Positions 1 through 64,000 of a stretch of DNA of 64,000 nucleotides are shown in pieces. Made by a program: the position numbers and the translations under genes. Source of the DNA: Methanobrevibacter sp. Lineage in GTDB: Archaea; Methanobacteriota; Methanobacteria; Methanobacteriales; Methanobacteriaceae. Positions within the stretch are counted from its first letter, which is position 1, and each line of letters begins with the position of its first letter. The notes under the pieces were generated by a model, which saw only the letters and a list, made by a program, of their open reading frames with translations, did not search any database and was not told where the DNA came from. The stretch is taken from the NCBI GenBank assembly GCA_024689425.1, contig JAILDN010000033.1, positions 21,194-85,193 of the forward strand, read 5' to 3'.

Positions 1-548
1 TTTGGTTCATAGCCTTTAGGGCATGCAACAGACATATCCATGCCTAAAAGAGGAGCAATTAAAAGAAGGGAATTACATACATTGTTTCCATCGCCTACGA
101 AACATATTTTTTTATCATCAAAAGATCCGAAATGCTCTTTAATTGTTAACACGTCAGCCAGCGCCTGACAAGGGTGTTCCAAATTAGTTAATCCGCTGAT
201 GACAGGGACATCTGAATATTTGGCTAATTCTATTACGTCATCATGTTCAATAGCCCTGATCATTATTCCGTCAACAAAACGGCTCAATACCTTAGCTGTA
301 TCAGAGATAGGCTCTCCTCTGCCCATCTGTAAGTCATTGGATGACAAAAATATTGCTCTTCCGCCTAACTGATACATTCCAACATCGAAAGAGACTCTTG
401 TTCTAGTTGATGATTTTTGAAAAATCATTGCTAAAGTCTTACCTTCTAGCGGTTTTTCTTCCTTTTTGCCTGCTTTGATTTCACTAGCCAAATCAATTAT
501 GTATGATATGTCCTCTTTAATATCACAAATAGATAATAAACTATCCAT
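1..548 (-). CDS. argF: ornithine carbamoyltransferase, 3' part beyond window
   Basis: Minus-strand frame from CAT at 546-548 reads [63 protein letters not shown]...[13 protein letters not shown] and HPCQ motifs of OTCase; runs off the left edge. Confidence 0.93.
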
Positions 549-897
549 TAAAATCCCCTCTAAGAAAATAAGATATTTATTAATTATATATATTAAATGT
601 TATGTTTTCATTTTAAATCTTATTATCACGAATTGTAGAAATTATAGGCACCAAAAAGAACAGATAAATGAAATTACTTGAAAAATTGAAATCAAAAAGA
701 TTTACAATAACTGGGAATGCCATTAGCATATGGAATGTATGGAAGATATATTTTTTCTCATCATTTGAAAGTTTTCTTTAAAGAAACTCTCTCTTGTCAG
801 ATAGCAAATTAATACTCTAAAATAATTTTAATTTTTTAAGTGAATATATACATTTAAAACTATTAAAAAATATAATTATAAACTAGTAGGCGATTAA

Positions 898-2547
898 ATG
901 AAAAGTGATAATATTAAAAAAGGAATTCAACGAGCTCCCCACAGGTCTTTATTGAGAGCTTGCGGATTAGGTGACGATGATTTTGAAAAGCCGTTCATCG
1001 GAATAGCAAACAGTTTTACTGATATTGTTCCCGGCCACATCCACCTCAGAGATCTTGTTGAATTTGTAAAAGAAGGTATCATAGCTGCCGGAGGTGTCCC
1101 TTTCGAATTTGACACAATGGCAATCTGTGATGGAATCAGTATGAATCACGAAGGAATGAAATATTCACTCCCTTCAAGAGAAATAATAGCTGCAACGGTT
1201 GAAAGCATGACAAAAGGACATGCTTTTGACGGGTTGGTATTAATTCCTAGCTGTGATAAAGTCGTTCCGGGTATGATTATGGGTGCTTGCCGCGTAAATA
1301 TCCCAAGTATTGTTGTTACTGGCGGACCAATGGCAGCGGGAAATTACAAAGGAAAAAATGCTGATTTAATTACTGTCTTTGAAGCCGTTGGAGAATACTC
1401 CGCCGGAAAAATTCCAGAAGAGGAAGTTTATGAAATGGAGAAATGTGCTTGTCCGGGTCCTGGAAGCTGCTCCGGATTATTTACGGCAAACACAATGGCC
1501 TGTATTTCTGAAACATTAGGTTTATCTCTTCCATTATGCGCAACAACCCATGCCAATACCGAAGAAAACAATAAAATGGCTTATGAAAGTGGAAAACAAA
1601 TTATCGAATTAGTTAAAAACGATATAAAACCATCTGATATTTTAACACAGAACTCATTCAATAACGCTATTGCAATAGACATGGCCTTAGGTGGTTCATC
1701 AAACACTGCACTTCACATTCCTGCAATCGCAAGTGAAGTAGAAGGCATCTCTGTTGATTTAGAATTATTTGACAAAATCAGCCGTGAAATTCCACATATT
1801 ACATTAATTTCACCTGCAGGTGAAGATACGATGATGGACTTGCACTTGGCTGGAGGAATTCCTGCAGTTTTAAAAACATTGGAAAATAAAATTGACACTA
1901 CTCCACTTACAGTAACGGGCAAAACAATCGAAGAAAACCTTAAAGATGTTGAAAATAAAAATACTGACGTTATTCACACATTGGATAATCCATATCATGA
2001 AGATGGTGGAATAGCTATTTTAAAAGGTAATATTGCTCCAAACGGCAGTGTAGTTAAAAAAGGTGCAGTTGCAGAGGAACTAATGCATCTTAAAGGACCT
2101 GCCAAGGTATATCATTCCGAAGAAGAAGTGACAAAAGCTATATTCAATCATGAAATTGAAGAAAGGGATATTGTCGTGATTATCTATGAAGGTCCAAAAG
2201 GCGGTCCTGGAATGAGAGAAATGTTAAATGCCACTTCAGCATTAGCAGGAATGGGAATTAAAGATGTCGGCCTTATAACTGACGGAAGATTCTCCGGAGG
2301 AACTCGTGGCCCATGTATAGGACATGTTTCACCTGAAGCAATGGCATCCGGACCAATTGTGGCCGTTAAAAATGGAGACATTATTGAAATTGACATTAAA
2401 AACAGATCCATTAATGTGGAACTGACCGATGAAGAAATAGCTGAAAGATTAAAATCTGTAAAACATCCGAAAAGTGATGTTGATGGTTGGTTAAGCATTT
2501 ATCAAAAATTAGTTCAGTCTGCAGACAGTGGAGCTATTTTAAGGTAG
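898..2547 (+). CDS. ilvD: dihydroxy-acid dehydratase
   Basis: 549-aa ORF with [24 protein letters not shown] and DGRFSGG motifs. Confidence 0.97.
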
Positions 2548-2554
2548 TGTTATA

Positions 2555-3829
2555 ATGGAAATATTAAAATACTCCGAAATTGATTTAGCAGAAACAATAA
2601 AAAGATCAGAACAGGATGTAAACAATGTTTTAGATACTGTTTCTGAAATTTTAAACAATGTTCGTGAAAATGGTGATGAAGCTTTAAAATCATATACTGA
2701 AAAATTTGACGGAGTTTTAGTTGAAGATTTAAAAGTATCTAAAGAGGAAATTAAGGAAGCCTACGATACCTTAGACGATTCATTATTAGATGCTTTAAAA
2801 CGGGCTGCATCCAATATTGAAAAATTCCACAAAAAACAAATCCCTGAAGAATGGGAAATCGAAGTAAACCCTGGAATTACTGCTGGCCAGATTGTTAGAG
2901 CCATAAACTCAGCAGGCTGTTATATCCCTGGAGGAAGAGCAGCTTATCCTTCTTCAATATTAATGACCGTTATCCCTGCTAAAATTGCAGGCGTAGAGAA
3001 AGTAGTCTGCGTTACACCGCCTCAAAAAGACGGGAAAATCCTGGATGCAATTCTTGTTGCAGCAGACATTGCAGGTGCAGATGAAATCTATAAAGTGGGC
3101 GGCGCTCAGGCAATTGGTGCATTGGCATATGGAACTGAGTCTGTGCCAAGGGTTGAAAAGATTGTTGGACCTGGAAATATTTTCGTGACTGCCGCCAAAA
3201 AATTAGTCTACGGCCAAGTGGATATTGAGTTTCCGGCAGGCCCGTCTGAAGTATTGATTTTAGCCGATGAAACTGCAAACGCCGAATTTTTAGCAACAGA
3301 CATTTTAGCTCAAGCAGAGCATGACCCTAATGCATCCTGCTTTTTGGTGACTGACAGTGAAGAATTGGCTTTAAAAACTGATGAATTTGTTAAAAAATTA
3401 ACTGAAACTGCCCCTAGACGTGAAATAATAGAAGAGTCATTGTCAAAAAGTGGAAAAATTATTATCACTACTACATTCGATGAAGCAATTCATGTCACAA
3501 ATGAATATGCTCCTGAACATTTAATCATATCCACAAAAGAGGATGATGAAACATTATCACAAATCAAAAATGCGGGTTCCATATTTTTAGGAGCTTACTC
3601 TCCGGTAGCAGCAGGAGACTACGGATCCGGAACAAATCACGTATTGCCTACAGGCGGCGGAGCAAAAATGTATTCAGGCCTTTCAACTGAAGCATTTATT
3701 AAAAAACCTACTGTACAAAGAATTACAAAAGAAGGTTTGGAGGAATTATCCAAAACATCAGTTCCAATAGCTGAATATGAAGGATTCTTTGCTCACGCAA
3801 ATTCATTTAAAACAAGATTAAAAAAGTGA
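2555..3829 (+). CDS. hisD: histidinol dehydrogenase
   Basis: 424-aa ORF with [20 protein letters not shown] and EHDP motifs. Confidence 0.97.
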
Positions 3830-3842
3830 TTAAAAATCACTT
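3824..3842. terminator. inverted repeat between convergent genes (AAGTGATT-AAA-AATCACTT)
   Basis: Perfect 8-bp arms overlapping the hisD stop region; function inferred from position. Confidence 0.35.
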
Positions 3843-4569
3843 AAACATTAATTGATGGCGGTAAGCTCTTGCTATTACCATAATCAATTAATATATCAAT
3901 ACAAATTTCTAACAGCGTTGATGGGGATATGTCGGCAACACCTGATTGATAAACACCAACGTAGTTTGGAATAGCCCCATTACCTTCTATCCATGTTGAA
4001 AATCTTTTACACATGTCCACATAATTCACCTGCAAAATATTTTGTGGAGAATCACGGCCGGTAGGGTGCGAAGCGTAAGAAGGATCTCCAACGGATATTA
4101 CTGCATTCGGATTACCATTTCCAATCAAATATATGGATTTGGTTAAAATATAGAGACATTGTGATTTGGATAGGGAAAGTGATTTGAACTGTACCGGGAA
4201 ATTGCCTCCGGAACTTCTTATAGCACTAGCTAACGCCGGAGCTTCGCTTACAGGAAAACTGCTTAGTGAAACAGGGTTTGAAGATGAGCTGACAGATGAA
4301 TATTGCTGTGAACTGCCACCACTGCTGGCGGAATGTCCGTTATTAAACAAACCAGTTCCAAAAGCAACAAATACAATAGCTAGAATGGCAATTGCAGCGA
4401 TTAAAACACCGATAAGTATTTTTTGATTCCTATCTTCACTATCAGCCGAATCATTCTTGCTAACGTTGGAAATATTGCTTTGATTGTTGCGGGATTTTAT
4501 TTTACAGCCGCAATACTTGCAAAACTTTGAATCATCTTTTAATTCTTTCCCACAACTAGGACAAAACAT
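3841..4569 (-). CDS. zinc-ribbon, single-TM protein with Ser-rich linker and a pseudomurein-binding-repeat-like C-terminal region
   Basis: N-terminal MFCPSCGKELKDDSKFCKYCG, TM helix ILIGVLIAAIAILAIVFVAF, then YVDMCKRFSTWIEGNGAIPNYVGV. Confidence 0.75.
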   Translation of the reverse strand: MFCPSCGKELKDDSKFCKYCGCKIKSRNNQSNISNVSKNDSADSEDRNQKILIGVLIAAIAILAIVFVAFGTGLFNNGHSASSGGSSQQYSSVSSSSNPVSLSSFPVSEAPALASAIRSSGGNFPVQFKSLSLSKSQCLYILTKSIYLIGNGNPNAVISVGDPSYASHPTGRDSPQNILQVNYVDMCKRFSTWIEGNGAIPNYVGVYQSGVADISPSTLLEICIDILIDYGNSKSLPPSINV

Positions 4570-4782
4570 AAAACTACCTCTTTTCGAATTAATTAATTCA
4601 CTTTTATTACTACTTATAACTTTATTTTTTTTTAATAAAAAAATTTTCTCTTAAGGATTATTTTTTTTAATTTAGAAAAATCCGAAACAAAATAATTCAA
4701 TTTTTACATACTTTTATTAAAGATTAAATCAAAATTTAAATACATAATGAAAATTTAATTTTTACAGCCTGAGGTGAATTAA

Positions 4783-6102
4783 TTGCAAGGTTTATTAAAT
4801 GATTGGAGAAGAACTAATTACGCTAAAGATACTACTCCAGAGTTATCTGGAGAGGATGTTACTATCATGGGTTGGGTTCATGAAATCCGTGATTTAGGCG
4901 GAATTATATTCGTTATTATCCGTGATGTGACTGGTAGAATACAAATTACAGCACCTTCTAAAAAAGTAGATGCTGAAATATTAGAAGAATTAAGAGCTTT
5001 TAGAAAAGAATCCGTTGTAGCCATTAAAGGTACTGTTCAGGATGCAGGAAAAGCACCAAACGGTGTTGAAATCATTCCAAAAGAAATTAAAATATTGAAC
5101 TTAGCTAATCAACCTTTACCAATGGATCCAACAGAAAAAGTAAGAGCTGAAATTGATACAAGACTTGATTCAAGATTCTTGGACTTAAGAAAAGAAAACG
5201 TGTCCGCAATCTTTAAAATCAAAGGACAAATGTTCCATACCATTAGAGATTTCTTTTATGAAAATGGATTTTATGAAATTAATACTCCTAAACTCGTAGC
5301 TTCAGCTACTGAAGGTGGAACAGAACTATTCCCGATTACTTACTTTGAAAAAGAAGCATTCCTCGGTCAATCCCCACAGTTATACAAACAAATGATGATG
5401 GGTAGTGGAATGGATAAAGTATTTGAAATAGGTCAGATTTTCAGAGCAGAAGAGCATGATACCTTAAGACACTTGAACGAAGCTATTTCCATAGATGCGG
5501 AAGCTTCCTTTATGGATGACGAAGACGTAATGAAAATCTTAAACGACATGATTGTTAATGTTGTTAATGACGTTAGAGAAAACTGTTCTAACGAATTGGA
5601 AATTTTAGGCCACGAATTGCCTGAAGTTGATGAAGCATTCCCACACGTTACCTATGATGAAGCAGTAGACATCGTCAACTCAAAAGACATTGAAATGGAA
5701 TGGGGAGAAGATTTATCCCGTGCTGCTGAAAAGGCATTAGGCGACACCATGGGAGGATTCTACTTCCTAACCAAATGGCCTTCAGCAATCAAACCGTTCT
5801 ATGTAATGCCATTTGAAGATGATGGAAAATATGCACATGCATTCGACTTAATGTATAACAACTTGGAATTGTCTTCCGGAGCTACTCGTGTCCACCAATA
5901 CGATTTACTTGTAAAACAAATTGAAGAAAGAGATTTGAACCCTGACGGATTTGGAAGCTACTTAAAAGCATTCGAATACGGTATGCCTCCACATGCAGGA
6001 TGGGGTGTAGGTGCCGACAGATTAACTATGGTGCTTACCGGATCTGAAAACATTCGTGAATGTGTACTCTTCCCAAGAGACAGACACAGATTAACTCCAT
6101 AG
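4783..6102 (+). CDS. aspS: aspartate--tRNA(Asp/Asn) ligase, TTG start
   Basis: Class II aa[27 protein letters not shown] and [11 protein letters not shown] motifs. Confidence 0.95.
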
Positions 6103-6107
6103 ATAAA

Positions 6108-7295
6108 ATGGATTATGATATAGCTATTATAGGTGGTGGTCCGGCTGGAATAGCTTCTGCTATTGCATGCCCCAGGGACTTGAATGTAGTATTGCTTGAA
6201 AAGAATTCCTCATTGGGTAAAAAACTGCTTTTAACCGGTGGGGGAAGATGCAATATTACAAACAACAAACCACTTAAAAAGCTATTGAACTCCTATGATG
6301 CCAAAAACTTTTTAAAACACTCATTTTATACCTTCACCAACGAAGATTTATACTCACTTTTTGATTTTGATTTTATACAAGAAGATGACAACAGAATTTT
6401 TCCGGAAAGTGAAAGATCAGTCGACGTTTTGAATGGCTTGATTGAACACCTCGATAATGTTGAAATCAAGTATAATTATGAAGTAACTAAAATCGATGCC
6501 GGCTTTATTATAAACGATGAGATAAAAGCTCAAAAAATTATAATAGCCACCGGAGGAGCCACATACCCTCAAACCGGATGCAGCATTGAAAACTATTCTT
6601 TGATTAATGAGCCAAAAACCAAAATAAAATATGGCTTAGCTCCATTAATAACTAAAGAAGATTTAAGCAAAATAGCTGGAATAACGCTGAAAAATGTTGA
6701 ATGCATTTATAAAAAGACTAAAATTAAGGGTGATGTCTTGATAAGCCATGTGGGGCTGACCGGTCCGGGCATAATTAATTTAAGCAATGAAATATCAAAG
6801 GATATGGACTATGATATACTGGATAGTGAAAGTGACATTACTTGCGAAATAGCTATTGATTTGGTTCCTAATTTTTCTCGTGAAGAGCTAAAAAATAAAT
6901 TCAATAAGGATTTCCAGAAAAAGGGAAAAACATTTATTAAAAATTACTTAAAACAGTTTTTAACCAATAATTTCATAGAATTCTTCTTAAAGAGAATCGA
7001 TATCTCTGCGGACACCCAGTTAAGTAGAATAGATAAAAAAAGTAAAAATCGCCTGATTGAAACATTGAAAAGATTGAACTTTGATATTGCTGATTTTAAT
7101 CGTCAATTAGCTAAAATAACAATTGGTGGAGTTGATTTGAATAATATTAATCCAAAAACCATGGAATCAAAAATAACTCCAAACCTGTATTTTGCAGGAG
7201 AGATTTTAGATTTGGATGGTCCAACAGGAGGATATAATCTAAAAATAGCTTTTTCAACCGGTTTTTTAGCTGGGAAATCTGCGAGTGAACATTAA
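6108..7295 (+). CDS. NAD(P)/FAD-dependent oxidoreductase (HI0933/BaiN-like)
   Basis: MDYDIAIIGGGPAGIASAIA Rossmann motif, LLTGGGRCNITN, YFAGEILDLDGPTGGYNL. ATG at 6108 preferred over the track start at 6060. Confidence 0.85.
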   Translation: MDYDIAIIGGGPAGIASAIACPRDLNVVLLEKNSSLGKKLLLTGGGRCNITNNKPLKKLLNSYDAKNFLKHSFYTFTNEDLYSLFDFDFIQEDDNRIFPESERSVDVLNGLIEHLDNVEIKYNYEVTKIDAGFIINDEIKAQKIIIATGGATYPQTGCSIENYSLINEPKTKIKYGLAPLITKEDLSKIAGITLKNVECIYKKTKIKGDVLISHVGLTGPGIINLSNEISKDMDYDILDSESDITCEIAIDLVPNFSREELKNKFNKDFQKKGKTFIKNYLKQFLTNNFIEFFLKRIDISADTQLSRIDKKSKNRLIETLKRLNFDIADFNRQLAKITIGGVDLNNINPKTMESKITPNLYFAGEILDLDGPTGGYNLKIAFSTGFLAGKSASEH

Positions 7296-7575
7296 TAATC
7301 TCTTAAAAAATTAGATTATTAATAATTCAAATCTATGAGAGTTAAGTCTTCTAAATTAAGAGTAATTCCAATTTTATGAATCTTCAATATTTTTGTTTAA
7401 TTTCTATCATAACATTTATTTTTATTAAAAAACTATATAAATTAGTTAGTTTCAAATAAAAACAATTCTATTTCCTTAAATCAATATTTTAAACATTTTA
7501 ATATTTTTTCGGATATATATAAAAATTACTCAAATACTAAAATATTTTAACTGTTTTTTTACATATAGTTATATT

Positions 7576-8205
7576 ATGACAGACCAAATGTTTATGGGTG
7601 CATCAACTAAACAAGGCCTTGATATTGCTACTAAAAGTAGAGAAATTATACGTGGCCTTATTGGTGATGAGATTAAAGACTTAAAACCTGCTGAAAAGGA
7701 CATTGTCGAGCGTATTGTTCACTCAACAGCAGACCCAGAATATGCTAAACTCGTTTGCATCAGTGATGATTTCGTTGATGCTGCAATGAAATCTTTAAGG
7801 AATAACGAAACAATTCTAACCGACATTAATATGGTCAAATATGGAATTACCCGTTATGAAGGTGAGGTTGAGTGCTATATTAAAAACGAGGAAGTTAAAA
7901 AAATAGCTAAAGAGCATCAAATTACAAGGGCTGCTGCAGCTATCAGATATGCCAGTGAAAACGATTTTGAAGGAATCGTTGTTTCCGGAAATGCGCCAAC
8001 GGCTGTTTTTGAAGCTATGGATTTATATCAAAAAGGCGAAATGAATCTTAAGGCTATTGTTGGAGTTCCTGTTGGTTTTGTTGGAGCTGCTGATTCAAAG
8101 GAAGCTTTAAGAAATTCCAATATTCCTAATATCATCACAGAAGGTCCTAAAGGCGGAACACCTATAGCAGTTGCCTGCGTAAACTCATTAATCCAACATT
8201 TATAG
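7576..8205 (+). CDS. cbiC: precorrin-8X / cobalt-precorrin-8 methylmutase
   Basis: [21 protein letters not shown] and [13 protein letters not shown] typical of CbiC/CobH. Confidence 0.9.
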
Positions 8206-8212
8206 TGATAAA

Positions 8213-9487
8213 ATGACTGAAGAATTATTTAATGAATCAAAAAAATACTTCCCTGGCGGAGTCAATTCCCCAGTGCGCGCATTTAAACCTTATCCGTTCT
8301 TTGTTGAAAGTGCTGAAGGATGTAAAATAACAGATAGTGAAGGAAATACTTATATTGATCACTGTCTTGCTTATGGTCCATTAATACTTGGACATGCCAA
8401 CCCTAAAGTCGTGCGTGAAGTTTCAAATCAGCTAACTATCGGTACAGCTTATGGTGCACCGACTGAAAATGAAATTAGACTTGCGCGTGAAGTTGTTGAT
8501 AGGATTCCGTCTGCTGAGATGGTCAGATTTTGTAATAGTGGAACTGAAGCTACAATGAGTGCCATCAGACTGGCAAGAGGTTTCACCGGTCGCGATAAAA
8601 TCATTAAATTTGAAGGAGCCTATCATGGAGCTCATGATTATGTTTTAGTTAAAGGCGGTTCAGGTGCTGCATGCCTGCCGGATTCTGCAGGAATACCAAC
8701 CGATACCACTAAAAATACATTGTCCGTTCCATTTAATGATGAAGAAGCTTTAACTGATTTGATTGAAAAAGAAGGAGAAAATATCGCTTGTCTGATAATG
8801 GAAATTGTAATGGGAAATGTTGGATGTATTGAACCGAAACCTGGATTTTTGGAGTTTGTACGTAAGATAACTGAAGAAAATAATATAGTGTTAATATTTG
8901 ATGAAGTAATTACTGGTTTTAGAGCTTCAAAAGGCGGTGCTCAAGAATATTACGGAGTCACTCCTGATTTGACAACATTAGGTAAGATTGTTGGTGGAGG
9001 ACTTCCTATGGGTGCTTTCTGTGGTAAAAGAGAAATCATGGAACTGATAGCTCCTCAAGGACCAGTCTATCAGGCAGGAACATTTAGTGGTAACCCAATT
9101 TCTGTCCAAGCAGGATTATCTACATTGTCCCAGTTAGATGATAAGTTTTATAAAGACCTAGAAAGAAAAGGTAATTTCTTGAGAGGAAACATTGAATCAA
9201 TCATAGATGATGAACAGTACAATATTCAATGCGTAGGTCTTGCATCAATGTTTCAGATTTATATGAATCCTGCTGAAGTATATAATTACGCTGATGCTAA
9301 AAAATCAGATGCAGATAGATTCTTAAGATACTTTAGAGCCCTTTTAAAAGAGGGCGTGTTCATTCCACCAAGCCAATTTGAGTGCAATTTCATATCAAGT
9401 GCACACGGCATGGATGATTTACAGAATACGGCTGAAGCGATTGAAGTTGCTTTAGCTATAGCTTTTAAAAAGAAAAATAAATTTTAG
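8213..9487 (+). CDS. hemL: glutamate-1-semialdehyde 2,1-aminomutase
   Basis: [47 protein letters not shown]. Confidence 0.97.
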
Positions 9488-9495
9488 GTGTTAAA

Positions 9496-9921
9496 ATGGA
9501 AATCGATTACAAAGAAATATTAACATACGTAATTATTCTTGTAATTGTTTTAATTGTTGCTCAACATTTAAATGTTGTTGTTTCAGGAAGTATGGAGCCA
9601 GTATTCTATAGAGGAGATATTGTAGCTGTTGAAAAAGCTAATTTATTTGGAATACAGGAGTTTAATCCTGATGATGTGAAAGTCGGTGATATTGTTGTAT
9701 ATAATGCGAAATGGTTCAACCAACCGGTCATTCACAGAATCGTAGGTATTTCTAAAATAAATGGAACGACAATGTACATTATAAAAGGGGATAATAACAA
9801 TCGAAGTGATCCATATTATGTAAGTAGTGACCAGATAACGGCAAGGGTAGTGAATGTCGGAGATAAACCGCTTGTCATACCGTATATCGGTCATATTTCC
9901 TTATGGTTAAGAGGATTATAA
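9496..9921 (+). CDS. signal peptidase I
   Basis: N-terminal [14 protein letters not shown] catalytic Ser motif, PVIHRIVGI. Confidence 0.88.
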
Positions 9922-9939
9922 TTATTATTAGGTGAGTAA

Positions 9940-11640
9940 ATGTATTTCGAAATTGAAAAACAAGCTATTGATGCTTTAAATAAAGCATTAGATCAATATG
10001 ATGAAGAAATTGATAGAAATTTCCGTCTAGACTTTCCGCCTGATCCAAAATTAGGTGATTTGGCCAGTACAATAGCCTTCGCACTTACAAAAAAATTAAA
10101 AACTTCACCAAATCTTGTTGCTGAAGACTTAGTTTCTAAAATTGAAGTGCCTGAGATATTTGAAAAGGTCCAAAACTTCGGTCCTTATGTAAATTTCTTC
10201 ATTGACTATTCAAAATTCTCAAAATTATTGCTTGAAAAAGTGGATGAAAATTATGGTCAGCTGGAAAAAGCGGATGAAAAAGTCGTTTTAGAACACACAT
10301 CTGCAAATCCGAACGGACCTTTGCACATTGGACATGTTCGTAATTCCATTTTTGGTGATTCACTGTCAAGACTTTTGAAATTGGCCGGCCGTGAAGTTGA
10401 AACCCAATACTATGTAAATGACATGGGGCGCCAAATTGCCATAATCGTTTATGGTATTACTGAAATGGGATTGAAAATCGAAGAGCAAGAAGGAGAAAAA
10501 ATCGATGAAAAAATCGGCAAACTATACTTTCTGGCCAATAAGGAAGTTGATGAAAACGAAACTGCAAATGAACGCGTAAGCGAACTCATTCAAAATTATG
10601 AAAGGGGCGAAGACGAAGATTTGAATGCCGTTTTCGAAGATGTAGTCGAAAAATGTGTCAGCGGAATAAAAGAGACCCTTCACAGAATCAACATCTATCA
10701 TGATGACTTTGTATGGGAAGGCACATTCATTAGAAACGGCGATGTGGATGCCCTTGTAAAATACTTTGAAAAAGAAGGATTCGTATCCCATGAAGAAGTG
10801 GACTATATCGATTTAACTTTCTATAATATTGAAAAGGAGTTTGTCTTGAGAAGGTCAAACGGCACATCACTTTATTCTACGAGAGATTTGGCATATCATA
10901 GATACAAGGCCACATTAGGTGATACCGTTCTTGATATTTTAGGTTCAGACCACAAATTATCTTCAAAGCAAATGAAAGTAATATTTGAAGAAATATTAAG
11001 AGAAAAGGCTCCGGAAGTAATTTTCTATGAATTCATTACCTTGCCTGAAGGCTCAATGTCTACACGGAAAGGAAAATTCGTTTCTGTTGATGATTTGGTT
11101 GATGAAGCCATCTCAAGAGCAACAAAAGAAATAAAATCCAGAAATCCTGATTTAACTGATGAGGAAATTGCACCGATGGCTGAACAAATCGGAATTGGAG
11201 CTATCAGATTCTTCATTGCAAAGCTATCCCCTGAAAAGCACTTGACATTCAAATGGGATGAAGCATTGAGCTTTGAGCGAGGATGCGCTTCAATACAATA
11301 TGCGCATGCAAGAGCCTGTAAACTCCTGAACAAATCCTGTAAGGACATATCCACCTTAACGATTGATGAATCTTGGATTCCAAATGAAACTGAGAAAGAT
11401 TTAGTAAGGTTAATAGCTAAATTCCCGCAAGTTGTTGAAGACTGTGCCAATAAGAAAAGGGTTCACAACATTACCCAATACTGTCAGGATTTAGCAGGAT
11501 CATTCAATAAATTCTACAAATCAGAACAGGTTATCGGTTCAGATGTAGAAGACACAAGACTAATTTTAGTTGACAGAGCTAAAACAACTATTAAAAACGC
11601 TTTAGACATTTTAGGAGTACCTGCTCCTGAAAAAATGTAG
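9940..11640 (+). CDS. argS: arginine--tRNA ligase
   Basis: EHTSANPNGPLHIGHVRN signature and C-terminal DALRG-type domain. Confidence 0.96.
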   Translation: MYFEIEKQAIDALNKALDQYDEEIDRNFRLDFPPDPKLGDLASTIAFALTKKLKTSPNLVAEDLVSKIEVPEIFEKVQNFGPYVNFFIDYSKFSKLLLEKVDENYGQLEKADEKVVLEHTSANPNGPLHIGHVRNSIFGDSLSRLLKLAGREVETQYYVNDMGRQIAIIVYGITEMGLKIEEQEGEKIDEKIGKLYFLANKEVDENETANERVSELIQNYERGEDEDLNAVFEDVVEKCVSGIKETLHRINIYHDDFVWEGTFIRNGDVDALVKYFEKEGFVSHEEVDYIDLTFYNIEKEFVLRRSNGTSLYSTRDLAYHRYKATLGDTVLDILGSDHKLSSKQMKVIFEEILREKAPEVIFYEFITLPEGSMSTRKGKFVSVDDLVDEAISRATKEIKSRNPDLTDEEIAPMAEQIGIGAIRFFIAKLSPEKHLTFKWDEALSFERGCASIQYAHARACKLLNKSCKDISTLTIDESWIPNETEKDLVRLIAKFPQVVEDCANKKRVHNITQYCQDLAGSFNKFYKSEQVIGSDVEDTRLILVDRAKTTIKNALDILGVPAPEKM

Positions 11641-11663
11641 ATGAGTTGAAATTTTAACTCATC
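11640..11663 (+). terminator. hairpin plus T-tract after argS
   Basis: GATGAGTT-GAAATTTT-AACTCATC followed shortly by TTCTTTTTTTTG. Confidence 0.5.
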
Positions 11664-12200
11664 TTAAAATTCTTTTTTTTGTAATAATTATTTATACTAA
11701 TTTAAAATTAATTAAAAATTTAATTATTGATTATTTTTAATTTATTATACACAAAATAAGAAATTAATTTGATTTGGAAGATATATTAGAAGAAATTAAT
11801 AAAAAACTACCAAAAAAGGACATTCGATGAATATTATGAAGAATTATTTTGAAAGATTGTAATGAACTACTAAAAAATTATAACCTAAAACACTTGCCTA
11901 GAAAAAAAGATAACAAATCTAAATTTATACATGAATTTTTTCAATACTTATTTTCCATGATTTCATAAGGCAACATTCATTAATTTTAATCTGACTTGAT
12001 GTTCAAATGCAATGGAGTTTCAGGACCGGATTCTAACTTCAATTAAATTGATTTTATGACTCAAAAAAATAGTTAATACTGATGAAAGTATTAAAATAAT
12101 TGATTGAAAATCCATGATAATTAATTGGAATTAAGAAATAGTAAATGAGAATTAGTTAAGTATATACCAGAAGTGACGAAAATTTCATTTTCTGAAACGT

Positions 12201-13290
12201 TTATATCATCCCCATAGCTTCAATACCATGAGCATTTCCAACAACATCAACATAATTATTAGATATTGTTGAATAAGATCCACCATAAATAGCCGCATTG
12301 AATATAACTGAATTAGAAACTGAATTATTTTGAATAATTGAATTTGATCCAGTTACAATACCAAATTCCGCACCAGTCAATGAGTAAGTATCATAATCCT
12401 TACCTGTCAAGTTAACTAAAACGTTATTGACAATTGTAGTATTATCATCACCGGATATTCCCCTGTAAGCACCAATTATCCTATTTGAATCTATTCTATT
12501 TCCGCTTCCAAAAACTTGAATAGCGTAACACCAGGAAGTCGGGACGACAATGCATCTTAAAGTATTGTTAAAAATGACATTATTGTCTGAAATACCTCCA
12601 TCAAAATAAACACCACTACCCCATTTGGAAAGATAAATGGAGTTGGCATCTTCAAATTCAAGATAGTTATTAGCAATGTAATTATTGTGTGCACCACCAA
12701 GAACTATGTTTGAAACGGATTTGGTAAGGGATTCCTCCTTATATGAACCTGCCTTCAAATGATTGTTAACGATTGTATTATGACAAGCATTAGTATTTAA
12801 AATAATATTAAATGAACTAGGACCTGTAGAATAAATACTGGAATCCTTAAACGTACAATTGGAAGCCTCAAACAATACACCAAAGGAATTGGTATTTACA
12901 ATATGCAAACCTGTAAGATTACTTCCACTTGCACCCTCTGCAAGAATAACAGGACAATTTTGTAATAAACAATTGGACCCCACAATATTTACAGGAACAT
13001 TAATCCTGAATGTCCTATCACTAAAAGTCCCAATCAAATTAATTGTATCCCCCTCTTTTACATTGGCATATGAATTTGGGATACCAATGCCTGAATTAAA
13101 AAATGCTGCCTGATTATCATCAGTTACATTAAATACAGTGGGGCTTGATTGAACGACTGGCGAATTAGACGCCTGGACATTCGTAGCGTTGACATCACTA
13201 GCACTAACAACATTGATTGATAGAATGATACATCCAATAAGTAATAATAAACACCATTTGATAACTAAAATTATGTTTATAAATAAACAA
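12201..13290 (-). pseudogene. truncated adhesin-like / parallel beta-helix surface protein
   Basis: Frame extends upstream of the track start into a signal-peptide-like stretch (LVIKWCLLLLIGCIILSINVVSASDVNAT) but no ATG/GTG/TTG precedes it before an in-frame stop; protein ends abruptly after the NxI/NN-rich beta-helix repeats. Confidence 0.65.
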
Positions 13291-13412
13291 GTTATATTTA
13301 TATCTAATTAGAATATTTAATGTTTTGGAAAAAATCAAAAAAAAACAGATTATACATTTTTCAAGTAATCCCAAAAAAAGTAATTTTATGATTCTAAAAA
13401 CACCCTTTATTA

Positions 13413-13835
13413 CTAGATTAATGCTTCACTAATTAATCTAAGCGTATTTTTATAATTAAAAAACTCTTCATCACCAATAATATTTCTAATCTTTTCATCC
13501 CACATTTCATCATAATCCATGACTTTCTGTGCGGTTCTTTTACCTTTTTCAGTGATTTCGATTTTTTTAGTTCTCTTATCCTGAATTCGAATAATGAAGC
13601 CCTTATCTTCCAGCTTCTTAAGGTTTCTTGTTATCGTGCTTTCATTCAAATGAAAAGATTGGGCCAGCTGTTCCTGAATAATGCCTTCATTTTTGTAAAT
13701 TTTGATTAATAACGGGAAAAGACCAAAACTTAAATCCTCATCCTTTACTTTCTCATTCAGGAATTTGGCATGTTCCCTGTAAATTATAGAAACTAACGGC
13801 ACCGTTGGAATATCATCATCAAGCTTTGATTTCAT
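13413..13835 (-). CDS. MarR-family transcriptional regulator
   Basis: Winged-HTH: QEQLAQSFHLNESTITRNLKKLEDKGFIIRIQDKRTKKIEITEKG. Confidence 0.88.
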   Translation of the reverse strand: MKSKLDDDIPTVPLVSIIYREHAKFLNEKVKDEDLSFGLFPLLIKIYKNEGIIQEQLAQSFHLNESTITRNLKKLEDKGFIIRIQDKRTKKIEITEKGKRTAQKVMDYDEMWDEKIRNIIGDEEFFNYKNTLRLISEALI

Positions 13836-15195
13836 CTTCTTTACCCCTTATCAACTTATTGATATACAATTCAATGCATGTATAACAGATGAGAGATCCT
13901 ATTCCACCACCCAAAAGCATTCCGCAATATATTCCAAACTCGCCGAGGTTAAATACAAATCCTAAAAGATATGCAAAAATTAAAACTAGAATAAATTCCC
14001 TAAATGAAGTTAAAATAAAGGATATTATTCCTTTTCCAACGCCCTGGAAAACGTTTCCCGCACTTGCTCCAAATGGAACATATAAAATAAATAAACACAT
14101 CAACTGCAGGAAGCTTGCTATTAACGGCTCCAGCTGAGCACTATTTTTAGAATATGAAAATATGAATGCAATTTGATTTGAAAACACATTTAATATAATG
14201 CAGACTATTATTGATGCAATCAAAGCGACTTTTACGGCATAACGTACAGTGATTCTTAGATTTTCATATTTTTTTGCTCCAAATGCCACTCCTGCAACTG
14301 AAATGGCTGCAGTTCCAACCCCAATTGCCGGAAGCATTCCAATGTTTATGATTCTCCATCCTGCAGTATAGACAGCCACTGCAACCGGTCCGGAAACAAC
14401 AGTGAGCATATAATTCACAAATATTGTCAAAACGGATAATACCAACTGTTCTAAGCTTGCCGGAATACCAACAATCAAAATATCCTTATACATTACCCAG
14501 TCATTTGTAAAGTCCTTAAAATCATATGAGAGATAGGTGTCCCTTTTAACGAAAATCCAATAAAACATTAAAAGCAGGCTTATGAAGGGACCAATGGCCG
14601 TTGCCCATGCAGCTCCGGCAATCCCCATGTTTAATGTGTAAATTAATATCGGATCTAAAATCATGTTTATTATGGCCGCAATTGCAATTGGAATTGTCGC
14701 TCTTTTTATATCCCCTTCCGCTCTGAATGCTCCACCTACAATCGGAGGCATTAAAAGTGCAAATGTCCATGCAAATACAATTATTCCATAATCCATTGCA
14801 TACTTCAATACGCTAGAGGCACCCATCATATTAAGCAACGGCTTCATAAACACGATGAAAATGATTGAAACTACAATTGAAACAATTATGCTTAAGATTA
14901 AATTGTGTATTGCTGCATTATTGGCTGATGATTTGTCTTGGGCTCCGATGTATCTTGAAATCAATGAGTTACCTCCGGCACCAATTCCATTTCCAAATCC
15001 GACAATAATCAAAAATAGTGGTGTGATGTATCCAAGAGCGGCTAATGGTTCTGGACCAAGTCCCGCTACCCAAATACTATCAATTATATTATTCGCAAAA
15101 ATTAAAAACATACTGGCTATAATCGGCAATGATAACTTGTTTATAGCTTTTTTAGGGTCTCCCGTAATCATCTCTATATTTTCATTTTTTTCCAT
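13819..15195 (-). CDS. MATE-family efflux transporter
   Basis: MatE family TM protein; ATG at 15193-15195 (MEKNENIEM) preferred because the longer start (15219) lies inside a palindromic operator. Overlaps the MarR gene start by 17 bp. Confidence 0.88.
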   Translation of the reverse strand: MEKNENIEMITGDPKKAINKLSLPIIASMFLIFANNIIDSIWVAGLGPEPLAALGYITPLFLIIVGFGNGIGAGGNSLISRYIGAQDKSSANNAAIHNLILSIIVSIVVSIIFIVFMKPLLNMMGASSVLKYAMDYGIIVFAWTFALLMPPIVGGAFRAEGDIKRATIPIAIAAIINMILDPILIYTLNMGIAGAAWATAIGPFISLLLMFYWIFVKRDTYLSYDFKDFTNDWVMYKDILIVGIPASLEQLVLSVLTIFVNYMLTVVSGPVAVAVYTAGWRIINIGMLPAIGVGTAAISVAGVAFGAKKYENLRITVRYAVKVALIASIIVCIILNVFSNQIAFIFSYSKNSAQLEPLIASFLQLMCLFILYVPFGASAGNVFQGVGKGIISFILTSFREFILVLIFAYLLGFVFNLGEFGIYCGMLLGGGIGSLICYTCIELYINKLIRGKEDEIKA

Positions 15196-15196
15196 A

Positions 15197-15230
15197 CTCT
15201 GCCTCTCTTGCATATGCAACTGTACAATTG
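15197..15230. promoter_or_regulatory. palindromic operator upstream of the MATE-marR operon
   Basis: CTTGCATATGCAACTGTACAATTGTATATGCAAG, a near-perfect 34-bp palindrome centred on TGTACA. Confidence 0.65.
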
Positions 15231-15334
15231 TATATGCAAGTGTTAGTATTTAAATATTTACATTAAATCAAAAAAAATGTTAAAAAATCAATAGTGTCAC
15301 CTCTAAAAAATTAAAAAATTGATTTTTTTATGTT

Positions 15335-15580
15335 TTATTGCATGAAAAATTTCTTTTGGCTATTTGCTAAAATTTTTATGCCACCTTCATTTTTATTAAA
15401 GAAATCAATGCAAGCATGATGCACCGATAATATCAAATCTTGAAATTCAATGTCTTTCCCTGTTGCTAATTTTAAGAGCAATATTTGCACATTCTTTTGC
15501 AGATAAGTGTCTTCCATGACTTTTAGTGTTTTCATGCAATCCTAAAACTTCTTTAATATTATTTATAATGTCATTTTCTA
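15335..15580 (-). pseudogene. frameshifted remnant, possibly C-terminal part of an SDH-type Clp-fold serine proteinase
   Basis: Two frames join: ENDIINNIKEVLGLHENTKSHGRHLSAKECANIALKISNRERH* then ...FQDLILSVHHACIDFFNKNEGGIKILANSQKKFFMQ*. Confidence 0.4.
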
Positions 15581-15764
15581 ATATAACTTATTCCAATACA
15601 ACAAATTTAAAGCATGTTGAAGTCACTGCATAAAATTGTAGTGAAAAAAACAAAATATATAAAGTTATTGACAAAAATGTTCTGATTTAAAAAAATTCAA
15701 ATTTTAAACAATTGCCATTATTTAAATACATTTAAGAATAAACTTTAATCAAGGAGAATCTATT

Positions 15765-17075
15765 ATGAAAGTTTTAGTTGTTGGAACAGGTGCTCGTGAA
15801 CATGCAATAGCTGATGGTTTAAAGGACGATGTTGAGTTATACTGTTACATGAGCAAAGTAAACCCTGGAATGAGTAAAATTGCAGAGTTTAAGCAAGGAA
15901 ATGAAGGAGAAGTCGAAAAAGTAGCAGAATATGCAAAAGAAAATGGAATCGAAATTGCATTTATCGGTCCTGAAGCTCCATTAGAAAAAGGAATTGTGGA
16001 TGAGCTTGAAAAGAATGGAATAAAATGTGTCGGACCTTGCAAAAGTGCTGCCAGAATAGAAACCGACAAATCATTCATGAGAAAATTATTTGAAGATTAT
16101 GAAATTGACGGATCATTAATTTACAGGGTATTTGACAATTACGAAGATTTAAGCGCTTTTCTTGATGATTTCGACAGGGACGTAGTAGTTAAGCCTGTGG
16201 GATTGACAGGTGGAAAAGGAGTAAAAATAGTTGGCGACCACCTTAAAGATAACAATGAAGCTAAAGAATACTCAAAAGAAGTTATCGATAATGCAATGGG
16301 CGGATTTGCACAAGTAATCATTGAAGAAAGAGTCATTGGAGAAGAATTTACAATCCAAGCATTTTGTGATGGTGAACACTTAGCTCCAATGCCTGCTGCT
16401 CAAGACCACCCTCATGCATTTGAAGGGGATATAGGTGCAATTACTGGTGGAATGGGTTCATACTCAGATGCCGATGGATTGTTACCGTTTTTAACTCAAG
16501 ATGATTATGACAGCGCCGTAAAAATCATGGAAGATACAATCAAGGCTATTGCAAAAGAAGCCGAACCTTACAAAGGTATTTTGTATGGTCAATTTATGCT
16601 AACTGCTGATGGACCTCGTCTAATTGAATATAACGCCAGATTCGGTGACCCGGAAGCAATGAACGTTTTACCGTTGCTCAAAACTCCATTAATCGATGTC
16701 TGCAAAGCAATTGTTGATGGTACTTTAGATGAAGTGGAATTTGAACCGAAAGCAAGCGTATGTAAATATATTGTACCTGACGGATATCCGGAAACTGAAT
16801 ACGCAGGAGAACTAATTGAAGTTGATGAGGAAGCCATTGAGGAAATGGGTGCAAAAGTATTTTATGCAGCCGTCAGCCTTGAAGATGATGGCATCCATTT
16901 ATCCGGTTCCAGGGCTTTAGGCATAGTTGCAAGTGGAGAAACAATTACCGAAGCAGAAAAAATAGCTGAAAAAGCATGTGAATATGTGAAAGGTAATGTT
17001 TACCACAGAAGCGATGTCGGAACCGACAAACTCGTTGCAAAACGTGTCGAACATATGAAAGAAATTTTAAACTAA
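15765..17075 (+). CDS. purD: phosphoribosylamine--glycine ligase
   Basis: [44 protein letters not shown]. Confidence 0.96.
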
Positions 17076-17288
17076 ATTTCTTTTATCTTATTTTTTTAAT
17101 TTTTCAATCCAAAATTACTATCACTTCAATTGAAATTACGATTAATTATCTTAATAGTTAAGATAATAACTATAAAAATTTTAAAATTAAACATCAAAAT
17201 AAAAGAGGTAATTTGCTGAAAATAATGTTTGCAAATGCATTATCTAACTAAAATAAAAATAAATATAATAAACTAAAAATATTCTACC

Positions 17289-18407
17289 ATGAGCACTTTG
17301 GAAAAAATGAAAATACTGACAGACTCTGCACAATATGATTTATGCGATTATGTAAATCACAACAAGAGTTCACAAGTCAATTTACCTGGAATCTATCATG
17401 CAACAGGACACAATGGCTGTCAGATTCCACTTTTCAAAACGCTCTTAACAAACAAATGTAAAAATGATTGTAAATACTGCATCAACCAATCAAAAAGAAA
17501 CTTTACAAGACTTGAACTGTCACCAAACGAACTTGCAAAGGCCTTTCTCAACTATTATAATAGGGGATTGGTAAACGGACTGTTTTTAAGCTCAGGCATC
17601 GATAGGGATGAAGATCTCACAATGGAAAAAACAATCGAAACAATCAGAATATTGAGAAAAGATTACGGTTACGATGATTATATCCATTTAAAAATAGTGC
17701 CTGGAGCATCAAAAGATTCAATTAAAAGAGCAATGTCTCTTGCAAACAGAGTAAGTATCAATATAGAAGCTGCAACAGCCTCCGGGCTTGCGGAACTAAC
17801 ATCTACCAAAGATTATAATAAAGATATTTTGAAACGCCTGCACTGGATTGACAGTCTACATGGCAAAAGTACAACTTATCCAAATTCTACACATACAACA
17901 CAACTGATTGTCGGTGCGAACAATGAAAGTGACAGGGAAATTCTACGGAGAATGGAAAAAATATACAATAAAACTAAATTGAAGAGAACATATTTCTCTG
18001 CATTCTCACCAATTGAAGAAACAGAATTTGCGAAAAAAGAGGCTTGCAGTACTGACAGAACGGCAAAATTATATAATGCGGATAGTTTACTTAATGATTA
18101 TAATTTTAAACTTGATGAACTTGTTTTTGATGAAAACAACCAACTTTCATTAACTCAAGATCCAAAGATTTTAGCAGCTGAAAACATGAATATATTTCCT
18201 GTAGAAATCAACACCGCACCATTTATTGAGCTGATTAGAGTACCTGGAATAGGTGTAAAATCGGCAAGAAAAATTATATCTATTAGGAAAAAAATGCCTT
18301 TCACTAATAAAAATGAGCTAAAAAAATTAGGGGTAATAGTGGAAAGGGCTGAAAAATACATCAAAATTGACGGTAATTTCCAAAGTCTATTGGATAATTT
18401 TGAATGA
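17289..18407 (+). CDS. radical SAM protein with C-terminal HhH (putative DNA modification/repair type)
   Basis: CKNDCKYCINQ radical SAM cysteines, C-terminal IRVPGIGVKSARKIISIRKK helix-hairpin-helix. Confidence 0.85.
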   Translation: MSTLEKMKILTDSAQYDLCDYVNHNKSSQVNLPGIYHATGHNGCQIPLFKTLLTNKCKNDCKYCINQSKRNFTRLELSPNELAKAFLNYYNRGLVNGLFLSSGIDRDEDLTMEKTIETIRILRKDYGYDDYIHLKIVPGASKDSIKRAMSLANRVSINIEAATASGLAELTSTKDYNKDILKRLHWIDSLHGKSTTYPNSTHTTQLIVGANNESDREILRRMEKIYNKTKLKRTYFSAFSPIEETEFAKKEACSTDRTAKLYNADSLLNDYNFKLDELVFDENNQLSLTQDPKILAAENMNIFPVEINTAPFIELIRVPGIGVKSARKIISIRKKMPFTNKNELKKLGVIVERAEKYIKIDGNFQSLLDNFE

Positions 18408-18409
18408 AA

Positions 18410-18967
18410 TTATAGATTGTCAAATAATTTCCAAATATCAGGATATTTTTTTGATACGGCTTCATCTATAAGAATAGATGCTTCCCTACTGATACTGAAT
18501 TCCGGCTCAGTTTTCCTTAAATATCTAAATACGGCAGCAGATCTGGATGACCACAAGGTTATTCTTGGATTTTTATCTACAATATCTAAAACTTCAGCTA
18601 CATTCTCCTGTTTCTTAATTTCTTGTGTATCAGATAAGTCTTCTTCATAATCATGATTGCTAGGTAAATCTTCGGATGTTTGAGTATCTTGCGTGTCATT
18701 CGTTTGTATTTCATTATCGGATGCTTCTTCCTCTTCTTTTTGAACTTCAATATCTTCTTCAACATTTTCATCAACTACACTAGAATCACTAGTATCATCT
18801 ACACTAGATTCACTGTCTACCTTATCGGAAGTAGAATCAGTCTGTAAAGAATCTTGATTATCTTCTTTTAACATGTCTTCTAAAGATTGAGCACCATTAC
18901 TATCAAAATCCTCATCATAATAATCAGGAATTAAAGAATCTAACCCTTTTCCAAGACCGCCTGGCAT
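18410..18967 (-). CDS. ParA-partner protein: ParB-like N-terminal LGKGLxxLIP motif, acidic low-complexity linker, small C-terminal domain
   Basis: MPGGLGKGLDSLIPDYYDEDFD then Glu/Asp/Ser-rich linker, then NPRITLWSSRSAAVFRYLRKTEPEFSISREASILIDEAVSKKYPDIWKLF; 33 bp downstream of parA. Confidence 0.75.
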   Translation of the reverse strand: MPGGLGKGLDSLIPDYYDEDFDSNGAQSLEDMLKEDNQDSLQTDSTSDKVDSESSVDDTSDSSVVDENVEEDIEVQKEEEEASDNEIQTNDTQDTQTSEDLPSNHDYEEDLSDTQEIKKQENVAEVLDIVDKNPRITLWSSRSAAVFRYLRKTEPEFSISREASILIDEAVSKKYPDIWKLFDNL

Positions 18968-19000
18968 TTAATCACTCCATCAAATAATAAATAAAAAATA

Positions 19001-19831
19001 TTAAATTTTTTGTATACCTCTACTATTTATATTAATTTCACTCATAGAAACCTTATTGTTCTGTTCATCTCTTTCTAATATTTCTTTTGCCAATTTTAAA
19101 TACGCATTAGTTCCAGTACTTTCTGGATCATAAATCAAACAAGGTTTTCCAAAACTAGGTGCTTCTGCTAAACGTATGTTCCTAGGAATAATTGTTTTAA
19201 AGAGTAAATTTGTTCCACCGAAGTAGCTTTTCAATTCTTTATGGACATCTTTACTTAACCTAGTTCTCTTATCATACAAAGTAAGCAAAATTCCCTTAAT
19301 TGGGGTAGGGCTCCTGAGTCTTTTTTCAACAAGTTTGATAGTATTTATCAAATCAGCAACACCTTCAAGTGCATAATATTCCGCTTGAATCGGTATCAAT
19401 ACACTATCTGAGGCCACTAATGCATTTACGGTGAGAACACCTAATGAAGGAGGTAAATCGATGAATATGTAATCAAAAAGTGGAATAACGTCTTTAAGAG
19501 TGTCTTTCAATATAATATGATAATTTTCTTTTTGACTTAACTCTACACCCGCTCCACTCAATGAGATATTGCTTGGGACAATGAATAAATTTTTTATAAA
19601 AGTTGGGATAGTTGCTTTTTTAACATTGATATCCCCTATAATTGCATCATAAATTGTGTTTTGCAATTCGTTTTTATCGATTCCAAAACTTGTTGTTGCA
19701 TTAGCCTGAGGATCCATATCGACAACTAAAACAGATTTTCCCATGACCGCTAGAGAAGTTGCAGTGTTTACAACAGTTGTTGTTTTTCCACAACCTCCTT
19801 TTTGATTCATTACGGCTATTACTTCACTCAT
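19001..19831 (-). CDS. parA: ParA/Soj-family ATPase
   Basis: Deviant Walker A NQKGGCGKTTT, DMDPQANATTSFG, DLPPSLGVLTVNAL, QAEYYALEGVADL as in bacterial chromosomal Soj. Confidence 0.92.
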   Translation of the reverse strand: MSEVIAVMNQKGGCGKTTTVVNTATSLAVMGKSVLVVDMDPQANATTSFGIDKNELQNTIYDAIIGDINVKKATIPTFIKNLFIVPSNISLSGAGVELSQKENYHIILKDTLKDVIPLFDYIFIDLPPSLGVLTVNALVASDSVLIPIQAEYYALEGVADLINTIKLVEKRLRSPTPIKGILLTLYDKRTRLSKDVHKELKSYFGGTNLLFKTIIPRNIRLAEAPSFGKPCLIYDPESTGTNAYLKLAKEILERDEQNNKVSMSEININSRGIQKI

Positions 19832-19856
19832 TAAATAATTCTCCTGATAAGTCTGA

Positions 19857-20313
19857 ACTTTAAGTTAAAAGGGTTATAAATAACCCTCTAACTTAAATGA
19901 GATAAATTATAAGTTAACATGAATAAGTTAAAGTTTAAGTTAAAAGGTCTAACAGTAGATGTTAAACCTTAAAACTTATTGAGATAAATTATAAGTTAAC
20001 ATGATAAGTTAAAAGAAATACCTTAATACTTGTAAATTATCGCCTAAAACTTCTAAGTGAGCGGGTAAAACTTACAATTGATAAGTTAAACCCCCAAACT
20101 TAAAAGTGATAAATTTTAAGTTAGCATGAATAAGTTACAAGAGATAACTTTTAACATTTAAGTTATTATAAATAAGTTAAAAGATTTAAGTTTTAACTAT
20201 TAAGTTATATTTTATAACTTCAACCTTATAAAGTATTTGTTTTCACAGATAAGTTATTAGTTATAAGTGATAAGAAATAAGTTATTATTAGTTATAAGTG
20301 ATAAGTTATAAGT
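19857..20313. repeat. intergenic TAAGTTA-rich repeat array upstream of parA
   Basis: Three copies of ~33-bp G(A/T)GATAAATT(A/T)TAAGTTA(A/G)CATGA(A)TAAGTTA(A/C)A at 19899-19932, 19981-20014 and 20106-20139, plus a duplicated TAAGTTATTAGTTATAAGTGATAAG at 20249-20274/20277-20305 and many short TAAGTTAAA units. Confidence 0.85.
19871..19886. promoter_or_regulatory. palindrome overlapping a TATA-like box 40 bp upstream of parA
   Basis: GGGTTATAAATAACCC, 7-bp arms. Confidence 0.5.
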
Positions 20314-20334
20314 AAAAAAAAGAAAAAAAATAAA

Positions 20335-20351
20335 AGAGTGAAAATCACTCT
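20335..20351. terminator. hairpin overlapping the trpB2 stop codon (AGAGTGA-AAA-TCACTCT)
   Basis: Perfect 7-bp arms at the 3' end of trpB2. Confidence 0.35.
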
Positions 20352-21651
20352 ATTTTGCATTTTGCATTGTACCTTCAAAGTAGGAAGCGTATCCTTTCAA
20401 GTCAAGCATTCCATGGCCTGAGAAATTAAGTACAATGGTTTTTTCCTCACCAGTCTCTTTGCATTTCAATGCTTCATCAATGGCAACCCTAATTGCATGA
20501 GTAGTTTCAGGTGCTGGAACAATTCCTTCATTACGAGCAAAAGTAACACCAGCTTCGAAAACATCCTTTTGATGAACAGCTCTAGGTGAAATGTAACCTT
20601 CTTTGGTTAAAAGAGAAACAATTGGAGACATTCCATGATATCTTAATCCTCCAGCGTGTACAGTAGGAGCAACAAAGTCGTGACCTAAGGTAAACATCTT
20701 AAGCATAGGAGTAAATCCATTTATGTCACCGAAGTCGTAATCATAAGTACCTTCAGTCAAGGTAGGACATGCACTAGGTTCAACAGCAATGAATTCAGTG
20801 TCTGAATTTCCATCAATCTTATCCTTGATGAATGGGAATAAAGATCCGGCCAAATTACTGCCTCCACCAGCACAAGCAATCATGACATCAGGTTCTTCTT
20901 CAGCCTTTTCAAGTTGAACCTTTAATTCCTGACCGATAATGGTTTGATGTAACATTACATGGTTTAAAACACTACCTAAGGAATATTTGACTTCATCATT
21001 GAGTAAAGCTTCTTCCATAGCTTCTGAAATTGCAACACCTAAAGATCCAGGATGTTCGGGATTTTCTTTTAAGATTTGACGTCCGATTTCAGTATTTTCA
21101 CTAGGTGAAGCGAAGACTTGACTATCATAGATGCTCATGATATTTTTCCTGTCAGGTTTTTGGTTAAATGAAACCTTAACCATATAAACAGTACAGTCCA
21201 AATCAAGTAAATTACATGCTAAAGATAAAGCAGTACCCCATTGGCCTGCTCCGGTTTCAGTAGTTAACCTTTCAACACCTTCTTTTTTAGCAAAATAAGC
21301 TTGAGGAATAGCTGAATTCAATTTGTGTGATCCGGTGGGAGAAGTATCTTCTCTTTTGTAGTAAATTTTAGCAGGAGTATTTAAAAATTTTTCAAGCCTT
21401 GTAGCTCTAAATAAAGGGGAAGGTCTTCCCATTTGCATATATAATTCTCTAACTTCATTAGGGATAGAAATATATCTGTCAGAAGCAAATTCTTGAGCTA
21501 AAGCAGATTTTGTAAATGCTTTTTCTAAATCTGCAATCTGATTTTTTCCCTCACTATTTTTTGGCTCCGGGAGTGCTTCAGGCAAATCTGCAAGAATATT
21601 ATACCATTTTTTTGGCACTTCATCGGAATCTAAAGTAATCTTATAATTCAT
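20350..21651 (-). CDS. trpB2: TrpB2-type tryptophan synthase beta-like PLP enzyme
   Basis: [58 protein letters not shown] at 21649-21651 gives [18 protein letters not shown]. Confidence 0.92.
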
Positions 21652-21688
21652 GATAATAGTTATAATTGATGTACTATTTAAAGCTTTG

Positions 21689-21706
21689 TTGTACAAAAAA
21701 GTACAA
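21689..21706. promoter_or_regulatory. TGTACA-type inverted repeat (TTGTAC-AAAAAA-GTACAA) between trpB2 and the divergent gene
   Basis: Perfect 6-bp arms in the trpB2 upstream region. Confidence 0.6.
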
Positions 21707-21746
21707 TTAAGATATTAATAAAATGACAAATATAAAAAATATTATG

Positions 21747-22781
21747 AGAATATTAGCTATTGATGTAGGAACAGGAACACAAGACATAATGATATATGAT
21801 GACGAAAAAGAACTGGAAAATTCCATTAAAATTGTTCTGCCATCACCACATATGTACATCTCACAACAAGTAAGGGAAATAGAAAATGACCTTTATTTCA
21901 TCGGAGAAATAATGGGTGGAGGAAAAATAAAAAAGACACTATTAGAACATATGGAAAAGGGATATAAAGTAGTGATGGAAGAAATCCCTGCAAAAACAAT
22001 AAGAGACAAAATATCCCAGGTAGAAGCGTTAGGTATAGAAATCGCCCAAAAAGACAAGGAATATAAAGGCTTTACAAAAATCGAACTCGGAGACATCAAT
22101 ATCACAAAATTATCCGAATTCATGCTTGGCTATGATTTGGAATTTGATTTCGATGAAATAGCAATAGCAGTTCAGGATCACGGATACAATGAAAATATGG
22201 GAGACAGAGACTTCAGATTTGAAAAATTCCGTGAAAAATTATCTGAACCGATAAAACCTGAAGAATTTGCGTTTAAAGGAAATGTTCCGGATTACTATAC
22301 AAGAATGAAAGCTGTTGAAAGGTCAATAGAAAGCGAAGGAATCAATAAAAAAGCTCTCATAATGGATACAAAATTTGCATCAATAACAGGAATGTGCTAT
22401 GATGAAGACGCATCAAAACTCAATAGCTTCATTGCAATAGACATCGGAAACGGACACACAACAGCAGCATCAATAGAAGACGGTAAAATACAGGGAATAT
22501 TTGAACATCACACCTCATCATTAACTCCTGAAAGCTTAGAAAATTACCTTAAACGCTTGGCAGAAGGAACAATTACCAATGAAGAAGTTTATAATGACCA
22601 CGGCCATGGGGCTCACGTGATAAATCCTATAAGTAAAATCGAAAAGGTTATAGTAACAGGTCCTAAACGTGAATTAATTGAAAAAACAAACTTAGATTGG
22701 CATCATGCCTGCCCCGGCGGGGATGTTATGATGACCGGAACCGTTGGATTAATAAAGGCACTTGAGGAATACAATGCTTAA
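21747..22781 (+). CDS. DUF1786-family protein (ASKHA-like N-terminus)
   Basis: MRILAIDVGTGTQDIMIYD...LPSP; second phosphate-loop-like FIAIDIGNGHTTAA. Confidence 0.75.
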   Translation, partial: RILAIDVGTGTQDIMIYDDEKELENSIKIVLPSPHMYISQQVREIENDLYFIGEIMGGGKIKKTLLEHMEKGYKVVMEEIPAKTIRDKISQVEALGIEIAQKDKEYKGFTKIELGDINITKLSEFMLGYDLEFDFDEIAIAVQDHGYNENMGDRDFRFEKFREKLSEPIKPEEFAFKGNVPDYYTRMKAVERSIESEGINKKALIMDTKFASITGMCYDEDASKLNSFIAIDIGNGHTTAASIEDGKIQGIFEHHTSSLTPESLENYLKRLAEGTITNEEVYNDHGHGAHVINPISKIEKVIVTGPKRELIEKTNLDWHHACPGGDVMMTGTVGLIKALEEYNA

Positions 22782-23433
22782 GATGGATTCACATATTCAC
22801 AGTGAATATTCCCCCGATTCAAAATCAAAACTAGAAGATATAATTAAAATAGCTAAAAGTAAAAATATCGATATCATAGGGATAAGTGACCATAATACTG
22901 TAGAGGGATCAAAAACTGCACAAAAACTAACAGAAAAAGATGAAGAGATATTTGTAATGCCTTCAATTGAAATCTCTTCATTGGAAGGCCATATTATAGG
23001 ATATGGCTGTGAAGAAAATATAAAAAGAGATTTGAGTCCATCAGAAACAATAGATTTGATTCATGACCAAGGCGGATTAGCCATAATACCACATCCATAC
23101 TGCTTTTATAGACATGGCCTTTTGTGTAAAGCTGACTATAAAGACCTAAAAATCGATGCAATTGAAACTAAAAACGCAAGGTTCATTATTGGATACTGTA
23201 ATAACAAGGCAAAAAATCTGTCAAAAAAGGAAAATCTAGCAGGATTGGGAGCTAGTGACGCCCATTACTATAAATTTATCGGTGATTGCTACTCCAATAT
23301 AGACTGTGAAAAAGACATAGACAGCATATTAAAAGCAATTAAAAAAAGCAAAATCGAAGCAAAGGGCAAAGGCACGTCAAACATTAAACTGACGCAGTAT
23401 CTGATTAATTATAAAATACTAAAAAAAATATAG
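22777..23433 (+). CDS. PHP-domain metal-dependent phosphoesterase
   Basis: MDSHIHSEYSPDSK, ISDHNTVEG, IPHPY, GASDAH motifs; start overlaps the preceding stop. Confidence 0.87.
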   Translation, partial: LKMDSHIHSEYSPDSKSKLEDIIKIAKSKNIDIIGISDHNTVEGSKTAQKLTEKDEEIFVMPSIEISSLEGHIIGYGCEENIKRDLSPSETIDLIHDQGGLAIIPHPYCFYRHGLLCKADYKDLKIDAIETKNARFIIGYCNNKAKNLSKKENLAGLGASDAHYYKFIGDCYSNIDCEKDIDSILKAIKKSKIEAKGKGTSNIKLTQYLINYKILKKI

Positions 23434-23443
23434 TTAAAAAGAG

Positions 23444-23716
23444 TTAAATACTCTTTTCAAGTGTAATTTGAATAATAGAAACATTAGTCTTTTCACCATT
23501 ATAGTTTTCAACTTCTTCGGTAGATATATGAATATCAGCAACTTCTGCATCTTGTACAAAACTGTTTCTAACAATTTCGGCAGTATCAACAGCACGACTA
23601 ATAGCTCTTCCTCTAGCTCTTAAAATAACGTGATCGTTATCATTGAATTGTGTTACAACTGCCAATACATAGTTCATGACCGGTTTGCTACCAATTAAAA
23701 CTGTGTTTTCTTCCAT
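23444..23716 (-). CDS. albA: DNA/RNA-binding protein Alba
   Basis: 90-aa [41 protein letters not shown]. Confidence 0.95.
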
Positions 23717-23754
23717 GCTTTCACTCCATTTAATGAATTGTTGTTTAATTTAAA

Positions 23755-25296
23755 TTATTTATTTGATCTTTGAATTAACAATAGCTTATTAATTGAGTCC
23801 AGTACCGCTAAAATACTAGCCATGACAATATCATCATTAATGGCTCTACCAGTGGATTTATTGCCCTTATCATCAGATGATATAACAAAAACATCAGCTA
23901 AAGCATCAGTACCACCATTTATCGCTTCAAGATTATACTCTTCAAGCTCAATGTTCATTGTGCCTTCAATAAGTTCTCGAATAGCATTTATTGCAGCATC
24001 TACAGGACCTACACCTGTTTTTGAAGTTTCTTTTTCAACTCCATCTATTTCTAATTTTACTGTTGCTGTAGGAGAAACAATAGCTCCACTTAAAAGCCCT
24101 AAACCTTTAAGTTTGATAGGCGTTTCGCGAGCAGAACCAAGTTCAGTTAAAGCAATAGCTTTTAAATCATCGTCTGTTACACACTTTCCCCTATCGCCTA
24201 ATGCTTTAATCTGTGAATATACCTTTTCAAACTGATCATCATCCAAATCAATGTGATAATCATTAAGTTTTGACTTTAACGCATTGGCACCAGTATGTTT
24301 ACCCAATACAATTTTTCTTGAATGGCCAACAAGTTCTGGTGAAATAGGTTCATAAGTTGATGAATTATTCAAAATACCATGAACATGAATACCTGATTCG
24401 TGGGCAAATGCATTATCTCCAACAATTGGTTTGTTTACTGGCATTTTTACACCAGTCAATCTACCAACGAACTCAGATAGACTATATAATTGAGAAGTAT
24501 CAATGTTTAAGTCAATTCCATAAGCGGCATAAAGTGCAACAACAATCTCTTCAAGTGAAGTGTTTCCGGTGCGCTCACCCATACCATTAACTGTTACATG
24601 GGTTTGATTAGCACCGCATTCAATAGCTGTTAAAGTATTAGCAGTTGCTAAACCAAAGTCATTATGAAAATGGACGCTGACTGGAGCTTTAAAGTAAGAT
24701 TTAATATCAGTTATTAATTCTTTTGTAATAATAGGTGTGAGAACCCCAACAGTATCGGGAATATCAATAAAGTCTGCACCCGCATCAATAACCGCGTCAA
24801 AAATATCAAATAAAAACTCCCTTTCAGTTCTGGTAGCATCTTCCGCGGAAAATTCTACAGCCAAACCATGGTCTTTAGCATACTCAACAGCGTCTACCGC
24901 AGTTGAAATAATAGTTTCTTTAGACATTTTTAATTTATAGTCTCTATGCAATGGAGAAGTGCCTATAAAAGTATGGATATATTCCAAATCAGCATCTAAA
25001 ACAGTGTCTATATCACTTTTGATACTGCGTGCCAAACCTACAATGGTAGAGTCCAAATCCAAAGATTTAATTTCACTAGCTGCCTCAAACTCACCATTGG
25101 ATGCTGCAGGAAAGCCAGCTTCAATTTTATCTACACCCAAACTGTCAAGTTTTTGGGCTATTTGAATCTTTTCATCCACCGTTAATGCAACTCCAGGAGT
25201 CTGTTCTCCATCCCTAAGAGTTGTATCAAAAATATAAATCTTATCGGCAAGATTCATATTTTCCTTTTTTAAGGTTTCAATATTTTTACCATACAT
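23755..25296 (-). CDS. 2-isopropylmalate synthase / (R)-citramalate synthase family
   Basis: [29 protein letters not shown]-terminal LeuA dimer domain ([30 protein letters not shown]). LeuA versus CimA not resolvable by eye. Confidence 0.9.
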
Positions 25297-25385
25297 AGTA
25301 AAATCTCCATTTGGTATAATTAATTAATTGTTTTTATATTTTTAAATACTTATCGTTTAATTAAACAAAATATGAAAGTTAAAAC

Positions 25386-25434
25386 TGTACAATATTTCAA
25401 CAATCAACTACTTTTTTTGTACACAATTGTACAA
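25386..25434. promoter_or_regulatory. three TGTACA boxes upstream of the leuA-type gene
   Basis: TGTACA at 25386-25391, plus TTGTACACAATTGTACAA (25417-25434), a perfect 18-bp palindrome containing two boxes. Confidence 0.6.
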
Positions 25435-25528
25435 TTAAAAAAATAATTAACAGAACCAATCAATAAATTTTACATAACATGATTCAAATCAATAGTTTAA
25501 ATTATTAGATAAAATAAAATATTAAGTA

Positions 25529-26251
25529 ATGAAAATCGGTTTTACAACACTGGCTATGTTTATGGATGACAATTTAGAAATTATCAAAACAGCTAAAGAG
25601 AATAACTTTGAAATGATTGAAATACTTGGAGAATCACCTTTTTTTAAAAAAAGTGATACAATGGCCTTTAAAGACTGTGGACTTGAAGTATCAATCCATG
25701 CACCTACTGTCGATATAAATATAGCTAGTTTAAATGATGGAATAAGACAAGAAAGCGTTAAACAAATGAAAGATTGTATAGATTATGCTGAAAGCATTAA
25801 CGCAAGTGCTATAACCGTGCACCTGGGAAAAATCGGTCGTAACGATCCGCCACTAAGACAGGCGGCAATGGAATTTTCATGCGAAAGCGTGGGCCAGCTA
25901 GTTGATTATGCAGAAAATGTAATAATCTCCATTGAAAATATGCCTGTTCGAAAAGCATTTCTTGGAAATAAAATTGAAGAGCTGGAATTTATCCAAAATG
26001 AAACTGGATGTAACTTAACCATTGATGTGGGCCACGGAAACACGACTGGAAACAATGAGGAATTATTGGAATTAAAAAACATAACATATTGCCATTTAAA
26101 TGATAATGACGGCGTTAAAGACCAGCATATTACCCTGGGTGATGGAACGCTTGATTTGGAACTGCTTAAAAAAATAAAAAAAGGAATTATAGAGCTTAAC
26201 AATTTCGATAATATATTAAAAAGTAGAAAAGTAATTGAAAATATTATCTAA
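25529..26251 (+). CDS. sugar phosphate isomerase/epimerase-like TIM barrel (AP endonuclease 2 fold)
   Basis: SIHAPTVDINIASLN, ITVHLGKIG, IDVGHGN, HLNDNDG. Confidence 0.8.
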   Translation: MKIGFTTLAMFMDDNLEIIKTAKENNFEMIEILGESPFFKKSDTMAFKDCGLEVSIHAPTVDINIASLNDGIRQESVKQMKDCIDYAESINASAITVHLGKIGRNDPPLRQAAMEFSCESVGQLVDYAENVIISIENMPVRKAFLGNKIEELEFIQNETGCNLTIDVGHGNTTGNNEELLELKNITYCHLNDNDGVKDQHITLGDGTLDLELLKKIKKGIIELNNFDNILKSRKVIENII

Positions 26252-27042
26252 AAGTCAATTTGCGTAACTTCACGAATGCTTTCAATAATATAGTCAGTTT
26301 TATCCATCAGTTTAGGTGAGACTTCTTCCTGTTGTTCAACAGTTAATACACTAACATCAGCCCTGTTAAATGCTAAAACATCATTTAGGCCGTCTCCAAC
26401 CATCATTACTTTATACCCATCATCCTGAAGGGATTTAACAACCTCACATTTACCTCTAGTTGAAACGCTGCCATGGGCATTATCCTTATCAACACCCAGC
26501 ATGTCAGCCAATCTGTTGATTGCTCCTTTCCTATCTCCTGAAGCCAAAACGATTTCACATCCATGGGATTTCAAATTTTCTATCGTATCCAATACACCGT
26601 CAAACAGCTTCCCAGAAGAGGTTATCGTATAAGAAATAATTCCTAAATCCATATCAATGATAACTGCGGATCCATTACATAACTCCATATGTGGAACCAA
26701 TTCCTTTAAAATCGGGAATCCATCAGTAATATCCGATACGACAGCATATTTTTCATTGTATAAAATATCCCTGACTTTATCTTTTGTAGTTTCAAAATTT
26801 GTAAAGCTTACATCAAAATCAATATCGAACTCTTTAATAACATCAGAAAGCAAAGTATTGGAATCAAGGTCCAATAGCTTATTTGTATTATATTGAAGAA
26901 CAACTAATGCAAGAGAGTCCTTTTGGTCAATTAAATCAAGTGAATTAATATCTGTGAATAATTTGCCGGAAGTCACATCTTTAATAACCCTATATCTCTC
27001 TATTAAAGTTCCTGAGTTATCAAATACAACAGCTTTTTTCAT
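26248..27042 (-). CDS. HAD-superfamily hydrolase (P-type ATPase-like fold)
   Basis: VFDNSGTLIERYR, GCEIVLASGDRKGAINRLADMLG, VMMVGDGLNDVLAFNRADV. Confidence 0.85.
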   Translation of the reverse strand: MKKAVVFDNSGTLIERYRVIKDVTSGKLFTDINSLDLIDQKDSLALVVLQYNTNKLLDLDSNTLLSDVIKEFDIDFDVSFTNFETTKDKVRDILYNEKYAVVSDITDGFPILKELVPHMELCNGSAVIIDMDLGIISYTITSSGKLFDGVLDTIENLKSHGCEIVLASGDRKGAINRLADMLGVDKDNAHGSVSTRGKCEVVKSLQDDGYKVMMVGDGLNDVLAFNRADVSVLTVEQQEEVSPKLMDKTDYIIESIREVTQIDF

Positions 27043-27090
27043 GATAATAAGTATTAAAAAATTAAGTATTAAAGGTTATTCATTTAACAA

Positions 27091-27145
27091 ATAATTATAA
27101 GTTATAAGTGATAAGTATCAAAAACTTATAAGTTATAAGTAAATA
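27091..27145. repeat. second small cluster of ATAAGTTATAAGTGATAAGT repeats
   Basis: GTTATAAGTGATAAGT at 27101-27116 is identical to 20291-20306; CTTATAAGTTATAAGTAAA follows at 27125-27143. Confidence 0.8.
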
Positions 27146-27221
27146 ATCCGGCTTAAAAAAAACCAAGTTATATAAATATTAAAAAATAAATCTATATTTA
27201 TTATATTTATTAGGTGTTTTA

Positions 27222-28592
27222 ATGAACGTTATTGAAAAATTAAATTCCATCAAAAATGGAGAATTAACAGCTAAGGAAAATGTTGAAAACTTCCTTAAAG
27301 TAATTAAAGAAAAAAATGACTCCATTAATGCTTTTATTGAATTAAACGAAGAAAATGCTTTAAAACAAGCAGAAGCTATTGATGAAAAAATCGCAAATGG
27401 AGAAGAAGTTGGAAGCCTTGCAGGTTTAGTATTTGGTATCAAAGCAAATATAAATGTAGAAGATATTATCATTTCTGCAGCTTCAAAAACCTTAGAAAAT
27501 TACTTTGGAAGTTATAATGCAACCGTAGTAGACAAAGTATTAGCAGAAGATGGAATAATAATTGGTATTACAAATATGGATGAGTTTGCAGCAGGCAGTT
27601 CAACCGAAACCTCATATTATGGACCTACCCAAAACCCAAAAGCATTAGGCAGGATTCCGGGAGGTTCCTCAGGTGGAAGTGCTGCGGCTGTTGCGGCTGA
27701 AATGTGTGACATTGCATTAGGTTCAGATACCGGTGGATCCATCAGAAACCCTGCATCACATTGTGGTGTTATTGGATTTAAACCTACATATGGTGCCGTT
27801 TCAAGACAAGGTTTACTTGATTTATCAATGAGTTTAGACCAAATTGGACCATTTGCAGAAGATATCAGTGGTATTGCTCTTGCATTAAATAGCATTGTAG
27901 ATTATGATGAAACTGAATGTACCACAATCAACTGGGAGAAACCAGACTTCACTGAAGTTTTAAAAGACACTTCCCTTGAAGGCATGAAAATAGCTGTGTG
28001 TAAAGAATTCATCGAAGTGACTGACGATGAAATCAACAAAACAATCAACAAAGCTATCAATAAATTAGTTGATGCCGGTGCAGAGCTTGTAGAAGTTTCA
28101 TTTGACCATATTGACTTATGTTTACCTACATATTACTTAATCAACTATGTTGAGTTCTTCTCAGCAACAAGAAAATATGACGGAAGGGATTACGGATACA
28201 GAATAGAAGAAGTTTGTGGAGATGAAGTTTTAAGAAGAATCAAAATAGGTTCCCACATTGCACAAGCTGAATTCAGTGGAAAATACTACAAAAGAGCTCT
28301 TCAAGCAAGGTCTCTTATCCGTGATGAAATCAATGCAATGCTTGAAAACGTTGACTTGATTGTAGGTCCAACCGTTCCAAAACTTCCTCACGAAATTGGT
28401 GATGAGTTAGATCCTATGGAAATGTATGCATACGACGTATTGACTGTAATTGCAAATCTTGCAGGTATTCCAGCAGGAAGCATTCCTGCAGGTACAGTTA
28501 ACGACATTCCAGTAGGACTTCAAATTCAAGCAAAACCATTGGAAGACGAAAAAATAATTAAAGCAATGAGTGTATTTGAAAACACTCAATAG
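27222..28592 (+). CDS. gatA: Asp-tRNA(Asn)/Glu-tRNA(Gln) amidotransferase subunit A
   Basis: Amidase signature GRIPGGSSGGSAAAVAAEMCDIALGSDTGGSIRNPASHCGVIGFKPTYG. Confidence 0.95.
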   Translation: MNVIEKLNSIKNGELTAKENVENFLKVIKEKNDSINAFIELNEENALKQAEAIDEKIANGEEVGSLAGLVFGIKANINVEDIIISAASKTLENYFGSYNATVVDKVLAEDGIIIGITNMDEFAAGSSTETSYYGPTQNPKALGRIPGGSSGGSAAAVAAEMCDIALGSDTGGSIRNPASHCGVIGFKPTYGAVSRQGLLDLSMSLDQIGPFAEDISGIALALNSIVDYDETECTTINWEKPDFTEVLKDTSLEGMKIAVCKEFIEVTDDEINKTINKAINKLVDAGAELVEVSFDHIDLCLPTYYLINYVEFFSATRKYDGRDYGYRIEEVCGDEVLRRIKIGSHIAQAEFSGKYYKRALQARSLIRDEINAMLENVDLIVGPTVPKLPHEIGDELDPMEMYAYDVLTVIANLAGIPAGSIPAGTVNDIPVGLQIQAKPLEDEKIIKAMSVFENTQ

Positions 28593-28829
28593 GGTTTTTA
28601 AAACCCTTATTTATACTTTTTTTGCAACTACTTTTTATTTATCTGTTCTTTTTTTCATTATAGAAATGTTGTGAGAACATTTCAACTGCAAAGCCTTCAT
28701 CGTTTAATCTTTTGAAACTGCAGTTTGGATAAACACGCTTAAAATGTTCAAATTGACTGATAAAATACGATTGAAAATTCACTGATTCTATAATTTTAAT
28801 AATTAATTTAGATTAATATTAAAAAAAAT

Positions 28830-28842
28830 TTTACACTTGAAA
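28830..28842 (+). promoter_or_regulatory. mini-ORB-like 13-mer TTTACACTTGAAA
   Basis: Exact match, intergenic, 60 bp upstream of the 28902 CDS. Confidence 0.55.
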
Positions 28843-28901
28843 TCAATGTCCAAAAAAATATAAAAATTATTAATTATTATAATAATAATTGAGGTTATTC
28901 T

Positions 28902-30392
28902 ATGACAAAAATTGGACTTGCTTATGTAAAAGGTGCAGTTCCTGGTTTTGAAGATTTTGGAAATTTACCAACCGATATTGTAAAGGAAAACGGTTTGGTA
29001 AATGGAAATAAAGCTAGCGAAGAACTTGACGCACTGATTATACCTGGCGGAACACTAATCGAATCAAATGACATCAACATCGAATTAAATAAAGAAATTA
29101 TGAAAATGGCAAAAATGGGAAAGCCGATTATTGGAATATGTGCAGGTTTTCAATTATTATCAAATCAAATAGATATCGGCCGTAAATCAGAAGTTCCTAT
29201 TGTAAAAGATGGCTTAGGTATAATAGATGTTGAATTTTCTCCATTGATTACAAGTGACCGTGTCAAAGCAAAAGTATTTGACAACTCATTTCTAACAAAA
29301 AATCAAATAGAAGATGTTGACGGGTTCCATACCCATACATATGGAAAGGTTGTTGGAGATGCGAAGCCGTTATTCTACTCAAAAGTCCAAAGAATGAATT
29401 ATGGAGACACCAATGAAGCTGGAGACTATAATATATTCTCCGGAGCATGCAACGATGACGGAAATGTTATTGGAACAATGATCCATAATATATTAGATGA
29501 AAATCCGATATTAGTAGAAAACCTATTGAATCAAATAGACGCTAAAGATGTTGATGAAATTTACAATAGAAATAAAGGTGTAAAAAAATACATTCAAAGT
29601 GAAGTCGGAATTAATACAGACATTAAAATACCTCAAAAAAAGATTAATGATAAGCCTAAATTCCTAATGATTGGAAGTAACGGGTCTGATTCTGGAAAAA
29701 CCTTCATCCTAACCGGTTTAGCAGGTGCACTGAGAAAAAGAGGATATAAAGTAGCGCTTCTGAAAGTCGGTCCTGACGTTCGTGACATAATTCCCGGATT
29801 ATATTTGACAAAAGATTACATGCATGAATACAGTTCCATTAAAATCGGGCACTTGGGTTGGAGTGACATCAAATCTACAATAGCTAAACTGAACTCTACA
29901 GATTATGATATAGTACTGATAGAGGGAGTCATGAGTGTATTTACCGGTTTGTTAAACGAAAAAGTTCCGTTTTCGGCTGCAGAAATAGCCATGTCATCTA
30001 ACATACCAATGCTATTGATGTCTGGTGTCAATAAGGGCGGTATTGAAACGGCTGCCGTTGATTTGGTTGCACATGCCAACATGTTAGAGAAATTTGGTGT
30101 TGACGTGAAAGGAATTCTATTAAACAAAGTATACAACCAGGACATATTCGACAACGTCGTACCATACATCAAAAACAATACGAATGTTGATGAAATATTC
30201 AGCGTTGGAAAATTAAAGCTTAAAACAAGAGGATTCACTCCCGAAATAGAAATAAGATATGATTTATTTACCCATGCGGCACTTGACTTGGTTGAAGAAT
30301 CCTTAAACATTGATAAAATAGCCAATATGGCAAGTGAAGTTCAATTCAATAGAATTATTCCATTTGAAGAAATTAAAAATACGGTGAAATAA
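28902..30392 (+). CDS. CobB/CobQ-like protein with N-terminal GATase and C-terminal DTBS-like P-loop domain (permuted order)
   Basis: N-terminal IIPGGTLIES...GKPIIGICAGFQLL; C-terminal FLMIGSNGSDSGKTFILTGLAGALRKRGYKVALLKVGPD. Confidence 0.8.
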   Translation: MTKIGLAYVKGAVPGFEDFGNLPTDIVKENGLVNGNKASEELDALIIPGGTLIESNDINIELNKEIMKMAKMGKPIIGICAGFQLLSNQIDIGRKSEVPIVKDGLGIIDVEFSPLITSDRVKAKVFDNSFLTKNQIEDVDGFHTHTYGKVVGDAKPLFYSKVQRMNYGDTNEAGDYNIFSGACNDDGNVIGTMIHNILDENPILVENLLNQIDAKDVDEIYNRNKGVKKYIQSEVGINTDIKIPQKKINDKPKFLMIGSNGSDSGKTFILTGLAGALRKRGYKVALLKVGPDVRDIIPGLYLTKDYMHEYSSIKIGHLGWSDIKSTIAKLNSTDYDIVLIEGVMSVFTGLLNEKVPFSAAEIAMSSNIPMLLMSGVNKGGIETAAVDLVAHANMLEKFGVDVKGILLNKVYNQDIFDNVVPYIKNNTNVDEIFSVGKLKLKTRGFTPEIEIRYDLFTHAALDLVEESLNIDKIANMASEVQFNRIIPFEEIKNTVK

Positions 30393-30817
30393 TGGCTCTT
30401 AATCTAAGTCCAGAGCAAGGAGTCAAACTTACAAAAAAAGATAGGGCTCACGTTTTAGCAAAAATGCGCCAGGGATGGAAAGCGAACTGTTTGATTCCTG
30501 ACTATGTATTTGATGAAAACGGAGATATCCAAATAGGATCTCCAAAAAACCGTCGTGTAGTAAAAATTGTAAAAATCTTAGATGATGGAATTCATGTTGA
30601 AAATGCACTTAAAAACAAAACATTGAGGGTTCCATGGGATAAAATTTCAATAGTGGAACCTACAAAAGAAGTGCGTGACGGTTTAAAAGTGGGAATGTAT
30701 GACGGCAAATACATTGTATTCGGCATCTATAACTCTTATAAAATACAGCAAAATACCCAATTCATAATTAACTACATTCAAAACAAAAAAATGGATAATA
30801 CTAACATGTACAGTTAG
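30392..30817 (+). CDS. conserved-looking hypothetical protein, coupled to the upstream gene by a TAATG stop/start overlap
   Basis: 141-aa ORF starting within the stop codon of the 28902 gene. Confidence 0.7.
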   Translation: MALNLSPEQGVKLTKKDRAHVLAKMRQGWKANCLIPDYVFDENGDIQIGSPKNRRVVKIVKILDDGIHVENALKNKTLRVPWDKISIVEPTKEVRDGLKVGMYDGKYIVFGIYNSYKIQQNTQFIINYIQNKKMDNTNMYS

Positions 30818-30821
30818 TATT
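30797..30821. terminator. perfect inverted repeat at convergent stop codons (AATACTAAC-ATGTACA-GTTAGTATT)
   Basis: 9-bp perfect arms spanning both stop codons. Confidence 0.5.
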
Positions 30822-31500
30822 CTTCTAAATATTTGTTTATGATGTCTTCGCCTCTAAGCAAGACTAATCCGTTTTCTTCAGCATATTTACGAGCATCGGC
30901 AATTGATGTTGCTTGACCGGTTTCACCATCCATCATTTCGCAAACAACACAAACCGGAGTAACGCCTGCCATTTCACATAATGCAAGACCAATTTCAGTG
31001 TGTCCTCTCCTGTTTTTAACAAGCCCATCTGCTCCTCTTAAAAGACAAACGTGACCAGGTGATCTGAAAGTTGCACCAAATTCATCAAATCTTTCATCTT
31101 TCATCATTTTAGCCATTTCACTAATGGTCATTGCTCTGTCATGGTCTGTAACACCTGTAAAAGATTTTCTATGGTTTGTCCATATGGAAAATGAAGATCT
31201 CTCATCATAAGGAATATCGGTAGGTGCTAGTTTAGCTAATTCAGGAAATTTTTCGGTTGCCGCTTCCATAATATCCACCATGAACGGCAAATGAATAGCG
31301 TCACAGAAATCTGCATGTAAACAGTTACAGATTAAACCTCCGGCATCATTTCTCATGGTAGCTATTGATTTTGGAGTAACGAATTCGGAAGCTATAATCA
31401 TGTCAACTTCCCCTTCCCTATCATCATCATCAAAAACTAAAACGAATTCACCATTTTTAATAGCTTCTAAAGCTTTATCTAAATTTGTTTCTTGATTCAT
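30814..31500 (-). CDS. ribB: 3,4-dihydroxy-2-butanone 4-phosphate synthase
   Basis: VFDDDDREGEVDMIIASEFVTP, FRSPGHVCLLRG, RRGHTEIGLALCEMAGV. Confidence 0.95.
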   Translation of the reverse strand: MNQETNLDKALEAIKNGEFVLVFDDDDREGEVDMIIASEFVTPKSIATMRNDAGGLICNCLHADFCDAIHLPFMVDIMEAATEKFPELAKLAPTDIPYDERSSFSIWTNHRKSFTGVTDHDRAMTISEMAKMMKDERFDEFGATFRSPGHVCLLRGADGLVKNRRGHTEIGLALCEMAGVTPVCVVCEMMDGETGQATSIADARKYAEENGLVLLRGEDIINKYLEEY

Positions 31501-31548
31501 AGTAATGTCTCCTTGTGTACTAGAACCAGGGCTAAAAAATAATCTACT

Positions 31549-31670
31549 TATTCTCTTCCATCCGGACTATACCGTCGGTTTTGGAATCTCACCAAATCAA
31601 CACTTTCGTGCTCGTGGACTTATTTTATTAAAATCACCACCGGTGGGGAATTGCACCCCGCCCTGAGAAC
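31549..31670 (-). ncRNA. FMN riboswitch (RFN element)
   Basis: Minus-strand GTTCTCAGGGCGGGGTGCAATTCCCCACCGGTGGTGATTTT...AGTCCACGAGC...GATTTGGTGAGATTCCAAAACCGACGGTATAGTCCGGATGGAAGAGAA carries the conserved RFN core; directly upstream of ribB. Confidence 0.95.
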
Positions 31671-31712
31671 GTATAAAAAAATTTATCAGTTATTATATAA
31701 AATATTTTTGAT

Positions 31713-32087
31713 TTAAAATTCAATACTTAGTAAATCGCCGTCTTCCAAATTAAATATATCACGCAACTTTTCTTCAGCGATGACTTCTATATACTTTTCG
31801 GAATGCTCTGTTTTGGCTGGAAAAACGATAGCTCCTTCAATTTCATCGTTTAAAGTAGCTTTAATGTATTTGACTGCACCAAAACCTTCATCAGGTTCTA
31901 TAATATTTTCACAATTGTCTTTAATGTCATTAATTTGATTTAAACACTCGTCAGGAACAATAAGATTTAAAGTTCCGGGAAAGGGTTTAAAACCACAGTT
32001 TTTGATAAAATTATCAACATAAAAATCCTGTGAAAGAAAATGAGTAGCTTTTCCTAAACCTGTTGTTACTTCACCATTAAATTTCAT
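31713..32087 (-). CDS. ribK: CTP-dependent riboflavin kinase (DUF120 family)
   Basis: FNGEVTTGLGKATHFL, FKPFPGTLNLIV, LRDIFNLEDGDLLSIEF. Confidence 0.88.
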   Translation of the reverse strand: MKFNGEVTTGLGKATHFLSQDFYVDNFIKNCGFKPFPGTLNLIVPDECLNQINDIKDNCENIIEPDEGFGAVKYIKATLNDEIEGAIVFPAKTEHSEKYIEVIAEEKLRDIFNLEDGDLLSIEF

Positions 32088-32180
32088 TCAATAACCTCTA
32101 ATTATCATATTATCAATTAACATATTTATATTAATTATTAACAACAAAGTAAAATTATATAATTTTGAAAGGTATTGAAA

Positions 32181-33824
32181 ATGGAAGTTAAAAATATTTC
32201 AACTGACGTACTGATAGTTGGATCAGGAGGAGCCGGTGCAAGAGCAGCAATTGAAGTAGATAATGCTGGTCTTAAAGCATTGATCGTATCAAAAGGCTTG
32301 TCATTTAGGTCTGGTTGTACAGGAATGGCAGAAGGCGGATATAATGCCGTTTTTAAAGCTGTCGATGAAGAGGATTCTATAGACGCCCATATAAAAGACA
32401 CTTTAAAAGGTGGTAGTTATCTCAACGATAAAAGATTAGTCGATATTTTAGTAAATGAATCACCTAAAAGATTAATTGATTTAGAAAACTATGGAGCCTT
32501 ATTCGACAGACAAGAAAATGGTAAAATAAATCAAAGGCCATTCGGCGGGCAAACATACAGAAGAACTTGTTTCCAAGGAGACCGTACTGGAGCCGAACTC
32601 TTAAATGCCCTAAAAGAAGAAATCATAAAAAGAGATATAGAGTGCATAGAAGAAGTAATGATAACTTCTCTTGTACAGGACGGGCTTCAAGTAATAGGTG
32701 CAACCGGATTTGACTTAAAAGACTCAAGTCTGATATACTTCAAAGCTAAAGCCGTGATTTTAGCTAGTGGTGGAGCCGGCCAATTATATCCTGTAACTTC
32801 CAATACCTTTCAAAAAAACGGAGACGGCTTTGCAATAGCCTACAGGGCCGGAGCCAACCTTGTCGATATGGAACAGGTGCAGTTCCACCCTACTGGAATG
32901 GTAACCCCCGAATCAAAAAAAGGCGTATTGGTTACTGAAGCTGTAAGAGCTGAAGGTGGAATACTACTAAACAAAGACGGCGAACGTTTTATGGCTAAAT
33001 ATTCACCTGAAAAAATGGAACTGGCAACCCGTGATGTAGTTGCAAGGTCAATCTATCAGGAAATCATCGAGGGAAGAGGCAGCGAACATGGTGGAGTATA
33101 TCTTGACATTTCCCATTTGGATGATGATTTGATTGACGAAAAACTTGAAACAATGGTTTTGCAGTTTGAAAACGTTGGCGTTGACATCAAACATGAACCG
33201 ATTGAAGTAGCTCCAACGGCACACCACTTTATGGGCGGTATAAAAATTAAAACCGATGCATCAACTTCACTTCCTAATCTATTCGCTTGCGGTGAAGTAT
33301 GCGGAGGAGTTCATGGCGCTAACCGTTTAGGTGGTAATGCTTTAGCCGATACTCAAGTATTCGGTAAAATAGCTGGTGAAAGTGCATCTAAAACGGCCAA
33401 AAATACTGAATTAAAAGAAAATCCTGAAATGGTAGAAGCAGAAAAAGAAAGAATTGAAGGAATAATAAAACCAGGCTCCATTAAAGCAAAAGACTTTAAA
33501 GAAAACATTAAAAAACTGATGTGGGAAAAAGTAGCTATTGTCCGTGACGAAAAAACTCTAAACGAAGCCTTAAGAGAGCTTCAGGAAATGCAAAAAGAGT
33601 TAAGCGATTTGGATGTATCCGCTAAAAATCAATATAATACTGAACTTTTAACCGCTCTTGAAGTAATTAACATGGTTGAAATCTGTATTTTGGTTGTAAA
33701 ATCAGCAATATTGCGTCGTGAAAGTAGGGGCGCACACTTCAGAAGTGATTTCCCTGAAAGCATTGACGCTTGGAAAAGAAGTATTGTATTAAATAAAAAT
33801 AAAATAAAATTTGAAGCTAGATAG
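32181..33824 (+). CDS. fumarate reductase/succinate dehydrogenase flavoprotein subunit, TfrA-like
   Basis: VLIVGSGGAGARAAIEV, QFHPTGM, GEVCGGVHGANRLGGNALADTQVFGKIAG. Confidence 0.88.
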   Translation: MEVKNISTDVLIVGSGGAGARAAIEVDNAGLKALIVSKGLSFRSGCTGMAEGGYNAVFKAVDEEDSIDAHIKDTLKGGSYLNDKRLVDILVNESPKRLIDLENYGALFDRQENGKINQRPFGGQTYRRTCFQGDRTGAELLNALKEEIIKRDIECIEEVMITSLVQDGLQVIGATGFDLKDSSLIYFKAKAVILASGGAGQLYPVTSNTFQKNGDGFAIAYRAGANLVDMEQVQFHPTGMVTPESKKGVLVTEAVRAEGGILLNKDGERFMAKYSPEKMELATRDVVARSIYQEIIEGRGSEHGGVYLDISHLDDDLIDEKLETMVLQFENVGVDIKHEPIEVAPTAHHFMGGIKIKTDASTSLPNLFACGEVCGGVHGANRLGGNALADTQVFGKIAGESASKTAKNTELKENPEMVEAEKERIEGIIKPGSIKAKDFKENIKKLMWEKVAIVRDEKTLNEALRELQEMQKELSDLDVSAKNQYNTELLTALEVINMVEICILVVKSAILRRESRGAHFRSDFPESIDAWKRSIVLNKNKIKFEAR

Positions 33825-35121
33825 CTTTTTTAAGCTCATCTAATGCTTCTCTTGCTTTTTTATAAATATCCTGTTCATCCAATGTAGTTAATTTTCTGTT
33901 TTCCATTAATATTTGACCATTACAAATGGTAGTATCTACATTTGATCCATTAGCAGAATAAATAATATTTGAACTTAAATTAGAACTATCTGGAACCATA
34001 TTAGCACTGTTTGTATCAATTAAGATTAAATCTGCTTTTTTACCGACTTCAACAGTTCCGATTTCATCTTCTAATCCAAGTGCACGAGCACCATTTATTG
34101 TACCCATAGCCAATGATTCATCGGATGTCAATACTTTAGGATCAAGTGTTGCAACTTTTTGAAGTAAGCTGGCTGTTTTCAATTCTTCAATTAAATCCAA
34201 ATTATTATTTGAAGATGCTCCATCAGTTCCGATAGCCACACAAATATCGTTTTCAAGTAATTTAGATACTGGAGCTATTCCTGATGCCAATTTCATATTA
34301 CTGCATGGGTTGTGGGAAATTTTAACATCCTTTTCCTTAATAATTTCAATCTCATTGTCACTTAGCCATACGCTGTGTGCGCATACAACATCTGGACCTA
34401 AAAATCCGATTGAGTCTAAATATTCAAAAGGCCTTAATCCTTTCTCAGAGCTCACATCATTGATTTCCTTTTGAGTCTCACTCACGTGTATGTGGATACC
34501 TATGTTATTTTCATCTGCAAGTTTCCTAACTTCTTTTAATAATTCTTCAGAAGCAGTATAAGGGGAATGTGGTCCGAAAAATACTTTGATTCTTCCATCA
34601 GCAGTATTATGGCAGTTTTTATATAACTGAAGGTTCTCTTCAATTTCAGCTTTTCTTTTTTCCTCATCACCAAAATCAATCATACCGTATGACAATACCG
34701 CTCTGATACCGGATTCCTCAATAGCCTTTGCAACATCTTCCATGTAAAAGTACATGTCAGAGAATGTTGTAGTACCGGATTTAATTAATTCGACTGCCCC
34801 TAAAAGAGCACCAATATAACAATAATATCCATTAAGATTTGCTTCAACAGGCCATATGTTATCATTTAACCACTCATCAAGACTTAAATCATCTGCAAGT
34901 CCTCTAAATAAGGTCATTGATAAATGTGTATGGGTATTTACTAAACCTGGAAGTAATATTTTTTCTGTAGCATCAATAATTTTATCAACGTTTTCATCAG
35001 TAATTTCATCGGATATTTCAGAAATTAAATCATTTTTAATTAAGATGTCCTGTGGTTTGTTAATAAAATTATTCGGGTTTAAAATTAATGCGTTTTTAAT
35101 TAAAATTGTATTATTTTCCAT
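33817..35121 (-). CDS. amidohydrolase family deaminase (5'-deoxyadenosine/MTA/SAH deaminase type)
   Basis: LPGLVNTHTHLSMTLFRGLADDLSLDEWL, GIHIHVSET, KISHNPCSNMKLASGIAPV, GTDGASSNNNLDL. Confidence 0.87.
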   Translation of the reverse strand: MENNTILIKNALILNPNNFINKPQDILIKNDLISEISDEITDENVDKIIDATEKILLPGLVNTHTHLSMTLFRGLADDLSLDEWLNDNIWPVEANLNGYYCYIGALLGAVELIKSGTTTFSDMYFYMEDVAKAIEESGIRAVLSYGMIDFGDEEKRKAEIEENLQLYKNCHNTADGRIKVFFGPHSPYTASEELLKEVRKLADENNIGIHIHVSETQKEINDVSSEKGLRPFEYLDSIGFLGPDVVCAHSVWLSDNEIEIIKEKDVKISHNPCSNMKLASGIAPVSKLLENDICVAIGTDGASSNNNLDLIEELKTASLLQKVATLDPKVLTSDESLAMGTINGARALGLEDEIGTVEVGKKADLILIDTNSANMVPDSSNLSSNIIYSANGSNVDTTICNGQILMENRKLTTLDEQDIYKKAREALDELKKAI

Positions 35122-35163
35122 AATAACACCTAAAAAAAATAAAAAAAGTATGACTTATAAAAA

Positions 35164-35376
35164 TTATAAGTCTAATTCGTTGACTGCGAATTTAATATCT
35201 TCAGCTTTAATAGTTTTACGTTTTGCTAATTTTGCAGCTTCATTAGCTTTAATAGCAATGTTACGTGCAATTTCTTCTAATGCTTCAGCTAATTCAACTT
35301 TAGCGTCTTCACTAACTCTTTCAGCACCAGTGTCTTTAATGATTCTTGCGATAGGAGCTTTTGGTATTTCTGCCAT
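35164..35376 (-). CDS. archaeal histone
   Basis: 70-aa MAEIPKAPIARIIKDTGAERVSEDAKVELAEALEEIARNIAIKANEAAKLAKRKTIKAEDIKFAVNELDL. Confidence 0.97.
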   Translation of the reverse strand: MAEIPKAPIARIIKDTGAERVSEDAKVELAEALEEIARNIAIKANEAAKLAKRKTIKAEDIKFAVNELDL

Positions 35377-35563
35377 ATTTTCACCTCACAATATAATTAA
35401 TTAAAACTTCATGACATTAATTAGCCAATCATAAGTTAAATATTTTATAGTAGTTAATTATATTTAAATATTTGGGTAAGTTTAGGCATTCCTTAAAATT
35501 TTAAAAAAAGTATTTTAAAGAAAGATAGATATAATTATATACAAAGAAACGATTGGTGTTGAG

Positions 35564-36424
35564 ATGAAATTAAAAATTGCAGTTCCATCAAAAGGAAGAA
35601 TAAGTAATCCCTCAATAGATATTCTTGAAAAAGCGGGATTAGGTTTAAAAGATAATAATAATCGACAATTAATCTCAAAAACTCATAATGAAAATATTGA
35701 CATAATGTTTGCAAGAGCATCCGATATTCCGGAATTTGTATCTGACGGCATTGTTGATATGGGAATTACAGGTATTGACTTGATTCAGGAAAGTGAAAGT
35801 GAGGTTATAGAACTTCTTGATTTGAACTTCGGTCAAACAAAGCTTGTTTTAGCTTCCCCAGAAGAAAGTGAAATAAATTCTATCAACGACTTGACCTCAG
35901 AAATGACAATAGCTACTGAATTTCCTACATTGACAAGAAAATTCTTAGAAGAACATGGTTTAAAGTCAAAAATAGTGAAGCTAAGCGGATCAACTGAAAT
36001 TGCTCCATTCATCGGTGTTTCAGACTTAATTACTGATTTGACCAGTACCGGAACCACGTTAAAAATGAATCATTTGAAAATAATTGATACTATTCTTGAA
36101 AGTACAATCGTTTTAATTACAAATGAAGATGCTTTAACTGAGAAAAAGTCATTAGTTGAAGCTGTTAACAGAAGCATTAAAGGAGTAATTGATGCTTTTG
36201 GCAAAAAGCTCATTATGATGAATGTGAAAGCTAAAGATTTAGAGGAAGTAAGAAAACTGATGCCGTCAATGGAAGGACCAACAGTATCAGAAGTACTATC
36301 AAAAGAAAAAGTTGTTGCTATTCAGGCTGTAGTTGATGAAAGCCAAGTCTTTGAACTTGTTAATGACTTAAGAAATGCCGGTGCAAAAGATATTCTTGTT
36401 GTACCTATTGAAAGGATTATATGA
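35564..36424 (+). CDS. hisG: ATP phosphoribosyltransferase (long form)
   Basis: KIAVPSKGRISNPSIDILEKAGL, DLTSTGTTLKMNHL, C-terminal regulatory domain. Confidence 0.95.
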   Translation: MKLKIAVPSKGRISNPSIDILEKAGLGLKDNNNRQLISKTHNENIDIMFARASDIPEFVSDGIVDMGITGIDLIQESESEVIELLDLNFGQTKLVLASPEESEINSINDLTSEMTIATEFPTLTRKFLEEHGLKSKIVKLSGSTEIAPFIGVSDLITDLTSTGTTLKMNHLKIIDTILESTIVLITNEDALTEKKSLVEAVNRSIKGVIDAFGKKLIMMNVKAKDLEEVRKLMPSMEGPTVSEVLSKEKVVAIQAVVDESQVFELVNDLRNAGAKDILVVPIERII

Positions 36425-36915
36425 AAATCGCAATTATCTATTCCACATTAATTGAAGATACTAAAAAGTCTGCATTGTTATTGAAAGATTTAATCAATGC
36501 AGATGTAAAATTGATTTCGATAGAAAATGTAAAAGACCTTTGCCTATTGAAATATAATTTGATTATTTTAGGAGTCTCAACATACAACAATAAAGTGCAA
36601 GGTTCATTCAAAATATACGTTTCAAGAAATATCAAAACGTTGATCGAAAAACCTACCGCATTATATGTAAATAGTGATGAAAATTTAGATAGGAAAGTAA
36701 AATTGAATAAAGTATTTACAAAGGAATTAATAGAATCTTCAATTGTATGCTCAAACTTCGGTTATGAAATAAATACAGATACAGGAAATTTCATGCAAAA
36801 GAGAAAAAGTAAAAAAATCCTTGAAAAAAATGAAAATGTTCCACACTTGAACGAAAATGAAATAAGAAATTATGCTAACAAAATTAATAATTTAATTAAA
36901 AAAAGGGTTGATTAA
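36421..36915 (+). CDS. flavodoxin-like domain protein
   Basis: MKIAIIYSTLIEDTKKSALLL, LIILGVSTYNNKVQGSFKIY; ATGA overlap with the hisG stop. Confidence 0.65.
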   Translation: MKIAIIYSTLIEDTKKSALLLKDLINADVKLISIENVKDLCLLKYNLIILGVSTYNNKVQGSFKIYVSRNIKTLIEKPTALYVNSDENLDRKVKLNKVFTKELIESSIVCSNFGYEINTDTGNFMQKRKSKKILEKNENVPHLNENEIRNYANKINNLIKKRVD

Positions 36916-37843
36916 AATTTTTAAATTAAAAAACATCATTTCAATTAAAGATTTTGAAAGATTAGACATTGACTATATATTGGAAGAAGCATCAAAATTA
37001 GAGAATATTGCTCAATCAAAAGAAGTTTCAGAAGAATTAAAAGGAAAAATATTAGGATTAATGTTTTTTGAACCGTCTACAAGGACAAAATTGTCATTTG
37101 AAACTTCCATGAAACGTTTAAGCGGACAATGCATCGGCTTTGAAAACACCGGTTCTTCAAGTGTATCTAAAGGTGAAAGCATTGCCGATACCGCGAAAAT
37201 GTTTGAAGGATACAGTGATGCTTTGGTAATTAGACATGAATTGGAAGGAGTATCAAAATTCATTTCCGATATAGTGGATATCCCTGTCATTAATGCAGGC
37301 GACGGATCAAGTCAACACCCAACCCAAACACTACTCGATTTATACACAATTAAAAAAGAACTCGGCTCAATCGACAACTTAAAAATAGCATTGATAGGAG
37401 ATTTGAAATTTGGACGTACAGTACACTCCCTAGCCAATGCATTAGGATTATACGAAAATGTAGAACTATACTTTGTTGCACCGAATGAACTGAAAATGCC
37501 GCAAGAGGTTCTTCATGATTTGGATGAAATGAACATGTCTTATACAGAAGTTTCAAAAATCGAAGAGGTTATTGACAAAGTAAACGTCTTATATGTTACC
37601 AGAATTCAAAAAGAGCGTTTTGCTGACATTGAAGACTATCTACAAATAAAAGGTGCTTATAAAATAAATAAAAAAATGTTAGAAGGTAAGGATTTAATTG
37701 TAATGCATCCTTTACCTAGAATCGATGAAATCGATGGTGATGTTGATAATACGAAATACAACAAGTATTTCACCCAAGCAGCAAATGCTGTACCTGTGAG
37801 AATGGCAATATTGAAAACATTAATAAAAAACAACCCTAAATAG
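36908..37843 (+). CDS. pyrB: aspartate carbamoyltransferase catalytic subunit, TTG start
   Basis: [43 protein letters not shown]. Confidence 0.95.
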
Positions 37844-38990
37844 ATGAAAATAAACTTGATTCAAGTAAATCCTCATCACATTGCAATTTAATAATGTTGG
37901 TTCTGCCCTTTCCACGTCCACGTGAAATAGTATTTGTTGAAATAATACCAAGCATTTCAAGCTCGTTGATAAAGTCAAAGATTCTTCTGTAAGTTACGGC
38001 ATCTTTTTTAGAAACTTCAGTATATGCTTCATATAATTTTCCAGAAGTAATTTCTTCTTTTTCATTTGTTAAGTTTAAAATAGCTTCAAGTACTCTTTGC
38101 TGTTGTGTAGGAAGTGTTTTTACAACATCAACAAATTTATCATGTTCTATTCTATCTTTAGCCATTCTTACATGTTCACTTTTAATAGTTTCAGTGCCTT
38201 CTTCTTCAGCTATAAATCCAGAAGTTTTTAACAAGTCAAGAGCAAACCTTGCATCCCCTTCCTCTTTAGCAGCCATTGCGGAACACAATGGGATAACATC
38301 CTTTTCAACAACGTTTTCCTTGAAAGCCAATTTAGCCCTATCATTTAAAATATCCGTTAACTGATCTGCACCATAAGGAGGGAAAACAATTTCCTTATCA
38401 TTCAAACTACTGGTAACCCTAGACTTAATTAATCCTTTAAAGTCAAGGAAATTACTAATTGATAAAATTGAAACATTGTCCGTTCTAGTTAATGTGTATA
38501 AAATTCCGTCCCCATCTTTATTAAGCAATATATCAATTTCGTCTAAAATAACAATTAAAATGAGTTTTTTTCCAAAAGCATTAGTTCTGAAAATATCACG
38601 GAATGTATTGACAACTTCCGCTTTGGTCCATCCCCTATGAGGAACATCACGGCCAAGTTTTTGACATAATTGAGCTAGAACCTGATATTCTGTTGTATAA
38701 TCGGTACATCTAATATATTCAATTTTAATAAAGACGTCCTGGTCTGCTGAATACTCTAAAAGTTGTGAACGAGCAAATTTTGCAGCCGCAGTTTTTCCTG
38801 TTCCAGTTTTACCGTAAATTGTAATGTTTGATGGTGTAACATCATTTAATGCATCAACCCAATATCTTGCAATTTGTGTAACTTGATCCTCCCTGTGTAA
38901 TAACTTATCTGGTAAAAACCTATGATCTAGTGGTTTTTTATCCTTAAATATTAAATTTTCTTTCTGAATATTTTCGAAAATATTGCCCAT
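37836..38990 (-). CDS. cdc6: Orc1/Cdc6 origin-recognition AAA+ protein
   Basis: [18 protein letters not shown] Walker [13 protein letters not shown] Walker B, C-terminal winged helix. Confidence 0.94.
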
Positions 38991-39267
38991 TTTCTCACCT
39001 ATAAAAATTATAAAAAATAGAAAAATAACATAAGTATGATTTCCAGTGTTAATATATAAACAAGCTCTTAAATAAAGTTTTTCATTGTAAAATTGATATG
39101 ATATTAAAATATTACCTAAAATTGAAAAAATAAAAACTGATAAAAATCAATTAAAATTAAAATAATAAACTAAAAAGTAATATTATTATAAACATGAAAT
39201 GAATATTTATTTATTTTAAATTTAAAAGAATATAATCAAATTAAAAAAATAAATATGTGGAGTAGCA

Positions 39268-39300
39268 TTTCAAATAAAAGGGTAGTATTTCAAATGTAAA
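39268..39300 (-). promoter_or_regulatory. two degenerate mini-ORB-like repeats immediately 3' of the giant surface gene
   Basis: TTTCAAATAAAAG (39268-39280) and TTTCAAATGTAAA (39288-39300, one mismatch from TTTCAAGTGTAAA). Confidence 0.4.
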
Positions 39301-39316
39301 AATTATATGATAATCA

Positions 39317-42300
39317 TCATTTGATGACTATCGTATTTGCCTCATTTAAAAATGAATATGTCGTGGTAATTATATATTTTCCAGACTGAAGATTAATGTT
39401 CAAATAGGCAATACCATTGGACTGCGTTGTTCTAATATAAAAGACACCATTAATGTTAAATGTTACCTCAACACCACTCAACGGATTGCCGTTATTATTA
39501 TCTAAAATTAATGCGCCAAACTTAGAACCATCCCTATAATTCATTACAAGATTGGATGTTTTAATAGTGCTTAAAACCTTAACGTTGTTTGATACTCTAT
39601 ATCCGCCGTATTCTGCTGTAATTATATAATCATCCGGTTGTAAATTAATGTTTAATGAAGCGACACCGTTTTCATTAGAAGTCCTATAATAGAAAACACC
39701 ATTAATGTTAAAGGATACGACAACGCCACTCAATGGATTACCTTGGTCATCTAAAACCTTTACGGAATATTTAGAAGTGTTTCTATAATATTTCACTAAA
39801 TCCTTATTTTCAACCAATTTAGGAAGAACTGTAATAAGGACACTTGCCATTTCATCAGTTTCCGGATTTATAACCGTTAAAATATATTTATCAGGATTCA
39901 AATTAATATTTAAACGAACAAATCCTGATGAATTTGTAGTACGATAGTATAATACCCCATTAATATTCATCGCAACGCTTTTTTCTATAACCGGTTTTCC
40001 TTCAAAATCAACAATTTTGGCAACAAATTGAGAAGCATTTTTATAATATTTAACTAAACTATTTGCAATAACTGTGGATTTAATTGTTACTGTAACGTTT
40101 TTAAATGATGACGCATACTTATTATCCCCATTAAATCTGATTAAAATAGAATAAGTATTTGAATTTAAATTTAAAGGCATTGAAGATGATCCATCAATTT
40201 TTGTAGTTCGAGTATATGTAACACCGTTTAAAGTAATAAATACCGTTTTATTTGATAGCGGATTATTCTTAAAATCTGTTAAGACGAAATAAAGTCTCGT
40301 TCCATCATGATAATACATGTCAACATCGTTTGAATTTATTGAAGTAGAGACACGATCAATAACGAATGAATCCTTTATAATCAAATTATTATAATTGGTC
40401 TTACTGAATTTAGCTTCAATAAGATAATTTCCAAAATCTAAATTATCCAAATCCAATATTGCTTCGCCATTAACCATTTTTAAATAATATAACTTTGAAT
40501 TTACACTGACATTTAGGGTAGTGTCTATTTTATCCACGGATTTAAAGATTAAAGAAACATTATTTATGTTTTTAACAATATTTAAACTCAAATCAATATT
40601 TTTAGGATTAACATTAAATTTGGTGGTATTCATGATTAAATTATAATTGTTATTTCCATTAAATACAATGATTGATGTGTATTTTGATGTATTAAGTAAA
40701 ACTGGTAACTTTTGAACAGAATTGGATTTAACAGTATAATCAACACCATTAATATTCAAAACACATTCCTCATTCAACTTATCACCATTCAAACCAACCA
40801 AAGAAACACTAACAACCAAATCATCACCATAAACAGCATCTTCGATATTCAAAGACAAATTAGGTGTAATCTTATTTACTTTGAAAGTATCCTTGGCATT
40901 TACGGAATTATAATTATTATTTCCATTAAAGTAAACAAATGCAGTATAAGTAGAAGCATTAAGTAAAACAGGAAGCTTATTTAAAGAATTAGATTTAATA
41001 TTATAATTTACGTTATTAATACTTAAAACGATATTTTCATTTAATAATTTATTGTTTGAATCCATTAAAGTAGTATTAACAACCAAATATTCTCCAAAAT
41101 TAATATTAGAAATATTTAAAGATAATGATGGTGTAGCTTTATTAACGCGAACTTTTAAATTAGAAGTAGCACCATTATAATTATTAGAACCTTTATAAAT
41201 TAATTTAAAATCATGACTTCCCACATCAAAAATAGAATCCAAAACAGTTTCGGAATTTGAATCAATTATTTGAGATTTAGATCCGAAAACCAGGGTTAAT
41301 TTATCATTAATGAGTGAATTGGATGAATCGATAAGGGAATTTTTAATTACAAAATATTGTCCGTACATAATATCAGAAATATCTAAAGTCAAATCAACGT
41401 TTGCCTTGGAAACAGTGAAATTACAGGAAACATTACTGGAAATATGATTGATAGTCTCTTCTAAATAAAGATAAGCTGTGTAATTAGAAGCACTTAGCTT
41501 ATTGTGAATTACAAAAGGAACATTAGGTCCAATATCATATGTTCCAACACCCTTAATTGACAATTTAAGGTTATCATTACAATTTAAAAAGGTATTGACG
41601 ATTAAATCTTCACCATAAACTATACTAGGAATATTCATGGATAAAGCAGGGATGACTTTATTAACTGTGAATGTAGTTTTATTATCACACGGATTGTAAT
41701 TTGTACTTCCCTTAAAGTAAACGAAAGCAGTGTAAGTATAAGCATTTAATGGAATAGATAAGTTATTAATACGATTAGATTTAACAGGATAATCAACACC
41801 ATTAATATTCAAAACACAATCATAATTTAATAATTTACCGTCTAAATCAACCAAGGAAACATTTACAAGTAAATTTTCACCATAAACAATATCCTTAATA
41901 TTCAAAGATACTCTGGAATCGGCTTTACTAACAGTTAAACTTGAATTAGAAACCGTGTATCTATGTGTTTCATCACCTTCAAAAATTAGATAAGCAATAT
42001 AGTTACCTGCATCAATTAAATCTGTTATAGTTTGAATTGAATTTGATGTTATGCTATAGGTTTTATTTCCAATTTTCAAAAGTAACTCAGCATTGATAAT
42101 ATCTCCATCAGTAGTTTTTAATGTGTTTTCAACAATTAATTTGCCACCATAACTAATATTTGATATATTGAATGATAAATTCGTATCATGTTGAATAAAA
42201 ACTAATTTAGAAGAATTTGAAGAGGAATAAAACATATCTCCAATAAATATTGCTGTGATATTATGAATACCAAATCCTAAATCTAAATTTGATAAAACAA

Positions 42301-44665
42301 CTTTACCATTAGTTAAATTAAAGTTTTGGGTACTACCATCAATTTTTAAAATTATAGAACCATTAATATAATTATTACACTGATCTAAAACACTTACATT
42401 TAAATTAAGGGTTTTATTATCATTTAATGAATAATCCAATAAAATATTTGTTGGATATGGAATAATTGCGAAAGCCTTAATACAGGCCACTGAAGAAGAA
42501 TAAGAGTGTCCTCTGCTTTCTAACACTAAAGTATAATTATATAAATCAAACCATTCATCACCATCATAACTAACGAATGAAACATTAGGATAATAATGGG
42601 TTCTTGTAGCATAAACTTTTTCAGAAATAGGAACCCAAGCTTCAGTAGACGTTTCAATTTTTAAAAGTATTTCAAAAGTATCTCCTTTTGATAGCGGAAT
42701 AAATGAATCTAAATTAAACGTGAAATAACCTGTTGGAGCCGTTCCATTTTGAATTGCTTTTAGTTCATTATTCACTCGAATTTCTGCTGTCCAATTACTG
42801 TCTGTATAAAAATATGTTGAAAATGCAGATAATAATTGATCAGATGATGCATTAAAGGAATTTTTATACCACATCGTGCTTTGATTAGTCAATAAGTAAT
42901 CAGTTAGTCCAATAATATCATATTGGTAAATCTTATTATATTTGACAGTTTCATTGAAAATTATTACCCATGTTGCTTGAGAATCTCCTACCTTAGCAAA
43001 AGTCTTATCATAATAGGAAACATAATAATATCCGCCATATCCCCAATTACTTCCCCAACTATTTTTACAAATCCAAGCACCGTCATCTGGAGGGGATTCA
43101 GGTTGATAGGGATTTATAAAATTGCTTCTTGAGTAATTATCATCCCATCCGACAATACAAACAGCATGATCTGGAGATATTTCACTAGAATAATATTGAT
43201 TATCAGAACTGGAATAAGTTAGAGTATAAACACCACCATAGTCTAAAATGGCTTTCTTAATAGCATCATTGTCTGTGTAATTTGAACGATATAAATAAGC
43301 AATATTTTGAACGTGGACTATACTGTCAATTAAAGGAGAAAGGTAAGAATCGATAACATAAGCATCATCACTTTCCAATACAGGCCCGAGCCAACTGGTT
43401 AAATAACCAATAGACATTTCATTATTTCCACCTGTATTGGTTTGAACACCCCAACCATAATCAGAAAATATTGCCATTAAATTTTTCATGTTTTCTTCAG
43501 AGAAATCATAAGATATTCCTGTTGCTTTTAAAATACTAGATTCTAGGGCCGCTATTGCTGCAAAAGCCCAACAATTACCATTTGTTCCTTGATCACGAAT
43601 AGGGGTAACATATCCATAATCTCTTAAGTCATATTTAGAAGGTATGGTGCCATTATAAGAGGAATTGTAAAATATTTGAGTATAAACATTGCTTTCAAAG
43701 TTAATATCATATCTTGATGTGCTATACAGTTCATTATTTATGTAATTATTATTTGAAAAAGTTTCATTGTTTAAAACACTATAGACAGCTGACCCTAAAT
43801 ATCTAGCAATGTTTGATGTGAAATTACAATTATACATCTTAAATATTACATCAGGAGTGATATAATCACAGAATAATGCTCCACCATAATTTGCTGAGTT
43901 GTTTTCAAATTCTGAATTTCCAATAGTCAACGGATAATATATCTTATAAAGAAATCCACCATAATAAATTGCAGTATTATTAAAAGCTTTAACCTTGTCA
44001 ATTGACATGTTAGAACCAATAGAACAAATTGCACCGCCTATGCTAGCGTTATTATTGATAAAAACAGAATTGTATAAATAAACTTTATCGGAATATGAAA
44101 ATATGGCTCCTCCCTGACGTGCATTATTGTCAATGAAACGGGAATTGCTAATGTTTAAAGTACCTGAATTGGAATAAATAGAACCATAAGAGTTTCCGGA
44201 TACATTAGTAAAAATAACATTATTAGCAGATAAATAACCAGTACTAGAAATACTGGCTTTATTCAATGTCAAATTAAATAAAGATAAATTACCAGAAACA
44301 GTAAACAGTTTTCCAGAATAAGTTATAATAGTATTTTGAGCACTTTGGCCAATAATTACATTAGTAGATGAAATCATTTTAGATGAATCAATTGAATACT
44401 GTCCATCTGCTAAATGCAAAGTTGATCCAGAAGTTATTCTACTAGACCATAAATACTTATATGGACTAGATTGACTACCATTACCATCCGTTTCAGCAGA
44501 TGAATTGAAATAAATATGATTTGAATCCGTAATACCATTATTAACATTATTAGAAGATAATTGAGGTTCAGCTGAAGTAGCATTATCACTAGCAAATGCC
44601 GTTGGAATTATTAAGAAAAATAAAATCAATAACAATAAAACTTTATATTTTCTCAATTGAATCAC
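39317..44665 (-). CDS. giant secreted adhesin-like protein with papain-like (C1) cysteine protease domain and Ig-like repeats
   Basis: Signal peptide; beta-helix repeats (GGAIFS..., GGAICS...); protease motifs NCWAFAAIAALESS, DHAVCIVGWDDN and WICKNSWGSNWGYGGYYYVSYYD; many Big-type repeats; C-terminal KYYRNTSKYSVKVLDDQGNPLSG...NINGVFYYRTS repeats. Confidence 0.9.
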   Translation of the reverse strand: MIQLRKYKVLLLLILFFLIIPTAFASDNATSAEPQLSSNNVNNGITDSNHIYFNSSAETDGNGSQSSPYKYLWSSRITSGSTLHLADGQYSIDSSKMISSTNVIIGQSAQNTIITYSGKLFTVSGNLSLFNLTLNKASISSTGYLSANNVIFTNVSGNSYGSIYSNSGTLNISNSRFIDNNARQGGAIFSYSDKVYLYNSVFINNNASIGGAICSIGSNMSIDKVKAFNNTAIYYGGFLYKIYYPLTIGNSEFENNSANYGGALFCDYITPDVIFKMYNCNFTSNIARYLGSAVYSVLNNETFSNNNYINNELYSTSRYDINFESNVYTQIFYNSSYNGTIPSKYDLRDYGYVTPIRDQGTNGNCWAFAAIAALESSILKATGISYDFSEENMKNLMAIFSDYGWGVQTNTGGNNEMSIGYLTSWLGPVLESDDAYVIDSYLSPLIDSIVHVQNIAYLYRSNYTDNDAIKKAILDYGGVYTLTYSSSDNQYYSSEISPDHAVCIVGWDDNYSRSNFINPYQPESPPDDGAWICKNSWGSNWGYGGYYYVSYYDKTFAKVGDSQATWVIIFNETVKYNKIYQYDIIGLTDYLLTNQSTMWYKNSFNASSDQLLSAFSTYFYTDSNWTAEIRVNNELKAIQNGTAPTGYFTFNLDSFIPLSKGDTFEILLKIETSTEAWVPISEKVYATRTHYYPNVSFVSYDGDEWFDLYNYTLVLESRGHSYSSSVACIKAFAIIPYPTNILLDYSLNDNKTLNLNVSVLDQCNNYINGSIILKIDGSTQNFNLTNGKVVLSNLDLGFGIHNITAIFIGDMFYSSSNSSKLVFIQHDTNLSFNISNISYGGKLIVENTLKTTDGDIINAELLLKIGNKTYSITSNSIQTITDLIDAGNYIAYLIFEGDETHRYTVSNSSLTVSKADSRVSLNIKDIVYGENLLVNVSLVDLDGKLLNYDCVLNINGVDYPVKSNRINNLSIPLNAYTYTAFVYFKGSTNYNPCDNKTTFTVNKVIPALSMNIPSIVYGEDLIVNTFLNCNDNLKLSIKGVGTYDIGPNVPFVIHNKLSASNYTAYLYLEETINHISSNVSCNFTVSKANVDLTLDISDIMYGQYFVIKNSLIDSSNSLINDKLTLVFGSKSQIIDSNSETVLDSIFDVGSHDFKLIYKGSNNYNGATSNLKVRVNKATPSLSLNISNINFGEYLVVNTTLMDSNNKLLNENIVLSINNVNYNIKSNSLNKLPVLLNASTYTAFVYFNGNNNYNSVNAKDTFKVNKITPNLSLNIEDAVYGDDLVVSVSLVGLNGDKLNEECVLNINGVDYTVKSNSVQKLPVLLNTSKYTSIIVFNGNNNYNLIMNTTKFNVNPKNIDLSLNIVKNINNVSLIFKSVDKIDTTLNVSVNSKLYYLKMVNGEAILDLDNLDFGNYLIEAKFSKTNYNNLIIKDSFVIDRVSTSINSNDVDMYYHDGTRLYFVLTDFKNNPLSNKTVFITLNGVTYTRTTKIDGSSSMPLNLNSNTYSILIRFNGDNKYASSFKNVTVTIKSTVIANSLVKYYKNASQFVAKIVDFEGKPVIEKSVAMNINGVLYYRTTNSSGFVRLNINLNPDKYILTVINPETDEMASVLITVLPKLVENKDLVKYYRNTSKYSVKVLDDQGNPLSGVVVSFNINGVFYYRTSNENGVASLNINLQPDDYIITAEYGGYRVSNNVKVLSTIKTSNLVMNYRDGSKFGALILDNNNGNPLSGVEVTFNINGVFYIRTTQSNGIAYLNINLQSGKYIITTTYSFLNEANTIVIK

Positions 44666-44743
44666 CTAATTGTTATTATATTTAATATATTTTTTATTAA
44701 ATATATATTTTATATACAGAATAAGTAGAGAGTGAGGGAAGCA

Positions 44744-44980
44744 TTTCAAGTGTAAGTGATATTTTCCAGCCGGCGAAAATCAGGACATATGTTTCAAGTG
44801 TAAAATTAAAAATTTTTTTATGAAATATGGATTAAAATCATTATAAATAAAAAATACGTTGCTAAATCAATTTTCAGGACAAAAAAATTAAGGTCATTTT
44901 CAAGTGTTTTTTCACTTGAAATATACCTCTTCGTTCAAAATATACCTTCGTTTACGTTTCACTTGAAACGCACCTCTGTC
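44744..44980. other. oriC: candidate chromosomal replication origin (mini-ORB cluster plus AT-rich tract)
   Basis: TTTCAAGTGTAA 44744-44755; TTTCAAGTGTAAA 44792-44804; inverted pair TTTCAAGTG-TTTTTT-CACTTGAAA at about 44898-44921; TTTCACTTGAAACGCACCTCT near 44957; AT-rich stretch about 44801-44880; cdc6 nearby. Confidence 0.72.
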
Positions 44981-44984
44981 TCTC

Positions 44985-45476
44985 TTAGATGAACATTGAA
45001 TTTTCATTTGATGGTTCTTGAATACTTTCATTAATAGTGCCGAAAGTCTTTTCAATTAACCATACACATTGAATCTTAGCTTTAAAGACCCTTTTTAATG
45101 AATCATATAAGTAATTTTTAGTTAATCCATCATCAAAAATCTGATAGGTAATAACATATTGCTGCAATAGATTAGTAGATTGATCTACTGCAAGCTGGCA
45201 GTCCACTAAAAATCTGTTAACTTCCATATTCAATTTCAAGAGAAATTTACTTTTTTCTTTTTGATCGCTATTGTTCATCAATTCCAAATGTTGAGGAGAC
45301 ACCTGTGTAGCACAGGCAATAATAATGAAATCTTTACCTTTTGGCCTGACAACATCCATTATATTGTCATTAGGAAATTCTATAATAAAATGAAAGTCAG
45401 AATTCTCATCAACTTTCTTTTCTCTGAAGATTCCTTCATCAACTATCCAGTTTTTTATAACATCTTCTTCAATCAT
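44985..45476 (-). CDS. DUF2299-like protein
   Basis: MIEEDVIKNWIVDEGIFREKKVDENSDFHFIIEFP...; family assignment from memory. Confidence 0.6.
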   Translation of the reverse strand: MIEEDVIKNWIVDEGIFREKKVDENSDFHFIIEFPNDNIMDVVRPKGKDFIIIACATQVSPQHLELMNNSDQKEKSKFLLKLNMEVNRFLVDCQLAVDQSTNLLQQYVITYQIFDDGLTKNYLYDSLKRVFKAKIQCVWLIEKTFGTINESIQEPSNENSMFI

Positions 45477-45540
45477 GATTATCACATTTAATTTAATAAA
45501 TAATAAAATATTTATTTTTTTATAATTAATATTAATTATT

Positions 45541-46515
45541 ATGTTAGAAGTTTTTTTATTTATTATTATAACGTTATTTGCTAGTTTGGCAATTGACTTA
45601 ATATATGGAGAACTTCCGACAAAAATTCATCCGGTCGTTATTATCGGATCAATAATTGGCTATTTTAAGACAATACTGATTAAAATAAACAATAAATGGT
45701 CTGGACTTTTAATAACGCTAATTACAATGATAATATCATGTCTGATTTTCAGCGCAATATTGATTATATGTTCAATAAACGACTATTTATTTATAATTAT
45801 TTATTCTATTTTGTTATCATCGACATATTCAATTAAAATGTTATTGACCACTGCAAAAAGCATAGAAAACGATTTAAAAGAAGATATCAATAAAGCCAGA
45901 AAGGCTGTTTCTTATTTGGTTAGTCGTGATACTGAAGAGCTAACGGAAAGTTTCATCGTTTCAGCAACAATCGAAAGCATGACAGAAAACATAACTGACT
46001 CGTATATTGCTCCAATTTTCTATTATACTTTATTTTCTATCTTATTATTAATAATAAATAAAAATTATTTTATTATATTGTTTTTAATACCATTAATATA
46101 TAGGATTACTAACACGCTTGATGCAATGCTTGGTTATACAACGAATGAACTGAAAAACATAGGATTCGTTCCGGCAAAGCTGGATGATATATTGAATTAT
46201 ATTCCTGCTAGGATTTCAGGGATTTTTGTTGTCTTATCAGCATATTTATTAAGATATGATGGAAAGAATGCATATAAAATAATGAAACGTGATGCAAGAA
46301 ACTGTCCTAGTCCAAATTCAGGTTTTACAATGGCACCTACTGCCGGAGCGTTGGATATTCAATTGGTAAAGAAAGACACATATATTTTAGGTGACAGTAT
46401 TCATGAGATTGATGTCAATGATATTTCAAAGGCAATAAAATTGACTTCTCTTACAATTACTTTATTTACAATATTTATATTAGTGATAATGACAATATTT
46501 AATGTGATAATATGA
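45541..46515 (+). CDS. cbiB: adenosylcobinamide-phosphate synthase
   Basis: IDLIYGELPTKIHPVVIIGSII, LVSRDTEELTESFIVSATIESMTENITDSYIAPIFYY. Confidence 0.93.
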   Translation: MLEVFLFIIITLFASLAIDLIYGELPTKIHPVVIIGSIIGYFKTILIKINNKWSGLLITLITMIISCLIFSAILIICSINDYLFIIIYSILLSSTYSIKMLLTTAKSIENDLKEDINKARKAVSYLVSRDTEELTESFIVSATIESMTENITDSYIAPIFYYTLFSILLLIINKNYFIILFLIPLIYRITNTLDAMLGYTTNELKNIGFVPAKLDDILNYIPARISGIFVVLSAYLLRYDGKNAYKIMKRDARNCPSPNSGFTMAPTAGALDIQLVKKDTYILGDSIHEIDVNDISKAIKLTSLTITLFTIFILVIMTIFNVII

Positions 46516-47543
46516 AAATTGCTATTATTTCAGTTTCTAAAAAAGGTTATGATTTATCAATGAAAATTAAGGAATTGCTTGATGAGGATTCCACAATAAT
46601 AAGATGTGACATTTATCATAAAGACGTTAAAAATAATTTTAATTTATTATTTAGTGAATATGATGCAATCATAGCAATTATGGCTTCAGGAATACTAATA
46701 AGAAGCATTTCAGATTTAATTGTATCAAAAACATCTGATCCAGCTATTTTAAATATTGACGATAATGGAGAATTTGTCATCAGCATGCTTTCAGGTCATC
46801 TTGGCGGAGCAAATAAATTAACAAATAAGGTTGCAGATCTAATTAATGCAACTCCAGTAATTACAACATCAACAGATGTTAATAATAAATTAGGAATTGA
46901 TGTTTTAGCAAATGACTTATATTTAACTATTGATAATACAAAAGAGATTTTACATTTTAATAAATCAATTTTAGATGGTAAAGAGATTTCATTTACAGTA
47001 AATAGCGATGAAAATTATGATTATTTATTTGAGTATTTAAATAATAATACACTTGAAATTGATGTTTCAATTTATTTTTCAAGCAGAATAAAAAATGGTG
47101 AAATTGAAGCTGAATGTGATGGTCATGTAATAATTTTAAAGCCGCTTGATGTAATTTTTGGAATTGGATGCAGACGCGGTAAAAGCTCAGAAGAGATAAA
47201 TGAAGCAGTAGATAAAGTATTGGCAGAGTTAAATATGGATAAATCCAGAATAAATGCCCTTTCATCAGCTGAAATAAAAAAAGATGAAGAAGGCATTTTA
47301 CAGTTGTCAAAAGAATTGGACATCCCTGTTTATTTTGTTGATTTAGATAAATTAAAATTGTTTAAATCAAATGATATTCAGGAATCAGAGTTTGTAATGT
47401 CAAAATTCGGAATTCCAGGAGTCTGTGAACCATCCGCATTAATAACAGCAGGTTACGACTCTCAATTGATTTATAAAAAAACGGCTTTTGATGGTATAAC
47501 TATTTGTGTGGCGTTGGAAAATAAAAAAAATAAGTTAAATTAG
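46512..47543 (+). CDS. cbiG: cobalt-precorrin-5A hydrolase
   Basis: MLSGHLGGANKLTNKVADLINATPVITTSTDVN, GIGCRRGKSSEEI, GIPGVCEPSAL; overlaps the cbiB stop. Confidence 0.93.
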   Translation: MKIAIISVSKKGYDLSMKIKELLDEDSTIIRCDIYHKDVKNNFNLLFSEYDAIIAIMASGILIRSISDLIVSKTSDPAILNIDDNGEFVISMLSGHLGGANKLTNKVADLINATPVITTSTDVNNKLGIDVLANDLYLTIDNTKEILHFNKSILDGKEISFTVNSDENYDYLFEYLNNNTLEIDVSIYFSSRIKNGEIEAECDGHVIILKPLDVIFGIGCRRGKSSEEINEAVDKVLAELNMDKSRINALSSAEIKKDEEGILQLSKELDIPVYFVDLDKLKLFKSNDIQESEFVMSKFGIPGVCEPSALITAGYDSQLIYKKTAFDGITICVALENKKNKLN

Positions 47544-47788
47544 ATTGCTTCTAATTTAGACAAAACTTCCCAAATTAAAGTTCTTGCATGAACTGGGATG
47601 TTAGGATCATTACTAATTTCATCTAATTTACCTAAAACAGTACTAATTCTAACAGATTGATCTTTTTCATCATCTTTTAAGAGTTTATTAGATTCATTAG
47701 CAGCTTCTCTTATATTACGTGGAACACTGTTTTCGTTCATAATATATTCGAGTATATCACATACCTCTTCAATATTTTGATTACTCAT
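47540..47788 (-). CDS. UPF0147-family small protein
   Basis: 82-aa VCDILEYIMNENSVPRNIREAANES...DPNIPVHARTLIWEVLSKLEAI. Confidence 0.85.
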   Translation of the reverse strand: MSNQNIEEVCDILEYIMNENSVPRNIREAANESNKLLKDDEKDQSVRISTVLGKLDEISNDPNIPVHARTLIWEVLSKLEAI

Positions 47789-47934
47789 AAATTATTCCTC
47801 CCATAAACTTAAGTTAAAAAAATAGTTTGAAAATATTATAATAAGTTTTGTAAAATCTAATATATAATTGTTTGTAGTGATACATATGATTTATAGAAAA
47901 GTATTTATTAAATTACTAAATAAAACTATATATC

Positions 47935-48093
47935 ATGTCAGATATAAGCAAAACTACAATAAATTTACCAAGTGATTTAAAAAAAGAACTTAAAAAAATG
48001 GCTATTGATGAAGATACTTCATTATCCGGTTTAATATTAAAAATGATTAATGAAGGATACGAAGCCAGAACAAAAGACGATTCAGTTGAATGA
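47935..48093 (+). CDS. small ribbon-helix-helix-like protein (52 aa), absent from the ORF track
   Basis: MSDISKTTINLPSDLKKELKKMAIDEDTSLSGLILKMINEGYEARTKDDSVE, an RHH/CopG-like pattern. Confidence 0.75.
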   Translation: MSDISKTTINLPSDLKKELKKMAIDEDTSLSGLILKMINEGYEARTKDDSVE

Positions 48094-48095
48094 TA

Positions 48096-48671
48096 TTATT
48101 CAATATCTTCTACTGAATTTAACATGTAAGAAACGAATTGAGTTTTAGCTGATTCTTCTATGAATACAGCAAGGCTTTCTGCTTCTTTTAGATTTTTTCC
48201 AACGCAAATAACACCATGCTTTTTTAGAATTAAAACATCTTCTTCTTTGATGTTGTTAGACACGCTGTTTGCTAATTCTAGAGTACCTGGTTTTTCATAT
48301 TCAATGGATGGTAAATATGGATTTTTTATTTCTCCAAATCCTTCCAATCTTTTGAGTTTTTTAGATGAGAAAGCAAAACCAGTTACATAAGGAGAATGAG
48401 TGTGCACTATAGCATTAACGTCACTTCTCTTTTTATAGACATTTAAGTGCATATTTACTTCTGAAGAGGGGTTACCCTTCGTTAAAACGTTAGATTCCAT
48501 ATCAACTAAGACAATATCTTCCTCTTTTAAATTATTTAGTGATTTTAATGTAGGGGTAATTGCAATGTAATCACCAAGCCTAACACTTACGTTTCCTGAT
48601 TTACCGGATACTAACTGTTTATCATAAATATTTTCACAAACTTCAATTAGTTGAGATATAGATTCTTCCAT
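48096..48671 (-). CDS. class II aldolase/adducin family (fuculose-phosphate aldolase-like)
   Basis: SGKSGNVSVRLGDYIAITPT, VHTHSPYVTGFA, LKKHGVICVGKNLKEA. Confidence 0.88.
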   Translation of the reverse strand: MEESISQLIEVCENIYDKQLVSGKSGNVSVRLGDYIAITPTLKSLNNLKEEDIVLVDMESNVLTKGNPSSEVNMHLNVYKKRSDVNAIVHTHSPYVTGFAFSSKKLKRLEGFGEIKNPYLPSIEYEKPGTLELANSVSNNIKEEDVLILKKHGVICVGKNLKEAESLAVFIEESAKTQFVSYMLNSVEDIE

Positions 48672-48681
48672 TCGATCACCA

Positions 48682-50286
48682 TTAATCTAAGAATTTGAAT
48701 AATTTATATTTTCCTTTATAGAGAACAGGAACCTGTGCAGGTGTTGGTTCGATATTTTTAATTTTTTGGTACTCTGTTTGAGTCTGGAAGGTTCCAGAGT
48801 TAATCATATGAATTCCTTTATATTTATCATACGCATTAATGTGAATATGTCCAGTATGGAAAATATCTGGAATATTTTCAATGACTAAATAATCTTCTAA
48901 TTCAGAAGCAAGAGGTGTTCTATCACCATAAATTGGAGCTAAATGTCTTTTTCTTAGAAGTTCTTTCATCATCTCTTCATTATGTTCATAAGATAGACCT
49001 TTAATAGCCATTGGCAATTCATTGAAACTTTCACCATGATAAATTAAAACATTAATTCCCTCGAGAGATATTACAGCAGGATTACTGACAAATTCCACAT
49101 TGTCCAGTTCATACAATGATTTTGCATACTCTTCTGGAACCGCTGGCTGTGGTTCTGCCAATCTTGAAGCATCGTGGTTTCCAGGAGCAATGATGATTTT
49201 TATATCGCTTCTAACGTTTCCTAAAAATCTTGCGGCTTCATCATATTGAAGACGTATATCTTTAATCGAAAGCTCTTTGTCTTGATTTGGATAGACTCCA
49301 ATTCCATCAACGATATCTCCTGCAATAATTAGATATTTAACGCTTTCTGCAACTTTTCTTTGTTCTTCATTTCCAAAATCACAGTTAATCCAGTCGATGA
49401 ATTTTTTAAAAGCATCTTCTAGAAACGTTAAGCTTCCAATATGAACGTCAGATAAGAAAACAACGCTGAAATCCATTTCTTTTTCGGATGTTCTTACAAT
49501 ATCTGGGAAAAGCAGCTGATTAGCTATTATGAAATCATTGTCTTTGTTAACGACAACTCCAACAACTTCATCCCTAACAAGTTTTTCAGCTTCTGCAAAC
49601 AATTCTTCGTTTTTATTTGAAAATAAGATTGAAATAGACCCAGTATCATCTTCAAATTCTATGTATTTATGTCCGTTTTTAGTGGATCTTATTTCTTTAA
49701 CCATCACTATTAAATTAATGGTAGTCTGACCGTCTTCTATGTCAGCTATTTTTGTAGTAATTTTAAGTTCAGGCCTTTGTCTTAATATTTTTGATAGTTT
49801 TTCATATCTTGATTGAAAATAAGTTATTAAATCGCTGATTTCTCCACTTGTATAGGACTTATTGGAACTATCTTGGATGATTTTAAAGTCATATGTAACA
49901 TTTGTTTTATTTAAATTTCTTTTAAATTTTATTTTAGCATCAACAACTTTTTCAGAATTATCTTCTTTTTTAACTTCAGTTGTTGTATCAGCATTATTTT
50001 TAGATTCTTTTTCATTTGATTTATTTATTTGCTCATTAGGAATTGATTCACTACGTTCTTCCTTAGTTTCTTTTTTTGGGGCTTCTTTTTTATTTCCTAA
50101 AATTTCATCAATTGTATCACCACTAACAGAAATTAAATCACTTGATTTAAAATCATTGCCTTTTAACTTAACAATTAAGTTAGAAGCCATGTTAATTGGA
50201 TTTTTTGAGCCCATTATTTTATCATAGGCCTCTGGTGATAAATTAATCCCTTTTTTTGCAAATTTTAGTAGAATCTTATTTGTCAT
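48682..50286 (-). CDS. DNA polymerase II (family D) small subunit
   Basis: [42 protein letters not shown] phosphoesterase motifs plus OB region. Confidence 0.93.
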
Positions 50287-50457
50287 GCTAGTTAAAAATT
50301 TAATTTTTAATCTTTATAAACTTTGAGAATTTTTAAAATCAATATTGTTTTTAGATGAAAATTTCATAACAAGAATTTAAAAATTTAGTTATATTTATTA
50401 TATATTAGAAATAAATCTATTTTTATTATGTTATTTTAAATAACAAGATGTGATAAA

Positions 50458-50955
50458 ATGTCAAAAGTACTTAGAATATTACTGGTTATTGTATTATTTA
50501 TAATATTTTTTGAAGTAGGACTTTTTAGTTCATACACAATTGTCACAGCCGAAGTTCCTGATGTTAAAGGACTAATTGATATGCAAGTATCTTATATTAC
50601 TAATTTATTTAGCCCTCAGAATGTTAATGAAGTTTTAATCAAGGACCCAACCAATATTAATATTTCAAATAAAAAAGATGTTGCACTTAAGATGGAAGAG
50701 CTGTCGAACGTCGACGGTATCAATGTTGGATCTTTGAATGTTACAACTTATGACGATCCAAAAAATGATAAAATTAATGTTACTATTGAAGCTTTAGGTT
50801 ATGCATCACCTAATTCAACAAGTGGACAAATTGTCATTAGTCAAGAACCGGCCTATAAAGTGATTTTCAAGGGTGTCGCTTTACATAAGAATGGAGAACT
50901 AATAGTCAATATAAGCAGTCTAAAAGTAGATTCGGTTTTAAAATTATATAAATAA
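50458..50955 (+). CDS. hypothetical N-terminally anchored extracytoplasmic protein
   Basis: N-terminal TM LRILLVIVLFIIFFEVGLFSSY; start/stop spacing fits an operon with cobJ. Confidence 0.6.
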   Translation: MSKVLRILLVIVLFIIFFEVGLFSSYTIVTAEVPDVKGLIDMQVSYITNLFSPQNVNEVLIKDPTNINISNKKDVALKMEELSNVDGINVGSLNVTTYDDPKNDKINVTIEALGYASPNSTSGQIVISQEPAYKVIFKGVALHKNGELIVNISSLKVDSVLKLYK

Positions 50956-50963
50956 GTGAAATT

Positions 50964-52037
50964 ATGATTAATGTTATTGGAATTGGTCAAAATAGAGAAA
51001 ATATGACCTTGGGAGCTTTGAAAGCTATTGAGGAATCCGATGTCATTATAGGTTATAAAAAGTATATTGACCAGATTGCAGATTTAATTGAAGATAAAGA
51101 AATCTTAAAAAAAGGGATGGGCGATGAAATAGCAAGAGCTGAATTCGCCATTCAAAAAAGTAAAGAAGGAAAAATAGTTTCATTAATCAGTTCAGGGGAT
51201 CCCGGAGTTTTTGGAATGGCAAATGTGTTATATCAGATTATTTCAAAATATGATGATGTTGATGTAAAGGTTTATCCTGGCGTTTCTGCTTTAAACTACA
51301 CTTCATCTAAATTAGGTGCTCCTTTAAATGATTTTGCTGCTATTAGCTTAAGTAATATATTAACACCTTTATCTGAAATTGAAAAGAAATTGAAATATGC
51401 TCTTGAAGCAAATTTAATCGTAGCTATTTATAATCCTATTAGCAAAACTAGAAAAGAACCATTCAGAAGATTCAAACAATGTGTTTTAGAGATTAGGGGC
51501 GAAAACGCTTTAATAGGTATTGTAGACAGTACTTATGAACCTGCTAAAGAAACAATCGTTGAAGTTAAAGATTTAACGGAAGACATTGTTAATATGTCCT
51601 GTACATTAATCGTTGGTAATAATTTAACCTATATTCAAGATAATAAATTAATCACGCCAAGAGGATATGTCATTAGAGCACCAATTCATGAACTTTCAAG
51701 AAATCATTATGAAAAATTCTTAAATGGTGAAGTTGCTCACGGACCAAATAGGGAATGTGAGTTTTATCCTTGTCATTGGGATGGTCAGTATTGTGATTTC
51801 TGTTATTGTCCGTTTTATCCATGTGGTGATTCATCAACTGGTGGTGAATGGATAAAAGGCAAGAATGTTTGGAATTGTAAAAATTGCACATGGCCTCATG
51901 AAAAAGAGGCTGTAGAGTGTATAAGAGGACCTCTTGAAGAAATTATAGAAGAAGTTGATGATTTAAAATCAAAGAAGAAGACTTTATTGAAACTTAGAAG
52001 AGCTTGTTTGTTAAAAAATAATCCGAAAGATTTGTAA
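50964..52037 (+). CDS. cobJ: precorrin-3B C17-methyltransferase with Cys-rich C-terminal extension
   Basis: [45 protein letters not shown]-terminal [24 protein letters not shown]...[16 protein letters not shown]. Confidence 0.92.
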
Positions 52038-52041
52038 GGTA

Positions 52042-52647
52042 GTGAAAATGTCAATCAAAAATCTTTTAATTGAAATGAAAAATATGTCGGAGCTAATGGT
52101 TGATTTAGCTTACTCGGCTGTTTTATTTAATAGTATTGATGCTGCTGAAGAAGTTTTAACTTTGGAAAACAGAGTCAATGCAATGAATTATGAAATTAAA
52201 AAAGAATCGTTAGTTGCAGCTCGTTCATATGAAGATGCTGAAAAATTAACAGCATTGCTTGAAATTGCTGAAGCTGCAGAAAGTATGGCTAATGCAGCTA
52301 AAGATTTGGCTGATTTAGTTATCAAAGGTATTAAACCACATCCCGTATTTAAGATGGTTATGGAAGAATCTGATAAAATGATTGCAAGAATTTCCGTAAC
52401 CGAAGAATCAGACTTAGCTAATAAAACATTAGGAGAATTATTTTTAGCTAATCGTACAGGTATGCGTGTAATTGCGATTAGAAGAGGCGAATCATGGATT
52501 TATGGTCCTGATAAACATACTATGATTCTTTCTAATGATATATTACTTTTAAAAGGAACAGATGAAGGTGCAGAACTTTTAAGAAAACTTGCATCAGGAG
52601 CTTGTTCTTTTGAAGATATTCCTGAAGAATTAGAAGATGAAGATTAA
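52042..52647 (+). CDS. PhoU-like plus TrkA-C domain regulatory protein
   Basis: N-terminal [17 protein letters not shown] helical PhoU-like repeat; C-terminal [29 protein letters not shown] TrkA-C. Confidence 0.78.
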
Positions 52648-52686
52648 ATTAATTATTTAAAAGAAGTGATAAAATGATAAGAGGTA

Positions 52687-53949
52687 GTGATATGCATGAA
52701 AAAGCAGAAGAAGATTCGCAGTCCACTATCTTCATTTCAGAACTTCTTTTCTGTACATGATTACATTATCAAAGAAAGCTTTATAGCTCTTTTAATTTGT
52801 GCATTAGGAGATTTATTTGCTGGAATTGTTTTAGGAAATATGACATTTTTCTTAAAAGCATTCCCTGGATTACTTGTTATTATTCCTGGTGCAATTGGCA
52901 TGAGAGGAAATATTTTTGGATCTTTTGCATCCAGATTATCAACAAATTTACACATTGGTATTGTATCTCCTAAATTTGAGTTATCAGAACAATTAAACAA
53001 TAATATAATTTCTTCTTTTGTATTGACACTAGTCTTATCATTGTTTTTAGCTATTATTGCGAAGATTTTTTGTATTATTTTTAATTTTGAATCAATATCC
53101 ATAATTGATTTTATTTTAATCAGTATCATTGCCGGAGTTGTTTCAAATATAATAATGCTTCCGCTAACAATGTTAATTTCATTCAGGAGTTTTAAACGTG
53201 GATGGGACCCGGATAATGTGACTACACCAATTATTGCAGCCGTTGGTGATTTATTTACCCTACCTGCTATAATTTTTTCAGTAATTGTTTTATCTCAATT
53301 AAATAATTTCATATTAATTAAAAACATTATCTTTGTTTTAATTATTGTTCTTGTTATAATTGGATTTATTTATGCTATTAAATATTCTGGCGAATCTAAA
53401 AAGATTATTACCCAATCAACACCAGTATTGCTTGTTTGTTCTCTTTTAGGAGTTTCCGCTGGTGGAATATTAAACAGTTCTATTGAAACATTACTTACCA
53501 ATCCTAGTTTACTCACGTTATTACCATTATTCTCAGGTGAAAGCGGCAGTATTATCAGTGTTTTAAGTGCTAGATTATCATCAGGTCTTCACTATGGTTT
53601 AATCGAACCATTGAAAAAGCCAACGAAAAATACAATACATAATTTCTTAATTTGTTATGTTTTAGCTGTTGTGATGTTTCCTTTAATTGGATTCATCGCT
53701 GAAGATTCAACCAATATTTTAGGTTCAGCAGGTGTTGGATTTATAAATATAATTTTGATTTCATTAATCTCAGGGCTTATTTTAGTCTCTATAATGATTT
53801 TTGCAGTTTATTACATTTCTATCACTGCGTATAATAGAGATATTGACCCGGATAATGTTGTCATTCCAATTTCCACAAGTATGACGGATGCTATTTCAAG
53901 TTTGATTTTAGTAAGCATTTCATTTTTAGTTCTTGGGGCATTAATTTAG
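52687..53949 (+). CDS. SLC41/MgtE-type divalent cation transporter
   Basis: Two internal repeats with RGNIFGSFASRLSTNLHIG / SGSIISVLSARLSSGLHYG and WDPDNVTTPIIAAVGDL / IDPDNVVIPISTSMTDA. Confidence 0.86.
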   Translation: MICMKKQKKIRSPLSSFQNFFSVHDYIIKESFIALLICALGDLFAGIVLGNMTFFLKAFPGLLVIIPGAIGMRGNIFGSFASRLSTNLHIGIVSPKFELSEQLNNNIISSFVLTLVLSLFLAIIAKIFCIIFNFESISIIDFILISIIAGVVSNIIMLPLTMLISFRSFKRGWDPDNVTTPIIAAVGDLFTLPAIIFSVIVLSQLNNFILIKNIIFVLIIVLVIIGFIYAIKYSGESKKIITQSTPVLLVCSLLGVSAGGILNSSIETLLTNPSLLTLLPLFSGESGSIISVLSARLSSGLHYGLIEPLKKPTKNTIHNFLICYVLAVVMFPLIGFIAEDSTNILGSAGVGFINIILISLISGLILVSIMIFAVYYISITAYNRDIDPDNVVIPISTSMTDAISSLILVSISFLVLGALI

Positions 53950-54824
53950 CTCCAGGCTCTTATTATAAAATTACAAGGTTGCATTATAAAGTAATCATAT
54001 TTTAATTTACTTTTATCAAAGTCTTTGGGGACTGCTACTAGCACGGCCTTTACATTTTTTTTATTTAAGTGAATAAATATTATAGAACTTGTTTCCTCTC
54101 CCTCAAAGAGCGATTTAAGTTTATTGTTTAGGTAAATTTTATTGTTAGTGATTCTTTCATTATTGTATTCTTTATAATGTGTTGTATCAATTGAGTACTC
54201 CACATTATTTTTTTCGCTGTCATCAAGCAATATATAATAATCGAAGTCTTTTAAATTCTTTTTAAATAATTTTAAGTAATTACAGCTATAATCTTTTTTA
54301 TTGTGATTATGATTGCACTTTCCTTCACTGGAAAAATCGTCAACAACATATTTTTTAAAAAATTCACATTTCACAAGTCTGTTAACGCTGTAGACATTTC
54401 CACTTTCACCGCCCGAACCAATCTTTACACTTGAAAGAGAAGTCTTTAGTGGAATTAATTCCATTGAGGATTTAAATTTATTGTCAAATAGTTTTTTTGT
54501 TACTAGTCTTTCGTAATCTCTACCAAGTTCCAGTAATTTAAAGTATGAAACACTGTTTGGAATAACATTATCATCGTCTGTTATTATCGCTAAGCCAATT
54601 CTTTTAGATTTAAAGTCATCCCAGTTTTTAGGGATACCAGGATTATTTATCAGATAATCACACGTTTCTGTAATTGTTTTTTCTATATTATTGCTTTCTA
54701 CACTCTTAGAAATTTTTTCATTTGTGAGTTCAGCAGTAATGGCAATGACACCTAAAATTAGTAGGATTATTATTGCCACCACAACTATTTCAAGTGTAAA
54801 ATTTCCTTGGCTATCCAGTTTCAT
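53946..54824 (-). CDS. pilin/pseudopilin-like secreted protein
   Basis: DSQGNFTLEIVVVAIIILLILGVIAITAELTNE resembles an archaeal class III (Q-x-S/T-x-E) signal peptide. Confidence 0.6.
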   Translation of the reverse strand: MKLDSQGNFTLEIVVVAIIILLILGVIAITAELTNEKISKSVESNNIEKTITETCDYLINNPGIPKNWDDFKSKRIGLAIITDDDNVIPNSVSYFKLLELGRDYERLVTKKLFDNKFKSSMELIPLKTSLSSVKIGSGGESGNVYSVNRLVKCEFFKKYVVDDFSSEGKCNHNHNKKDYSCNYLKLFKKNLKDFDYYILLDDSEKNNVEYSIDTTHYKEYNNERITNNKIYLNNKLKSLFEGEETSSIIFIHLNKKNVKAVLVAVPKDFDKSKLKYDYFIMQPCNFIIRAWS

Positions 54825-55758
54825 TATAACTCAACCCATATTTTTTGGCATGTGATTCGTCCAAAATCAAGCTGTTGATGTCCCATTTATTCAATTTTTT
54901 GCCATTGTACCTATCATGAAAAACCACATGATCAGAACAGGAGACACTTTCGTTTGTCAGGGGAGTGTGTGTTTGGATAAACACTTCTAATCCATAGTGA
55001 GGACAGGTACCCTTTCCCTCTAATCTGCATAAATAACAGCTGCCGTCAGCGCTTTCATGGAAATATCCATTTTTTAAACATTCTTTCAATGTGTTTCCAT
55101 CTCCATGATGGATATAAGGGTCATATGGACATTTTTTTATTATCATAGGCGATGTCGCAAGAATATACGACTCAAATGAATCAACATTATGCTTTAATAG
55201 GTACTGTGAGAGAGATTCGAAATAGTAGATGGTCTTATCATCGTGGTTAATGTTACTATAGGCAGTTAACATCGCATAAGGCAGTGGATCATTTAATCCT
55301 TCAATAGATGAATTGCTTTCTATAATTCCATCATATTGTTCAGAATCTTTATCAACTTTTATTCTTACTTTGAAAAGTACTTTCCACGGACTATCAGTAC
55401 TTTCTACAGATATTACTTCTGAACGGATATCAACCCCATATTTCTCTTTATAATCCTTATTTGTTTTCTTTAACTTCTCATTTAGGATTTTTTTAACTTC
55501 TTTTCTACTGTCATGAATGATATGCCCATGATATAATTTTTCTGTTTCTTCAGCCAGTGATTCCTTTCCTATCTGTTCTAAATTTTTTTTGTAGTCGTTT
55601 ATTATATATTTAAAATTATCACTTTCAATAGAATCAATATTTTCGTTTTCAAGGAAATAAATGCTGTTTACAACAAATATAACGATTAAAATAAGGGATA
55701 CAAGTAAAATAACTGTTGTTCCTGTAATTAAATTTCCGTTATTGTCAATTGAGTACAT
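54811..55758 (-). CDS. pilin/pseudopilin-like secreted protein, Cys-rich ectodomain
   Basis: DNNGNLITGTTVILLVSLILIVIFVVNS N-terminal hydrophobic helix; overlaps the next gene by 14 bp. Confidence 0.5.
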   Translation of the reverse strand: MYSIDNNGNLITGTTVILLVSLILIVIFVVNSIYFLENENIDSIESDNFKYIINDYKKNLEQIGKESLAEETEKLYHGHIIHDSRKEVKKILNEKLKKTNKDYKEKYGVDIRSEVISVESTDSPWKVLFKVRIKVDKDSEQYDGIIESNSSIEGLNDPLPYAMLTAYSNINHDDKTIYYFESLSQYLLKHNVDSFESYILATSPMIIKKCPYDPYIHHGDGNTLKECLKNGYFHESADGSCYLCRLEGKGTCPHYGLEVFIQTHTPLTNESVSCSDHVVFHDRYNGKKLNKWDINSLILDESHAKKYGLSYNETG

Positions 55759-55933
55759 GACTAAAAATTAGTCAATATTTTAAATATTTATTTTTGAAGT
55801 GCGACAGTGTGATTTTTTTAAGGATTTATATATGATTTTTTAAAAATTAGATTTTGATTTTAAATACTTTTTTATATGATGTAATTCAATCTATTAATTA
55901 ATTAAATAAATTTTTTAGATATGGAGGATTCAC

Positions 55934-56332
55934 ATGTCAGATACTGTTAGAATGTGGCGTCATATACAACAGAGGTATAATCTCGTTGGTTCAAAATGTA
56001 ATGAGTGTGGAGATGTATTTTTCCCATCTCGTGTTGTTTGCCCAAACTGTAGAAGAAAAGGAAAATTAGAACCTTTCCAATTTTCAGGAAAAGGTAAAAT
56101 TCATACTTTTTCAATTATCAGATCACCTCCTGATGATTTCAAAAAAATGGCTCCTTATGCTGTTGCAGTTATTGAATTGGATGAAGGTGCAAAATTAACT
56201 TCACAACTTGTAGACTGTGATGTTGATGATATTGAAATTGGAGATTCTGTTGAAATGGTCTTTAGAAGAATTTCTGAAGACGGTCCTGATGGAGTTATTT
56301 CATACGGATTCAAGTTTAGAGTTATTAAATAA
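55934..56332 (+). CDS. Zn-ribbon/OB-fold (DUF35) acyl-CoA-binding-like protein
   Basis: GSKCNECGDVFFPSRVVCPNCRRKGKLEPFQFSGKGKIHTFSII. Confidence 0.9.
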   Translation: MSDTVRMWRHIQQRYNLVGSKCNECGDVFFPSRVVCPNCRRKGKLEPFQFSGKGKIHTFSIIRSPPDDFKKMAPYAVAVIELDEGAKLTSQLVDCDVDDIEIGDSVEMVFRRISEDGPDGVISYGFKFRVIK

Positions 56333-56344
56333 TTTTTCTTTTTT

Positions 56345-56363
56345 AGGAAAGTAATACTTTCCT
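56345..56363. terminator. hairpin AGGAAAGT-AAT-ACTTTCCT
   Basis: Perfect 8-bp arms 13 nt after the DUF35 stop codon, followed by a T-rich run. Confidence 0.4.
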
Positions 56364-56425
56364 TAAAAATTTTCTATTTTGATTAATAATCACGTTTAAA
56401 TAATACTTTTTTTAATAATATTATT

Positions 56426-57337
56426 ATGTCAAATTGTAATGGTATTTTACTTATTAGCCATGGTAGCAGTTTACCATTTGGTGAAGTAACTTTTAATGAA
56501 ATTAAAAATAAGTTTATTAAAAAAACTGGATTTGCAACAGAGGTAGGATATATGAAAGTTTCAGATCCTTCTATCGCAGGTGCAGTTGATATTTTAAAGA
56601 ATGAAGTTGAAGATTTAAATAAAATTATAGCACTCCCTGTTTTTTTAGCTCCAGGAATTCATACTAACATTGATATTCCTATTCTTTTAGGTTTGGAACC
56701 ATTAGAAACGGATCCAAGATGTCCTGATGGAAATTATCCTGAAAATCATTATTTATCTATTGCAGATGATGTTGATTTTGATGGCGAAATAGAATTGTTA
56801 TCAGCTATTGGGCCTGATGACGATTTGCTTGAATTTATTGACAAAAGAATTGATGAGGCTTTATCAGAGTCAAAACTAAATGAAGATGCAAAAACCGGAG
56901 TTTTGCTTGTTTCACATGGAAGTAGATTAAAATATAATAAGGAATTTATTTCCACATTATTTAATAAATTTGAAAAAACAACTGATTATCCATGTAATTT
57001 TGGATTCATGGAGTTGGCCGAACCTAATATTCCTACAGCTATTGATAATTTGCTTGATAATAATGAAATTGATAGGTTAATAGTTGTTCCGGTTTTCATT
57101 GCTCCGGGTGTTCACACAACAGACGATATTCCTACAATATTGGGTTTAAAAGAAGCGGATGGTCATCATCACCATCATGACCATGAGCACGATCATGACC
57201 ACAGTCATGGACATCATCATCACCATCATGATTTAGTGACAATAGATTTTGATGGAGAAATTTTATATCCGCAGCCAATCGAAGCGGATGATATTTTAAT
57301 TGATATTTTAATAAAAAAGGTAAATAGTGCATTATAG
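56426..57337 (+). CDS. two-domain CbiX/CfbA-type sirohydrochlorin chelatase with His-rich loop
   Basis: GILLISHGSSLPFG and GVLLVSHGSRLKYN, two VFxAPGxHT motifs; insert GHHHHHDHEHDHDHSHGHHHHHHD. Confidence 0.85.
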   Translation: MSNCNGILLISHGSSLPFGEVTFNEIKNKFIKKTGFATEVGYMKVSDPSIAGAVDILKNEVEDLNKIIALPVFLAPGIHTNIDIPILLGLEPLETDPRCPDGNYPENHYLSIADDVDFDGEIELLSAIGPDDDLLEFIDKRIDEALSESKLNEDAKTGVLLVSHGSRLKYNKEFISTLFNKFEKTTDYPCNFGFMELAEPNIPTAIDNLLDNNEIDRLIVVPVFIAPGVHTTDDIPTILGLKEADGHHHHHDHEHDHDHSHGHHHHHHDLVTIDFDGEILYPQPIEADDILIDILIKKVNSAL

Positions 57338-57439
57338 CATTATTTTTTTATTTTCTTTTTTTCTGAATTATTTTTAATTTAAAGAAACTTTAAATATTTT
57401 TAATTATAAATTATAAGTAATAATTATTGAGATGTTATT

Positions 57440-57913
57440 ATGAATGATGAAAAAACTGGTATTTTACTTTTAAGCCATGGTAGTAGACTAGACGATGGTG
57501 AAGAAGTTATTAAAGCTTACACTGATATGTATAGAGAAGAATTCCCAAATGCTTCTATTGAATATGGATTTATGGAAATTAGAAAGCCAGGAATTCCTGA
57601 AACTATTAATAAATTAACTGAAGAAAATGATTTAGATAAGATTATAGTTGTTCCAGTATTTGTGGCTCATGGTCTTCACACAAAAAGAGATATCCCAAAA
57701 TTACTTGGCATTGAAAGCGATTATGATGAAGAAGATGGACATCATCATCACCATCATGACCACGGGCATGACCATCATGGACATCATCATCACCATCATG
57801 ACCATGATGAGGAAGAGTTTGATTTTGACGGTGAAATAATTTTAACTGATCCTCTAGGCATTGATGAAAGATTATATGGAATAATTAAAGATAGGATTTC
57901 ACAGAATTTATAA
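57440..57913 (+). CDS. cfbA: single-domain CbiX/CfbA-type sirohydrochlorin chelatase with His-rich loop
   Basis: GILLLSHGSRLDDGEE, VVPVFVAHGLHTKRDIPKLLG, GHHHHHHDHGHDHHGHHHHHHDHD. Confidence 0.88.
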   Translation: MNDEKTGILLLSHGSRLDDGEEVIKAYTDMYREEFPNASIEYGFMEIRKPGIPETINKLTEENDLDKIIVVPVFVAHGLHTKRDIPKLLGIESDYDEEDGHHHHHHDHGHDHHGHHHHHHDHDEEEFDFDGEIILTDPLGIDERLYGIIKDRISQNL

Positions 57914-58001
57914 GTGATTTTCTATTTTTTTATCTTCTTTTTTTGAGAAAATTATTTATTAACGAATAAATAAAATACTCTACATTATTATAATAATTTA
58001 A

Positions 58002-59492
58002 GTGATAACTATGAAATCTAGACATATTTTTTTTATTACAATCATTTTATTAGCTATTTTATCAGTTTCTGCAGTAAGCGCGACAGATAATTTATCTAAT
58101 AGTACAGTAGGAACTACTGCAAATGGTGGTAATGTTCCTATTTCAACTGTTAATGAAAACCCATTGGCAAGTGGAAATTCCAATCAATCTTCTATTTCAT
58201 CTGGTGATTTGACTAAATATTACAAAAATGATAGTCAATACCATGCTACATTCTTTGATTTTAATGGAACTCCAATTGTTAATGAATCAATTACTATTAA
58301 TGTTAACGGCGGTACTTATCATAGAACAACAAATCAGGAAGGTAGTATTACTTTTAATATTAATTTAAATTCTGGTAATTATACTTTAACAGTTAAAAAT
58401 CCAATTACAGATGAAACAGCTTCAAATAGTATTGTTGTTTTACCAACAATTAACGGCAGTGACATCGTTAAGTATTATAAGAATGGAACCCAGTATTATG
58501 TTAATGTTGTTGATGGTCAGGGAAATCCTTTGGTGAATTCAAAAGTCGAATTTAATATTAATGGTGTATTTTATTATCGTACCACTAATGACAAAGGCAT
58601 CGCCAAAATGAATATCAATTTAAATTCCGGCGACTATGTAATTACGGCAAAGAATTTAGAAAATAATGAAACTACTTCAAACAAGATAAAAGTTGTATCT
58701 ACCGTTAATGGTAAAGACGTTAAATTATATTATAAGAACGGAACTCAATATGTGGTTAATGTTATTGATGGTCAGGGAAATCCTTTGGTGAATTCAAAAG
58801 TCAGATTAAATATTAATGGTGTATTTTATAATCGTACCACTGATGAAAACGGTACTGCTCGTTTAAATATTAATTTAAATTCAGGAAAATATATTATTAC
58901 TGCTTATAATCCTGTTACTACAGAATTAGCATCAAACACTGTTGAAGTATTAAATACTGTTATTCCTCAGAATGCACAAGCAGGAGGAGATATTTCTCTT
59001 GAATATAAAGCTGGAAAATATACTGTGGAACTTCATGAGAAAGACGGTTCTTTAGCTGTAAATAAATCTGTATCCTTTAATATTAATGGTGTATTTTATA
59101 AAAGAACAAGTAATGAAAAAGGACTTGCTTCATTGAACATTAACTTATTGCCTGGAAATTATATTATTACAGCTGATTATGATGGATGTAAGGTATCTAA
59201 CACTCTTAAAATTAGAGTTACACCATCTATTAAAATTATTAACACAACTGTTAAATCAGGCGATTATCTTCAATTCAGATTAACAGAAAAGAATTCCGGC
59301 AACCCAATAACAGGTGACCATTACGGTATTGTTTACTTTAATGATACAACTTATGGTACTTATCCAGATTCAACAGGTCTTTGTAAAATTGGAGTAGGCC
59401 TTAATCCAGGTAATTATTTATTCTACTTCGGTACAATTGATGATGGATGGTATTCCTCTTTGTTAGTTGGAAATACTATTAAAATAATTTAA
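58002..59492 (+). CDS. secreted adhesin-like Ig-repeat protein
   Basis: Signal peptide IILLAILSVSAVSA, several repeats of KYYKNGTQYxVNVxDGQGNPLVNSKVxxNINGVFYYRTT. Confidence 0.85.
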   Translation: MITMKSRHIFFITIILLAILSVSAVSATDNLSNSTVGTTANGGNVPISTVNENPLASGNSNQSSISSGDLTKYYKNDSQYHATFFDFNGTPIVNESITINVNGGTYHRTTNQEGSITFNINLNSGNYTLTVKNPITDETASNSIVVLPTINGSDIVKYYKNGTQYYVNVVDGQGNPLVNSKVEFNINGVFYYRTTNDKGIAKMNINLNSGDYVITAKNLENNETTSNKIKVVSTVNGKDVKLYYKNGTQYVVNVIDGQGNPLVNSKVRLNINGVFYNRTTDENGTARLNINLNSGKYIITAYNPVTTELASNTVEVLNTVIPQNAQAGGDISLEYKAGKYTVELHEKDGSLAVNKSVSFNINGVFYKRTSNEKGLASLNINLLPGNYIITADYDGCKVSNTLKIRVTPSIKIINTTVKSGDYLQFRLTEKNSGNPITGDHYGIVYFNDTTYGTYPDSTGLCKIGVGLNPGNYLFYFGTIDDGWYSSLLVGNTIKII

Positions 59493-59502
59493 TTAAAATT
59501 TA

Positions 59503-59524
59503 TTAATGTGATTTTTCACATTAA
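59503..59524 (+). terminator. hairpin TTAATGTGA-TTTT-TCACATTAA plus T-tract
   Basis: Perfect 9-bp arms followed by a run of T. Confidence 0.55.
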
Positions 59525-59576
59525 ATTTTCTTTTTTTTTCTTAAGATTTATTTATTTTAAAAATAATACTATATAC

Positions 59577-60491
59577 ATGGCTTTAAAAGTCTCAGATATT
59601 GGTGAAAAAGAATTAATTAACTATATTTTATCTCAATCAGGAGATATTATTGCAGATGACAGTGCTATTACACGATTAAATAATTTGAATTTAATTTCTA
59701 CTTGTGATATGCTCATTGAATCAAGGCATTTTCCAAAAAACATGTCATATTTTGAAATGGGGTTTAAGGCAGTCACCGTAAATGTAAGTGATCTTGCAGC
59801 TATGGGAGCTGATCCTTTAGCTTTTTTATTGTCTATTGCCGTTTATAAAGATTTAAAAGTCGATGATTTTAAAGAGATAATTGAAGGGGTTATCAGCGCT
59901 TGTGAATATTATGATATACCTTTAATTGGTGGCGATACTAATGAAGCTTCAGAAATTATAATTTCAGGAACGGCATTGGGCTTATGTGACAATCCATTAA
60001 TGAAAAATACCGCAAAAAACGGTGATTTGATTTGTCTAACCGACAAAATTGGCTTAGCAGCACTTGGTTTTGAGCTTTCAGAAAATAATATTTACACTGA
60101 AAGAGCATTAAAACCTTTAGCACGTCTAAAAGAGGGCAAAGTAATTAATGAGGCCAACGCTACTTCTGCCACTGATATTACAGATGGACTCGCATCCGAA
60201 TTATACGAAATGAAGCCAGATTCTTTAGGTTTTATGATTTATGAGGATAAACTTGAAATATCTGATGAGTTTAAAGAGATTTCATCAAGTTTAAATTTGA
60301 ATTACTTAGATTTGATTTTACATGTTGGAGAAGATTTTGAGCTGTTATTCACCATTAATCAAGAAAATGATTTAGATATTGACTATATTGTTATTGGGGA
60401 GGTAAATACTTCAGATAGAATTGAAATCACCCTCAGCAATGGCGAAGTTAAGGAGATTGAAAATAAGGGATACAATCACTATGTTAGTTAG
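59577..60491 (+). CDS. thiL: thiamine-monophosphate kinase
   Basis: DIIADDSAITRL, VNVSDLAAMGADPLAFLLS, GGDTNEASEIIISGTALG, ATDITDGLASEL. Confidence 0.93.
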   Translation: MALKVSDIGEKELINYILSQSGDIIADDSAITRLNNLNLISTCDMLIESRHFPKNMSYFEMGFKAVTVNVSDLAAMGADPLAFLLSIAVYKDLKVDDFKEIIEGVISACEYYDIPLIGGDTNEASEIIISGTALGLCDNPLMKNTAKNGDLICLTDKIGLAALGFELSENNIYTERALKPLARLKEGKVINEANATSATDITDGLASELYEMKPDSLGFMIYEDKLEISDEFKEISSSLNLNYLDLILHVGEDFELLFTINQENDLDIDYIVIGEVNTSDRIEITLSNGEVKEIENKGYNHYVS

Positions 60492-61353
60492 TCAAAATTT
60501 GTATAAGAAAAGTTCGAAGACACAGAAAATCAGATGTGAAATCTGTGCGAATTATTGTAAAATAGCTGATGGTAATGTTGGGATATGTAGGCAACATAAA
60601 AACGTTAATGGAGAGCTTTTTGATTTGAGTTATGGTATTGTATCTTCATTGAGTCCTGATCCTATTGAAAAGAAGCCTTTAAATCATTTTCTACCAGGTA
60701 CTTTTACATACTCAATTGGTGGTTTTGGTTGTAACATGACCTGTTTGCACTGCCAGAACTATATCATCTCACATGAATATGAAAAATTTGGCAATGGTAT
60801 TAAAATACTTCCAGAAACAATCGTTGAAAAGGCAGTCAAATATAATTGTAAGTCAATTGCTTGGACCTATAATGAACCTACGATACACTTACCTTTTAAC
60901 CAAAAAACTTCTTTACTTGCAAAGTCAAAAAATTTGAAAGTTATCTATGTCAGTAATGGATACATGTCAAATGAATCCTTAAGTGAAATATTAAATTTTG
61001 TCGATGCATTTAATATAGACTTGAAATCCATGTCTCAAAAATTTTACAAAAAGATCTGTGGTGCAGATTTGGAGGTCGTTTTGGAAAATTTAAAAAGGAT
61101 TCACATTGAAGGAAAGCATTTGGAAGTCACTAATTTAATAATTAATGATTATAATGATTCAGAAGAAGAAATTAATGAATTATGCGATTTTGTTGTCAAT
61201 GAATTATCACCAGATGTGCCACTGCACTTTTCAAGGGCATTTCCTTACTATAAAATGAGAGATATAACTCCAACAGAAAAAGAAATATTATTTAAGGCAA
61301 GAGATATTGCTCATAAAAAAGGCATAAAAAATGTATATTTAGGAAATATTTAA
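60481..61353 (+). CDS. amrS: AmmeMemoRadiSam-system radical SAM protein
   Basis: CEICANYCKIADGNVGICRQHKN, GGFGCNMTCLHCQNYIIS; ATG at 60481 overlaps the thiL stop. Confidence 0.88.
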   Translation: MLVSQNLYKKSSKTQKIRCEICANYCKIADGNVGICRQHKNVNGELFDLSYGIVSSLSPDPIEKKPLNHFLPGTFTYSIGGFGCNMTCLHCQNYIISHEYEKFGNGIKILPETIVEKAVKYNCKSIAWTYNEPTIHLPFNQKTSLLAKSKNLKVIYVSNGYMSNESLSEILNFVDAFNIDLKSMSQKFYKKICGADLEVVLENLKRIHIEGKHLEVTNLIINDYNDSEEEINELCDFVVNELSPDVPLHFSRAFPYYKMRDITPTEKEILFKARDIAHKKGIKNVYLGNI

Positions 61354-61357
61354 AAAA

Positions 61358-61375
61358 GGAGAATAATTATTCTCC
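61358..61375. terminator. perfect palindrome GGAGAATAATTATTCTCC between convergent genes
   Basis: 9-bp arms, no loop; overlaps the 3' end of the UbiD-family gene. Confidence 0.35.
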
Positions 61376-62623
61376 AAAACTAACTCTTTCGAATTTTTCA
61401 ATAGTTTTTAATGATTTTGTTGCGTCCACACCAACTTTTGTTGTAGTACCGTCACTTTTCGCAACAGGATCAAGAGATGAACCGCGTACATTAGGAACAA
61501 TCATAATGTCTCTGTCACCTTTTACACGTGTAGAAATTGCGTATTCAACATCTTCAGCGTCAAATACATTAACGTCAGTATCCACTACAACGCAATGTTT
61601 AAGTGAAGGGTGTGCTGACAATGCAGCCATTATTGCGTTTTTTCCATCTCCTTCGGTTTGTTTATTAATTGAAACAACCGCATGCAACCAACAGCAACCG
61701 CCTTCAGTTAAAACAACATTTTCAACTGTTGGCACTGCATTTTTAACGGATTTGTATATTCTAGGTTCTTGAGGAAGACCTTGTAGAAGTTTATGTTCAA
61801 ATCCGGCAGGAATAATCGCATGATAATAAGGATTATCTTTTTTGATATGCATTTTTTCTAAGTTAATTATTGGCTGGTCACGAATAATATCATAAGTATC
61901 AGTTAAATCAACAAAAGGACCTTCCGCTACAGTCTCTGTCACTGAAATTTTACCTTCCAATATGATATCCGCTTCAGGAACTTCAAGTTCACCACATTTA
62001 ATTAAGGTTAATTCACCATCTTTAAATGCATTTGCAACTTCCATTTCATTATAGTCAATAGGGATTGATGTTGTACTCGCAAGCAATATTGCAGGATCCA
62101 TTCCAATTGCTATTGCAATTTCTAAGTCCTTACCTAATTTTTGAGCTTTTTGGAAGTAGGTATAAAGGTTTCTTGGAACAATCCTAATAACAAGTCTTTT
62201 GTTATCTAAAACCATCATTCTATGAATTGATGCATTTTGAATGCCGTTTTCAGGGTCACGTGCAAAAACAACACCTGCAGTGATATATTTACCACCGTCA
62301 CGTTTATAATGAGTTAAAATAGGTATCTTATCTAAATCAACTTCCAATGTGTTATATTCACTGAAATCAGTGAATTTATCAACTTTAATAGGATTATCAC
62401 TTGCCTCTATAATTTTTTCTGTAATTTCAGAGACTTCGCAGTTAATTGATTCAGCTATTTTGTCCCTAGTATTGCAAATTCCAGAAATGATAGGTATATC
62501 AAATCCTTTTACATTATTAATAATAACGGTGTCTTTTGGATAATCCCTAAGAACACGAGCTATTTCAAAATCAGAAGATAATTCATCGTCAATTTCAATA
62601 ACATTTTCCATATTAATTTTCAT
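61367..62623 (-). CDS. UbiD-family decarboxylase
   Basis: [54 protein letters not shown]. Confidence 0.9.
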
Positions 62624-62631
62624 TTAAATCC

Positions 62632-63651
62632 CTACAAGTTAAATTTTTTGTCTTTTAATTTTTCTACAAGTTCAGTAATATTTGAATTATCAATTGAAAG
62701 TATTTCACCAGCAAGAACTCCTGCATTACGTCCATTATTAATTCCAACTGTTGCTACAGGAACTCCTGGAGGCATATTGACTGTTGTAAGCATATGGTCG
62801 TTTCCAATTTCATTTGTACATGGAACTCCTATCACCGGCCTGTCAGTAAGGCCAACTAAAGCCCCAGTAACTTGTGAAGAGTTTGAACTGATTCCAATAA
62901 ATATTTTAGCGTTTTTCATAGCTTTTACGTAACTTTTAAACTTCTTATTTGACCTAATCGGACAAACGACTTTCATATTATAGGTAATCTGAAGCCTATC
63001 TAGTGTAACACTCACCTTTTTAGCAGTTATTAAATCTGAATGTCTGCCTACTATAATTCCTACATCCACTTGTTCATTAATACATGAAGGATCAATTTCA
63101 TCAATTACTTCATCTTCAATATCTATGTTGTCAATTGTTAGAAAGTCTTTTACAAGGAATTTTTTATCCAATTTTTGAATGACATCATTACTGTCAATTA
63201 CTTTTTTTTTGTATTCTTTTCTTAAATTAATTACTTTTTCACGTATTTCTTCATCATTAATAGCAAGGAATTGGGCGGCTAATATTGCAGCATTATCTCC
63301 TCTATCGATTCCAACAGTTGCAATTGGTGAAGGATAAGGCATTTGAACACATGAATCAAGCGCATCAATACCATTTGTTTTAACGTCAATAGGAACTCCT
63401 ATAACAGGTCTTGGAGTGTAGGCTGCAATTACACCAGGTAGGTGTGCTGCAAGACCAGCAATGCCAATAAATACTTTAATTCCAGCATCAGTAGCTTGTT
63501 TTACAATTCCACGAACAAGATTCGGTGTTCTGTGTGCTGAAGCAATTTTTAAACTATAAGGAATTTCTAATTTTTCTAAAATATTAATACTTTTCTCAGC
63601 AACTTCAATATCAGAAGCGCTTCCCAAGATAATCATTATTTTTGGAACCAT
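62632..63651 (-). CDS. purE: tandem two-domain N5-CAIR mutase / AIR carboxylase PurE-like protein
   Basis: Domain 1 MIILGSASDIEVAEK, SAHRTP, GIAGLAAHLPGV; domain 2 IIVGRHSDLITAKK, GISSNSSQVTGALVGL. Confidence 0.93.
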   Translation of the reverse strand: MVPKIMIILGSASDIEVAEKSINILEKLEIPYSLKIASAHRTPNLVRGIVKQATDAGIKVFIGIAGLAAHLPGVIAAYTPRPVIGVPIDVKTNGIDALDSCVQMPYPSPIATVGIDRGDNAAILAAQFLAINDEEIREKVINLRKEYKKKVIDSNDVIQKLDKKFLVKDFLTIDNIDIEDEVIDEIDPSCINEQVDVGIIVGRHSDLITAKKVSVTLDRLQITYNMKVVCPIRSNKKFKSYVKAMKNAKIFIGISSNSSQVTGALVGLTDRPVIGVPCTNEIGNDHMLTTVNMPPGVPVATVGINNGRNAGVLAGEILSIDNSNITELVEKLKDKKFNL

Positions 63652-63703
63652 TATAAAATACCTTCATGAATTTTTTCATTAATAATTATTATTTTTGTTA
63701 CAT

Positions 63704-64000
63704 TTAATTTATTTGTTTTCCATAGAACATCACACGACGCGCCGCAAAATTCCAGAATAAAACCAGTATTGAAGCTAAAATTTTAGACCATAAGTAATTA
63801 ATTGAGCACATGTCTGTGAATATATAAAGAAGTATTTCGGTAAATATCAATCCGACAATACTTATTGCTAAAAATAAATTGAATTCAATAGCTCTATTTT
63901 CTATTTGGCTCTGATTAAATACCCATGATGTTGATAGATAATAATTAGCAAGCACTGATATGAAAAATGCTATTGCTGCAGATATCAGATAATTTATATT
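63704..64000 (-). CDS. GtrA-like membrane protein, 5' part beyond window
   Basis: Open frame continues upstream to the window edge (INYLISAAIAFFISVLANYYLSTSWVFNQ...NFAARRVMFYGKQIN). Confidence 0.65.
   Translation of the reverse strand, partial: NINYLISAAIAFFISVLANYYLSTSWVFNQSQIENRAIEFNLFLAISIVGLIFTEILLYIFTDMCSINYLWSKILASILVLFWNFAARRVMFYGKQIN

Follow-up and report, generated by a model that had tools for sequence, protein, structure and literature searches.

Where does chromosome replication begin in this uncultured gut methanogen? The DNA analysed here (the window, a stretch of 64 kb) is part of contig C92 in a draft assembly of 113 contigs and 1.75 Mb, and the closest named relatives of the genome are Methanobrevibacter MAGs, M. 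millerae among them. A preliminary description had nominated the intergenic region at 44744-44980 as a candidate chromosomal origin, a proposal that is supported by GC skew, by conservation across the genus, by the position upstream of cdc6-1 in relatives, and by a published motif and the oriC assigned in M. ruminantium. We consider it very likely that this locus is the single main chromosomal oriC of this Methanobrevibacter, at which Cdc6 would bind and replication would fire.

The region lies between an adhesin-like gene (start 44665) and a DUF2299 gene (end 44985), both on the minus strand. The core [A/T]CACTTGAAA occurs five times within 225 bp of this spacer (44744-44968), at 44744-44753, 44792-44801 and 44898-44907 on the minus strand and at 44912-44921 and 44959-44968 on the plus strand, so that ORBs 1-3 point leftward and ORBs 4-5 rightward, with an AT-rich tract enclosed:

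44744-44756, minus strand: ORB 1, CTTACACTTGAAA, which most relatives conserve at about -240 relative to the DUF2299 stop
44792-44804, minus strand: ORB 2, an exact mini-ORB 13-mer, TTTACACTTGAAA, conserved at about -192
44805-44897, no strand: AT-rich tract (83% AT) between ORB 2 and ORB 3, recognized by composition; candidate unwinding element
44898-44907, minus strand: ORB 3, core ACACTTGAAA, left arm of a tight inverted pair, conserved at about -87
44909-44921, plus strand: ORB 4, TTTTCACTTGAAA, right arm of that pair; the tail after it, ATATACCTCTTCnTTCnnAATATACCTTCG, is nearly invariant
44956-44968, plus strand: ORB 5, GTTTCACTTGAAA, in which the repeat runs on to CACCTCT

The spacing is 48 bp from ORB 1 to ORB 2 and 47 bp from ORB 4 to ORB 5. 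The repeats previously reported at 44744 and 44792, as an inverted pair around 44898-44921 and near 44957 are all in place, as is the AT-rich stretch at about 44801-44880, which is 84% AT, against 68% for the window. Since the sequence of the AT-rich tract varies between species, its assignment as an unwinding element is a conjecture drawn from location and base composition. The tail ATATACCTCTTCnTTCnnAATATACCTTCG after ORB 4 (44910-44955) is nearly invariant in close relatives and longer than any ORB; it is possibly a further origin element. The canonical ORB G-string was not found at the ORBs of this locus, which carry a CCTC/TGTC-type tail instead. This tail resembles the motif published for the Methanobacteriaceae by Ori-Finder 2, TT[TA]CACTTGAAAT[GTA]T[CT][CG]TC (PMC4164010), which the ORBs fit.

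Could such repeats have come together by chance? The clustering is far beyond chance: the window holds 10 copies of the core [AT]CACTTGAAA against 0.7 expected, five of them inside 250 bp, and 200 first-order Markov simulations of the window never gave more than one core per 250 bp. The 12-mer TTACACTTGAAA has nine copies in the whole 1.75-Mb assembly, six of which are inside the window. The preliminary description had held that several exact 13-mers in the interval could not be accidental; the improbability of the cluster stands, but only one of the five repeats, at 44792, is exact. The window's three remaining exact 13-mers, at 28830, 54424 and 54788, fall outside the interval.

Does the strand bias of the chromosome switch at this site? 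The assembly is in 113 contigs, and for this reason its own skew curve was replaced by those of two complete relatives, G033 and G029, each sampled 42 times, mostly in 20-kb pieces. Two scores were used: raw GC skew and the skew at codon position 3, balanced over both coding strands. With either score, the best-fit origin falls at 1.26-1.28 Mb in G033, where the homologous cluster is at 1.2704 Mb, and at 30-50 kb in G029, where it is at 41.3 kb (the strand-balanced position-3 fits gave r values of 0.93 and 0.74 in the two genomes). In G033, negative balanced skew persists until 5 kb to the left of the cluster and positive values begin 12 kb to its right; in G029, the sign changes between the samples at -6 kb and +11 kb. 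The skew analysis called for at the outset thus places the switch at the homologous locus and not elsewhere. In the window itself, regional GC skew is noisy without strand balancing; the balanced position-3 skew is -0.099 to the left of the locus and +0.092 to the right.

How widely is this arrangement shared? In the Methanobrevibacter loci that were compared, all chosen for a DUF2299 orthologue, minus-strand cores stand at about -240, -192 and -87 and plus-strand cores at about -71 and -24 relative to the DUF2299 stop, often with another at about -345; at least one exact core is missing in many species, and a few have just two. The 5' flank of the DUF2299 gene never has more than one core per locus. 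In all 54 other genomes measured, the spacer is directly upstream of cdc6-1, and the other genera of the family mostly retain the order cdc6 - ORB spacer - DUF2299 - cbiB together with the extended motif TTACACTTGAAATRYAYSTCT. The oriC of M. ruminantium was likewise assigned immediately upstream of cdc6-1, from GC skew and homology (PMC2812497). The closed genome G014 (C1, 2543538 bp; L053) has its first base 12 bp ahead of cdc6-1, from which it appears that the depositors, too, regarded the spacer as the origin.

The neighbourhood comprises the following genes, together with cbiB and cbiG:

37836-38990, minus strand: orc1/cdc6-1, the presumed initiator gene (TIGR02928, E=6.7e-119; Pfam Cdc6_C and Cdc6_lid)
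39317-44665, minus strand: adhesin-like surface protein of 1782 aa (papain-family C1, lectin-like, Ig-like repeats), a gene that only this genome has there
44985-45485, minus strand: DUF2299 gene, a constant origin neighbour in most of the family (PF10061, E=8.5e-37)
48682-50286, minus strand: DNA polymerase D small subunit, DP1 (NF003120, 748.8 bits)

DP1 is a typical origin-proximal replication gene. A cdc6 gene close to DP1 is the classical neighbourhood of archaeal origins (PMC2643942). For DUF2299, which stands beside the origin in most of the Methanobacteriaceae genomes inspected, a replication-related role is possible.

Why, then, is cdc6 so far from the cluster? Its start, at 38990, is 5.75 kb away, in keeping with the 5.7 kb first reported. 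This gap exists because a 5.35-kb adhesin-like gene sits in the spacer, an insertion that the preliminary description had missed. The DUF2299-cdc6 spacer has a median length of 651 bp in 55 genomes; it is 450-943 bp in the 54 other genomes of the genus, all with DUF2299 and cdc6 on the same strand, and 5997 bp in this one, the only outlier. The locus is nonetheless orthologous, its adjacency to cdc6-1 having been lost by insertion, since, once the adhesin gene is left out, the spacers of close relatives can be aligned over their full length with the two halves, the one that bears the five ORBs (44666-44984, 319 bp) and the one that lies upstream of cdc6 (38991-39316, 326 bp). On the cdc6 side, the same alignment reveals additional elements:

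39288-39300, minus strand: ORB-like TTTACATTTGAAA in the conserved spacer
39262-39275: a related copy, GTAGCATTTCAAAT, in direct repeat with it
39040-39052, minus strand: conserved TTAACACTGGAAA element upstream of cdc6

In the aligned spacers, the first two form a conserved ORB-like pair, ATTTCAAATA..GTATTTCAAATGTAAAA, at 39264-39300, and the ORB-like element at about 39040 reads ATTTCCAGTGTTAATAT. Around the junction, some 50 bp are unrecognizable, a conserved TTATCATGATTTATCA among them. Neither a target-site duplication nor a mobile-element end was seen, in a search for direct repeats within each end region and by eye in the alignment. In the relatives searched, a single genome can hold as many as 18 members of the adhesin family. 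The insertion is seen in one contig of a draft assembly; a chimeric assembly is unlikely, because the ORF is intact and has the two halves of a single spacer on either side.

An insertion of this kind might have inactivated the origin, leaving the genome to use another one or to replicate independently of origins, as is reported in PMC5663688 for Thermococcus kodakarensis. The spacer has after all been split, and the TTATCATGATTTATCA element has gone with the rest of the junction. However, the DUF2299 side retains all five of its ORBs undamaged, and a switch in position-3 skew is still seen at the locus, although the skew would be slow to reflect a recent change. We regard inactivation as very unlikely. 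If the origin still fires at this locus, the split suggests that the half bearing the five ORBs suffices in cis.

On another reading, the cluster would titrate Cdc6 or serve in autoregulation while initiation takes place elsewhere, and there is precedent for this: in Haloarcula hispanica, an ORB-rich region represses oriC2 by titration (PMC3936714). A possible alternative start site is offered by a subclade (G029, G010, G002, G007, G036, G040 and G044) in which head-to-tail ORBs, TTACACTTGAAATGCACCTC, mostly about 53 bp apart, form a second array between an aminotransferase gene and a GerW-like gene, with the Orc1/Cdc6 paralogue cdc6-2 a few kb off in six of the seven loci:

Second array: L045:5714-5822, L046:4794-5035, L047:6834-6949, L048:4947-5116
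Second array, continued: L049:5530-5686, L050:5080-5195, L051:5420-5507

However, the skew switches at the main locus, and no switch was found at the array of G029, 230 kb away; moreover, the array is absent from G014, from G033 and from this genome, which does have cdc6-2. A second origin at such an array was rejected for this genome on these grounds, and that initiation occurs away from the main locus is scarcely credible. Equally little weight can be given to the idea that the repeats are operators of the adhesin gene or of DUF2299 and not an origin. In favour of this idea, the adhesin gene starts right beside the cluster, which lies upstream of it, and the cores are partly dyad-symmetric; against it, relatives with no adhesin gene there keep the cluster at the same distances, the cluster is downstream and not upstream of DUF2299, and the skew switches at it.

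An oriC at this locus would probably work as follows. Orc1/Cdc6-1, encoded beside the ancestral site, would bind the five oriented ORBs and melt the AT-rich tract at 44805-44897; MCM would then be loaded, and two forks would depart in opposite directions. The ancestral origin would comprise the entire spacer between cdc6 and DUF2299, about 650 bp, which in this genome the 5.35-kb adhesin-like gene has entered and cut in two; if the origin still fires here, its function is most likely carried by the five-ORB half. Sites of this type are familiar as the cdc6-1-linked oriC of the Methanobacteriaceae; what goes further is the insertion, peculiar to this genome, and the solitary ORBs around the origin. 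The place where an uncultured gut methanogen probably starts chromosome replication is thereby located and given an anatomy that is conserved across the genus, and the insertion becomes a natural experiment that parts the ORB cluster from cdc6 and suggests what a minimal origin might be.

The most novel part of the picture, drawn from comparative evidence, is a set of satellite ORBs that lie singly outside the spacer:

23455-23467, minus strand: a further solitary ORB, at a position different from the -25 kb site of relatives
28830-28842, plus strand: intergenic ORB with gatA on one side and a cobyrinate-synthase-like gene on the other; judged by the left neighbour, the site is orthologous in 9/9 genomes
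47046-47058, plus strand: ORB AATACACTTGAAA inside cbiG, at +2.1 kb, with orthology and synonymous constraint
54424-54436, plus strand: ORB antisense inside ORF 53946-54824, at +9.4 kb, with orthology and synonymous constraint
54788-54800, minus strand: ORB near the 5' end of ORF 53946-54824, common to close relatives only

Identity of the ORB at 23455 with the relatives' -25 kb site was rejected, as the neighbours differ. Nearly all of the nine species compared have orthologous solitary ORBs about -11, +2.1 and +9.6 kb from the origin, the one in cbiG being in plus orientation in 9/9 genomes and the antisense one present in the orthologue of ORF 53946-54824 in 8/9. Cores are also concentrated around the origin: within 35 kb of it and outside the spacer, G033 has nine against 0.8 expected from the rest of its genome, and the corresponding observed and expected numbers are 6 and 0.6 for G011, 6 and 0.9 for G014, and 5 and 1.1 for G029.

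What keeps these sites in place? In cbiG (20 sequences, 993 windows), the ORB is the best conserved 10-nt stretch, and its codons Thr ACA and Leu CTT are uniform wherever the residue is kept, CTT making up just 20% of Leu codons. In ORF 53946-54824 (786 windows), the ORB is again the best conserved stretch; its codons Ser TCA, Ser AGT and Val GTA do not vary across 14 sequences. An unbiased scan then took in 37 genes, in which three-codon windows uniform at every codon were ranked by degeneracy. Of the 3826 windows whose residues are conserved, the ORB of ORF 53946-54824 came out on top and that of cbiG tied for third, in a ranking where shared ancestry inflates codon uniformity, but alike for every window. 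We infer that selection acts on the DNA itself to keep the satellites, the simplest reading being that they are Orc1/Cdc6 sites, and they are probably extra Cdc6 sites of the origin's own system. They may serve for titration, in the manner of H. hispanica oriC2D, or for organization of the origin region. We lean, if slightly, toward an origin that is a domain of some 20-30 kb, with solitary ORBs whose positions and orientations are fixed and orthologous and which DNA-level selection would hold against synonymous drift as long-range Cdc6 sites; candidate roles for these would be an initiator reservoir, timing, or a parS-like organizing of the origin. In that case the origin of the window would also show that a half-spacer with five ORBs can dispense with physical linkage to cdc6. 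The constrained solitary ORBs within coding sequence suggest that selection on archaeal initiator sites extends well beyond the origin. ORF 53946-54824, which carries two of the satellites, and the adjacent ORF 54811-55758 encode proteins with hydrophobic N-termini that are conserved near the origin in the family; neither protein has a match in Pfam or NCBIfam.

How does this origin compare with known systems? The closest is the oriC of M. ruminantium M1 (PMC2812497), from the same genus and at the same place in the spacer upstream of cdc6-1. There, the site adjoins cdc6-1 directly, whereas here a 5.35-kb gene stands between the ORB cluster and cdc6. In Methanothermobacter thermautotrophicus, the mini-ORBs are reportedly bound cooperatively by Cdc6-1, in work by Capaldi and Berger in 2004 and by Majernik and Chong in 2008, and we take the core found here to be the same mini-ORB core. 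That species has a single origin, as is very likely here too, but it has been studied biochemically, while the present one is known from sequence. The cooperative binding is cited in PMC4010727 and PMC5333045, and the core also agrees with the Ori-Finder 2 motif of the Methanobacteriaceae (PMC4164010). H. hispanica oriC2, with oriC2D downstream (PMC3936714), has extra initiator-binding elements outside the origin core, as the satellites here may also be; oriC2D, however, is a dense array of 11 ORBs beside the origin, and the satellites here are solitary, 2-16 kb off and in some cases within genes. ORBs inside coding sequence near an origin have a precedent in a different gene of another system; here, on the other hand, their synonymous constraint and orthology have been measured over many species.
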